This document shows, in pieces, positions 1 to 41,090 of a stretch of DNA of 41,090 bases. The notes beneath the pieces are model-generated. The model had not been told where the DNA came from and made no database searches. It saw nothing but the letters and a program-made list of their open reading frames with translations. Origin of the DNA: Syntrophomonadaceae bacterium (GTDB taxonomy: Bacteria; Bacillota; Dethiobacteria; DTU022); assembly GCA_003567725.1 (NCBI GenBank), contig PWYU01000101.1, positions 1 through 41,090 of the forward strand, given 5' to 3'. Both the position numbers and the translations under genes were made by a program. Within the stretch, counting starts at the first letter, position 1. The number at the start of each line of letters is the position of its first letter.

Positions 1-1
1 A

Positions 2-568
2 GAAAACGATATTAAATGGCTTGATTATGTCCCGGCCAATAACACTTTTGTGCTCTTTGTGACCGGGGAGACCCAGGCACAATACGGCTGGGAAACACTT
101 TCTGATCTGGCCGCCCACGCCAGCGAAGAAGGGGGCGGAGCATATGGTAGCATTGCTACCCCGGCTGAGTGGGTTGAACGTGATGACGGCATGATTCCCT
201 TTCAAGAACACTATGGCTTCGAATTTGCAGATGTCATAGAAGTAGAACTGGGTCTGGCATACAGGGCGGTTGAACAAGGTGAAGCCCTTATCGGAGTGGG
301 AGATGCCACCGAAGGCCGGATCATTCAATACGACCTGTTTATTTTAGAAGATGATCAGGATTTCTTCCCTGCTTACAATGCTGCGCCAACTATCCGTAAA
401 GAGGTTCTGGATGCCAATCCTGAACTGGAAGATATCTTAAGAGAACTGTCTTCCCTCTTAGATCTGGAAACCCAGATTGAATTGAACTTAAGGACAGCGA
501 TTGACGAAGAAGATCCAGAAGATGTTGCTAAAGACTTCCTGGTTGAGCAGGGTTTGATTGAAAATTAA
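2..568 (+). CDS. Osmoprotectant (glycine betaine/choline-type) ABC transporter substrate-binding protein, 3' part
   Basis: The reading frame is open to the first base of the window, so the gene begins upstream and only the last 188 or so residues are visible. The sequence matches the C-terminal lobe of OpuAC/ProX/OsmF-type binding proteins: an early LDYVPANNTFVLF stretch, then YGWETLSDLA, and late FPAYNAAPTIRKEVLDANP followed by a helix resembling the family's conserved LN-x-x-V/I-D-x-E-x-x-DPE-x-VAKDFL end. Such proteins capture quaternary amines outside the membrane and deliver them to an OpuA-like permease and ATPase, whose genes would lie upstream. The protein is acidic, as many extracellular binding proteins are. 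The gene is last in its transcription unit, since a strong terminator follows. The exact ligand cannot be told from this fragment. Confidence 0.85.
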   Translation, partial: ENDIKWLDYVPANNTFVLFVTGETQAQYGWETLSDLAAHASEEGGGAYGSIATPAEWVERDDGMIPFQEHYGFEFADVIEVELGLAYRAVEQGEALIGVGDATEGRIIQYDLFILEDDQDFFPAYNAAPTIRKEVLDANPELEDILRELSSLLDLETQIELNLRTAIDEEDPEDVAKDFLVEQGLIEN

Positions 569-606
569 GGTGAACTTCAAAACAGCAACCTTTTAAATAA
601 AACCCA

Positions 607-637
607 GGGGTTTCTCCGACCGGAGAAACCCCCTTTT
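607..637 (+). terminator. Intrinsic terminator after the osmoprotectant binding-protein gene
   Basis: GGGGTTTCTCC (607-617) pairs perfectly with GGAGAAACCCC (622-632) around a GACC loop, and CTTTT follows. It lies 39 bases after the stop codon and ends the plus-strand transcript. Confidence 0.9.
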
Positions 638-640
638 AAT

Positions 641-950
641 CAGGCTTTGTAACTTTTAGTAGCCAATACTCGCAAATACGTTTATTCTTACAAACCGCCA
701 GGTGCCGAAAGACGTGCCTGATTAATCGGGCTGCTGAAGCGAGCATAAAGTGCAGACATGGAAATGCCGTTGAAGCGAAGCCTAAAGCGGGCCAGCAGCC
801 AAGAAGCCGGCCACCGAGCGAGAGCTTAAGATGAGCTTGTCAAAAGGGCACCCCGGGCGAAAGGCTCAAAGCTTAGCCGGTGCAGTTCCAGCCTAAACGA
901 TCAGCAAGTGCAGTTTTTTTAAGCAGGCGAAGCAGTTATTATAAGCTTAT
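641..950. repeat. Gene-free stretch with repeat-like sequence
   Basis: No convincing reading frame was seen. The middle holds an inverted repeat, GGCTGCTG (729-736) with CAGCAGCC (793-800), and the 12-mer CTGAAGCGAGCA (734-745), which recurs exactly in the large hairpin at 36068-36079. The right edge, GCAGTTATTATAAGC, nearly repeats at 39578-39593. The stretch therefore looks like a decayed member of the dispersed intergenic repeat family of this window. It is also the 3' flank of the minus-strand MFS gene, but no clear terminator for that gene was seen. Confidence 0.5.
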
Positions 951-954
951 CTTT

Positions 955-2280
955 TTAATTAATTTTTTCAGGCAGATTTTCTTTATAAACCAGCGTCGCG
1001 ACTAAGGCCATCAGACCAAAGAGGAAACAGATTAGAAAACCGGTCTGGTAAGCTTCCAGGGTATAAATCCGGGCCCCGTTCCTCATCAGTCCATCCCAGC
1101 CCAGGTCAAGAATATAGCCAAACAGGGGTTGTAAAATGACCATACCAACAAACACCCCCATGTTAACCATGGCCGTCACCAGGCCGGTATAACCAGGAGG
1201 GCTTGCTTCACGAGCCATGGAAAAAGTCAATACATTACCCGGGGTGCCAAACCCGATAAAAAAGCTGACGGTATAAAGAAGGACAGCCGGTAAAAGGCCA
1301 GGCCAAAAAGCGATGGTCCCCCAGGCCAGGCAAAACAAAAAAAATGAAACCAGGGCCGGTTTTTTACGTGAGCCCAGGCGATCTGAAATTAATCCATAGA
1401 GCGGGGCACCAATCATATAACCGATAAAAGCCGGAATAACAAAAAAAGAAGCCTCACGGATATCAAATTCGTAAATATGAACCAGGTAAGATATCCCCCA
1501 GGTTCCTGAAAAAACAATAAATCCACCATAAATACCAGTATTAATGGCAAACAAGATCCAAAGCCTGCCGTTTTTTAAAAGATCCGGCAGAACTTTAAAC
1601 AGGGAATCATCTTTAGTTTCAGTCGGCTCATGATCCCGGGCCTGCTCTTTACAATCAGGCTGGATTGAATACAACCTGCCCGGCCTGTCTTGAATTAGCC
1701 AGAGGCAAATTAAGGCTAAAAATAATGTAATAATCCCCGTCAGGATAAATGAACCCCGCCAGCCGATCAAGTCAACCGAAATACTAAGGGGTGTAGAAGC
1801 AAGCAAAGATCCGCTATTGCTGATTAAAAGGGCCAGGCCTGAAACAGTTGCAAATTCATAAGGTTTAAACCAGGATGCTTGATATTTAAAAATATTTATC
1901 AGAACCATGGAACCGCCAAAACCAATCATTAAACGGCCACCAAAAACCAGGGCAGAACTCGGCGCGAACCCAATTATAATCGAGCCGGCTGCCATGATAA
2001 TACCGGTCAGAAAAGCGATCTTTCGAGGTCCGAGGCGATCAATTAAGGCCCCGCCGGGAATCTGCATCAATAAATAAGTATAAGTATAAGCCGCTGCCAG
2101 ATTACCCAGGCCAACCCCGGTTAAATTAAATTCAGCCGTAAGCAAATCTGCTACAACGTTAAATGACATCCGGTGAAAATTTGTAATCAAATGCAAAAAC
2201 ACTAAAAACAGCCACATGATCCAGCGTTTTCGCAAAATATCGTTTATGGAACCAGTTTCTGCATCTTTAAGGACTGTCAT
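955..2280 (-). CDS. MFS transporter
   Basis: A 441-residue polytopic membrane protein with the length and twelve-segment pattern of the major facilitator superfamily. The family's loop motif A is visible in both halves: DRLGPRK at residues 81-87 after the second segment and SDRLGSRKKP near residue 299 in the C-terminal half, separated by a charged central loop (about residues 200-235). Such proteins move small solutes by proton or ion coupling; the substrate cannot be read from the sequence. The ATG start has a good GGAGG site just upstream (2286-2291 on the complement). The next gene upstream, an EamA exporter, ends 48 bases away on the same strand, so the two may be cotranscribed. Confidence 0.85.
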   Translation of the reverse strand: MTVLKDAETGSINDILRKRWIMWLFLVFLHLITNFHRMSFNVVADLLTAEFNLTGVGLGNLAAAYTYTYLLMQIPGGALIDRLGPRKIAFLTGIIMAAGSIIIGFAPSSALVFGGRLMIGFGGSMVLINIFKYQASWFKPYEFATVSGLALLISNSGSLLASTPLSISVDLIGWRGSFILTGIITLFLALICLWLIQDRPGRLYSIQPDCKEQARDHEPTETKDDSLFKVLPDLLKNGRLWILFAINTGIYGGFIVFSGTWGISYLVHIYEFDIREASFFVIPAFIGYMIGAPLYGLISDRLGSRKKPALVSFFLFCLAWGTIAFWPGLLPAVLLYTVSFFIGFGTPGNVLTFSMAREASPPGYTGLVTAMVNMGVFVGMVILQPLFGYILDLGWDGLMRNGARIYTLEAYQTGFLICFLFGLMALVATLVYKENLPEKIN

Positions 2281-2328
2281 CTTGTTCCTCCATTAAATTA
2301 AACCTAACCGCCGGCCGCTTCAAAACGC

Positions 2329-3267
2329 TTATTCAGCGGGTGGAATACCCCGTCTGGCCAGGAGAACACGGCGGGTAGACAGCTTTGCTGCCCAGGCCGG
2401 CCGCAATTCAGCTGTCATAATGCCGGCCAAAATCAATAAAGCTCCAACCAATTTAGGCGCAGTAAATACTTCATTCCAGAAAATAAAGGAAAATAGCCCG
2501 GCAAAAGCCGCTTCCAGTGACAGAATTAAAGAAGCGTGAGTAGCAGGCGTATAACGCTGAGCATAAGTTTGAGTCACAAAAGCTCCTATAGTACAAAAGA
2601 CTACCGCATAGAAAATAGCTGCCCAGATAGCAGGAGGCTGCTGAAACATTATTGCTGTCGGTTCAAAAAGTAAGGCTGCGGCCATGCTGACTGCTCCAGT
2701 AAAAGCGATCTGGGTCACGGCCAGCACCATAGCATCGCTGCGCTGCACAAAAATGCCAACAGTCACCAGATGAGCGGCAAATAAAAAGGCACAGATCAGG
2801 GTTAATAAATCTCCCATCCCGGGCCCGGCTACATCACTGGCCGAAAGCAAATATAAACCAGAGGCAGCCAGCATTCCTCCCAGGTAAGCCCACAAACCGG
2901 GTGAACGCCGGGTTGCCAGGAAATACAAAAAGGGTACAATAATGACTGATATATTGGTTATAAAGCCGGAGTTAGCCGGTGTGGTATATAAAAGGCCTAC
3001 GGTCTGAAATGCAAATCCACCAAATAAAAACAAACCAATCAGGCAGCCATCCAAATAAGTCCTGAGCGATGCCCGGGCCAAACGTTTCCAAAAGAAAGGA
3101 GCCAGGAGTAAAAAAGCGATTAAGAACCTGATCCCAATATAGGTAAAAGGATGGATTATATCCAGGGCTTGTTTAATAATCACAAAATTGGAACCCCAGA
3201 AGAGAGCTACAAAAATTAGCGATATATCGGCCAGGATCGTTTTTTTATCATTAAGCAGTTGTTTCAA
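2329..3267 (-). CDS. EamA/DMT-family transporter
   Basis: A 312-residue protein of about ten hydrophobic segments arranged as two EamA repeats, the architecture of drug/metabolite transporters. The first repeat begins with the typical FVALFWGSNFVIIKQAL stretch and carries the conserved glutamate-type motif late in each half (SLEAAFAGLFSFIFWNEVF in the second). It probably exports small metabolites; no substrate can be assigned. The start is TTG at 3267, preceded by a GTGGGGG ribosome binding site, and no ATG lies near the conserved N-terminus. It sits 119 bases downstream of the amino-acid ABC ATPase gene and upstream of the MFS gene, all leftward. Confidence 0.85.
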   Translation of the reverse strand: MKQLLNDKKTILADISLIFVALFWGSNFVIIKQALDIIHPFTYIGIRFLIAFLLLAPFFWKRLARASLRTYLDGCLIGLFLFGGFAFQTVGLLYTTPANSGFITNISVIIVPFLYFLATRRSPGLWAYLGGMLAASGLYLLSASDVAGPGMGDLLTLICAFLFAAHLVTVGIFVQRSDAMVLAVTQIAFTGAVSMAAALLFEPTAIMFQQPPAIWAAIFYAVVFCTIGAFVTQTYAQRYTPATHASLILSLEAAFAGLFSFIFWNEVFTAPKLVGALLILAGIMTAELRPAWAAKLSTRRVLLARRGIPPAE

Positions 3268-3386
3268 TTAAAGCCCCCACAAAATATTGCCCGGAATAAC
3301 GGCTTACACCGATAACCGGACAATAATATATCACATCCGAACCATAAATAAAAGCAAAACACTTTTATTAAAATTCAGATTCCTGC

Positions 3387-4109
3387 TTACAGGATCTGTC
3401 CCAGAAAAGCTTTGGTTCTCTCATTCTGGGGATTGCTGTAGATTTGATCGGGATGGCCTTCCTCTACAATCCGGCCTTCGTCCATATAAACAACCCGATC
3501 GCCCACTTCACGGGCAAAGCCCATTTCATGGCTGACCACTATCATGGTCATACCCTCATTAGCGAGGTTCTTCATGACCTGTAAAACTTCGCCCACAAGT
3601 TCGGGGTCAAGAGCAGAAGTCGGTTCGTCAAATAGCATTATTTTGGGGTTCATCGCCAGAGCTCTGGCGATGGCCACTCTTTGTTTTTGCCCGCCAGACA
3701 GCATGGCCGGGTATACATCAGACTTGTCCGAAAGGCCAACTTTTTCCAAAAGATCCTCACCCTGTTCCAGGGCTTCCTTTTGTGAAACCTGTTTGACCTG
3801 GGTAAGACCTTCAGTTACGTTTCCCATTACTGTGCGGTGCGGGAAAAGATTAAAATGCTGAAAAACCATTCCTACATCGGCCCGAACCTGATGCAAATTT
3901 TTGCTTTTTGCATTTGCTTCTACACCGTCAATATAAATATTGCCGCTATGGGCAAATTCAAGAAAGTTGACACAGCGCAGCAGGGTGCTTTTTCCTGAAC
4001 CGCTGGCTCCGATAACCACTACCACTTCTTTTTGGACCACATCCATGTCAATATCTTTTAAGACATGCAGTTTGCCAAACCATTTATTAAGGCCTCTAAT
4101 CTTGATCAT
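3387..4109 (-). CDS. Polar amino-acid ABC transporter ATP-binding protein (GlnQ/HisP type)
   Basis: This 240-residue ATPase drives the amino-acid importer encoded with it. Walker A is GASGSGKST (34-42), the Q-loop glutamine is at about 84 in [11 protein letters not shown], the signature LSGGQKQR is at 137-144, Walker B IMLFDEP at 157-163 with the SALDPE D-loop, and the switch histidine is H194 in VVSHEMGFA. These features and the length are those of the polar amino-acid (PAAT) subfamily. It is the third gene of a leftward unit: binding protein, permease, ATPase. The ATG lies 16 bases after the permease stop, with AGGTG upstream. The substrate (glutamine, arginine, histidine or other) is set by the binding protein and is not clear. 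Confidence 0.92.
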
Positions 4110-4125
4110 TTACAAAATCACACCT

Positions 4126-4797
4126 TTAATCTTGGTAATCGCTAACCTCCAGGCGCTTCTCAATTCTTCCCATTAAAAGATTAAGGATTGATGTCATCAT
4201 GAGATAGTAAACACCGACTATCATTAACATTTCCAGCATCATCAGGGTTGAAGAACCCATCTGGCGAGCCCGCAACAGCAGTTCACGTACAGCTATAGCG
4301 CTGGCCAGCGACGAATCTTTCAAAGCTATGATAAACTGGTTGCCCAGCGGTGGAACAGAACGTTTAAAAGCCTGTGGCAGGATTATTCTTCGCATGGCCT
4401 GGGTATGTGTCATTCCAAGTGACAGGGCCGCTTCACGCTGTCCCCTGTCCACTGATTGAATAGCGCCGCGGAAAATTTCCGCAATGTAAGCACCGTTATG
4501 CACACCAAGCCCGATTATCGCTGCCGGCATCCTCTCTATACTAACCAGATCAATTAATCCATAATAAATAATCATTAACTGCAAAAGCAGCGGCGTCCCA
4601 CGAATAATCCAGATATAGGCCCTGGCCGGGGTATTAATTAAAGGATTCTTTGAAAGTCTCATTAAACCGGTTACCAGTCCCAGGACCACACCGACAATGA
4701 TACCAAAGAAGGTGATCTGCAAAGTAAGCAGAGCGGCAGCATAAAAGCCGGGGAAAAAACGCGGTATTGCTGTAAAATCCCAAGGCAGATCTATCAT
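4126..4797 (-). CDS. Polar amino-acid ABC transporter permease (HisM/GlnP type)
   Basis: A 223-residue inner-membrane permease. The family hallmark RGTPLLLQ is at about residues 65-72, and the EAA loop that docks to the ATPase begins EAALSLG at 121 and continues through RRIILPQA. The length is normal. An in-frame TTG lies one codon upstream (4800), but the ATG at 4797 is preferred because AGGAG then sits at the usual 8-base spacing. Only one permease gene is present, so the transporter probably uses a homodimer. The gene sits between the binding-protein gene (156-base gap with a hairpin) and the ATPase gene (16-base gap). Confidence 0.92.
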   Translation of the reverse strand: MIDLPWDFTAIPRFFPGFYAAALLTLQITFFGIIVGVVLGLVTGLMRLSKNPLINTPARAYIWIIRGTPLLLQLMIIYYGLIDLVSIERMPAAIIGLGVHNGAYIAEIFRGAIQSVDRGQREAALSLGMTHTQAMRRIILPQAFKRSVPPLGNQFIIALKDSSLASAIAVRELLLRARQMGSSTLMMLEMLMIVGVYYLMMTSILNLLMGRIEKRLEVSDYQD

Positions 4798-4921
4798 CAA
4801 CTCAACTCCTTACCTGGCCAGCAATCAATAGAATTCAAACTAATCAGTGCAAATTTATCAATAAAAGAATCTAAGTATTAATCCATTATGCTGAACCGGG
4901 GTAAATAAGCCTGCAATATGA

Positions 4922-4948
4922 GGGCACGGGCCTTAATGGCCCGTGCCC
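4922..4948 (-). other. Stable hairpin between binding-protein and permease genes (mRNA stabiliser or leaky terminator)
   Basis: GGGCACGGGCC (4922-4932) and GGCCCGTGCCC (4938-4948) form a perfect 11-bp stem with a 5-base loop, directly after the binding-protein stop. No run of T follows on the minus strand, so it is not a typical intrinsic terminator. In comparable operons such hairpins protect the upstream binding-protein message and keep it in excess over permease and ATPase; that role is inferred here. Confidence 0.7.
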
Positions 4949-4956
4949 GTAGATCA

Positions 4957-5787
4957 TTATGGCTTGGTGATATCAATATCATGCCATTCCATGCTTATTG
5001 CAGTCATAGTCCCATCTTCATGCAGTTCTTCAAGAATTTCTGATACCTTTTCCCTTAATTCATTATCTTCCTGGCGAAAAGCAACAGCGACATTTTCGGT
5101 GCGGATTAATTCACCGGCCATCATCAACTCATCACCGCCGGCAATCTCATTGATGCCTCTTAAGGCCACCAGACGGTCTGTAATCATGCCATCAATTCTG
5201 CCGCCAAGCACTTCAAGCAGGATTGTATTAACTTCAGCATAATGTACATCTTCTGCACCAAGGCCAATGGCGTCGTCAACATATGTTTCACCGGTGATAA
5301 CACCAATATCGAGTCCTTCGACATCACCGGGACCCTCGATACCTGAATCTTCACGAACGATTAACTGTGCTCCGGAGTAGTAATAGGGAATGGTAAAACT
5401 GACAATCTCACGGCGCTCTTCAGTGTCAGCCATACTGCCCAGAATGGCATCATAACGCCCGGCTCTCAAACCATCAGGCAGGCCGTCCCAGTCGGAAGTT
5501 TCATATACCAGATCTACGCCCAGCCGCTCGGCAATTGCTTTTCCGGTATCAACATCAAAACCGATGGGGGTATCGGGATCATCTTCACCATAATAGTTAA
5601 AGGGAGGATATCCGCCACTGCCCACGACAATCAGCTCACCGGCATCGAGTACTCTCTGCAGGCTGCCATCGCCATCGGGTTCAACTACTTCTTCAACTGC
5701 TTCTTCTGCTTCCTCACAACCGACAAAAACAAACAACACTGCCACTAACATCAAAACAAAAAACAGATAGCTTTTCCGGTTTAACAT
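4957..5787 (-). CDS. Polar amino-acid ABC transporter substrate-binding lipoprotein
   Basis: A 276-residue secreted protein of the SBP_bac_3 family. It begins with MLNRKSY, a hydrophobic signal segment and the lipobox FVGC, so C24 would be lipid-anchored. An acidic linker rich in E and V follows. The mature part shows the family pattern: VGSGGYPPFNYY with GFDVDTGKAIAERLG near the start, then DWDGLPDGLRAGRYDAILGSM and the FTIPYYYSGAQLIV strand. It captures the amino acid outside the cell and hands it to the permease. It is the first gene of its operon; the ATG at 5787 has AAGGA close upstream. The ligand is not certain. Confidence 0.9.
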   Translation of the reverse strand: MLNRKSYLFFVLMLVAVLFVFVGCEEAEEAVEEVVEPDGDGSLQRVLDAGELIVVGSGGYPPFNYYGEDDPDTPIGFDVDTGKAIAERLGVDLVYETSDWDGLPDGLRAGRYDAILGSMADTEERREIVSFTIPYYYSGAQLIVREDSGIEGPGDVEGLDIGVITGETYVDDAIGLGAEDVHYAEVNTILLEVLGGRIDGMITDRLVALRGINEIAGGDELMMAGELIRTENVAVAFRQEDNELREKVSEILEELHEDGTMTAISMEWHDIDITKP

Positions 5788-6054
5788 TGTCCTTAAACAC
5801 TCCTTTTATTCTTTTGTCGAACCCCTGTAACCGTTATTGGTATTAGTCCTCCAGCGTCACTCCTCTCATTGCATGATAAAGCTTAGATATTTACACTGCT
5901 GCCAGAATTACATTTAATATGAAACCTATAAGAAATTGCCAGGGTTTTTGTTATTATACTCTTCTTTCAACTCCTCAGCAACCCATCGTGCAAACTTTCC
6001 GATTAATAATATTAGAGGCTTTAGAATATATGAGCCATTGAAACGGCTAAACCA
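5788..6054. other. Leader region of the amino-acid ABC operon
   Basis: No gene was seen between the binding-protein start and the repeat copy beginning near 6055. The 5788-5960 part is the likely promoter and leader of the leftward operon, but no convincing -35/-10 pair or known riboswitch could be identified. Confidence 0.4.
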
Positions 6055-6330
6055 TAAGCCACAGGGAACGCTTCCACCGTTTTTCCTTCGGCCTTAAAGC
6101 TACGCTTGAAGAGATGTTCGAACCGCTTCCTGTGCCACCGCTGATCATTTAACAAGGACAATAGGCTGAGTAGTCACAAAAAATCTTATCAACTCAACTA
6201 TATTTAGTTGCGGTTCCCTGCAGAAGTAAACCTTGCCCGCTGACCGTTTAGACTAAAACCACATCGGCTTAGCTTCAGCAGGTTTTACTTGCTCATGACG
6301 GCATAGGCTGTCTGGTTACAAAATAGTTGC
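6055..6330. repeat. Long composite copy of the dispersed intergenic repeat
   Basis: The left part reads TAAGCCACAGGGAACGCTTC and continues to ATCATTTAACAAGGACAAT followed by AGGCTGAGTAGTCA (to about 6174). A second module starts at 6208 with TTGCGGTTCCCTGC and includes TTGCCCGCT. The same two modules, in the same order and with the same 46-base distance between AACAAGGACAAT and TTGCGG, occur at 39690-39890, so they belong to one element. No protein is encoded. The short stretch from here to the M20 stop at 6404 shows nothing recognisable. Confidence 0.7.
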
Positions 6331-6403
6331 TGTACCATGACCCGGTATCAGTTTCGATAGTTATTGTAAAAATATAGCTATAAAGTTATCAAAACAGATC
6401 TGA

Positions 6404-7633
6404 TTAATACAGTAAATCTATCACTGCATATAAAAGGACCCGGGTGGCATCAATCATGCTCTCAATTTCTACATACTCATCAGCAGCATGATAGTTTGCT
6501 CCATCCGGGCCAAACAAAACAGTAGGAATGTTTAAACGGTTAGCAATATGATTGGCATCAGATTCGGAACGGAAATAAGTAGGTTTGAGGGTTTTTCCTA
6601 AAACTATGTTAGTAGCATTTTCCAGTGATCTCACCAGTGCACTATCCTTACTGACTGTCCAGGGCCTAAAAAAAGTATCAGGGTGAGGCAAATCACGAAG
6701 CTGAATATTTACTTCGCTTTTCAGATTCAATCCGCCCACTACTTCCTCTACTTCTTGTAAAGCCCGGGCAGCATCTCCTGTTACCGTGTGGCGGTATATT
6801 GTAAAACTGGTCTCTTCTGGAATTAATAGATACTTGTCTCCTCCCTGCAGATTGGTTATACACATCGAACCGCCGCCAAGAAGGGGGTGGGACCCTAAAT
6901 CTAATTTTTCAGTGAGGGCAGTTATTAAGGTAGCAGCATCTTCAACCGCATTAATGCCTTTTTCAGGATTGGCGCCATGAGCGGATTGGCCTTTGACTGT
7001 TACAAAATAAACAGCTGTACCTCTACTGCCGAGAGCAACACAGGGGAACTTCTCCGTGCTGGCAGCAAAAGGGCCGGCCGGTTCAGTAATCACTGCATAA
7101 TCACAATCATTAATAAGGCCGTCCATAATAGTATAATGTGTTCCCAGGCCAAAAGGCCCTTCTTCGTCGCTAACAGCAGTGAATATGATGTTTCCGGATA
7201 ATTCAATATCCGCTTCGACAAGGGCTTCTAGCAAGTATATGCAAATAACAACTCCCGCTTTCATGTCAAGAGCACCTAAACCGTAAACACGGCCGTCTTT
7301 TTCAAAGCCGGTAAATGGATCTACGCTCCAGCCTCCACACAAAGGCACCGTGTCCACGTGAGCATTGAGCAGCAGTTTTGGGCCCACTGCTTTACCTTTA
7401 AGGCGCACAACCAGGTTTTCTCCTTTAAAACCGGTGATCACTTTTTCTTCATAGCGGTGGATTTCGGTTGACAGGCGATTGTAATAAGAAAGGCGGCCCC
7501 TCAGGTATTCGATAATTTCTGTCTCCTCAAAAAAAGGGCTCTTAATACTGATCAACTCTTTTAAAAGATTAATCATATTTTCCCTGTTGAGCTTATCAAC
7601 TGCTTTTTGATATAGTTCATGCTTGCTGCGCAA
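6404..7633 (-). CDS. M20-family metallopeptidase (ArgE/DapE/carboxypeptidase G2-like)
   Basis: A 409-residue cytoplasmic zinc hydrolase. The metal-site motifs are in order: LLNAHVDTVPL (H92, D94), GLGALDMKAG (bridging D123), and AVSDEEGP (catalytic and ligand glutamates near 157-158); a late NYHAADEYV supplies the last histidine. The central dimerisation domain is present, with GQSAHGANPEKG. Relatives remove acyl groups or amino acids from small peptides and acyl-amino acids; the substrate cannot be named. The start is TTG at 7633, after AGGTAAGGTG; an alternative ATG at 7576, at residue 20 of the longer form, would still keep the fold. The gene is divergent from the PucR-like regulator, which may control it. 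Confidence 0.85.
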   Translation of the reverse strand: MRSKHELYQKAVDKLNRENMINLLKELISIKSPFFEETEIIEYLRGRLSYYNRLSTEIHRYEEKVITGFKGENLVVRLKGKAVGPKLLLNAHVDTVPLCGGWSVDPFTGFEKDGRVYGLGALDMKAGVVICIYLLEALVEADIELSGNIIFTAVSDEEGPFGLGTHYTIMDGLINDCDYAVITEPAGPFAASTEKFPCVALGSRGTAVYFVTVKGQSAHGANPEKGINAVEDAATLITALTEKLDLGSHPLLGGGSMCITNLQGGDKYLLIPEETSFTIYRHTVTGDAARALQEVEEVVGGLNLKSEVNIQLRDLPHPDTFFRPWTVSKDSALVRSLENATNIVLGKTLKPTYFRSESDANHIANRLNIPTVLFGPDGANYHAADEYVEIESMIDATRVLLYAVIDLLY

Positions 7634-7720
7634 TAGCCTGCACCTTACCTTCTTTCTTTGATTGGTTATTTCTGCTCTTTTACAAATAGTGATAAAAGGG
7701 GTATTTTTATTTTTAGCCCG

Positions 7721-7917
7721 CTAAGCCACGGGGACGGTTCCATCGTCTTCCCTTCGGCCTACGCTACGCTTCGGAACACTCGAACCGTCCCCATGAGCAG
7801 ACTTCGGTGCTTTGGTTTCCCGCCGCACCGCTGCCCAAGTTACGGGGTTCTGACTTTTATCCCGGCGGGCTTGTCTCCCGCTGAACGCCCCAGCTTTCGT
7901 TGGGCATACGAGTAGTT
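7721..7917. repeat. GGGGACGGTTC palindromic repeat copy
   Basis: GGGGACGGTTC (7730-7740) and GAACCGTCCCC (7782-7792) form a perfect 11-bp inverted repeat around a CTTCGGCC-rich loop. The left flank GCCCGCTAAGCCAC is shared with the copy at 31755, and the right end GAGTAGTTA (7909-7917) matches the terminal sequence of other copies. A short frame runs through it but is only the repeat translated. Palindromes of this type resemble REP-like elements, but no REP-associated transposase is encoded here. Confidence 0.65.
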
Positions 7918-7930
7918 ACTATATAGTTGT

Positions 7931-7960
7931 AAAAAAAGCAGGCAAATAGTATTTGCCTGC
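7931..7960 (-). terminator. Intrinsic terminator on the minus strand without an obvious gene
   Basis: GCAGGCAAAT (7938-7947) and ATTTGCCTGC (7951-7960) pair perfectly around three bases. On the minus strand the hairpin is followed at once by seven T (7931-7937), a textbook terminator. No credible minus-strand gene lies just upstream, so it may end a small RNA or an antisense transcript. On the plus strand the hairpin is followed by a weaker T run. Confidence 0.75.
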
Positions 7961-8079
7961 CCCGGGTTTTTAAACAGGTTTAGTTGAGATTTATTATATA
8001 GAGAAATTATAATACAAATCATCTTCAAAAAACCCTTCTGATCAACCCTTTTTCGCTTATATTTGGTTTTAAAGAAAAA

Positions 8080-8196
8080 GATTCTACTGCAACTGCAATG
8101 TTTTAAAGAGTTTCCTTTTGAGACAATTATTTTGTCTGCTGGCCAGTATAGTAGATATGCTTTATTAACCGCAATTGTTTCGATGGCAGTAGAATC
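8080..8196. repeat. Spaced perfect inverted repeat upstream of the PucR-like gene
   Basis: GATTCTACTGC (8080-8090) is matched by its reverse complement GCAGTAGAATC (8186-8196), enclosing 95 AT-rich bases that hold a smaller hairpin, AGACAA (8121-8126) with TTGTCT (8132-8137). This could fold as a stem in RNA or be a pair of protein sites. The rest of the gap between the M20 and PucR-like genes (7634-8353) holds the repeat copy and terminator listed separately. Confidence 0.5.
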
Positions 8197-8242
8197 AAAT
8201 TTAGTATAGTTAACTAAAACTAAATAAGCATTATATTTTAGG

Positions 8243-8266
8243 ACAAAAATTTTACGATATTTTTGT
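8243..8266. promoter_or_regulatory. Candidate operator palindrome upstream of the PucR-like gene
   Basis: ACAAAAAT (8243-8250) and ATTTTTGT (8259-8266) form a perfect dyad with an 8-base centre, about 88 bases before the regulator's ATG. Such a dyad in the control region of a transcription factor gene is a plausible autoregulatory site. No binding consensus was matched. Confidence 0.4.
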
Positions 8267-8353
8267 ACATCCTGTATAAGCTGGCAGGAATATCAACGCC
8301 AAAGTTGAAATTTAATAAAGCTATTTATACCATTTTTGAGCGGTGACAGGACT

Positions 8354-9634
8354 ATGGCTTTTACGGTAAAAAAAGCTCTTGAAAAAGGATTCTTTAATAA
8401 CTGCCGGTTATTGACCGGTGAGGTAGGTTTAACTAACAGCATTAAGTGGGTTAACATCCTTGAGATCCTGGATGATCTAAGCCATGTTGATAAAGGAGAA
8501 TTCCTGATCACCACTGCATATGGTTTTGATATTAGCAGCGAAAAGAAACAGCTAGAAATGCTTAATTTTTTTGCCGAAAGGAAATTGGCGGCAATCGCTA
8601 TCCAAACAGGGCACTACATCAAGAATATACCACCTTCTTTTATAAATTATGCTAAACAGCTGAAGCTGCCATTAATTGAAATTCCTCCCGAAGTTAGCTT
8701 TAAAGATTTAACCAGGGCTTTAATGAATGAACTTCTTCATTATGAGCTCGCTGAAGCCAGTACCAACCTTTCTGAATCCCAGGAGCATATTATTTCGAGA
8801 ATAAAAGACATGAATCTTTTGTGGAATAACCTGGCAGAAAGTGAACATGTAAGCCGCTATCATGATGAGTTGAGGTACTATAGCATTAATCCTCTACAGG
8901 TTTTTCAAATTCTTCTAATCAAGGTTTCGCCAGCCCATACAGATCAGATATCAACGCCTGTGGAATATAATTTAAATTATAGCACCTTTGTAACACTGAC
9001 CAGCTATAGGTTATTAACTCAAAAGCATATCCCTTTTTTAATCGGGCCTTTAGACCAGCACATTCCACTATTAGTCCAATTAAGGCAAACTGAAGCTAAA
9101 GAAAAAGATGCAGGTCAACCGCTATATGAAGAGCTAAATCAAGAGTTGAATCTGCTGTTACCGGATCAAACGCTTTTTATTGGAGCAAGCAATGTCCATC
9201 ATGACATCAAGGAATTCAAAACTGCTTTAAATGAAGCGGCAAAAGCCCTGCAGGCCGCCCAACTGGGCCTGATCGATAACATGAACCTGGTAGCATACCA
9301 AAACTTAGGGCTATACCGCCTGCTTATGGAAATAAAAAATCTTAAAACCCTTTATGAGCTTTATGGTGAAACTATCGCTCCTTTAATCGAATACGATCAG
9401 CGCTGCAAAGGAGATTTGCTGCAAACTATGCAGGTTTTCTTGAAACATATGAGCATAAAAAAAGCGGCCCAGATTCTTTTCATTCACCGCCACACCATGC
9501 GCTACAGGCTGGACCAGGTTGACAAATTAACCGGCTACAATCCCCTTGACCCCGCAGACGCTCTGCAGTTAAACCTGGGGTTGCACGTTTATCACTATCT
9601 TAAAACCCATAATTTGCTGCGAGAACCGCTGTAA
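8354..9634 (+). CDS. PucR-family transcriptional regulator
   Basis: A 426-residue cytoplasmic DNA-binding protein. The N-terminal 120 residues match the PucR N-terminal domain (FTVKKALEKGFFNNCRLLTGEVGL, then GEFLITTAYGFD and IAIQTGHYIKNIP). A middle GGDEF-like part follows, and the C-terminus is the PucR-type helix-turn-helix: LLQTMQVFLKHMSIKKAAQ with HRHTMRYRLDQVDKLTG. Family members sense purines, amino acids or other nitrogen compounds and activate nearby catabolic genes. A TTG at 8336 could also start it, but the ATG at 8354 has GGTGA at a proper distance. The divergent M20 peptidase is the obvious candidate target. The stop codon lies within the first bases of a repeat copy. Confidence 0.85.
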   Translation: MAFTVKKALEKGFFNNCRLLTGEVGLTNSIKWVNILEILDDLSHVDKGEFLITTAYGFDISSEKKQLEMLNFFAERKLAAIAIQTGHYIKNIPPSFINYAKQLKLPLIEIPPEVSFKDLTRALMNELLHYELAEASTNLSESQEHIISRIKDMNLLWNNLAESEHVSRYHDELRYYSINPLQVFQILLIKVSPAHTDQISTPVEYNLNYSTFVTLTSYRLLTQKHIPFLIGPLDQHIPLLVQLRQTEAKEKDAGQPLYEELNQELNLLLPDQTLFIGASNVHHDIKEFKTALNEAAKALQAAQLGLIDNMNLVAYQNLGLYRLLMEIKNLKTLYELYGETIAPLIEYDQRCKGDLLQTMQVFLKHMSIKKAAQILFIHRHTMRYRLDQVDKLTGYNPLDPADALQLNLGLHVYHYLKTHNLLREPL

Positions 9635-9705
9635 GCCACAGGGGACGTTCGAACCGTGCCCATGGCGCCACTTACCATTCAACAAGGACAACAGGCTGAG
9701 CAGCT
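9632..9705. repeat. Dispersed repeat copy overlapping the PucR-like stop codon
   Basis: The copy starts at the stop codon itself: TAAGCCACAGGGGACGTTCG, then CCCATGGCGCCACTTACC and AACAAGGACAACAGGCTGAG. It matches the copies at 6055, 31002, 31761 and 39690. The hairpin part is shortened to GTTCGAAC. The rest of the gap to 9883 shows no gene. Confidence 0.75.
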
Positions 9706-9883
9706 ACCCCCGTTTAATTTAAAACTGCTCTTTATATATTCCAACCCGGGCCGACCAGAGCCGCACATATTTAATTTCAAGTGATTGCTTGGCCTCTTTT
9801 TACATTATTTATAACCGGGCCTGAGGCGTAACTTGCTGAACAGTAAATAATATTAATCATTTATTCAGAAAATAAGGCTTAAA

Positions 9884-10555
9884 TTAACTGATATGTACTT
9901 CCAGCAGGGATCTGTTCTGATGGTGTTTGATTTCTCCTGACCTATAGCTGAGGTCATACTTAAATAGCGGACCACCAACAACCAGGGTGTGCACTTCTCC
10001 TCCCTCGCCACAGGGAGAAATATTTTGGCGCAAGCAGTAGTCGATGTAGCGATCATCCATGATCCGGCCCAGCCAGGATTCATCAACCAGGTCGCTGCGG
10101 ATAGCCACAATCAGGGCCCTGCCACCCTGTTCAATCAACACCTCTGATACCCGGCGCTCTTGCATCATCCACAAAGGCAAATTGTAGCTTATCCCACAGC
10201 GATCGCACATCTTTTCCACCCACTGGCGATGTTCCTGTAAATTTACATCGCCAAACACTCCACCGGTTAAAGCATATTTAATTATTATGCCTTTGACCGC
10301 TTCCTCAAAACCCTGCTCATAGCTTTCCCAGGTCACTTCCTGCGTCTCCAGAGGAATACCCAGCGCCGAGGCCTGGTTTTTAAGGATTTCAGTTTTTAAA
10401 CCGTGCGAACGACTGTAGCCATCAGATCCGATAAAAGAAAGCAAGCAAACAATATCAAGGCCCCGCTCTCTGGCCATGAGCAGCGACAGGTACGAATCTT
10501 TACCACCGCTCCAGGAAACAAAGACTTTCTCCCCGCCTTTATTGTTATAAACCAT
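9884..10555 (-). CDS. Dph6-like PP-loop ATPase (diphthine--ammonia ligase family) in the B12 operon
   Basis: A 223-residue protein with the PP-loop SWSGGKDS near residues 14-21 for ATP binding and the family's C-terminal signature GEGGEVHTLVVGGPLFKYD. In archaea and eukaryotes this family amidates diphthine on elongation factor 2, but bacteria lack diphthamide, so the bacterial role must differ. Here it is the last gene of the cobalamin operon: its ATG overlaps the end of cobC by 11 bases. An adenylating amidation or salvage step acting on a corrinoid or its precursors is a reasonable guess only. The family assignment is firm, the function is not. Confidence 0.8.
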   Translation of the reverse strand: MVYNNKGGEKVFVSWSGGKDSYLSLLMARERGLDIVCLLSFIGSDGYSRSHGLKTEILKNQASALGIPLETQEVTWESYEQGFEEAVKGIIIKYALTGGVFGDVNLQEHRQWVEKMCDRCGISYNLPLWMMQERRVSEVLIEQGGRALIVAIRSDLVDESWLGRIMDDRYIDYCLRQNISPCGEGGEVHTLVVGGPLFKYDLSYRSGEIKHHQNRSLLEVHIS

Positions 10556-11183
10556 CCGGCTGCTCGCCTTCTGCTTTTGTGTCGAGATGATCTACCCGGT
10601 TATAGTATACTACCCGGTAATTCTCTTTTTCCCTGCGAACCAGGCTGATAGAGGCATTCTCAACCTTTAAATCCCAGAATCTATCCCGGTTTAAGTTTAA
10701 AAAGTATTGAAGCAGGGCCCGGATTGATCCGCCATGGCTAACCACCACGGCCCGGCGGCAATCCGGCCTCTTCCAAATCAGTTCATCGAGAAAAGCTAAC
10801 ATCCGCTCACAAACCTGCTCAATAGTTTCGCCTTCCGGGGCCGAGCGGGTAAAAGGATCATCAAACCAGCGCCTGATATCCTCACCCCACTGCGCCTCAA
10901 TTTCATTGTAGGTCATACCTTCCCAGCGCCCAAAATGAATTTCCCTCAAAAGAGGCGAAATTTCCGGTTTGAGCCCGCAAAAGGAACCGATAACCCGGGC
11001 TGTGTGAAAAGCTCTCTGAAGATCGCTGCAAAAAACCCCATCTATAGTATTATTACCCAGAAACAACCCTGCCTTTGCAGCCTGCTTGAGACCCTGTTCC
11101 GACAAAGGCGATTCCATCCAGCCCTGATAACGTTTTTGTATGTTTGATTCGGTCTCGCCATGGCGGACCAGGTACAATTCCAT
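10545..11183 (-). CDS. cobC: Histidine phosphatase, probable alpha-ribazole-5'-phosphate phosphatase
   Basis: A 212-residue phosphoglycerate-mutase-like phosphatase. LVRHGETESN (residues 5-14) carries the catalytic histidine; the fold's other key parts are the acid residue region LLREIHFGRWEGMTY and VVSHGGSIRALL with the second histidine. CobC removes the phosphate from alpha-ribazole phosphate, or from adenosylcobalamin phosphate, in nucleotide-loop assembly. The phosphatase superfamily is broad, so the cobC call rests on position: the gene starts directly at the stop codon of cobT (TAA then ATG), and the Dph6-like gene overlaps its end. Confidence 0.85.
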   Translation of the reverse strand: MELYLVRHGETESNIQKRYQGWMESPLSEQGLKQAAKAGLFLGNNTIDGVFCSDLQRAFHTARVIGSFCGLKPEISPLLREIHFGRWEGMTYNEIEAQWGEDIRRWFDDPFTRSAPEGETIEQVCERMLAFLDELIWKRPDCRRAVVVSHGGSIRALLQYFLNLNRDRFWDLKVENASISLVRREKENYRVVYYNRVDHLDTKAEGEQPDGL

Positions 11184-12305
11184 TTACTGCTCTTCTCCCT
11201 TCGTTTTTAAACCCTTTTCTTCCTTTTCTTTTTGCTCTTTGTTACTGACTTTAGCATCTTCAAATGTAGCCATTTCTAGAGTTACCCGGGCGGCAGCCTC
11301 CAAAAGATGCATGGCTAAAACAGCGCCGGTTCCTTCACCCAGGCGCATTCCCATATGAATGTACGGTTTTAAATTTAAGTAGTCCATTAACAGAGCATGT
11401 CCCGATTCTGCTGAGAGGTGAGAAGGAATCAGGTAAGGTCTGACATTGGGGCACATTTCAACTGCAGCCAGCGCTGCCGTGCTTGAGATAAAACCGTCAA
11501 CTACAACCGGCATGCGCCGTGAGGCAGCCCCGATTATCAAACCGGCCAGGGCGGCTATTTCCAATCCGCCAACCAGACTGAGCACCCCAACCGGATCCTG
11601 TGGATCAGGCCTGTGCATGGCCAGGGCTTCACTGACTACTTTTTGCTTGTGAAGCAGTTTGGCATCATCAAGCCCGGTTCCCCTGCCCACGACAAGGGAA
11701 GTTTCATAACCGCTTAGTGCAGCCATCACGGCACTGCTGGCAGTAGTATTGCCGATGCCCATTTCACCGGTAGCCAGGACCTTAACCCCGTCTTCTGCCG
11801 CTTCTTTTGCACATTCAACGCCAGCCATAACGGCTTTTAGGGTCTCGCTGCGGCTCATGGCCGGTTGACGGCGAAAATTATCGCTACCTGCTTTAACCCT
11901 AACCCGCTTCACCCCGGGCAAATTGCCGTCAACTTTAACCCCCACATCAACAACTTCCACCTCTACATCTCCCTGGCGGCCGAAAACATTAATAGCCGCT
12001 CCTCCTCCGGTAAAATTAGCCACCATTTGAGCGGTCACTTCCGAAGGATAAGCGCTAATTCCCTCTTCTGTAACACCGTGGTCAGCAGCCATGACAACGA
12101 CCCGCTTGCGAGTATTTACCGGGAAAAAATCACCGTTTATCCCGGCCAGCTGAACAGCCAGATCTTCCATCCGCCCTAAACTGCCCTGCGGCTTGGTCAG
12201 GATATCCATACGCGCCCGGGCTTTTTCCATAGCGGTCTCATCAAGCGGCCTGACCTGATCAATGATTACCTGCAGTTCCTGTTCCATTTTTTCCTGTTCG
12301 CTCAT
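11184..12305 (-). CDS. cobT: Nicotinate-nucleotide--dimethylbenzimidazole phosphoribosyltransferase
   Basis: A 373-residue enzyme that makes alpha-ribazole phosphate from a lower-ligand base and nicotinate mononucleotide. Typical motifs are LTKPQGSLGRMEDLA (36-50), AADHGVTEEGISAYP (73-87), GEMGIGNTT (180-188) and RLGEGTGAV (321-329), where E324 corresponds to the catalytic glutamate of Salmonella CobT. After the usual end (EMATFEDA) there is an extra, very lysine- and glutamate-rich tail of some 20 residues that looks dispensable. The start is ATG at 12305 with AAGGGG upstream. The gene follows cbiP after a 223-base gap that contains a repeat copy. Confidence 0.95.
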   Translation of the reverse strand: MSEQEKMEQELQVIIDQVRPLDETAMEKARARMDILTKPQGSLGRMEDLAVQLAGINGDFFPVNTRKRVVVMAADHGVTEEGISAYPSEVTAQMVANFTGGGAAINVFGRQGDVEVEVVDVGVKVDGNLPGVKRVRVKAGSDNFRRQPAMSRSETLKAVMAGVECAKEAAEDGVKVLATGEMGIGNTTASSAVMAALSGYETSLVVGRGTGLDDAKLLHKQKVVSEALAMHRPDPQDPVGVLSLVGGLEIAALAGLIIGAASRRMPVVVDGFISSTAALAAVEMCPNVRPYLIPSHLSAESGHALLMDYLNLKPYIHMGMRLGEGTGAVLAMHLLEAAARVTLEMATFEDAKVSNKEQKEKEEKGLKTKGEEQ

Positions 12306-12348
12306 TTTCTAAAACCCCTTTCGACTTGATCAATTATTAAAACTTTGA

Positions 12349-12470
12349 TTTCTGCTCAGCCATTGCCGGGCGGTTGATTAAATTGCCGGCAATTGCAATC
12401 TTTCCCTTAATGCTCGCCAGAGTTTTCATTGCAGACCGGCCGGGTTAATGTAAAAGAGGCTGAGCAGTCA
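12349..12470. repeat. MITE-like repeat inside the cob operon, between cbiP and cobT
   Basis: The ends are inverted repeats: CTGCTCAGCC (12352-12361) and GGCTGAGCAG (12458-12467), with weaker matching outward. The left end continues with ATTGCCGGGCGGTTGATTAA, shared with copies near 23018, 28781 and 31513. Internal bases are palindromic (AATTGCCGGCAATT). The flanks AACTTTG and AACCTTTG hint at a decayed target duplication but are not convincing. It is transcribed with the operon. Confidence 0.65.
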
Positions 12471-12528
12471 GAACCTTTGTAGTTATTCTATAAAACCTAC
12501 CTGATAGTTATCCCCTGTCAGATCAATA

Positions 12529-14043
12529 TTAACGAGCCCCTTCCTTAACCAGGCTGTAGACCTGATCCATATCCAGGCTATCCCTAACTGTATCAGCCAG
12601 GGCGTTATATTCTTTTTCCTTGAAATCGCGATAATGCTCATAAGGTTGAGCCCTTTTCTCATTCAGGCCCCGCCGGCGCCGCAAAACATTTAAAAGCTGC
12701 CTGGTCCAGGAGAGGTTATCAAAAATCCCATGCAGATAGGTGCCAAACACATTTCCGCTTTCATTAACCGCTCCTTCCCAGCAGCCGTTTGTTTTCACAT
12801 ACACCGGTTGTTTCAAAGAACGGTACTCGGTCTGGCCCATATGAATTTCGTAGCCTTTCAGGGGTTGCTCTTCTTCCATCGCCGAAAAATAGCCATCGTC
12901 GCTGTAGCGCCAGGTTGCTTCCACCTGCCGGGTAGATTTTTCTTTTTCCATTACCGTCTCCATGGCAAGGAACTCAAAACCCCGCACCTCCGGATAAACA
13001 CTTTCCACCTTGCCCGGGTCCATAATCCGCTGCCCGAGCATTTGGAACCCACCGCAAATACCCATCAGCAGGCCGTCATTTTGCACATATTCCTGCAGGG
13101 CCCCGTCCCAACCGTCCCGGCGCAGTTGAAGTAAATCCTCGATTGTGTTTTTCGAACCGGGGATAATTAATAAATCCGGATCATTGAGCTCCCCGGGCTG
13201 CCTGATATAGGATAGATTAACATCATCATCAAGCTCAAGCGGGTTGAAATCGGTAAAATTAGAGATGCGCGGCAGCAGCAGAACCTGAACTTTTAAACCC
13301 TCTTTTCCCGAACGAACCTGGAAACGATCGGTAACGCTGTCTTCGTCATCCAAATTGATTTTCATAAAAGGCACCACCCCGAGAACCGGTTTTTCAATTA
13401 ATTCTTCCAGCTGCTTTAATCCCGGTTCCAAAACCTTCCGGTCGCCGCGGAATTTATTAATGATCACCCCTTTTAGCAGCCGGCGTTCTTCGGGCTTTAG
13501 CAAAGCCACGGTCCCGTAAAGAGAGGCAAAAACACCACCGCGATCAATGTCGCCGGCCAGCAGAACCGGAGCTTGCAATCTGAGAGCCAGGCCCATGTTG
13601 ACCAGGTCTTTATCTCTTAAATTAATCTCAGCCGGGCTGCCCGCTCCCTCGATAACGATAATATCATGTTCACGGGCCAGGTTGTTAAAAGCTTCATCAA
13701 TCACCGGAAACAAGGTCTCTTTCCATTGCATATAATCCATGGCCGGCATATTTTGCAAAGCTTTGCCCATAACGATAACCTGAGCTCCCTGGTCAGAAGT
13801 AGGTTTCAAAAGAACAGGATTCATATTGACGTGCGGATCAATTCCGGCTGCTTCAGCCTGCATAACCTGGGCCCGGCCCATTTCAAGGCCTTCTTTTGTA
13901 ACGTAAGAATTTAAAGCCATATTCTGAGCTTTAAATGGGGCAACGCTGTAACCATCCTGCCTGAAGATGCGGCACAGGGCAGCACATAAAAGGCTTTTTC
14001 CTGCTGAGGAAGCCGTTCCCTGCAGCATTACCATTCCTTTCAC
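12529..14043 (-). CDS. cbiP: Cobyric acid synthase (glutamine-hydrolysing)
   Basis: A 504-residue amidotransferase that converts adenosylcobyrinic acid a,c-diamide to adenosylcobyric acid by four amidations. The N-terminal synthetase domain has the P-loop GTASSAGKS (9-17), then FKAQNMALNSYVT and NPVLLKPTSDQGAQV. The C-terminal glutamine amidotransferase domain has its nucleophile C330 in GICGGFQMLGQ and H438 in YLHGIFDN. The length is normal for CobQ/CbiP. The start is GTG at 14043; it overlaps the TGA of cobD by four bases (GTGA), and GGAGG lies upstream. An internal ATG three codons on is possible. Confidence 0.95.
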   Translation of the reverse strand: MKGMVMLQGTASSAGKSLLCAALCRIFRQDGYSVAPFKAQNMALNSYVTKEGLEMGRAQVMQAEAAGIDPHVNMNPVLLKPTSDQGAQVIVMGKALQNMPAMDYMQWKETLFPVIDEAFNNLAREHDIIVIEGAGSPAEINLRDKDLVNMGLALRLQAPVLLAGDIDRGGVFASLYGTVALLKPEERRLLKGVIINKFRGDRKVLEPGLKQLEELIEKPVLGVVPFMKINLDDEDSVTDRFQVRSGKEGLKVQVLLLPRISNFTDFNPLELDDDVNLSYIRQPGELNDPDLLIIPGSKNTIEDLLQLRRDGWDGALQEYVQNDGLLMGICGGFQMLGQRIMDPGKVESVYPEVRGFEFLAMETVMEKEKSTRQVEATWRYSDDGYFSAMEEEQPLKGYEIHMGQTEYRSLKQPVYVKTNGCWEGAVNESGNVFGTYLHGIFDNLSWTRQLLNVLRRRRGLNEKRAQPYEHYRDFKEKEYNALADTVRDSLDMDQVYSLVKEGAR

Positions 14044-15209
14044 CGGCTTTCACCTCCCTTAAAACCGCCGGTTTCATCCTTACCAGCCTCTGAAGGCTCC
14101 GGAGATCCAGCGTGGAATTTTTCCATGTACCTGCCTATTGCTTCAACCAGACGGTTATTATCCCGGCGCTGCAGGACCGCCACCCGGAAAAAGCGCTGGT
14201 CCAATCCATGAAAATTATCCGCCCGCCTGATTAATACTCCCTGCCGGGCCAGCTCTGCTTGAAAATCAGCAACATCAAAGCCCCGCACTGTTCCCTGCAC
14301 TAAAAGATAATTGGCTGCGCCTGCAAAAACCCTGAAAACACCCTTTTCCATCAGGCATGCGGTTAAATAGCGGCGTTCTTGATCAATTAACTTTAGGGTT
14401 TTTTCCAGGTAACCTTCCTGCCGCAGGCAGTAAAGGCCCGCTTTTTGAGCCAGGGTATTGACTCGCCAGGGATCGCCCCAGCGGATTAGTTTTTCCATGC
14501 CGGATTCAGGGCCGATGAGGCAGCCCAGCCGCAGGCCGGGCAGGGCCCAAAGCTTGGTTAAAGAAAGCGCGATCCAGAGGTTGCCAGTACCGGCCTTACG
14601 CAAACTGGTTTCCGGATTGCCGGTAAGAGGAATAAAACTTTCATCGATCATAACCTGCGCTTCTCTTTTTTCCGCCAGCAGGACCAGTTCAAGCAGTTTT
14701 TGCCTGGAAAATAATTTCCCGGTCGGATTGGAAGGGTTGCAGAATACAACCAGGTCCCCGGAACCCAGCCTTTCTGCCAGGATCCGGGGATCGAAAGCTT
14801 CCCCCGGGGGCAAAGAATAACGTTCCACCTGCGCTTCGGCCAGGTTGGCCGCTCTTTCGTATTCAGAAAAAGTGGGCGCGGGAATAAAAACCCGCCGGGG
14901 ACGTTTCCAGATTACCAGAAGGTGAATCAGCTCATTAGCTCCGTTACCCAGGATCAACCTTTTTTCAGAAAGATCGAGAAATATGGATAGTTGTTCACGT
15001 AATTCGCGAGCCTGTGGTGATGGGTAATGCACGATATCCGGCAGGCTTTCTTTTAAATGTTCCAGCAAACCTTCCGGCGGCCCCAGGGGATTGACATTAC
15101 TGCTAAAATCAATTATCCTGCCACCATCCGGGCACCACAGCTCTAACGCCCTGGTCAGATCACCACCATGGCCTCCTGCTTCGTCTTTAAAGATATTGGG
15201 CAAACTCAA
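14040..15209 (-). CDS. cobD: Threonine-phosphate decarboxylase
   Basis: A 389-residue PLP enzyme of aminotransferase fold I. It decarboxylates L-threonine-O-phosphate to (R)-1-amino-2-propanol phosphate, the linker of the nucleotide loop. Visible motifs are DFSSNVNPLGPP (34-45), CNPSNPTGK (157-165) and SLTKLWALPGLRLG (216-229), in which K219 would bind PLP. It resembles histidinol-phosphate aminotransferase, but the setting between cobS and cbiP and the N-terminal HGGDLTRA motif support CobD. The start is TTG at 15209 after AAAGGCGG. A short polar tail (residues 370-389) extends past the fold. Confidence 0.92.
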   Translation of the reverse strand: MSLPNIFKDEAGGHGGDLTRALELWCPDGGRIIDFSSNVNPLGPPEGLLEHLKESLPDIVHYPSPQARELREQLSIFLDLSEKRLILGNGANELIHLLVIWKRPRRVFIPAPTFSEYERAANLAEAQVERYSLPPGEAFDPRILAERLGSGDLVVFCNPSNPTGKLFSRQKLLELVLLAEKREAQVMIDESFIPLTGNPETSLRKAGTGNLWIALSLTKLWALPGLRLGCLIGPESGMEKLIRWGDPWRVNTLAQKAGLYCLRQEGYLEKTLKLIDQERRYLTACLMEKGVFRVFAGAANYLLVQGTVRGFDVADFQAELARQGVLIRRADNFHGLDQRFFRVAVLQRRDNNRLVEAIGRYMEKFHAGSPEPSEAGKDETGGFKGGESR

Positions 15210-15246
15210 TCACCGCCTTTACTGTCAAACTCTTGAAAGCTGCAGC

Positions 15247-16005
15247 TTACAAGACCAGGTAAAAACCGATCAAAAACAGCAGCTCACCCAGTTCACTGGA
15301 AGCGCCCAGGATATCTCCTGTCAAACCACCCAGCCTGCGCCTGGCATAAAAGGCTAACCCCTGTGCACAAACCAGGGCCAGGATACAACCGCTCAGGACA
15401 GCTGCGGCCAGGTTGATCTGCCACCAGCTAAAAAAACCGATTACGATAACCGCCCCTATAGAAGCCTTCAAGAAGATGGGCCAGCGCAGTTCTCTTAAGA
15501 ACAGGTCGCCCAGACCACGGTTGCGGGCCGGTGCAGACCAGGTTCCGGCATAAACAACAGCCCAGCGGCCGGCTAAGGGCATGAACAAAAGGGCTGCCGG
15601 CATAATAAAAAGGCCTTCAAAACCGGCCAGCAGCGCATATTTAAACAGGTAAACAAAAAAAATCGAAGCCGCCCCCATCACCCCGATGGCGCTGTCTTCC
15701 ATAGCCTTAAAGGCTTTCTCCCGGTCCGTAGTGCCGATCAGGCCGTCAGCCGTATCGGCCAGACCGTCGAAATGCAGGCCGCGAGTCAGGAAAAAACTCA
15801 AGATCAGGGCCATTACGGCTACCGGCCCCGCTGGGAAGATCAGGCTTAAGAGCCAGGCCGCTCCTGCCAGGAACAGGCCCAGGGTAACCCCGGCCAGGGG
15901 AAAAAAGGCGGCTGAATTTGCCAGTTCTTTACCACCGGGTCCAAATTGAACATGAGGCAGAGGGATAATTGTCAAAAAAGAAAGGGCCCGCAGGTAACTT
16001 TTCAA
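15247..16005 (-). CDS. cobS: Adenosylcobinamide-GDP ribazoletransferase (cobalamin synthase)
   Basis: An integral membrane enzyme of about 252 residues that joins alpha-ribazole to adenosylcobinamide-GDP. The family's metal-binding signature GLHFDGLADTADGL is present after about two hydrophobic segments, followed by AMEDSAIGVMGAA and GRWAVVYAGTW. A longer form from 16056 is possible, but the TTG at 16005 is preferred: it has AGGGAGG ten bases upstream, gives the usual MKSYLRALSFLTIIP start, and overlaps the cbiB stop as TTGA, a coupling also seen between cobD and cbiP. It precedes cobD by 37 bases. Confidence 0.93.
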   Translation of the reverse strand: MKSYLRALSFLTIIPLPHVQFGPGGKELANSAAFFPLAGVTLGLFLAGAAWLLSLIFPAGPVAVMALILSFFLTRGLHFDGLADTADGLIGTTDREKAFKAMEDSAIGVMGAASIFFVYLFKYALLAGFEGLFIMPAALLFMPLAGRWAVVYAGTWSAPARNRGLGDLFLRELRWPIFLKASIGAVIVIGFFSWWQINLAAAVLSGCILALVCAQGLAFYARRRLGGLTGDILGASSELGELLFLIGFYLVL

Positions 16006-16985
16006 AGAGCAAAAACCTCCCTGGATAAGAATAAATAATAGATGACCGCGGAACAACCAAAAGCAATAACGGAAATCCTTCTGAAGAGTTCCAGCCCCCT
16101 GGGGATGTCATCCGGGCCGGGTTCCCTGCCGGCAGCATTAATAACCGGCTGTTTTTTCAAGCGGCCGTGGTAATAATCAGGGCCGCCAAATTTTAACCCC
16201 AGCACACCGGCTGCCGCAGCTTCCGGCCAGGCGCTGTTAGGGCTGTTATGCTTGCCGCGATCTCTTAAAAGCACTCTTAACCCGCGACGGGAGGTTTTCT
16301 CATATCCTCCGGCCAAAACCAGCAAAATTGCGGTCAGGCGGGAAGGAATAAAGCTCAGGATATCGTCTAATTTGGCCGGGAAATATCCCAGATCTTTGTA
16401 TTCATCGTTTAAATATCCGAGCATAGAATCAAGGGTGTTTACCGCCTTGTAAAAAACCGCCAGGGGAGCACCCCCGAGAGCGATAAAAAACAACGGCGCC
16501 ACCAGCCCATCGGCACTGTTTTCAAAAAGGCTTTCCAGGGAAGCACGGGAAACCCCGCTTTCATTTAACTCTGTTGTATCCCGGCTCACCAGCATGGCCA
16601 CACTTGATCTGGCCCGATTCAGACGGCCGGATTTAAGATCTCCGCTTACCCTGTCCACATGTTTGCGTAAATCCCCCCCGGCCAGCACAGTAAAAAGAAT
16701 ATATAGCTCGATGATCAAGCCAACCAGATCATGAATACGGTACGCTCCCTCTATGAGGACAATTGCAGCCAGCAGCGACCCGCCTGCCGCAATCATTACA
16801 ATTAAAGCACCCGCTGCTTTCAAGCCTGCCGGCGTTTTGAACTGGTGACGCGTCAGCTTTTCCAGACCGGATACAACTCTGCCCAGGAAGCGCACCGGGT
16901 GCGGTAAGCCGGGTGGATCGCCAATCAGGTAATCCAGCAAATAAGCCAGAATCAAAGCCGCTATACTTAAATAAATTCGTTCCAC
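16002..16985 (-). CDS. cbiB: Adenosylcobinamide-phosphate synthase
   Basis: A 327-residue membrane protein that attaches aminopropanol phosphate to adenosylcobyric acid. The N-terminal signature DYLIGDPPGLPHPVRFLG (about residues 18-35) is diagnostic, and later DTTELNESGVSRASLESLFEN and NTLDSMLGY are typical of the family. Several hydrophobic segments are spread over the length. The start is GTG at 16985, directly after the cobU stop TAG, with GAGG nine bases upstream. It overlaps cobS by four bases. Confidence 0.95.
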   Translation of the reverse strand: MERIYLSIAALILAYLLDYLIGDPPGLPHPVRFLGRVVSGLEKLTRHQFKTPAGLKAAGALIVMIAAGGSLLAAIVLIEGAYRIHDLVGLIIELYILFTVLAGGDLRKHVDRVSGDLKSGRLNRARSSVAMLVSRDTTELNESGVSRASLESLFENSADGLVAPLFFIALGGAPLAVFYKAVNTLDSMLGYLNDEYKDLGYFPAKLDDILSFIPSRLTAILLVLAGGYEKTSRRGLRVLLRDRGKHNSPNSAWPEAAAAGVLGLKFGGPDYYHGRLKKQPVINAAGREPGPDDIPRGLELFRRISVIAFGCSAVIYYLFLSREVFAL

Positions 16986-17582
16986 CTATTTAAACCTCTG
17001 GGGAATGCCGCAAACTACCAGCCATACTTGATCAGCAGCTTCGGCCATGACCTGGTTGGCTCGCCCTGAATAATCACGGAAAATACGGCCCAGGGGGTAA
17101 TCAGGCACCACTCCCATTCCCACTTCGTTGGTTACCACTATAAGGTCAGCAGGGCTTTTTACCGCTGCTTGGGCCAGCGTGGTTATATAAACAAGAGACT
17201 GCCGGCCGGCCTTCTCAAGCACTTTCTCATCGGCAAAAATATCTTCGCCCTGCCTGATCGCACCTTCCCGGTCCAGTTCCGATAAAATCAGGTTACTCAC
17301 CAGCAGGGTCAGGCAGTCAATTAAGAGCAGTCTGCCCGGCTGCGCTTCTTTTTCCAAAATCAGATGGGGTTGCTCCGGCTCTTCCACTGTCCTGAAATTG
17401 GCGGGACGCCTTTTTTTATGGGTGGCAACCCGCTCCTTCATCTCTTCATCTTCCACCCTGGCCGTAGCCAGGTATATTAACTCTTTACCGCTCTGCAAGG
17501 CAAGTTTTTCCGCAAAAGTACTTTTTCCACTACGGGCGCCCCCGGTAATTAAAACCAGGGAGCCTGTTTCGTGTTCACTCAT
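16986..17582 (-). CDS. cobU: Adenosylcobinamide kinase / adenosylcobinamide-phosphate guanylyltransferase
   Basis: A 198-residue bifunctional enzyme that phosphorylates adenosylcobinamide and then adds GMP. The P-loop GGARSGKS (14-21) and the THKKRRP segment with H55, at the position of the guanylylated histidine of Salmonella CobU, are clear, as are LLIDCLTLLVSNL and VTNEVGMGVVP. The C-terminal DYSGRANQVMAEAADQVWLVVCGIP is also standard. Its ATG lies within the end of btuD (8-base overlap), so translation is probably coupled. Confidence 0.95.
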   Translation of the reverse strand: MSEHETGSLVLITGGARSGKSTFAEKLALQSGKELIYLATARVEDEEMKERVATHKKRRPANFRTVEEPEQPHLILEKEAQPGRLLLIDCLTLLVSNLILSELDREGAIRQGEDIFADEKVLEKAGRQSLVYITTLAQAAVKSPADLIVVTNEVGMGVVPDYPLGRIFRDYSGRANQVMAEAADQVWLVVCGIPQRFK

Positions 17583-18849
17583 TTTTTTCTCCTTTACCAG
17601 GGCAGATCACTGCCTGCAGATCATCTGTAGCCTGTAAAACTTTTGCTCCCTTTTGAACCAGGTTTTCTAGAAGCGCCCTGGCCTTTCCGCTGTAATCACG
17701 CCTCTCAACGCCCTCCAGGTCAATGATATAAACCGGCTTACCTTCATCAAGGGCCGTTTCAACTTCTTCAAAAACTGCCAGGTTGCCCTCGCCAAAGGGA
17801 ATGGGTGGAACCACTACCAGATCAGCATCACGCAGTAATTGAAGATGTTCCTCTTTATGGGTGCCGTTCATACTTGTAAAGGGAGGGACAATTACCACCG
17901 GCAGGCTGTGGAAATGTGCAAAACGGCAGCCGCTATCCTGGGCCGAAACCGGGCCGACAGAAAGTCTGCATCCAAACTGGTTGAGGGACTCAAGAGCGGG
18001 AAGAGCTTCCTCTCCGCCACCGAGAACATGGACCGCCGGGCCGCTGTTATGATTTTCATCCGGGCTGCGCCCTCTGGCTACGCTAATCTGCAAAACCCCA
18101 TGCAGGGGATGGCGGTATGTGGTGGCCGGCACCCCGTAAGATTTCTTAATATTTTCCGGCGTAATAACTTCTTCTGCCCTGCCGGCAGCCATAACCCTGC
18201 CCCCGGAAAGCAAAATAAAGCGGTTAAAATGGTGCACCGCAAGGTTGATATCATGAATGGCAGCAATCACTGTAACCTCTTGTTCGCGGTTAAGGCGGGC
18301 AGCCAGTTCCAGGAGCATGGACTGATAACCGATATCGAGATTGGCTGTAGGTTCGTCTAAGAGCAGCACCTCCGGCTGCTGGCAAATCGCCCGGGCCATG
18401 ATTACTCTTTGTTTTTCTCCGCCACTCAGGGAAGCGATGGAACGTTCGGCCAGGTGAGAAACACCGGTCATTTCCATGGAACGGCGGACGATTTCATGGT
18501 CTTTCTGATCTTCTTTCTTAAACCGGTTCAAATAAGGAAACCGGCCCATCATTACTATATCTTCAACTGTAAAATCAAAATCGGCAGTTGTTTCCTGGGG
18601 CACCACTGCCATCTTGCGGGCCGCTTCCTTGCTGTCAAAGTGATGCAATTCTTCACCGTCTAAGAGAATTGAACCTGCACTGGGTTTTAAAATACGGCTG
18701 ACACAGCGCAGCAGGGTTGATTTGCCGGCCCCATTAGCGCCAAGCAGCGCCACCAGGTCGCCGCGATCCACGTTAAAAGTGGTATCTTCTAAAATCGGTT
18801 GAGCATCATAGGCCAGCTTCAGCCCGTGCACCTGAATGTTAATTCCCAC
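17575..18849 (-). CDS. btuD: Cobalamin/Fe-siderophore-type ABC transporter ATP-binding protein with extra C-terminal domain
   Basis: Residues 1-260 form an ABC ATPase of the FecE/BtuD type: Walker A GANGAGKST (37-45), signature LSGGEKQR (141-148), Walker B VLLLDEPTANLD (161-172), switch histidine in AAIHDINLA. It energises the B12 importer with btuC and btuF. Residues of about 272-416 form a second domain, beginning VHVLGGGEEALPALESL and containing DADLVVVPPIPFGEGNL and KPVYIID, which suggests a Rossmann-like alpha/beta fold. This extension about doubles the usual BtuD length of about 250. Similar extensions occur on some clostridial FecE-type ATPases as far as I recall; the role is unknown. 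The start is GTG with GGGAGG upstream, inside the btuC end. Confidence 0.9.
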   Translation of the reverse strand: MGINIQVHGLKLAYDAQPILEDTTFNVDRGDLVALLGANGAGKSTLLRCVSRILKPSAGSILLDGEELHHFDSKEAARKMAVVPQETTADFDFTVEDIVMMGRFPYLNRFKKEDQKDHEIVRRSMEMTGVSHLAERSIASLSGGEKQRVIMARAICQQPEVLLLDEPTANLDIGYQSMLLELAARLNREQEVTVIAAIHDINLAVHHFNRFILLSGGRVMAAGRAEEVITPENIKKSYGVPATTYRHPLHGVLQISVARGRSPDENHNSGPAVHVLGGGEEALPALESLNQFGCRLSVGPVSAQDSGCRFAHFHSLPVVIVPPFTSMNGTHKEEHLQLLRDADLVVVPPIPFGEGNLAVFEEVETALDEGKPVYIIDLEGVERRDYSGKARALLENLVQKGAKVLQATDDLQAVICPGKGEKNE

Positions 18850-18855
18850 AGCAGA

Positions 18856-19881
18856 TTATCCTCCCCCGCCAAAATAACGCAATTTTTTGCGTTTTTTCAG
18901 TAAATAAACAAACATGGGAGCCCCGATCAGGGCAGTGATGATCCCAACAGGCAGTTCGGATGGAGCAATGACCACCCTGGCCAGGGTGTCGGTAGCAATC
19001 AACAGCGCGCCTCCGAGCAAAGCTGCCGCCGGCATCAGGAAGCGGTGATCCGGGCCGGCCACCAGGCGGATAAAATGGGGCACCACCAGGCCTACAAAAC
19101 CGATGATACCGCTGGTGGAAACCGCCGCCGCCACGAGCAGCGATGAGCCGGCCAGTAATATTTTTTTAACCCGCTCGGTATTAACCCCCAGGTTGCTGGC
19201 CGTCTCCTCTCCGAGCAGCATGGCATTTAATTCTCGAGAATAAATACTGACACATATAAATCCAACCAGGGCATAAGGCACCATCACCCTGACCTGATGC
19301 CAGGTTGCTCCACCCAGGCCGCCCATCATCCAAAACACGACCATGTGCAGTTTTTCGCCGGCAAAGTAAGTAAGCAGCGAAACCAGGGCAGATAGAAAAG
19401 CGCTGACGGCGATACCTGCCAGAAGCAGGGTCATCACCGGAACAGCCCTGCCAACCCGGGCCATGCTGTAAACTACCATGATGGTGGTGATACCGCCAGC
19501 AAAAGCAAACAGCGGGACCGCCCCGAAACCGCCTACAGCCAGGCTGAAACCGCTGAGCATGGCAAAAACAGCCCCCAGGGCCGCTCCCGATGATATTCCG
19601 ATTACGTAGGGATCAGCCATAGGGTTGCGAAAAAGGCCCTGAAAGACTGCTCCTGCTACTGCCAGCGAACTACCCACTGCCGCGGCCAGGAACACGCGCG
19701 GCAGGCGAATCTGAAGTAAAATATCCCTGTGCACTGCCTGGATGTCAAGATTTTCAAAAGCAACACCAAGGGGCATGGCTTCGATAAGAATTGCCAGCAC
19801 CTTTCGCCACTCGATGGAAACCGAACCCCAGACCATGGCATTGAGAGCAGCAACACCCAGCAGGATCACTAATCCTGTCAT
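18856..19881 (-). CDS. btuC: Cobalamin ABC transporter permease (FecCD family)
   Basis: A 341-residue permease with the many hydrophobic segments of the FecCD/BtuC family. Conserved parts are IRLPRVFLAAAVGSSLAVAG, FRNPMADPYVIGISSGAALG and, near the end, GFVGLVVPHFIRLVAGPDHR, followed by a cytoplasmic KKRKKLR tail. It forms the dimeric channel for corrinoids carried by BtuF. The start is ATG at 19881 with CGGAG ten bases before; the frame is open a little further upstream but has no ATG. btuD follows after six bases. A heme or siderophore permease would look similar; the riboswitch and cob genes decide for corrinoids. Confidence 0.9.
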   Translation of the reverse strand: MTGLVILLGVAALNAMVWGSVSIEWRKVLAILIEAMPLGVAFENLDIQAVHRDILLQIRLPRVFLAAAVGSSLAVAGAVFQGLFRNPMADPYVIGISSGAALGAVFAMLSGFSLAVGGFGAVPLFAFAGGITTIMVVYSMARVGRAVPVMTLLLAGIAVSAFLSALVSLLTYFAGEKLHMVVFWMMGGLGGATWHQVRVMVPYALVGFICVSIYSRELNAMLLGEETASNLGVNTERVKKILLAGSSLLVAAAVSTSGIIGFVGLVVPHFIRLVAGPDHRFLMPAAALLGGALLIATDTLARVVIAPSELPVGIITALIGAPMFVYLLKKRKKLRYFGGGG

Positions 19882-19977
19882 CAGTATTTTTCTCCGGGGA
19901 TTGGTTCCCTCTTTACCCTGGTCAGATCTTATAGTATGCTTTATCGTCTTAATTTACCTCGCTTGATTTTAAATCAA

Positions 19978-20892
19978 TTATTCCGCAAATATATCTGGAT
20001 AGAAAAGTGCGGCCGCTTCTTCAATCGCTTCTACTATACGCGGCCCCGGACGGGCAAAAATATCGTCAGAAATAGCGTGAATGTTTTCATTTTCCACTGC
20101 AGGCACACTTTCCCACCCCGGCCTGCCGGACATTTCATCCAGGACGGTAGCCGATGTGCCGTGATAATCGGGGAACAAAATGATATCCGGCTGCCTGTCG
20201 GCTACTTCTTCAGCGCTGATCTGCGGATAATTATCCTCTACATCAGCGAAAATATTTTCTCCACCGGCCAGGGAGATAATTTCATTGATAAAAGCTCCTT
20301 TGCCGGCACTCATCAGAGGATCGGAATAAACTTCATAAAAAACCTGGACCCTGTTTTCAGGTTCAATATCCGCTACTTTATCCTGAACCGCATCAATCCG
20401 CTCCTGCATGGAATTGATCAGTGCTGCACCTGCTTCTTCAACTCCGGTAACTTTAGCCACCAGGGTCATACTCTCAAAAAGTTCTTCCACTCTTGAAGAT
20501 TCAACTACCAGAACCGCAATCCCCATTTCTTCCAAGCGAGGCACTTCTTCATCATGGATAGTGGAAGCTAAAACCAGGTCCGGCTCAAGCTCTACAATCT
20601 TTTCGATACTCGGCGAAGCAAAACCGCCCACAATACCTTTTTCCTGTGCTTCGGGGGGATAGTTGCAGTATTCAGTAACTCCAATAATCCGCTCATCCAG
20701 CCCGAGGCCGAAACTGACTTCAGTATTGCTGGGAGAAAGAGAAATAATCCTTTCCGGGACTCCTTTAATAGTTACTTCCCGGCCCATTTGATCAGTTACT
20801 ACATCACCTGCTTCCTCGGGTTGCTCGCAACCGATTGCAAAAATAAACGATAATGTAAGTAATAGCACCATGAATAATAGGCTTTTTTTCAA
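19978..20892 (-). CDS. btuF: Corrinoid ABC transporter substrate-binding lipoprotein
   Basis: A 304-residue extracellular lipoprotein. The signal segment ends in the lipobox AIGC, making C22 the anchored residue. The mature part is the Fe/B12-type periplasmic-binding fold: DQMGREVTIKGVPERIISLSPSNTEVSFGLG, then VTEYCNYPPEAQ and LEPDLVLAS, with a long linking helix in the middle. It binds cobalamin or other corrinoids and hands them to BtuC. The start is TTG with AAAGGAGAG nine bases upstream. It is the first gene after the cobalamin riboswitch and attenuator, so its expression should fall when B12 is plentiful. Confidence 0.9.
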   Translation of the reverse strand: MKKSLLFMVLLLTLSFIFAIGCEQPEEAGDVVTDQMGREVTIKGVPERIISLSPSNTEVSFGLGLDERIIGVTEYCNYPPEAQEKGIVGGFASPSIEKIVELEPDLVLASTIHDEEVPRLEEMGIAVLVVESSRVEELFESMTLVAKVTGVEEAGAALINSMQERIDAVQDKVADIEPENRVQVFYEVYSDPLMSAGKGAFINEIISLAGGENIFADVEDNYPQISAEEVADRQPDIILFPDYHGTSATVLDEMSGRPGWESVPAVENENIHAISDDIFARPGPRIVEAIEEAAALFYPDIFAE

Positions 20893-20964
20893 TTCTATTC
20901 TCTCCTTTTTTTCTATAATTGCACTAACTGGTTTCCCTTGGTTGAAAAGTTAAAATGGGCCTTT

Positions 20965-20991
20965 AAAACAAAAAACCACGGTAAAACGTGG
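20965..20991 (-). terminator. Attenuator terminator of the cobalamin riboswitch
   Basis: On the minus strand CCACG, six loop bases and CGTGG are followed by TTTTTTGTTTT (complement of 20966-20991). It lies between the riboswitch and btuF, as expected for transcriptional attenuation by B12. Confidence 0.8.
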
Positions 20992-21035
20992 CCTTTACAC
21001 CCGCTTTACCCTTTCACCCGAAGGGGTTCAGCGTG

Positions 21036-21190
21036 CTCTCAGGCAGGTCTCCTGGCTCGTGTTCACTGTGCTTCTCTGCCTTCCCGGTTTAAAAACCAGT
21101 GGCTGAAAGAGAAACACCTCCCACTTACAGTGGCGGGACCGCGCCGGTTTTTCACCGGCTTCCCTTTTTAAGTCTTTTGACACCTGATAA
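21036..21190 (-). ncRNA. Cobalamin (AdoCbl) riboswitch
   Basis: Read on the minus strand, the segment has the conserved core of cobalamin riboswitches: AAAGGGAAGCCGGTG, a closing AACCGGCGCGGTCCCGCC and ACTGTAAG, then GCCACTGG with GGGAAGGC, and the B12 box GCCAGGAGACCTGCC (complement of 21042-21056). The P1 stem can form from TCAGG (complement of 21183-21187) and CCTGA (complement of 21039-21043). Binding of adenosylcobalamin should favour the downstream terminator and shut off the whole btuF-to-dph6-like operon. Confidence 0.95.
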
Positions 21191-21217
21191 ACCTTTATTA
21201 AATTATCAATCGCTGCT

Positions 21218-21246
21218 ATTATAGCATTACCCCCGGTGCTTGTCCA
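21218..21246 (-). promoter_or_regulatory. Promoter of the B12 operon
   Basis: On the minus strand TGGACA (complement of 21241-21246), 17 bases and TATAAT (complement of 21218-21223) form a near-consensus sigma-A promoter, with an extended TG before the -10 box. Transcription would start near 21211, some 20 bases before the riboswitch. The -35 box lies inside the 3' end of rarD. Confidence 0.75.
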
Positions 21247-22186
21247 TTGCCTGCAGTGGAGTTTCAACCAGATCTTTTTGCATAAAGCAGGGATCATTTA
21301 AAACTCCAATGTTAGCGAAGGTAAAGATAATTAAAGCCGCCCAGATAAAGCAGAAGCTGATTAAATGGGTGGTGGAAAAATATTCCCTAAAGACAAAGAT
21401 ACCCAGAAGCAAATTGATAGTAGGGGCAATGTACTGCAGAAATCCCATCATGGAAAAAGTAGTCTTTTCTATCCCCCGGGCATAAAACAACAGCGGTATA
21501 GCAGTAACAACTCCTGTCCCGGCCAGAATAACTGACGTATGCAGGGGCAATGAACCAAGGGCGCCTGACCCCGAGCGCTCCAGGGTGACAATATAAAACA
21601 AAGCGACAGGCATAACGATTAAGGTTTCCAGCACCAATCCGGAAACCGGGTCTATTTTAATTATTTTCTTGATTAAACCGTAAGCAGCAAAAGTACCGGC
21701 TAAAAGAAGGGCAATCCAGGGTATTCTGCCGTACTGCAGCGTGATCAGCATTACTCCTGTGGTCGCCAGAATAAGGGCAGTGAGCTGCCAGCGGCCAAGC
21801 CTTTCTCTGAAGACGGTTACACCAAGCAAAACCACAACCAGGGGATTAATATAATAACCCATGCTTGCTTCAATCACAAAGCCGTTGTTAACTGCATAAA
21901 TATAGGTATACCAGTTCAGGCTGATAATAAAACCGCAGCTGAATATCAAGATTAGCTTTTTTTTATCGGTGAAGGAAGCAGAGAACTTTTTCCAGCCGCC
22001 GGTCAGGATTACTGCCAGGGCGACAACCACAAAGGACCAGAAAACCCGGTGAGCCAGGATCTCTATGGCCGGTACAGCTTTTAAAAGCTTCCAGTAAAGC
22101 GGGAGCAGTCCCCATAAGACAAAGGCGAAGAAACCGTAAAAAACCCCCGCCATGTTCTCATCAGTTTTAAACACCGGTTTATTCAT
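21227..22186 (-). CDS. rarD: RarD-type EamA transporter
   Basis: A 319-residue membrane protein with about ten hydrophobic segments. The first part reads GFFAFVLWGLLPLYWKLL, then EILAHRVFWSF and SLNWYTYIYAVNNG, and YINPLVVVLLGV, all hallmarks of RarD rather than of general EamA exporters. RarD was named for chloramphenicol sensitivity; its physiological substrate is not settled. It starts at ATG 22186, where no strong ribosome binding site is visible; a second ATG lies eleven codons on. It points toward the B12 operon, whose -35 box is in its last codons. Its terminator was not found, so some read-through into the riboswitch is possible. Confidence 0.88.
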   Translation of the reverse strand: MNKPVFKTDENMAGVFYGFFAFVLWGLLPLYWKLLKAVPAIEILAHRVFWSFVVVALAVILTGGWKKFSASFTDKKKLILIFSCGFIISLNWYTYIYAVNNGFVIEASMGYYINPLVVVLLGVTVFRERLGRWQLTALILATTGVMLITLQYGRIPWIALLLAGTFAAYGLIKKIIKIDPVSGLVLETLIVMPVALFYIVTLERSGSGALGSLPLHTSVILAGTGVVTAIPLLFYARGIEKTTFSMMGFLQYIAPTINLLLGIFVFREYFSTTHLISFCFIWAALIIFTFANIGVLNDPCFMQKDLVETPLQAMDKHRG

Positions 22187-22245
22187 GATAACTACAGCTT
22201 ATAATTTAAAGCGCCAGCTGACAAGGGTTAAAAAAGAAAACCTCT

Positions 22246-22656
22246 TTACTTTTCGTCTTTGCCGGCACATTCCGGGCATTCATTAATATTTAGACCATGC
22301 TTTTCGTTACTTAAATTCTCCTGTTTAACCCGCCGTCTTCGGCAACGTGGACAAATCAGTTCGCCTTCCAGGGCAAAAGGCCCGCCATGAACTCTTATCG
22401 CCTTTCCTTCAATTAAAGAAAGAGCAATCTTTTCCCGGGCAGAAACCAGGATGCGCTGCAGAGTACTTTGAGCAACATCCATCCGGTCGGCACATTCCTG
22501 CTGTTCCAGCTTTTCAAGATCCTTTAACCTGATTGCTTCCATTTCGTCTACGGTCAGAACTACTTCATCAAGCAACGGCATTGGAATACCGGTGGGTTTA
22601 AAATAAGTGTACCGAGGCATTGCACTGACCCGGCGCGGTTTATATGGTCGTGGCAT
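22246..22656 (-). CDS. UPF0251 (DUF134) DNA-binding protein
   Basis: A 136-residue protein of the UPF0251 family. It begins MPRPYKPRRVSAMPRY, continues with a conserved LTVDEMEAIRLKDLE, and has a sigma-70 region 4-like helix-turn-helix in QQECADRMDVAQSTLQRILV. The C-terminus carries CPRC and CPEC pairs, probably a zinc ribbon. Such genes are usually found beside NifX-like and MinD-like proteins, as here: two NifX-like genes and a MinD relic lie just upstream on the same strand. It may regulate that cluster. The ATG at 22656 has AGGGGA nine bases before it. Confidence 0.9.
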   Translation of the reverse strand: MPRPYKPRRVSAMPRYTYFKPTGIPMPLLDEVVLTVDEMEAIRLKDLEKLEQQECADRMDVAQSTLQRILVSAREKIALSLIEGKAIRVHGGPFALEGELICPRCRRRRVKQENLSNEKHGLNINECPECAGKDEK

Positions 22657-22725
22657 AACACTTTTTCCCCTAATCTTATTAATTTAGTTGCATTTCATTT
22701 TAGCAAATAGTCAACAATAAGACAA

Positions 22726-22980
22726 CTAGCTGAGATTAAGGTTTGTTATAAAATTATCCCAGACCCTGCCGATTATTCCTTTCAGCTTTCCATTACCATA
22801 CACTGTAACCGGCAAGCCATGCACCAGGGCCTCAGAAAAGACCCGGTCAAATGGAATCCTGCCCGTCATAACCAGCCCCTCTTTAAGACAGTAATCTTCA
22901 ATCTGGCTAGATTGCTCTAGACCCAGGTCAAAGCGGTTAATGCAAACCCCGGTTCTAACATTAAAATGCCGACAAACAGC
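22726..22980 (-). pseudogene. Relic of a MinD/ParA-type ATPase gene (C-terminal part)
   Basis: Between the UPF0251 gene and the NifX-like genes the complement reads, without a start codon, VCRHFNVRTGVCINRFDLG, then EQSSQIEDYCLKEGLVMTG, RIPFDRVFSEALVHGLPVT and a tail to a TAG at 22726-22728. This is the C-terminal third of the MinD-type ATPases normally encoded with NifX-like proteins. Upstream of the first codon the frame hits several stops, and P-loop and Fe-S parts are gone; a repeat copy lies just there (23018-23047). Another frame upstream (KLVGKIIRKSL) may be a frame-shifted scrap of the same gene. No function is expected. Confidence 0.7.
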
Positions 22981-23017
22981 TGGCCATTACCATCACCCTC
23001 CTTAGTAATCTGTTCCT

Positions 23018-23047
23018 GCTCAGCCACTACCAGGCTGTTAATCAAAC
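23018..23047. repeat. Short copy of the CTGCTCAGCC repeat end beside the MinD relic
   Basis: CTGCTCAGCCACTACCAGG followed by CTGTTAATC matches the left end of the repeats at 12352, 28781 and 31513. The matching right end was not found here. It marks the broken edge of the MinD-type relic. Confidence 0.6.
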
Positions 23048-23102
23048 TCTTACGTATAATTTTTCCCACCAGTTTATTACCTGAATAATAAACTGCACCT
23101 GT

Positions 23103-23456
23103 TTACTCGCAGTTGTGAACACCTGAGCTGTGATCGCAACTGCTGGGCCCGGGTTGCAAATTGCCTGAAATATAGTCCTTGATTGCTTCATCAATAGGGC
23201 CCTGGATGCCTGTACAGGTTTCAATTCCTTTCTCGGCGAACAGGGTTTGAGCCCGCGAACCCATACCCCCGGCGATGATACATTGAACTCCCAGATCAGC
23301 CAGGTAGGGGGGCAAAAATCCGGGCTCATGGCCGGGATTGGCAATTTCTTTTTTCCAGGCAATCCCGCCATTTTCAATTTCAAACAGAACATATCCGGGG
23401 CAGCGTCCAAAATGCCCGGCAACCAGCCCATTTTCCGATGCAATTGCGACAATCAT
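23103..23456 (-). CDS. NifX-like (dinitrogenase Fe-Mo cofactor family) protein with Cys/His tail
   Basis: A 117-residue protein of the NifX/NafY/NifB C-terminal family: MIVAIASENGLVAGHFGRCPGY at the start, then CIIAGGMGSRAQTLF and a conserved helix DEAIKDYISG. In non-nitrogen-fixing anaerobes these proteins are thought to handle iron-sulfur or metal clusters. The C-terminus CDHSSGVHNCE is rich in cysteine and histidine and could bind metal. The start is ATG with GGAGGTG at ideal spacing, 18 bases after the first NifX-like gene. No nif structural genes are in the window. Confidence 0.88.
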   Translation of the reverse strand: MIVAIASENGLVAGHFGRCPGYVLFEIENGGIAWKKEIANPGHEPGFLPPYLADLGVQCIIAGGMGSRAQTLFAEKGIETCTGIQGPIDEAIKDYISGNLQPGPSSCDHSSGVHNCE

Positions 23457-23474
23457 GGCTTCACCTCCAGATTA

Positions 23475-23858
23475 TTACTGCTTTTCAGGTTTTTTAAAGC
23501 CGGAATGTTCAAGAATAGTAGCCCCTGAAACAGTTTGTAAACTATTTGCCTTGAATTTTTGGATTGCATCACCCACCGTGCCTTCCATACCGCTATAGAT
23601 CATAATTCCTGCTGCGCTAAGAGCTTGCTCCGCTTTCGGCCCCACATTTCCGGTAATTACCGCATCCACTTCATGATCAGACAACAGCTGAGCGCTTTGC
23701 GGACCCGCTCCTCCTGGAGAATCAGCATTATCAATGCGAATTGTCTGCAGGACATTCTGCTTTTCCGGATCCACCAGCACAAAATAAGGGCAGCGACCAA
23801 AGCGCTGATCGGTTTTGGCATTAAGCCCTTCACCCTGAGCACACACTGCTAATTTCAT
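23475..23858 (-). CDS. NifX-like (dinitrogenase Fe-Mo cofactor family) protein
   Basis: A 127-residue paralogue of the following gene, with KLAVCAQGEGLNAKTDQRFGRC near the N-terminus, VDAVITGNVGPKAEQAL in the middle and GTVGDAIQKFKANSL late. A longer frame from 23897 exists, but the ATG at 23858 has AGGAGGTG eight bases before it and gives the family's normal start; the longer form would begin inside the promoter. It is the first gene of the leftward unit ending with the UPF0251 regulator. It is probably a carrier of a metal cluster, inferred from the family. Confidence 0.88.
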   Translation of the reverse strand: MKLAVCAQGEGLNAKTDQRFGRCPYFVLVDPEKQNVLQTIRIDNADSPGGAGPQSAQLLSDHEVDAVITGNVGPKAEQALSAAGIMIYSGMEGTVGDAIQKFKANSLQTVSGATILEHSGFKKPEKQ

Positions 23859-23882
23859 CTTTACCACCTCCTTCCTACTAAA

Positions 23883-23930
23883 TGGGTATATATCCATTAT
23901 AATTATAACTCATTATTGGGTATACATCAA
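23883..23930. promoter_or_regulatory. Divergent control region with promoter and two 12-bp direct repeats
   Basis: On the minus strand TTGATG (complement of 23925-23930), 17 bases and TATAAT (complement of 23902-23907) form a good promoter for the NifX-like operon. TGGGTATATATC (23883-23894) and TGGGTATACATC (23917-23928) are direct repeats with one difference and starts 34 bases apart, about three helical turns. One covers the likely start point, the other the -35 box. This is the geometry of a repressor site. The adjacent radical SAM gene could be under the same control. Confidence 0.6.
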
Positions 23931-23972
23931 TAACTACTTTTTGGTATGATTAAAGCAGCAGGAGGCGAAATG

Positions 23973-24902
23973 ATGCGCTACAGACATTTATTTGGCCCCG
24001 TTCCTTCAAGGCGGCTGGGGGTATCACTGGGGATAGACCTGATTCCGCTTAAAACCTGTAGCCTAAACTGCATTTACTGTGAATGCGGCGAAACCAACAA
24101 CTGCACCCTGGAACGCAAAGAATATATTGCCGTGGCGGAAGTATATGCGGAGCTGAAAGATTACCTCTCTAAAAACCCGCAGCTCGATTTCATCACTTTT
24201 GCAGGATCCGGTGAGCCAACCCTGCATAGCGGCCTGGGAAATGTAGTTAATTTTTTAAAAAAGAATTTTCCGGCATACAAGCTCTGCCTGTTGACCAATA
24301 GCACCCTGCTAAATGATAAAACAGTAAGAGATCAGATTAACCCAATCGATTTAATCGTCCCTTCGCTCGACACTGCCAGAGAAGAGTGCTTCAAACGCTT
24401 GAACCGACCTCACCGGGATCTTCAGTGTGAGCAAATAATCGATAGCCTGATCAAGCTGCGCCGTGAATACAGCGGCGAGTTATGTTTGGAAATATTTATT
24501 GCCCCCGGTTTCAACGACAAGCCGGAAGAACTCTCCTCTCTTAAATCTGCCCTGGAAAAGATCAAACCTGACCGGGTTCAACTGGGAACCCTGGATCGGC
24601 CGGGGGCAGAAGAATGGCTGGAGGCAGCCGATTATCAAACCATGCAGGACATCGCCTCTTACCTGGGCAACACTGAAATTATAGGTAAATTTAAAGCTGG
24701 TCCTGGAATTAGAACTTTTAATGATTCTTACAGCCGGCAAATATTTGAAACCCTGCGCAGGAGGCCCTGCACCGTAGCCGATTTAAAAGCCCTGCTAGGT
24801 TTAAGGCCTGCTGAAATTCAAAAATATATCAACCATCTACTGGCCCAGGGAAAAATTGAGATAGAACATCGTGAAAGAGGCGCCTTCCTTAAAATAAAAT
24901 AA
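23973..24902 (+). CDS. Radical SAM protein (COG0731-like)
   Basis: A 309-residue radical SAM enzyme. The cluster motif is CSLNCIYC (C29, C33, C36 from the chosen start), after the family-typical FGPVPSRRLGVSLGIDLIP; a glycine-rich FAGSGEPTLH supports SAM binding. The C-terminal 70 residues hold a winged-helix-like part (RRRPCTVADLKALLGL and KYINHLLAQGKIE). The substrate is unknown; relatives are clustered with NifX-like and MinD-like genes, as here. ATGs stand at 23970 and 23973; GGAGG lies four and seven bases before them, so 23973 is preferred. The gene diverges from the NifX-like operon. Confidence 0.88.
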   Translation: MRYRHLFGPVPSRRLGVSLGIDLIPLKTCSLNCIYCECGETNNCTLERKEYIAVAEVYAELKDYLSKNPQLDFITFAGSGEPTLHSGLGNVVNFLKKNFPAYKLCLLTNSTLLNDKTVRDQINPIDLIVPSLDTAREECFKRLNRPHRDLQCEQIIDSLIKLRREYSGELCLEIFIAPGFNDKPEELSSLKSALEKIKPDRVQLGTLDRPGAEEWLEAADYQTMQDIASYLGNTEIIGKFKAGPGIRTFNDSYSRQIFETLRRRPCTVADLKALLGLRPAEIQKYINHLLAQGKIEIEHRERGAFLKIK

Positions 24903-24939
24903 TAATACGAAAAAAGCCTGTTGCTTCTTCCGTATTATT
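24901..24939 (+). terminator. Possible terminator after the radical SAM gene
   Basis: AATAATACG (24901-24909) and CGTATTATT (24931-24939) are inverted repeats, with partly paired AAAAGC and GCTTCTTC inside. The stem is AT-rich and no strong T run follows, so termination is only possible. It overlaps the stop codon. Confidence 0.4.
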
Positions 24940-24996
24940 ATTAAATTAGCTACTTCAGGTGAACACACTGTTTTCAGGACAGAGCTGCATTCGCTA

Positions 24997-25515
24997 TTAA
25001 CTGCTTAAAGCATTAATAATTTCACGGCAAAAAGCAGGTAAATCCTTAGGAGTCCTGGATGTAATAATATTTCCATCACGGACTACCTCCTCGTCGACGA
25101 ACAGCGCCCCGGCATTAACAAGATCGTCTTCTATCGAGAAAAATGCAGTTACTTTTCGCCCCTCAACCGCTCCTATTGAGGTCAGCATCCAGGGACCGTG
25201 GCAGATAGCAGCAATTATCTTCTCCTGTTCGTATGTTTCTTTTAAAAATGCCACCATTTCTTTTGAGCGGCGCATGTGATCGGGTGAATATCCTCCCGGA
25301 ACAATTACAGCGTCAAACGCGGCTGCTTCTGCATCACCCGCGGCCAGGTCCGCTGTCGCCGGAAAGCCGTGTTTGCTCTTATATGTTTTAATTTTAGGCG
25401 CTACTGCTGTTACCCTGGCCCCGGCTTCCTGAAAACGATAATAAGGATACCAAAATTCCGGATCTTCATACAGCTCTTCCAGTAAAACTGCAACATTTTT
25501 ACCCTTAAGATTCAT
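24997..25515 (-). CDS. DJ-1/PfpI family protein
   Basis: A 172-residue protein of the DJ-1/PfpI superfamily, cytoplasmic. The nucleophile elbow is AAICHGPWML, with the reactive cysteine, and VIVPGGYSPDHMR precedes it; an early glutamate in LLEELYEDPEFWYPYYR completes the site. Homologues have been described as proteases, glyoxalases or deglycases, and the activity here cannot be fixed. Two ATGs are available: the one at 25515 lies eight bases after GGAGG, the one at 25521 only two, so the former is used. It follows the CPBP protease gene by 93 bases on the same strand. Confidence 0.87.
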   Translation of the reverse strand: MNLKGKNVAVLLEELYEDPEFWYPYYRFQEAGARVTAVAPKIKTYKSKHGFPATADLAAGDAEAAAFDAVIVPGGYSPDHMRRSKEMVAFLKETYEQEKIIAAICHGPWMLTSIGAVEGRKVTAFFSIEDDLVNAGALFVDEEVVRDGNIITSRTPKDLPAFCREIINALSS

Positions 25516-25608
25516 AGTCATTTCCTCCCGGTCTAATTATGATAAAAACAACCTTGCCTGCGTTCAAAAGCTTCTTTTTCAGAACGAGCCAGGTTCTTCC
25601 CGATCTGC

Positions 25609-26589
25609 TTATAATGCATCAAACCAACCAAAACCAACCGCCATTTCAAGCATGGCCATTAGTAAAAATAAAATGATAGAAATAATTAGCATCCAGTTAA
25701 ACCAGCCTTGAGGCAGCCATCCCCCGGCATGGTTTTCTAAAAGCGGCTTAACCTTTGATCTGTTTGCCAGCAGGCGGAGCCCGGCATAAGCGCCCGCTCC
25801 GGTCAAAATAACCAGGGGAAGCAAACCCCATAAACTTTGAGGATCGATTTCGGCTGCAGTTTCCTGCTGTCCGGCCAGGTAAAGATAGGTTGCTGCATAA
25901 AAATTATTGAGCATATGATAAAGGATTCCACCCCACAGTGAGCCGGTTTTTATAACCACTACCGCCATTACGGCTCCGAGCACAAAGGTGCTGAACAGGT
26001 TTAAAAAGGAGATATGAAAGAGGGCAAAGAGAAGGGAACTGAATACAACTGCCGGCACAAGGCCCCTCTCTTCCAGGGCAGGCATAATCGTCCCCCTGAA
26101 CATAACCTCTTCGCAAATTCCGGCAGAAATAGAAAGCACAAAAATATATACCAGGTAATGCTGAACAGTTCCAGGCGGTTCAAGAACCACAACCGGTTCA
26201 TAGCCAAGCTCCATTAATCCGGTCACCATTCCAGCAGCAATGGCCATGTTCAGAAGCCAGAACGAAGCCGACAGCAGGATAATAACCGGTATGTAATGCC
26301 ATTCTAAAGCTTTAAAACGCCCATAATCAAACCAGTTGACCCGGTAGCGGCGCAAAAACCAGAGTGACGGCAAAAGGATAAGCACCCACTGGGTGATGAT
26401 CATACCGGTTTCAAATTGCCAGATTTGCGCTAGAGACCCAAAGACCAGCAACAGCAAAAACACTACCAGGTACAGCTTCATCACCGCTTTTAAATCAGGG
26501 CTATTTCCACTGTTTGCTAAAAAGGCCTCCGGTTCACCTGGTTTTTTAGCATTAAAGGATTGAAAGTTTTCTTCACTATAGTTATCCAA
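25609..26589 (-). CDS. CPBP-family intramembrane metalloprotease
   Basis: A 326-residue membrane protein with about eight hydrophobic segments. The CPBP (CAAX/Abi) motifs are ICEEVMFRG (E160, E161, R165), FALFHIS (F188, H192) and GILYHMLNN (H225, N229), so the active site looks intact. Bacterial members cleave membrane peptides or act in bacteriocin self-immunity and signalling; the substrate is not known. The start is TTG at 26589, ten bases after the ftcD stop, with GGAG at a rather long distance. The tight spacing suggests cotranscription with the histidine-degradation genes, though a functional link is not obvious. Confidence 0.85.
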   Translation of the reverse strand: MDNYSEENFQSFNAKKPGEPEAFLANSGNSPDLKAVMKLYLVVFLLLLVFGSLAQIWQFETGMIITQWVLILLPSLWFLRRYRVNWFDYGRFKALEWHYIPVIILLSASFWLLNMAIAAGMVTGLMELGYEPVVVLEPPGTVQHYLVYIFVLSISAGICEEVMFRGTIMPALEERGLVPAVVFSSLLFALFHISFLNLFSTFVLGAVMAVVVIKTGSLWGGILYHMLNNFYAATYLYLAGQQETAAEIDPQSLWGLLPLVILTGAGAYAGLRLLANRSKVKPLLENHAGGWLPQGWFNWMLIISIILFLLMAMLEMAVGFGWFDAL

Positions 26590-26599
26590 TATTATATGA

Positions 26600-27496
26600 T
26601 CACTCCAGTAAATGATTCTCTAAAATTTGGCCGGGCTCAAACCCGGAGAGCTGCAGGTAAAACTCAGCAGCATCTATCAAGGCCTCCATGGGGGTCAGCC
26701 CCACTATTTCGCTATCGGTTACCTTTACTCCATAACGGGCCGCTTCCAGTTTAACCAGCTCAAATACCCGGTGCAGGGCCACTTTTTTGTAGTCACAAAC
26801 GTTGATCGTAACCTGGGCCTGCCCGGTTTCTTCAATATAAATACCCAGCCCCTTGATGGTGGGAAAACCTCCATTGCTTCCTCTTATCGTCCTGGCAATT
26901 TTTTTGGCAATTTCTACATCTGCTGTATCTAGATTGATATTGTAGGCAATCAAAGGAGGCCTTGCTCCAACGGCCGTAACACCGGCCCGGAGGCTTACTT
27001 CAGCCGGTCCAAAATCAGGCTCGCGGCCCGGTTCTTTAATAGCTTCAATTAGCCCTTCATACTGACCGCGCCTGACATCTGAGAGGTTTTTTCTCTCCGG
27101 CCTTTTTGCTGCTTCTTCATATAAATAAACCGGTATCTTCAACTCCCCGGCCAACTGCTGGGCCACTTCATTAGCTATTTCCACACATTCTTGCATATCA
27201 ATCCCGGCAACAGGCACAAATGGAATCACATCAGTGGCACCCATGCGAGGATGGCCGCCTTCATGTTTCGACATATCGATCAGTTCGGCTGCCTTTTTGG
27301 CTGCCCCGAAAGCTGCCTCCTTCACCGGGCCGGGTTCGCCGATAAAGGTTACCACCGAACGGTTATGGCTTTCATCGTTTGAATAGTCAAGTAGTTTAAC
27401 TCCTTTAACAGCTTTGATTGCCCCGATGATTTCTTCAATTACTTTTAGTTCGCGACCTTCACTGAAATTGGGGACGCATTCTACTACTTTGGCCAT
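26600..27496 (-). CDS. ftcD: Glutamate formiminotransferase
   Basis: A 298-residue cytoplasmic enzyme that moves the formimino group of N-formimino-L-glutamate, the product of imidazolonepropionate hydrolysis, to tetrahydrofolate. It starts AKVVECVPNFSEGR, has HNRSVVTFIGEP and KHEGGHPRMGATDVIPFVPV, and the C-terminal transferase subdomain with ARTIRGSNGGFPTIKGLG. Only the transferase domain is present; the cyclodeaminase domain found in the fused mammalian protein must be encoded elsewhere. The ATG has GGAGGTG upstream, inside the last codons of hutI, which ends six bases earlier. It completes the hutU-hutI-ftcD unit. Confidence 0.95.
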   Translation of the reverse strand: MAKVVECVPNFSEGRELKVIEEIIGAIKAVKGVKLLDYSNDESHNRSVVTFIGEPGPVKEAAFGAAKKAAELIDMSKHEGGHPRMGATDVIPFVPVAGIDMQECVEIANEVAQQLAGELKIPVYLYEEAAKRPERKNLSDVRRGQYEGLIEAIKEPGREPDFGPAEVSLRAGVTAVGARPPLIAYNINLDTADVEIAKKIARTIRGSNGGFPTIKGLGIYIEETGQAQVTINVCDYKKVALHRVFELVKLEAARYGVKVTDSEIVGLTPMEALIDAAEFYLQLSGFEPGQILENHLLE

Positions 27497-27502
27497 TTTT
27501 TA

Positions 27503-28765
27503 TTACACCTCCACCACAATTTTTCCTTTTTTTATTACTGTGCTGATCAAATTAGTGCCGTAACGATAAGCCAGGTAATCATAGTTGGGGGCAGCAAAAA
27601 GAGCTAAGTCCGCCATTTTGCCTTCTTCCAGGCTGCCAACCTGTTCTGAACGGCCTATAGCGTGCGCAGCGTTTATGGTAATGGCATTAATAACCTCCGG
27701 CGGTGTCATCCGCAGGTAAAGGCAGGCGATATTGACAATTAACTGCAAGTTATTGTTGGGTGAGCTGCCCGGGTTAAAATCCGTAGCCAGGGCTACCGGA
27801 ACACCGGCTTCGATCATTTTTCGAGCGGGGGCATAATGATCTTCACAGAGATAAAAAGTGGTTCCGGGTAAAATTACCCCAATCACTCCGGCTGCAGCCA
27901 TATTTTCAATGCCCTGATCGGAAATAACCAGGAGGTGATCGGCTGAAACAGCCCCCAGCTCGGCTGCCAATTCTGAACCGCCCAGGGGAGAGATCTCATC
28001 AGCATGCATTTTCAAGCCCAGTCCCAGATTCCGTGCCGCCATCAGTACCCGCCTTGACTGCTCCACAGAAAAAATACCTTCCTCGCAGAAAACATCGCAA
28101 TAGCGGGCCAGGTTTTTCTCAACCACCTGGGGAAGCATGTCCTTGATAACCACATCAAGGTAACCGTCAGGATTTTCTTTGTATTCTTTCGGTACGGCGT
28201 GAGCGCCCAGGAAAGTAGGTATTAAATCGACCGGCTGAGCCCGGTCTACTGCTTTGATCGCTTCCAAGGTTTTAATTTCAGCTTTAGTGGTAAGGCCGTA
28301 ACCGCTTTTTGCTTCTGCCGTAGTGGTACCCTGGGCCAGCATCTGCTGGCAGGATTTGATCCCGCCTGCAATTAGCTCTTCCTTAGAAGCAGCCCTGGTC
28401 GCCTCAACGCTGCTTAAAATCCCCCCTCCCCGGGCCAGGATCTCCAGGTAGGGTACACCTTGCAATTTTAAGGCCAGTTCGTGCTCTCTTGATCCCCCGA
28501 AAACGACATGAGTATGGGGATCAACCAGGCCGGGCAGGACCACTTTTCCGGAAGCGTCCAGCACCTTCGTGCTATCATCGACCTGGATTTTATCCAGCAC
28601 TTCGGCAGTTGACCCTACTAAAGCAATCGTTTCGCCGCATACAGCCACAGCGCCGTCTTCGATAACCGTTAATGCTTTCTGGCCCGTCCCGCTCAAAGGT
28701 TTCTCCGAAGCTCCCCGGGAGGTTACCACCTGATTGGCATTTTTGATCAGCAGAGTTATTTCCAT
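27503..28765 (-). CDS. hutI: Imidazolonepropionase
   Basis: A 420-residue amidohydrolase that opens imidazolone-5-propionate to N-formimino-L-glutamate. The metal site begins with VDPHTHVVFGGSREHE; later come TTTAEAKSGYGL, KMHADEISPLGG and VALATDFNPGSSPN, all conserved in HutI. The length is normal. The ATG lies after AAAGGA at the usual spacing. It is the second gene of the leftward histidine-degradation unit; a short repeat copy fills most of the 54-base gap to hutU. Confidence 0.95.
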   Translation of the reverse strand: MEITLLIKNANQVVTSRGASEKPLSGTGQKALTVIEDGAVAVCGETIALVGSTAEVLDKIQVDDSTKVLDASGKVVLPGLVDPHTHVVFGGSREHELALKLQGVPYLEILARGGGILSSVEATRAASKEELIAGGIKSCQQMLAQGTTTAEAKSGYGLTTKAEIKTLEAIKAVDRAQPVDLIPTFLGAHAVPKEYKENPDGYLDVVIKDMLPQVVEKNLARYCDVFCEEGIFSVEQSRRVLMAARNLGLGLKMHADEISPLGGSELAAELGAVSADHLLVISDQGIENMAAAGVIGVILPGTTFYLCEDHYAPARKMIEAGVPVALATDFNPGSSPNNNLQLIVNIACLYLRMTPPEVINAITINAAHAIGRSEQVGSLEEGKMADLALFAAPNYDYLAYRYGTNLISTVIKKGKIVVEV

Positions 28766-28780
28766 GTTAACAATCCTTTC

Positions 28781-28819
28781 CTGCTCAACCCCTGCCGGGC
28801 TGCTAACTATTTAAAGCAG
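28781..28819. repeat. Short repeat copy between hutU and hutI
   Basis: CTGCTCAACCCCTGCCGGGC then TGCTAACTATTTAAAGCAG reaches the last base before the hutU stop codon. The left end matches the copies at 12352, 23018 and 31513, and CTGCT/AGCAG ends are inverted. It lies inside the hut transcript. Confidence 0.55.
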
Positions 28820-30853
28820 TTACAATTTAACTTTTAAAGTTTTCTTAACCAGCTTTTTTATGAAGCTGTCGTCTGCCAGGTAAGGCAGGGTAATATGATC
28901 GGTTTCACCGTGATCTTTATTGTATTCCATGGCAGTTTCGATGGAATTATCATTACGCGCCCAGGCCCGGCGGGCTACTCCGCTCATCACATCCCAGGGC
29001 ATGGCAGAACTGAGGATCCGGTCTGCCTTTTCACTGCCGTCCAGCACCATTCCGAAACCGCCGTTAATAGCTTTCCCAATCCCGACCCCGCCACCGTTGT
29101 GCAGGGCTACCAGGGACATGCCCCGGGCGGCGTTACCGGCAAAACACTGCACTGCCATATCCGCCATGACATTACTGCCATCCTTGATATTTGCCGTTTC
29201 CCTGAATGGCGAATCAGTGCCGCTCACATCATGGTGGTCACGGCCGAGCATGATCGGCCCCACCTCACCGCTGCGGACCATATCGTTGAATTTAAGAGCA
29301 ATCCGAATCCGCCCTTTGCAATCCTGGTAGAGAATCCGGGCCTGAGTTCCAACCACCAGCCTGTTCTTCTCAGCGTCTCTGATCCAGACGTAGTTATCGC
29401 GGTCCTGCCCGCTCCGGTCCGGATCAATACATTCTAAAGCCGCCCGGTCCGTTTTTCTTAAATCTTCGGCCCTGCCGCTCAGGCAGACCCAGCGAAAAGG
29501 CCCATAACCGTAATCAAACAGCTCAGGCCCCATGATATCTTCCACGTAGGAAGGAAAAATAAAACCTTCTTTATCATCCAGGCCGTTTTTCGATACTTCT
29601 TTCACCCCGGCGTCAAAGACGGCTTTTAGAAAAGAATTGCCGTAATCAAAAAAGTAAGTCCCCCGTTCAGTTAAAACCTTGATCAAATCAAAGTGTTTCC
29701 GCAGGGACTGATCCACTTTTTTCTTAAACTCGGCTCTATCTTCTTTTAACAAAGCGGTTCTCTCTTCAAAGGTGAGACCCTGCGGGCAATAGCCTCCGTC
29801 GTAAGCCGCATGACAGGAAGTTTGATCGGACAGCAGGTCGATCTGAATATTATTTTGGACCACATAAGCCAGCAAATCAACAATATTGCCATGGTAAGCA
29901 ATAGAAAGCGGTTCTTTTTTGGCGGCTGCCTCACGGGCCATCTTAAATACTGCACCCAGATCGGCTGATACTTTGCCCACCCAGCCCTGTTCATGCCTGG
30001 TTTTGATCCTGGAGTGATCGACCTCAGCAATAATGCCCACCCCTCCTGCTATCTCAACCGCTTTTGGCTGGGCACCGCTCATCCCGCCGAGCCCTGAAGA
30101 AACGAAGGTACGTCCTTTCAGATCCTCATCTCTATCGATCCCGAGCTTCTGCCGCCCGGCATTCAAAATGGTATTAAAAGTACCATGCACAATGCCCTGG
30201 GGCCCGATATACATCCAACCTCCGGCAGTCATCTGCCCGTAATTGGCCACTCCCATCTGTTCAGCCACATTGAATTCTTCGGCATTATCGTACATGCCCA
30301 CCATCAAAGCATTGGTGATAATAACCCGGGGGGCATCAGGCCGGGAGCGAAAAAGACCCAGGGGATGGCCGGATTCTACTACCAGGGCCTGCTCTTCTGT
30401 AAGTTCTTCCAGGTACTTCTTGATCAGGCGGTACTGCATCCAGTTCTGGCAAACCCGCCCTGTCTCACCGTAAGTAACCAGCTCATAGGGATAAAGGGCT
30501 ACATCAAAATCAAGATTATTATCGATCATAACCTGGAAAGCCCGGCCCGGCAGACATTTTCCTTTGTACTGATCGACCGGTTTGGCCTTGATGCTGCCCG
30601 GTGGGCGGTAGCGGTAGCCATAAATCCGCCCTCTTGTCAGCAGTTCTTCCAAAAATTCAGGAGCCAGCCGTTCATGATATTCTTCAGGTACGTAACGCAG
30701 CGCGTTTTTCAAGGCCACTTCCGTCTGCTTCGGGGTCAGGGTAAAATCCCTGGCCGGCGCTCTGCGGATACCTTCTATAAATTCAGGTTTTTCAAACCAA
30801 CCATCATCAAGCCTGATTTTCATCGCCGCTTTTATTTGATTACTATCAAACAT
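28820..30853 (-). CDS. hutU: Urocanate hydratase, long form
   Basis: A 677-residue NAD-dependent enzyme that hydrates urocanate to imidazolonepropionate. Characteristic stretches are GETGRVCQNWMQYRLIKK, ESGHPLGLFRSR, NYGQMTAGGWMYIGPQGIVHG, TFVSSGLGGMSGAQPKA, the SDQTSCHAAYDGGYCPQGL region with the active-site cysteine, and GGGVGIGKAINGG. It is about 120 residues longer than the common bacterial enzyme (about 555), as in the long urocanases of eukaryotes and some anaerobes. The ATG has AGGGGTGG upstream. It is the first gene of the unit; no hutH (histidine ammonia-lyase) is in the window. Confidence 0.95.
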   Translation of the reverse strand: MFDSNQIKAAMKIRLDDGWFEKPEFIEGIRRAPARDFTLTPKQTEVALKNALRYVPEEYHERLAPEFLEELLTRGRIYGYRYRPPGSIKAKPVDQYKGKCLPGRAFQVMIDNNLDFDVALYPYELVTYGETGRVCQNWMQYRLIKKYLEELTEEQALVVESGHPLGLFRSRPDAPRVIITNALMVGMYDNAEEFNVAEQMGVANYGQMTAGGWMYIGPQGIVHGTFNTILNAGRQKLGIDRDEDLKGRTFVSSGLGGMSGAQPKAVEIAGGVGIIAEVDHSRIKTRHEQGWVGKVSADLGAVFKMAREAAAKKEPLSIAYHGNIVDLLAYVVQNNIQIDLLSDQTSCHAAYDGGYCPQGLTFEERTALLKEDRAEFKKKVDQSLRKHFDLIKVLTERGTYFFDYGNSFLKAVFDAGVKEVSKNGLDDKEGFIFPSYVEDIMGPELFDYGYGPFRWVCLSGRAEDLRKTDRAALECIDPDRSGQDRDNYVWIRDAEKNRLVVGTQARILYQDCKGRIRIALKFNDMVRSGEVGPIMLGRDHHDVSGTDSPFRETANIKDGSNVMADMAVQCFAGNAARGMSLVALHNGGGVGIGKAINGGFGMVLDGSEKADRILSSAMPWDVMSGVARRAWARNDNSIETAMEYNKDHGETDHITLPYLADDSFIKKLVKKTLKVKL

Positions 30854-30969
30854 TAAACCACCCCTTTAAAGGTCAATCTTGGCTTATAATAATTATAGCT
30901 AAACTAAAAGGCCTTTACTACGGGTTTAAGCCTGCAGTTTAGTAACTGTTACTTATAAAACAAAAAATA

Positions 30970-31452
30970 TCATGGCTTCAAAATTTGTAACTACTCAAGC
31001 CTAAGCCACAGGGGGCGATTATCATTCAACAAAGACAATAGGTTGAGTAATTATCAAAATTTTATTATAGTAGCCGGTATAAAGGGCCCCGGCCGGGTTA
31101 TGGGCAGGAACCCGGTCCTTTACAATTAGCGCGGTAACCGGAGCATGTGCATGTTTGTTAAATCAGATGTCATGCCCAATGCAAAGCCCCACCGTAATAT
31201 TAAGCTTGGTATTGTTATCTTTTAAAGCCTTTTACAAAAAGCTACTCAAAGAGTTTCATAGCCCATTTCCCGGCTAAAGAGAATCAATTCTTCCACCCGG
31301 GTTTTTTTCATGTAATACTCTGCTTCTATCAAAGAAGCTGCCCGGTGAATAATCCAGTCACTCTCTTCGTATAACTCAACAGCGCCTTCAGAAATATTCA
31401 GGCAATCTTTATCCTCAGAGCACTCGCTTTTTTTACATAGATCACACTGCAA
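30970..31452 (-). pseudogene. Decayed DUF1847 gene
   Basis: The 5' part (31246-31452, TTG start after AGGTGA) encodes 68 residues starting MQCDLCKKSECSEDKDC and ending FSREMGYETL, the cysteine-rich start of DUF1847 proteins. A TGA then replaces the usual glycine codon; VAFCKRL follows and a TAA. After a deletion and in another frame the complement reads NITVGLCIGHDI, a [20 protein letters not shown], then [19 protein letters not shown], the family's typical end. The middle of the protein, perhaps 80 residues, is missing. The intact family probably binds metal; here it is broken in at least four ways. The short 5' frame could still be translated but would lack most of the domain. Confidence 0.75.
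30978..31062. mobile_element. 67-bp MITE-like element with a 9-bp target-site duplication
   Basis: The element spans 30987-31053. Its ends, TAACTACTCAAGCCTA and (complement of) TAGGTTGAGTAATTA, are imperfect inverted repeats. The core has AAGCCACAGGGGGCG and ATCATTCAACAAAGACAA. TCAAAATTT occurs on both sides (30978-30986 and 31054-31062). Removing the element and one copy of the repeat restores the frame YYNKILKP-stop at the end of the DUF1847 relic. It is a shortened derivative of the window's larger repeats. A transposase that moves it was not found here. The rest of the gap 30854-31245 is the hutU upstream region and the relic. Confidence 0.75.
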
Positions 31453-32006
31453 ATCTTCACCTGCTTTGCTTTTTTAGTACTTCCATATACAGTCCTTTTT
31501 TCCTTCAATGCTTTCTGCTGAGCCACTGCCGGGCTGCTGATTAAAATAGCTGCAATGAACACTATACTCACAGATCATCCAGGCCTATATTGCAGCAGCT
31601 TCAGTTATTTAACTAGATTCACCGCTCATAACGGTAACCAGGCCGTTAAAATATAGTTGCAGCCAGCTTGAAGGAAGGGTAAATATGATTTACAATGGTA
31701 AAGTTAGGATTATTACCTTGTATTTAATACCATAAAGGTAACTACTCAGGCCTAGCCCGCTAAGCCACAGGGGACGGTTATCATTCAACAAGGACTAGAG
31801 GCTGAAGTTGCCCTTAAGAATTAACCAGGCGCTTACTGTGGTTACAGTCGAGCCGTCCCGGCAGGCACTGCCAGGCTGCTTTACTTTTCGGTGTAGTAGA
31901 TTTATAATTGCAACCTGTTAAACCCGGTTCATTAATAAACAAAGCTTTCATAACCTTATAGCTGGTATTACAAAGCTATGACTTAAAAGAAACTGAGGGA
32001 GCAGTT
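31453..32006. repeat. Gene-free region with two repeat copies
   Basis: At 31513-31600 is a copy of the CTGCTCAGCC-type repeat: TCTGCTGAGCCACTGCCGGG and CTGCTGATTAAAA, with GCTGCAAT (31549-31556) and ATTGCAGC (31589-31596) as internal arms. At 31739-31810 is a copy of the TAACTACTCAGGCC type with AAGCCACAGGGGACGG and ATCATTCAACAAGGAC; its right end is degenerate. A further scrap, GGCACTGCCAGGCTGC, starts near 31866. The promoter of the exporter gene at 32007 must lie to the right end but is not clear. No gene was seen. Confidence 0.65.
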
Positions 32007-33113
32007 ATGTGGGATTCCAAATTTTTTAAAGCCGCTGTAGGCATTATACTGGTGTTTTTAATCATCTACCTGGGCACCCAGATTTCCTTTATTTTCAGGC
32101 CAATTGTGGTTGCCTTCGAGGCTTTATTCATTTCATTTTTAGTCTCTGGCGTACTTTATTATTTTACAATTCCCTTAGTTGACTGGATGCACAGCCACAA
32201 AATACCCCGGCCCCTGGCCATTTTAATTGTTTTTTTATTGATTATCGGCCTGCTGGCCCTGCTATTTATTACTATCGGGCCGATCCTGCAGGCTGAATTT
32301 ACCAAACTGGCTGTAAATATCCCGGAAGGAATCAGGGAGGTACAGCAAATAATCAAGGAACTGGAAGAAAGAGCTGTCTTTGAAACCCTGCTGAACATGG
32401 AGGCTCTTAATATTGATGAGATAATCAATAATTTGGCCGGGACTGTAAGCGAGACTATTTCGCAGGTGGCCCTGAGTTTGGCCAGCCTGGTTGATTTCAT
32501 AACCGGATTTTTTATGACTATAATCATCATCCCTTTTCTGCTTTATTATATGCTTAAAGAAAAAGGCGGGGAATTTATCCCTGGCCTGGTGGAAAGGCTC
32601 TCGCCGGAGGAATATAAGGACAATGTCCACAGAGCACTGAGTGAAATGAACAGGTTACTGGGCACTTACGTGCAAGGGCTGGGGGTAGTCTGCCTTTTTG
32701 TAGGTATTCTGGCCTACATCGGTTTCTTGATTATCGGTCTAGAATATGCTATGCTCCTGGCCATGTTTATTTTGATTACCAATATCATACCCTTCCTCGG
32801 CCCTTTTATTGGTTCTATCCCCGCCGTCATAGTGGGGTTACTGGATTCTCCCCTAACGATGCTGCTGGTTATTATAGTTATTGTTATCGTTCAACAGGTA
32901 GAAAGCATGATTATTTCTCCGCAGATTATGGGCCGCCGGATGTCCTTAAGCCCTCTGTCCATTATTTTGCTGGTTTTGGTGGCCGGCAGGCTCGGGGGCC
33001 TTTTAGGCATCATCCTGGCTATACCAACCTTTACGGTGTTGAAAATTATCATCAATCACATTTTCGAATATATTAAACCGGTTAAAAAAACAGCCGGCAC
33101 CCCTTTAAAATAA
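32007..33113 (+). CDS. AI-2E (PerM/UPF0118) family transporter
   Basis: A 368-residue polytopic membrane protein. The pattern fits the AI-2E transporter family: two or three N-terminal segments, a long amphipathic stretch (about residues 100-160, with IIKELEERAVF), PFLLYYMLKEKG, then a conserved LGTYVQGLGVVCLFVG and the C-terminal ITNIIPFLGPFIGSIPAVIVGLL with IISPQIMGRRMSLSPL. Members move small solutes, with reports of quorum signal export and of sodium/proton exchange; none can be assigned. The ATG follows GAGGGAG. It stands alone, followed by cyclophilin 146 bases later. Confidence 0.88.
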   Translation: MWDSKFFKAAVGIILVFLIIYLGTQISFIFRPIVVAFEALFISFLVSGVLYYFTIPLVDWMHSHKIPRPLAILIVFLLIIGLLALLFITIGPILQAEFTKLAVNIPEGIREVQQIIKELEERAVFETLLNMEALNIDEIINNLAGTVSETISQVALSLASLVDFITGFFMTIIIIPFLLYYMLKEKGGEFIPGLVERLSPEEYKDNVHRALSEMNRLLGTYVQGLGVVCLFVGILAYIGFLIIGLEYAMLLAMFILITNIIPFLGPFIGSIPAVIVGLLDSPLTMLLVIIVIVIVQQVESMIISPQIMGRRMSLSPLSIILLVLVAGRLGGLLGIILAIPTFTVLKIIINHIFEYIKPVKKTAGTPLK

Positions 33114-33259
33114 TCAACAAGGACATCTTTTAAACTGGCAGCATTATTATAGCTGCGCTGACTGAAAAGAAAAAAACTAACTTCATAAAAGAAGAGCCAG
33201 TTTCTTAAAAAAGCGGACCTTCTAAAATTTTAAACTATGATTGGAGTGAATTCATCAAG

Positions 33260-33790
33260 ATGAGCGAAGAAAAACCTTTAGCTGTGATCGAAATGATAGA
33301 GGGAGCAAAAATCACTATTGAATTAGACCCGGAAAATGCACCTGATACTGTTCGTAACTTTATCCATCTCGCCCAGAATAAATTCTACAACCGCACCATC
33401 TTTCACCGTATTATTCCCGGTTTCATGATTCAGGGAGGGTGTCCCCGCGGTGATGGTACGGGCGACCCCGGCTACAAAATCAAAGGCGAATTTGAAGCTA
33501 ACGGCCACGCAAACTCTCTTTCCCATACACGGGGAACGCTTGCCATGGCCAGGGCTAAAGACTATGATTCAGGCGGATCGCAGTTTTTTATTACAGTTGG
33601 CGATGCTACCCATTTAGACGGCGAATATGCCGCTTTCGGAAAAGTCATTGTAGGAATGGACCTTGCCGACAGGATTGTCAATTTAAAACGAAACCCCGCA
33701 GACAGGCCTTTTGAAGAACAGCAGATCAAAAGCATTACTGTTGATACATTCGGGGTGGAGTATAGCCCGCCGAATAAACTTAAAAAATAA
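33260..33790 (+). CDS. Cyclophilin-type peptidyl-prolyl cis-trans isomerase
   Basis: A 176-residue single-domain cyclophilin without a signal peptide, so cytoplasmic. The family core is FYNRTIFHRIIPGFMIQGG (active-site R in HRII), GGSQFFITVGDATHLDGEYAAFGKV and a conserved MARAKDYDSGG. It speeds proline isomerisation during folding. The ATG at 33260 has GGAG thirteen bases away, a long distance, and a downstream start is not obvious. The region 33114-33259 has only weak AT-rich hairpin potential. The gene converges on the HD-GYP gene 25 bases away. Confidence 0.92.
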   Translation: MSEEKPLAVIEMIEGAKITIELDPENAPDTVRNFIHLAQNKFYNRTIFHRIIPGFMIQGGCPRGDGTGDPGYKIKGEFEANGHANSLSHTRGTLAMARAKDYDSGGSQFFITVGDATHLDGEYAAFGKVIVGMDLADRIVNLKRNPADRPFEEQQIKSITVDTFGVEYSPPNKLKK

Positions 33791-33815
33791 AAGGGCCAAA
33801 AGGATTAGAGCGCTT

Positions 33816-34895
33816 TTAATTAACCAGCCCGGTAATAGATATTTCTTTGAATTTACTTAGATCAAGGTCGTATGGAGCGGGATGAGGGGTTAAATCTTTT
33901 TTGTAAAGCAGACGAACTACAGGCTGGGTAAGGTGCTTTTTATTATTGGCAACAACCAACCCGCTTTCACCATTACTTAACATCACCTGCGAACCAACCG
34001 GATAGAGAGCCAGATTTTCTAAAAACAACTCTACGATTTCCGGATCAAACAGCTCCCCGCTCCATGCTTCTAACATTGCTGCACTCTCATGAACCGGGTA
34101 AGCTCGCCGGAATGTTTTATCTGAAGTAAGGGCGTCATAAACATCAGCAACCATTACCACACGGGCCAAAGATGCAATTTCTTTTCCTTTCAATCCACCG
34201 GGGTAACCATCACCATTATAGCGCTCATGGTGATAGTTAATTATTTCACCCGCACGCTCTGAAAACAGCCGTGAGTGACGAAAAAGCTGATAGCCTTCAT
34301 CGGGGTGTTTTTTTACAGCAGCATATTCTTCATCTGTAAGCGCTACCTGCTTATTAAGGATGGCCTGGGGAACAACAACAAAACCGATGTCGTGCAAAAA
34401 AGCCCCTGTAGCCAGTAAGGTAAGAGCTTTTCGGCTATAATTTATCTTAACGCCCATAAAAACAGAGAGGACACAGCAGTTAACACTGTGCGCAAAAATA
34501 TATCCATCCAGGCTGCGAATATCGCTTAACTGAACCAGAGAATTTGAATTTTTGGTTACCTCATCAATAATCCTGGAAACAACGTCATTCAGTTCCCTTT
34601 CCCGGAAAGCAAAGCCTTTTTTTACCTCAGCTGCAGAGTCAATATCTTTCATGATCTGGGCTAAAAGAGCGCGGCTTTCTCCGCGCAGCTGATCGCTGAT
34701 TAAATCATTGACCTGCACGTCGGCAAGCTTTTCATCATGAATATAAATTGCCTTAATACCCATCTGCTGAAGGTAATAAATATGACTGGCCTTGAGCTCC
34801 ACATCAACGTTGAGCATTACCTGCCCTACAAAACCAAGGACCGGTCTTTTAGTTACCATGCCGGGTTTAAGATGTTCAATGCCCACTTTTCGCAT
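33816..34895 (-). CDS. HD-GYP domain phosphodiesterase
   Basis: A 359-residue cytoplasmic signalling protein. An N-terminal domain of about 70 residues (starts VGIEHLKPGMVTKRPVLG, with an IYIHDEKL strand) resembles the DUF3391-like front part of many HD-GYP proteins. The HD-GYP domain has FLHDIG (H168, D169), NYHHERYNGDGYPGGL (H222, H223, GYP 230-232) and VADVYDALTSDKTFRRAYP. All metal-binding residues seem present, so it may hydrolyse cyclic di-GMP. The ATG has AAGG eight bases before it. It follows the homocysteine methyltransferase gene by 13 bases, so both share a transcript. Confidence 0.92.
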   Translation of the reverse strand: MRKVGIEHLKPGMVTKRPVLGFVGQVMLNVDVELKASHIYYLQQMGIKAIYIHDEKLADVQVNDLISDQLRGESRALLAQIMKDIDSAAEVKKGFAFRERELNDVVSRIIDEVTKNSNSLVQLSDIRSLDGYIFAHSVNCCVLSVFMGVKINYSRKALTLLATGAFLHDIGFVVVPQAILNKQVALTDEEYAAVKKHPDEGYQLFRHSRLFSERAGEIINYHHERYNGDGYPGGLKGKEIASLARVVMVADVYDALTSDKTFRRAYPVHESAAMLEAWSGELFDPEIVELFLENLALYPVGSQVMLSNGESGLVVANNKKHLTQPVVRLLYKKDLTPHPAPYDLDLSKFKEISITGLVN

Positions 34896-34908
34896 AAGCT
34901 CCGCCTTA

Positions 34909-35778
34909 TTAATGATCTAACAATGCAGCTACCGCTTCGATATGAGCCGGGGGGGTTCCGCAGCATCCGCCGACAATTAAGGCGCCATTTTCAATGCATT
35001 TGGCCACTCCCTGCGCATATTGATCCGGCTGCATATCATACCTGGTTTCACTGCCAACAAGCTTAGGTTTGCCTGCATTGGGCTGAATAATCAGGGGAAG
35101 CGATGTGGCTTCACGATAAAAACCGGTTATCACGGCCATCCCCTCTGGGTCCAGGTCCCCGCAATTTGCCCCTACTGCTGCTGCGCCGTACTTCTCAGCA
35201 AGCGCTGCCGCTTCTTTAACAGCGCTGCCCATTATGGTCCGGCCTCCCTTTTCGGCCGTTGTATAGGCCAAAGACACAATAAGCGGTAAATCGGTTTGAT
35301 CTTTACAGGCCCTAAGAGCACACTCAGCTTCACGCAAATCGGTAAATGTTTCGATAATCAAACCGTCAACATCCTCGCCGGCAAAAATCCCGGCCTGTTC
35401 AAGATAGTTGTTATAAAACTGCTCTTCCTTATATGAGCCGTAAGGTTCAAGCAGCTGGCCGGTAGGACCAATATCGCCGAAGACCAGCTTTTCAGCTCCG
35501 GCAGCCCGCCTGGCCAGGCTTACCCCGGCCTGGTTTACTTCTTCAAGCTCAAGGTCAAGGCCGTGGGATTCGATGCTAATCCGGTTCATAGTAAAGGTAT
35601 TGGTTATTAAAACATCAGCTCCTGCGGCGGCGTATTCCCCGTGAATTTCACGCACTGCTTCGGGATTTTCTAAATTGCTTGCCCCGCTTGTGCCGCATCC
35701 TCTCCCGGCCAAAAGAGAACCCATACCACCATCAAAAATTACAATCTTTTTCTTTTGCATCAAGTCATTAAAAGTCAT
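34909..35778 (-). CDS. Homocysteine S-methyltransferase-like protein
   Basis: A 289-residue protein matching the N-terminal homocysteine-binding barrel of MetH and BHMT. The early IFDGGMGSLLAGRG motif, VLITNTFTMNR, and the zinc ligands GANCG and GGCCGT near the C-terminus are present. It would methylate homocysteine to methionine from a donor such as S-methylmethionine or a methylated corrinoid protein. As a free barrel without cobalamin or folate domains it needs partners that are not in the window. The ATG at 35778 with GGTGGGG upstream is preferred to the TTG at 35790. Confidence 0.88.
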   Translation of the reverse strand: MTFNDLMQKKKIVIFDGGMGSLLAGRGCGTSGASNLENPEAVREIHGEYAAAGADVLITNTFTMNRISIESHGLDLELEEVNQAGVSLARRAAGAEKLVFGDIGPTGQLLEPYGSYKEEQFYNNYLEQAGIFAGEDVDGLIIETFTDLREAECALRACKDQTDLPLIVSLAYTTAEKGGRTIMGSAVKEAAALAEKYGAAAVGANCGDLDPEGMAVITGFYREATSLPLIIQPNAGKPKLVGSETRYDMQPDQYAQGVAKCIENGALIVGGCCGTPPAHIEAVAALLDH

Positions 35779-35929
35779 TTTCCCCACCAACCTTTTTAGA
35801 AATCATGATTCATTAAAATCTCGATCTTAGCTGACAGCAAAAAAGGCAAAAAAGTAGTTTAGCATATATATGCTATAATTATAACAAATATTACCTTTCC
35901 ATGCGAAATATTTTCTTCCACCGGCCCTG

Positions 35930-36110
35930 TCCATCACTGTTAGGCAGATCACTACTGCTCCAATTGCTTAACCGGTTTTTACCGGGCTGCTTCTGCGGCC
36001 ATCTGATTATCTCTTCGCAACCGCACAGCCTAAACTGTCATGATACAGTAAAACCTGCTGCAGAAAACTGAAGCGAGCACAGTTTTCTGCAGCAGACAAC
36101 CGCAGCTAAA
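35930..36110. repeat. Hairpin repeat with a 16-bp perfect stem
   Basis: CTGCTGCAGAAAACTG (36055-36070) and CAGTTTTCTGCAGCAG (36080-36095) are perfect inverted repeats around AAGCGAGCA. The reverse complement of 39826-39885 is a divergent copy with loop AAGCGGGCA and the same flanking AACCGCA. A third, weaker copy begins at 6208. To the left, ACCGGTTTTTACCGGGCTGC is related to other repeat ends. The stretch 35779-36144 is otherwise free of genes; the downstream end of the deacetylase gene has no other clear terminator. Confidence 0.75.
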
Positions 36111-36144
36111 TAGGGCTGCGTTGATACAGCTATTCAAAAACCTG

Positions 36145-37014
36145 TCAACTTGAAAGGCGCCTGGTTTGCTCCGGCGGGTAATCCATGAATTCCTGCATGG
36201 TGGTTATTTCAAGGCCTTTAGCCCTCAATCCGTCGATAATGGGGCCCAGGGCCTCAACAGTGGGTTTTCTGTTCGCACCCTCACTGTTTAACAAGGACCC
36301 GCTATCATGAAAAAGGATTATATCTCCACCTGCAGCCCTTTCCACAACCCGCCTGGTAATAGAAGCTTTGTTCGCACGTGAATGCCAATCCTGGGAGGAA
36401 AGGCTCCATAAAACCAGCTCCTGCCCCAGTAGTTTGGCAATCCGGCGCATCCGCATATCGTAAAGCCCCCTGGGCGGCCTCAAATACTGGGGGTAGATAC
36501 CCGTGATCTGCAGAATAACCAGGTTGGTCCGCATGATCTGTGCAGCCAGCTGCGGCGGCGGTGAATTGGGAACTGTAATATGGCCATAAGTATGGTTGCC
36601 TACTTCATGGCCCTCTTCAATGACCTTTTTAGCAATTTCTGGATATTTTTCAACGTGACTGCCTACCATAAAGAAAGTGGCCCTGGCCCCTTTTTCAGCC
36701 AAAACCTTTAGAACGTCAGGGGTATAAACCTCGCTGGGACCATCATCAAAGGTTAAAACCACTTTATTGCCGGCAGAAGGCTTGCGGCGGATTATATCGG
36801 TCTGCAGCCCAAAGCCGTGATAAACATAATAATAAGCTATTCCCATTAAGAGGCCTGCTGATATAACCACCGTCCCTGACCACAAAAATAGTTCACTTAT
36901 TTTAGCGACAGGAATCAGGAAAGCAAAAACCCTGGTAGTGTAATAACTGATTACTACGGAGCCTGAAACAAAAATCATCATGATCAGACCTCTAACAAAT
37001 AAATCAATAAGCAA
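36145..37014 (-). CDS. Membrane-anchored polysaccharide deacetylase
   Basis: A 289-residue protein with two N-terminal hydrophobic segments (about 10-38 and 42-62) and a NodB-type carbohydrate esterase family 4 domain outside. The metal and catalytic motifs are TFDDGPS (88-94, D90 and D91), GHEVGNHTYGH (135-145, H141 and H145), RPPRG and LFHDSG. It probably deacetylates a cell-wall polymer such as peptidoglycan, or a related polysaccharide. The start is TTG at 37014 with AGGAGG seven bases before. It follows the large glycosidase gene by 75 bases on the same strand and may be cotranscribed. Confidence 0.9.
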   Translation of the reverse strand: MLIDLFVRGLIMMIFVSGSVVISYYTTRVFAFLIPVAKISELFLWSGTVVISAGLLMGIAYYYVYHGFGLQTDIIRRKPSAGNKVVLTFDDGPSEVYTPDVLKVLAEKGARATFFMVGSHVEKYPEIAKKVIEEGHEVGNHTYGHITVPNSPPPQLAAQIMRTNLVILQITGIYPQYLRPPRGLYDMRMRRIAKLLGQELVLWSLSSQDWHSRANKASITRRVVERAAGGDIILFHDSGSLLNSEGANRKPTVEALGPIIDGLRAKGLEITTMQEFMDYPPEQTRRLSS

Positions 37015-37089
37015 AACTCAACCTCCTCGGCAAAGCAATCTTTCAAAAATCTTTTAAAGAAAACCGCTCATCAAAACACAGCCTATTAT

Positions 37090-39555
37090 TTAAGCAGAGC
37101 TTAGCTTGCCGGTATGAGCAAACGGCTTCAGCAGGTAGCTTGTATCTAACCTGACCCGGTAACTCTCCCCCCGCCAGGTAAAGATAACAGGGCTTTTCTG
37201 TTCAATGCAACCGGCTGGATTTTCAAAACGCAGGCTGATTAAAGAGGATTCTAATAGCGGCCTGCCATCGTTGGCCTTCAGGTGAAGCATGGGCACATCA
37301 TAGCTGTGCTCACCGGGCACCTCAACTTTCAAAACAGCATTTTGAGCGGATTCTTCCACACTCGGCGGCGACAGCTCAGGCAGACAATCGAAACCAGCTG
37401 CCCACTGGATATGCCCGCTTAACTCTTTAGTATCCTGAAAAATATAGCGGAAATGCTGATAGCGGCACATCACTATCTGCATCGCCCATGCAGAAGACAT
37501 GCCAAACTGCATTACAGCAGGATCGCCCGGGCCCCTGGAGCTCCAACCGACTGCACCGGTTTGAGCATTATAAGTTTCATATAAACCTTTGGAAGCATAA
37601 AGGGTGTCGATGATACGCCTGTGCAGCTCCTGCGCTTCCTTGACATAACCAAAACGGTACAGCACCTCCAGGGCTGTATAATTATTAATCATCCAGATCT
37701 GGCCGCGCCAGTAATAGCCGTCTTTACGGCTGTTATAGGACTTATCGTCAAAGGCTACGCTGGGAATGCCGTGCTGGCCCCAAAATTTATCCGGGTTTAA
37801 GAGGTATTTCTCGATAACAGTCCTTACCTTGTCCAGGCTGGAAACAGCTCCTACAAAAGCCGGCCACCATACGGTAGGCGTAAAAACCTCGATAAATTTT
37901 CCATTCCTGCGATCAAGCCAGGCTTCATGATCAGGATCCCACAGCTCTGTATCAATCCTATCCCTTAAACTAAGACCACGCCTTTTATATTCATCGGCTT
38001 CTTCATTAAGGCCGGCTTTCCGGCAAAGATAGGCTGTATTAATATATGACTGGAAAATCCAGCAGTTCAGATCGACAGCGCTGAAAAAGCGGGGCACCAG
38101 ACCGATAATAAAACTGGGTAAAAAGCTGGGCGGATAGAACCGGGGGCTGTCATCTAAACCGGACTCCAGACCGTTGATAAAGGAGAAAAACCCGTTTTTT
38201 AATCTTCTGTTCTCTTCCCACCAGGCCAGGTTTTCTCTAAGCGGCGGCAGAACCTGACGGAGAAAATTATTTTTTGTATCCGCAGTTTTAAAGCGTTCAT
38301 AAACCCTGACTGCCGCCCATGATTGCAGGGGAGGCTGAGAATAAAAATCGAGCACGCCGCGCAAATAATCGTTTAGCTTACTGGGAATCAGGTTGCTTTG
38401 AGTACCGGACAAAAAAGTAATTCCTTTTATTTTAAGTTTTAACCTGGCTACCCTGGGAGCAAAATAATTACCATCAAGCTGGGTTAACAGTACGTCTCCC
38501 GCTTTTTTAGGATCCCATTCACTTAAACCCAGGACATGCTGGGGCGTATCCCACCCCCAGATGAAAGGGAAATATACCTTAGAGGGGACAGAGCCCCATC
38601 CTCTCATCCTGGCCCTGGGATAATAAAGGCTGTTTTGCAAAGCCCAGGCCGCAAGCTTCAAGATGGCCCTGGCTGGCTCCCGGTTTGGTTCATAAGGCAC
38701 AGGCAGCCTCTTTTCAAACCTTGACCAGCGCAGCTGTGATGCCGCTTTTAATTGCTTGAAGTTACGAAGAGCCCTTTCAGCGCGTTGTAAAAGTTTTTCA
38801 TCACTATCGGCAGAAAAACTGATCATAACCGACCAGTTAATTTTTTGACCCGGTTTTAACTCCATCCATTCAGCCTGCAGTTCTTTCTTACCGGCATAAC
38901 CGCCTGAAGAAGGAAGAAAAAAAGCATGCATTTTGAGGCCGGGCAGCCGGTGGCAGCTTGATAGTTGTAAACCCCGGCCTTTTTCTTTAAAAAATGTAAA
39001 GCCGTTAAAATGAGGATATGGATTTTCCAGATCACGCCCCCTGGTGGGCATTAAGAAAAAGGCCGGCTTTACCTTTTTTAAGTCTGCTGCTTCACCTTCC
39101 AGTAACTCCCATTCAGTTTCCAGAACCGCCAGGTTACACTGGACAAAGTATAGTTTACTGGTCATGCTAAAAGCGCCATCCCGGGCTGTTTCTTCTATAC
39201 AGCAGGGAGATAGATCAATTTTTCTGTGCTGCGGTTGTTTAAAATAAGTGTGGCCTTCACCGCTATAAAGGCAGGCAGCAAAATCATACATCCGGCCCGC
39301 TCCAAAGGATGCTATTGTAGCAAACAGGGCGCTTGCGGCAGCCGGCTTTTTATCCGAAACGGCCTTAAAACCACAGTGGCTGCCCAGGTCGCTTAAAGGC
39401 GATCCGCTCGTAGTCCCGGCCACGTAATCAGGTGCCCCTGTACTATGGGCATAAAATTTTACCGGCCGGACCGGGTTCTGCAGCTGCCTGTTATAGATAA
39501 ACCAGATCAAAAGCAAAAAACCAACGCCAAATACTAAGAGATACAGTTTAAACAT
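37090..39555 (-). CDS. Membrane-anchored GH63/GH37-like glycoside hydrolase
   Basis: An 821-residue protein with one N-terminal membrane segment (about residues 3-20) followed by a large exported part. The first 280 residues are likely a beta-rich domain; the rest shows the (alpha/alpha)6 barrel motifs of GH63, mannosylglycerate hydrolase and trehalase-type enzymes: PFIWGWDTPQHVLG (D336), NGLESGLDDSPRF (E464, D468), YYWRGQIWMINNYTALEVLYRFGY (in two parts from 614) and LYETYNAQTGAVGW (E660). The candidate acids sit in the family's usual places. Substrate could be an alpha-glucoside or a mannosyl- or glucosyl-glycerate; this is not certain. The ATG has only weak AAAGG upstream. Confidence 0.82.
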   Translation of the reverse strand: MFKLYLLVFGVGFLLLIWFIYNRQLQNPVRPVKFYAHSTGAPDYVAGTTSGSPLSDLGSHCGFKAVSDKKPAAASALFATIASFGAGRMYDFAACLYSGEGHTYFKQPQHRKIDLSPCCIEETARDGAFSMTSKLYFVQCNLAVLETEWELLEGEAADLKKVKPAFFLMPTRGRDLENPYPHFNGFTFFKEKGRGLQLSSCHRLPGLKMHAFFLPSSGGYAGKKELQAEWMELKPGQKINWSVMISFSADSDEKLLQRAERALRNFKQLKAASQLRWSRFEKRLPVPYEPNREPARAILKLAAWALQNSLYYPRARMRGWGSVPSKVYFPFIWGWDTPQHVLGLSEWDPKKAGDVLLTQLDGNYFAPRVARLKLKIKGITFLSGTQSNLIPSKLNDYLRGVLDFYSQPPLQSWAAVRVYERFKTADTKNNFLRQVLPPLRENLAWWEENRRLKNGFFSFINGLESGLDDSPRFYPPSFLPSFIIGLVPRFFSAVDLNCWIFQSYINTAYLCRKAGLNEEADEYKRRGLSLRDRIDTELWDPDHEAWLDRRNGKFIEVFTPTVWWPAFVGAVSSLDKVRTVIEKYLLNPDKFWGQHGIPSVAFDDKSYNSRKDGYYWRGQIWMINNYTALEVLYRFGYVKEAQELHRRIIDTLYASKGLYETYNAQTGAVGWSSRGPGDPAVMQFGMSSAWAMQIVMCRYQHFRYIFQDTKELSGHIQWAAGFDCLPELSPPSVEESAQNAVLKVEVPGEHSYDVPMLHLKANDGRPLLESSLISLRFENPAGCIEQKSPVIFTWRGESYRVRLDTSYLLKPFAHTGKLSSA

Positions 39556-39689
39556 ACCTTTCTTTAAATGCAGCAGAGCAGGTTATTATAAGCACAAAAA
39601 AACTTCTAAACCGGCTGCCACAAGTTTTTGCTGTTCATTTCTGCAATATTATAATCCTTATCCTTAACTAAATAAAGATTTTTTTAAAC

Positions 39690-39890
39690 CGCACGGACGG
39701 TTCCACCGTCTATGAGTCGGCCTTAGAGCTACCTTTTAAGACCATCCCCATGGCGCCGCTTATCATTTAACAAGGACAATAGACAAAGTTATTACTTTAT
39801 ATTTTAAAAACTCAGCCATCTTCACTTGCGGTTGCCTGCTAAAGGAAACTGTGCCCGCTTCAGTTTTTTTCAGCAAGTTCTACATATCAT
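39690..39890. repeat. Long composite copy of the dispersed repeat
   Basis: Order: ACGGACGGTTCCACCGTC, CATCCCCATGGCGCCGC, TTATCATTTAACAAGGACAA, then TTGCGGTTGCCTGC at 39826 and the hairpin arms around TGCCCGCTT. The distance from AACAAGGACAAT to TTGCGG equals that in the copy at 6055-6330 (46 bases). The remaining gap (39556-39689 and 39891-40133) has no gene; a GCAGGTTATTATAAGC motif near 39578 resembles 931-945. Confidence 0.7.
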
Positions 39891-40133
39891 TACAGCAAAG
39901 GTGGTGAAGACACAAAGCTTAAAAAGTATTCCCACAAAGTATAGCAGCATTTATAATCAAGCCCAAGGGTAAAAAACCTTAAGCGGAAAAGCACCTTGTT
40001 TTATCTTAACATAATCCTGGGTTAACGCAAAATTAGCCAAAAAAAAGGCATGGTTAACAGCTTGTGTTAAAATGGCATAGTGCGCTTGAATTAATTAACC
40101 ATTTATAAGAAATGATGAGACAGGTGTTAACTA

Positions 40134-41021
40134 TTGAACACGAGTAAAGGTTTGCTCATGGTTTCCTGTGCGGGTATCTGCTGGGCTACAACCGGGCTAT
40201 TTGGCACCTTCCTCTTTAACGAAGGCGTTGACCCGATTAATATAGCTTCTGCCAGAAATACCCTGGCCACCCTGTTATTTTTAGGATTTCTTCTAACAGC
40301 ACACCGGGATAAATTAATAGTAGGCAAAAAACAGCTGGCCCTGCTGGCTATGGGCGGCTTAACCGGAATAGCAATTTTCAATGTTTTTTACCTGAGCGCT
40401 ATAGACCTTGCAGGAATGTCTACCGCCGTGATTCTGCTTTATACCGCTCCGGTTTTCGCGGTGATTATGTCTCGCCTGTTTCTTGGCGAACTGCTTACCG
40501 GGCTGAAGGTTGCCGCTTTAGTAATTGCCTTTTCCGGTGTTGTTTTGGTGGTGGAAGCTTTTAATATCATGGCCCTGATTCACGAACCGCAGGCAGCCCT
40601 CATGGGCCTGGGCGCAGGATTTTTCTTTGCCACGCTCAGCGTTTTTGGCAAATACCTCACCGGCACATCGCACCGCCTGACAACCTCTTTTTACCTTATT
40701 TTTACCGGATCAATTTTCCTGGCGCTGATCAGACCGCCCTGGCTGGGGATCATGGAAGTCCTGAATTACCCTCATTTAATAGCGGCTTTTATCGCCCTGG
40801 TCATAATTTCCACCTTCGCTTCCCACTTTCTTTATATCTACGGCCTGAGCTACCTTGAAGCAGGCAAAGCCAGTATCGCTGTCGCTATTGAACCGCCGGC
40901 TGCGCTTTTTTTGGCTTTTATATTCCTGGGCGAAAGACTAAGTATCATCCAGTACTTTGGGGTTGCCCTGGTATTAACAGCAGTGATTATGCTAAAAATC
41001 CGGTTGGGCAAATCCGCTTAA
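40134..41021 (+). CDS. EamA/DMT-family transporter
   Basis: A 295-residue membrane protein of ten hydrophobic segments in two EamA repeats. The start LLMVSCAGICWATTGLFGTFL, the loop SAIDLAGMSTAVILLYTAPVFAVIMSRLFLGE and its counterpart near the end (YLEAGKASIAVAIEPPAAL, then FIFLGERL) are standard. It would export small metabolites or toxic compounds; substrate unknown. The start is TTG at 40134 with AGGTG seven bases before it. The gene is on its own strand, and the window ends 69 bases after its stop. Confidence 0.87.
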   Translation: MNTSKGLLMVSCAGICWATTGLFGTFLFNEGVDPINIASARNTLATLLFLGFLLTAHRDKLIVGKKQLALLAMGGLTGIAIFNVFYLSAIDLAGMSTAVILLYTAPVFAVIMSRLFLGELLTGLKVAALVIAFSGVVLVVEAFNIMALIHEPQAALMGLGAGFFFATLSVFGKYLTGTSHRLTTSFYLIFTGSIFLALIRPPWLGIMEVLNYPHLIAAFIALVIISTFASHFLYIYGLSYLEAGKASIAVAIEPPAALFLAFIFLGERLSIIQYFGVALVLTAVIMLKIRLGKSA

Positions 41022-41090
41022 CTGCCCCCTTTTAAAAACTACATTAAAGCCGATAATAATAACAGGGCTAGCCAGTCTTAAGCCCGCCTG

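What the first reader, a model, noticed from the sequence alone, without database searches (positions are those of the whole stretch)
30978..31062. Non-autonomous element with a perfect 9-bp target-site duplication, at the end of a DUF1847 relic
The sequence shows TCAAAATTT on both sides of a 67-bp segment with TAACTACTCA-type inverted ends. Excision in silico restores YYNKILKP-stop, the natural end of the DUF1847 frame, which shows direction: the element went into the gene. Related copies lie in at least four other gaps, so the family has been active. Element length, ends and 9-bp duplication are typical of MITEs moved in trans by a transposase; which one is not known.
Basis: seen in the sequence. 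Interest (0 to 1): 0.65.

Follow-up and report, generated by a model that had tools for sequence, protein, structure and literature searches.

The report
IS66-type MITE ending a DUF1847 pseudogene
A 68-base hitchhiking DNA element, one of roughly 40 copies with both ends in this uncultured bacterium's genome, jumped into the last codons of a now-decayed gene, and its ends suggest it was moved by an IS66-family transposase that the assembled genome does not contain.

Summary
The element is 30987-31054 (68 bp) and its target duplication is 8 bp (CAAAATTT), not 9; the ninth matching T is the element's own mutated last base. Of 41 paired-end places in the own genome, 14 have a perfect 8-bp duplication (shuffled mean 0.025, maximum 1). 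Four relatives carry DUF1847 without the element, and joining the window's flanks gives the normal protein end (YYNKILKP-stop). Other lesions broke the gene; the element only changes its last residues. The unknown transposase is most likely IS66 family, ISBst12-type: GTAACTACTCAG ends plus an 8-bp duplication match IS66 elements in the same order (end motif at 13 of 17 IS66 loci, 1 of 15 controls) and ISDge4, an IS66 element seen transposing in the literature. No IS66 gene is in the own assembly. The 68-bp copy is an internal-deletion form of a ~145-bp element whose hairpin interior also sits inside an unrelated MITE family (ends ACTACAGCGAAA, 4-bp duplication), so the families are mosaics. 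Otherwise it is an ordinary kind of element: a new MITE family with its mobiliser inferred.

The parts
30987..31054 (+). 68-bp MITE copy, short form (internal-deletion derivative of the ~145-bp family form)
   Evidence: aligns to the 75-76-bp copies and to both ends of the 145-bp copies
30979..30986 (.). left copy of the 8-bp target-site duplication CAAAATTT
31055..31062 (.). right copy of the 8-bp target-site duplication CAAAATTT
30987..31002 (+). left terminal inverted repeat GTAACTACTCAAGCCT (family GTAACTACTCAGGCMT)
   Evidence: outer part shared with IS66 ends in relatives
31038..31054 (-). right terminal inverted repeat, read on minus ATAATTACTCAACCTAT (family GTAACTACTCAGCCTAT)
31002..31020 (+). 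remnant of the left side of the inner hairpin module (TAAGCCACAGGGGGCGATT; family TAAGCCACAGGGGACGGTT); the rest of the module is deleted
30973..31465 (-). DUF1847 (PF08901) pseudogene, with in-frame stops, an internal deletion of about 155 bp with frameshift, and the element a few codons before the natural stop; upstream limit approximate
31738..31805 (+). second short-form copy; right end degenerate, no duplication seen
6055..6177 (+). long-form copy with intact right end and no recognisable left end
7714..7919 (+). mosaic copy: left arm remnant plus hairpin module, then sequence matching Rfam group-II-D1D4-4, ending GAGTAGTTAC
9632..9707 (+). partial copy (part of the module plus right arm)
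39695..39795 (+). degenerate copy (75.7% over 101 bp)

Best explanation
The segment is a MITE. A DDE transposase of the IS66 family (ISBst12-type, single ORF) recognised its GTAACTACTCAG ends in trans and joined it to a staggered cut of 8 bp inside the last codons of a DUF1847 gene; repair of the gaps gave the CAAAATTT duplication. Shown: ends, 8-bp duplication across the family, orthologues without the element, restored gene end, IS66 elements in the same order with the same end motif, one of them with the same duplication length. Inferred: that an IS66 enzyme moved this copy, since none is in the assembled genome and no movement was observed. The 68-bp form arose from a ~145-bp form by internal deletion (read from the alignment of copies).
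For: 41 paired-end places, 14 perfect 8-bp duplications versus shuffled mean 0.025, none at lengths 4-7 or 9-12. Orthologous DUF1847 without the element in G009, G011, G006 and G008, with matching C-termini; DUF1847 identity by Pfam. IS66 transposase loci in relatives: 19 occurrences of GTAA[CT]T[AG]CTCAG (at most one mismatch) at 13 of 17 loci versus 0.58 expected; control loci 1 of 15; the tested IS66 protein from G011 hits PF03050, E 3.3e-31. In relative G065 (L101) an internally deleted IS66 of 1015 bp has ends GTAACTGCTCAG and a perfect 8-bp duplication AAAAAATA, and a 165-bp derivative has AAATAAAC. ISDge4, IS66 family/ISBst12 group, transposed in the laboratory with ends GTGACTACTCAGCA/GTAACTGCTCAGCA and an 8-bp repeat (PMC12898284).
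Against: No PF03050 match and no match to the G011 IS66 protein in the own assembly, so the enzyme is lost, unassembled or was never resident. IS66 ends in relatives share mainly the outer 12-17 bp with the MITE, and no IS66 containing this MITE's interior was found. The G011 and G051 IS66 copies show no duplication.
Confidence: 0.85

Rival explanations
1. The segment is a MITE as described, but moved by a transposase of another family that also makes 8-bp duplications and happens to have similar ends.
For: Several IS families make 8-bp duplications (background knowledge); no IS66 gene is in the own assembly.
Against: The end motif marks 13 of 17 IS66 loci in the order but 1 of 15 control loci, and ISDge4 has the same ends (PMC12898284).
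Confidence: 0.09
2. The segment is a REP/REPIN-type repeat moved by a RAYT (Y1 tyrosine transposase); the direct repeat is chance.
For: The own genome has three Y1_Tnp genes, two flanked by inverted GGGACGGTTC motifs, and the family's interior contains GGGGACGGTTC.
Against: The 8-bp duplications are far beyond chance, and Y1 enzymes do not make target duplications (established knowledge). In the RAYT loci the motif lies between short arms that could pair, whereas in the MITE it forms the stem of a long predicted hairpin.
Confidence: 0.03
3. The repeat is a regulatory or structural RNA or terminator inherited in place, not a mobile element.
For: The long form has a strong predicted fold (-69.8 kcal/mol).
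Against: 8-bp duplications, element-free orthologous sites, unrelated flanks, deletion derivatives, and no Rfam family for this segment.
Confidence: 0.02

Closest known systems
IS66 family, ISBst12 group (e.g. ISDge4 of Deinococcus geothermalis, PMC12898284)
   Same: Terminal sequence GTRACTRCTCAG and 8-bp target duplication
   Different: No transposase gene; complete copies 55-158 bp; interior not recognisable as IS66 coding sequence
165-bp IS66 deletion derivative in relative G065 (L101:2851-3015)
   Same: MITE-sized, GTAACTGCTCAG ends, perfect 8-bp duplication
   Different: Its ends and interior match the neighbouring IS66 copy; the window family's interior is a hairpin module of other origin
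Bacterial MITEs such as MITEPsy1 (PMC3189936)
   Same: Short, no ORF, inverted ends, duplication, thought to be moved by another element's transposase
   Different: MITEPsy1 is probably IS5-derived with 4-bp CTAG/YTAA duplications; its mobility was shown experimentally
REP/REPIN repeats (PMC3116915, PMC3733652)
   Same: Multicopy short repeats with a hairpin-forming interior
   Different: REPINs are tied to RAYTs, which do not make target duplications (background knowledge); this family has inverted ends and 8-bp duplications

Membership tests
MITE | short element with terminal inverted repeats | tested here: met
MITE | target-site duplication of fixed length | tested here: met
   8 bp, 14 of 41 perfect, shuffled mean 0.025
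MITE | no transposase gene | tested here: met
   68-158 bp; no room for a transposase
MITE | multicopy, dispersed, with element-free orthologous sites | tested here: met
   the empty site was tested at the DUF1847 locus only
MITE | observed transposition | not testable with these tools
   needs an experiment
IS66-derived (ISBst12-type) non-autonomous element | ends matching IS66 ends | tested here: met
   PMC12898284
IS66-derived (ISBst12-type) non-autonomous element | 8-bp duplication as in IS66 | tested here: met
   PMC12898284
IS66-derived (ISBst12-type) non-autonomous element | parental IS66 with the same subterminal sequence in the same genome | tested here: not met
   no PF03050 in the own assembly, which is an incomplete draft; it is therefore classed as a MITE with IS66-type ends, not as a proven deletion product of a particular IS66
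REPIN/RAYT | no target duplication | tested here: not met
   8-bp duplications
REPIN/RAYT | RAYT gene flanked by the same repeat | tested here: inconclusive
   GGGACGGTTC motif flanks two Y1_Tnp genes but in a different structural context

The most novel reading that the evidence does not exclude
The ~95-bp hairpin inside the long form is a separate module exchanged between unrelated MITE families. It sits between IS66-type ends (8-bp duplication) and, in the same genome, between ACTACAGCGAAA ends (4-bp CTAG/CTAA/TTAA-type duplication). IS66-type copies with one loop subtype are closer in the module to the other family (86.5%) than to their own sister copies with the other loop (75.9%), while the arms of the two families are unrelated (about 28%) and those of the sisters similar (80-86%). 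Two transposase systems would thus spread one hairpin cargo across an order of bacteria.
Probability: 0.55. Interest if true: 0.55.

Novelty: new member of a known kind. Interest (0 to 1): 0.38.

Why it matters
It fixes the duplication length and names the likely mobiliser of an abundant repeat in a poorly known lineage, with sibling genomes giving the empty site. If the module exchange holds, MITEs of different transposase families can share and spread one hairpin, which would make shared interiors unsafe for classifying MITEs and raises the question of what the hairpin does for its carriers.

Tried and rejected
REP/RAYT origin: three Y1_Tnp genes are in the genome and two carry a shared GGGACGGTTC motif; rejected for the element because of the 8-bp duplications. 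A 9-bp duplication: rejected, no family member has a perfect one. An autonomous copy in the own genome: end-motif positions, read by eye, show no inverted pair about 1-3 kb apart, and PF03050 gave nothing. Plasmid search: no match. Scan of genome contigs with a strict pattern: one hit, a Syntrophomonadaceae MAG. A duplication in the 'half elements' that begin at AAGCCAC: none beyond chance. Paper searches for IS66- or ISBst12-derived MITEs and for MITEs sharing interiors across families showed no precedent in the hits I looked at; subscription papers are not held and most hits were judged by title and abstract. A first multiple alignment of the DUF1847 region had G006 and G008 in the wrong orientation; the protein comparison replaced it for those two.

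Full report
Observation. A family view changes the boundaries. Searching the own genome (2.39 Mb, 127 contigs) with the segment gave 40 matches and with a related copy 52; the end motif GTAACTACTCAG with at most one mismatch occurs 96 times against 10 for the reversed control. Pairing the ends gave 41 places, 55 to 211 bp; a few of these are alternative or chance pairings, for example L031 twice, L135 and the 211-bp window pair. In the well-preserved copies the element runs GTAAC...GTTAC.

Duplication test. Perfect flank repeats: 14 of 41 at length 8 (shuffled pairs: mean 0.025, maximum 1), and none at 4-7 or 9-12. Position-wise identity is 71-85% at the eight duplicated positions and 7-41% at the positions just outside. 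The element family therefore inserts with an 8-bp duplication.

Direction of the event. The region is the 3' end of a DUF1847 gene on the minus strand. Relatives G009, G011, G006 and G008 (same genus) carry the gene as one open frame without the element; the G009 protein matches PF08901, E 1.1e-51. Joining the window flanks in a script gives ...[11 protein letters not shown]-stop, and the relatives end YYHKLLQS, YYRKILGQ, YYRKVLGP and YYKRLIGG. With the element the frame ends [13 protein letters not shown]-stop. So the element went into the gene, but it changed only the last residues. The gene is a relic because of two in-frame stops and a deletion of about 155 bp relative to G009; the order of these events is not known.

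Which transposase. Ends beginning GTAA plus an 8-bp duplication are features I associate with IS66 from background knowledge. The own assembly holds no IS66 transposase. Relatives do. At 17 loci fetched with IS66 queries, the motif GTAA[CT]T[AG]CTCAG occurs 19 times at 13 loci (0.58 expected); 15 control loci have one hit. In G011, same genus, a decayed IS66 of about 1.44 kb is bounded by GTAACTGCTTAGGCATAAGCA and GTAACTGCACAGGCCTTAGCA. In G036 IS66 pieces at contig ends carry GTAACTACTCACCC, GTAACTGCTCAGGC and GTTACTACTCAGGCATAACC. In G065 an internally deleted IS66 of 1015 bp has ends GTAACTGCTCAG and duplication AAAAAATA, and a 165-bp derivative has AAATAAAC, so the birth of MITE-sized derivatives from this IS group is visible within the order. 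PMC12898284 reports ISDge4, classed in the ISBst12 group of IS66, transposing in the laboratory with ends GTGACTACTCAGCA/GTAACTGCTCAGCA and repeat CCTCGATG. I conclude IS66/ISBst12-type mobilisation, as inference.

Anatomy of the family. The ~145-bp form has left arm GTAACTACTCAGGCMTAGCCCGCT, a hairpin AAGCCACAGGGGACGGTTC...GAACCGTCCCCATGGCGCC, and right arm GCTTATCATTCAACAAGGGCAATAGGCTGAGTAGTTAC. Shorter forms (99, 91, 76, 68, 55 bp) lack parts of the interior. The window copy keeps both arms and the first ~18 bases of the hairpin. The long form is predicted to fold at -69.8 kcal/mol, the window copy at -14.2.

Mosaic interior. In the order-wide search many genomes matched only the hairpin. 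Some of those hairpins lie between different ends, [N]ACTACAGCGAAA...TTTCGCTGTAGT, with a 4-bp duplication (CTAG, CTAA, TTAA, ATAG): 14 of 22 perfect at the best of four offsets tried, shuffled mean 3.2, maximum 9. Ten of these 22 places are in the own genome. In an alignment of 16 IS66-type and 7 second-type copies, the module identity between IS66-type copies of one loop subtype and the second family is 0.865, higher than between the two loop subtypes of the IS66-type family (0.759), while the arms give 0.28 versus 0.80-0.86. The subtypes were defined by the loop itself, so the size of the difference is partly built in; the sharing of the module between unrelated arms is not. This supports exchange of the hairpin between MITE families; mechanism unknown.

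Spread. The 145-bp query matches 33 of 71 genomes of the order, many of them by the hairpin only. The best near-full-length matches outside the own genome are in the own genus (G002) and in one other genus of the family (G042, G046, G048). A named relative is Syntrophomonadaceae MAG CSSed162cmB_344.

Limits. Draft assemblies break at mobile elements, so absence of IS66 in the own genome is weak evidence. No activity was observed. ISfinder was not available. Copy numbers are lower bounds.

Noticed in passing
own-genome loci L123:401, L153:479 (minus), L156:1837, L200:1500, L205:1500 (minus), L214:1500 and about ten more: About 15 copies start at AAGCCACAGGGG (left arm absent), most with a right arm; no target duplication beyond chance. 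A recurrent sharp left boundary that random truncation does not explain.
   Followed up: partly
window 7714-7919: Copy whose right half matches Rfam RF02003 group-II-D1D4-4 (64 bits, 7764-7883 minus) and ends GAGTAGTTAC; a similar tail occurs in L158:491-656 and L062. Either the Rfam model catches a piece of this repeat or a group II intron fragment was fused to the MITE end.
   Followed up: no
L010:1085 and 1903; L011:1087 and 1923: Two of three Y1_Tnp (RAYT-like) genes of the own genome are flanked by inverted (A/G)GGGACGGTTCTT-like motifs between short arms that could pair; the 11-mer GGGGACGGTTC also occurs in the MITE hairpin.
   Followed up: partly
L136:3659-3802, L249, L250, L251, L256 (own genome): Second MITE family with ends ACTACAGCGAAA and 4-bp duplication, carrying the same hairpin module.
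   Followed up: yes
window 21025-21202 minus: Cobalamin riboswitch (RF00174, 122.5 bits) beside what look like cobalamin synthesis and transport genes.
   Followed up: no
L031:1487-1645: Nested ends: GTAACTGCCCAGCC directly before a complete 145-bp copy; the outer pair has a perfect 8-bp duplication TTATTTTT, so one end was extended or two copies met.
   Followed up: no
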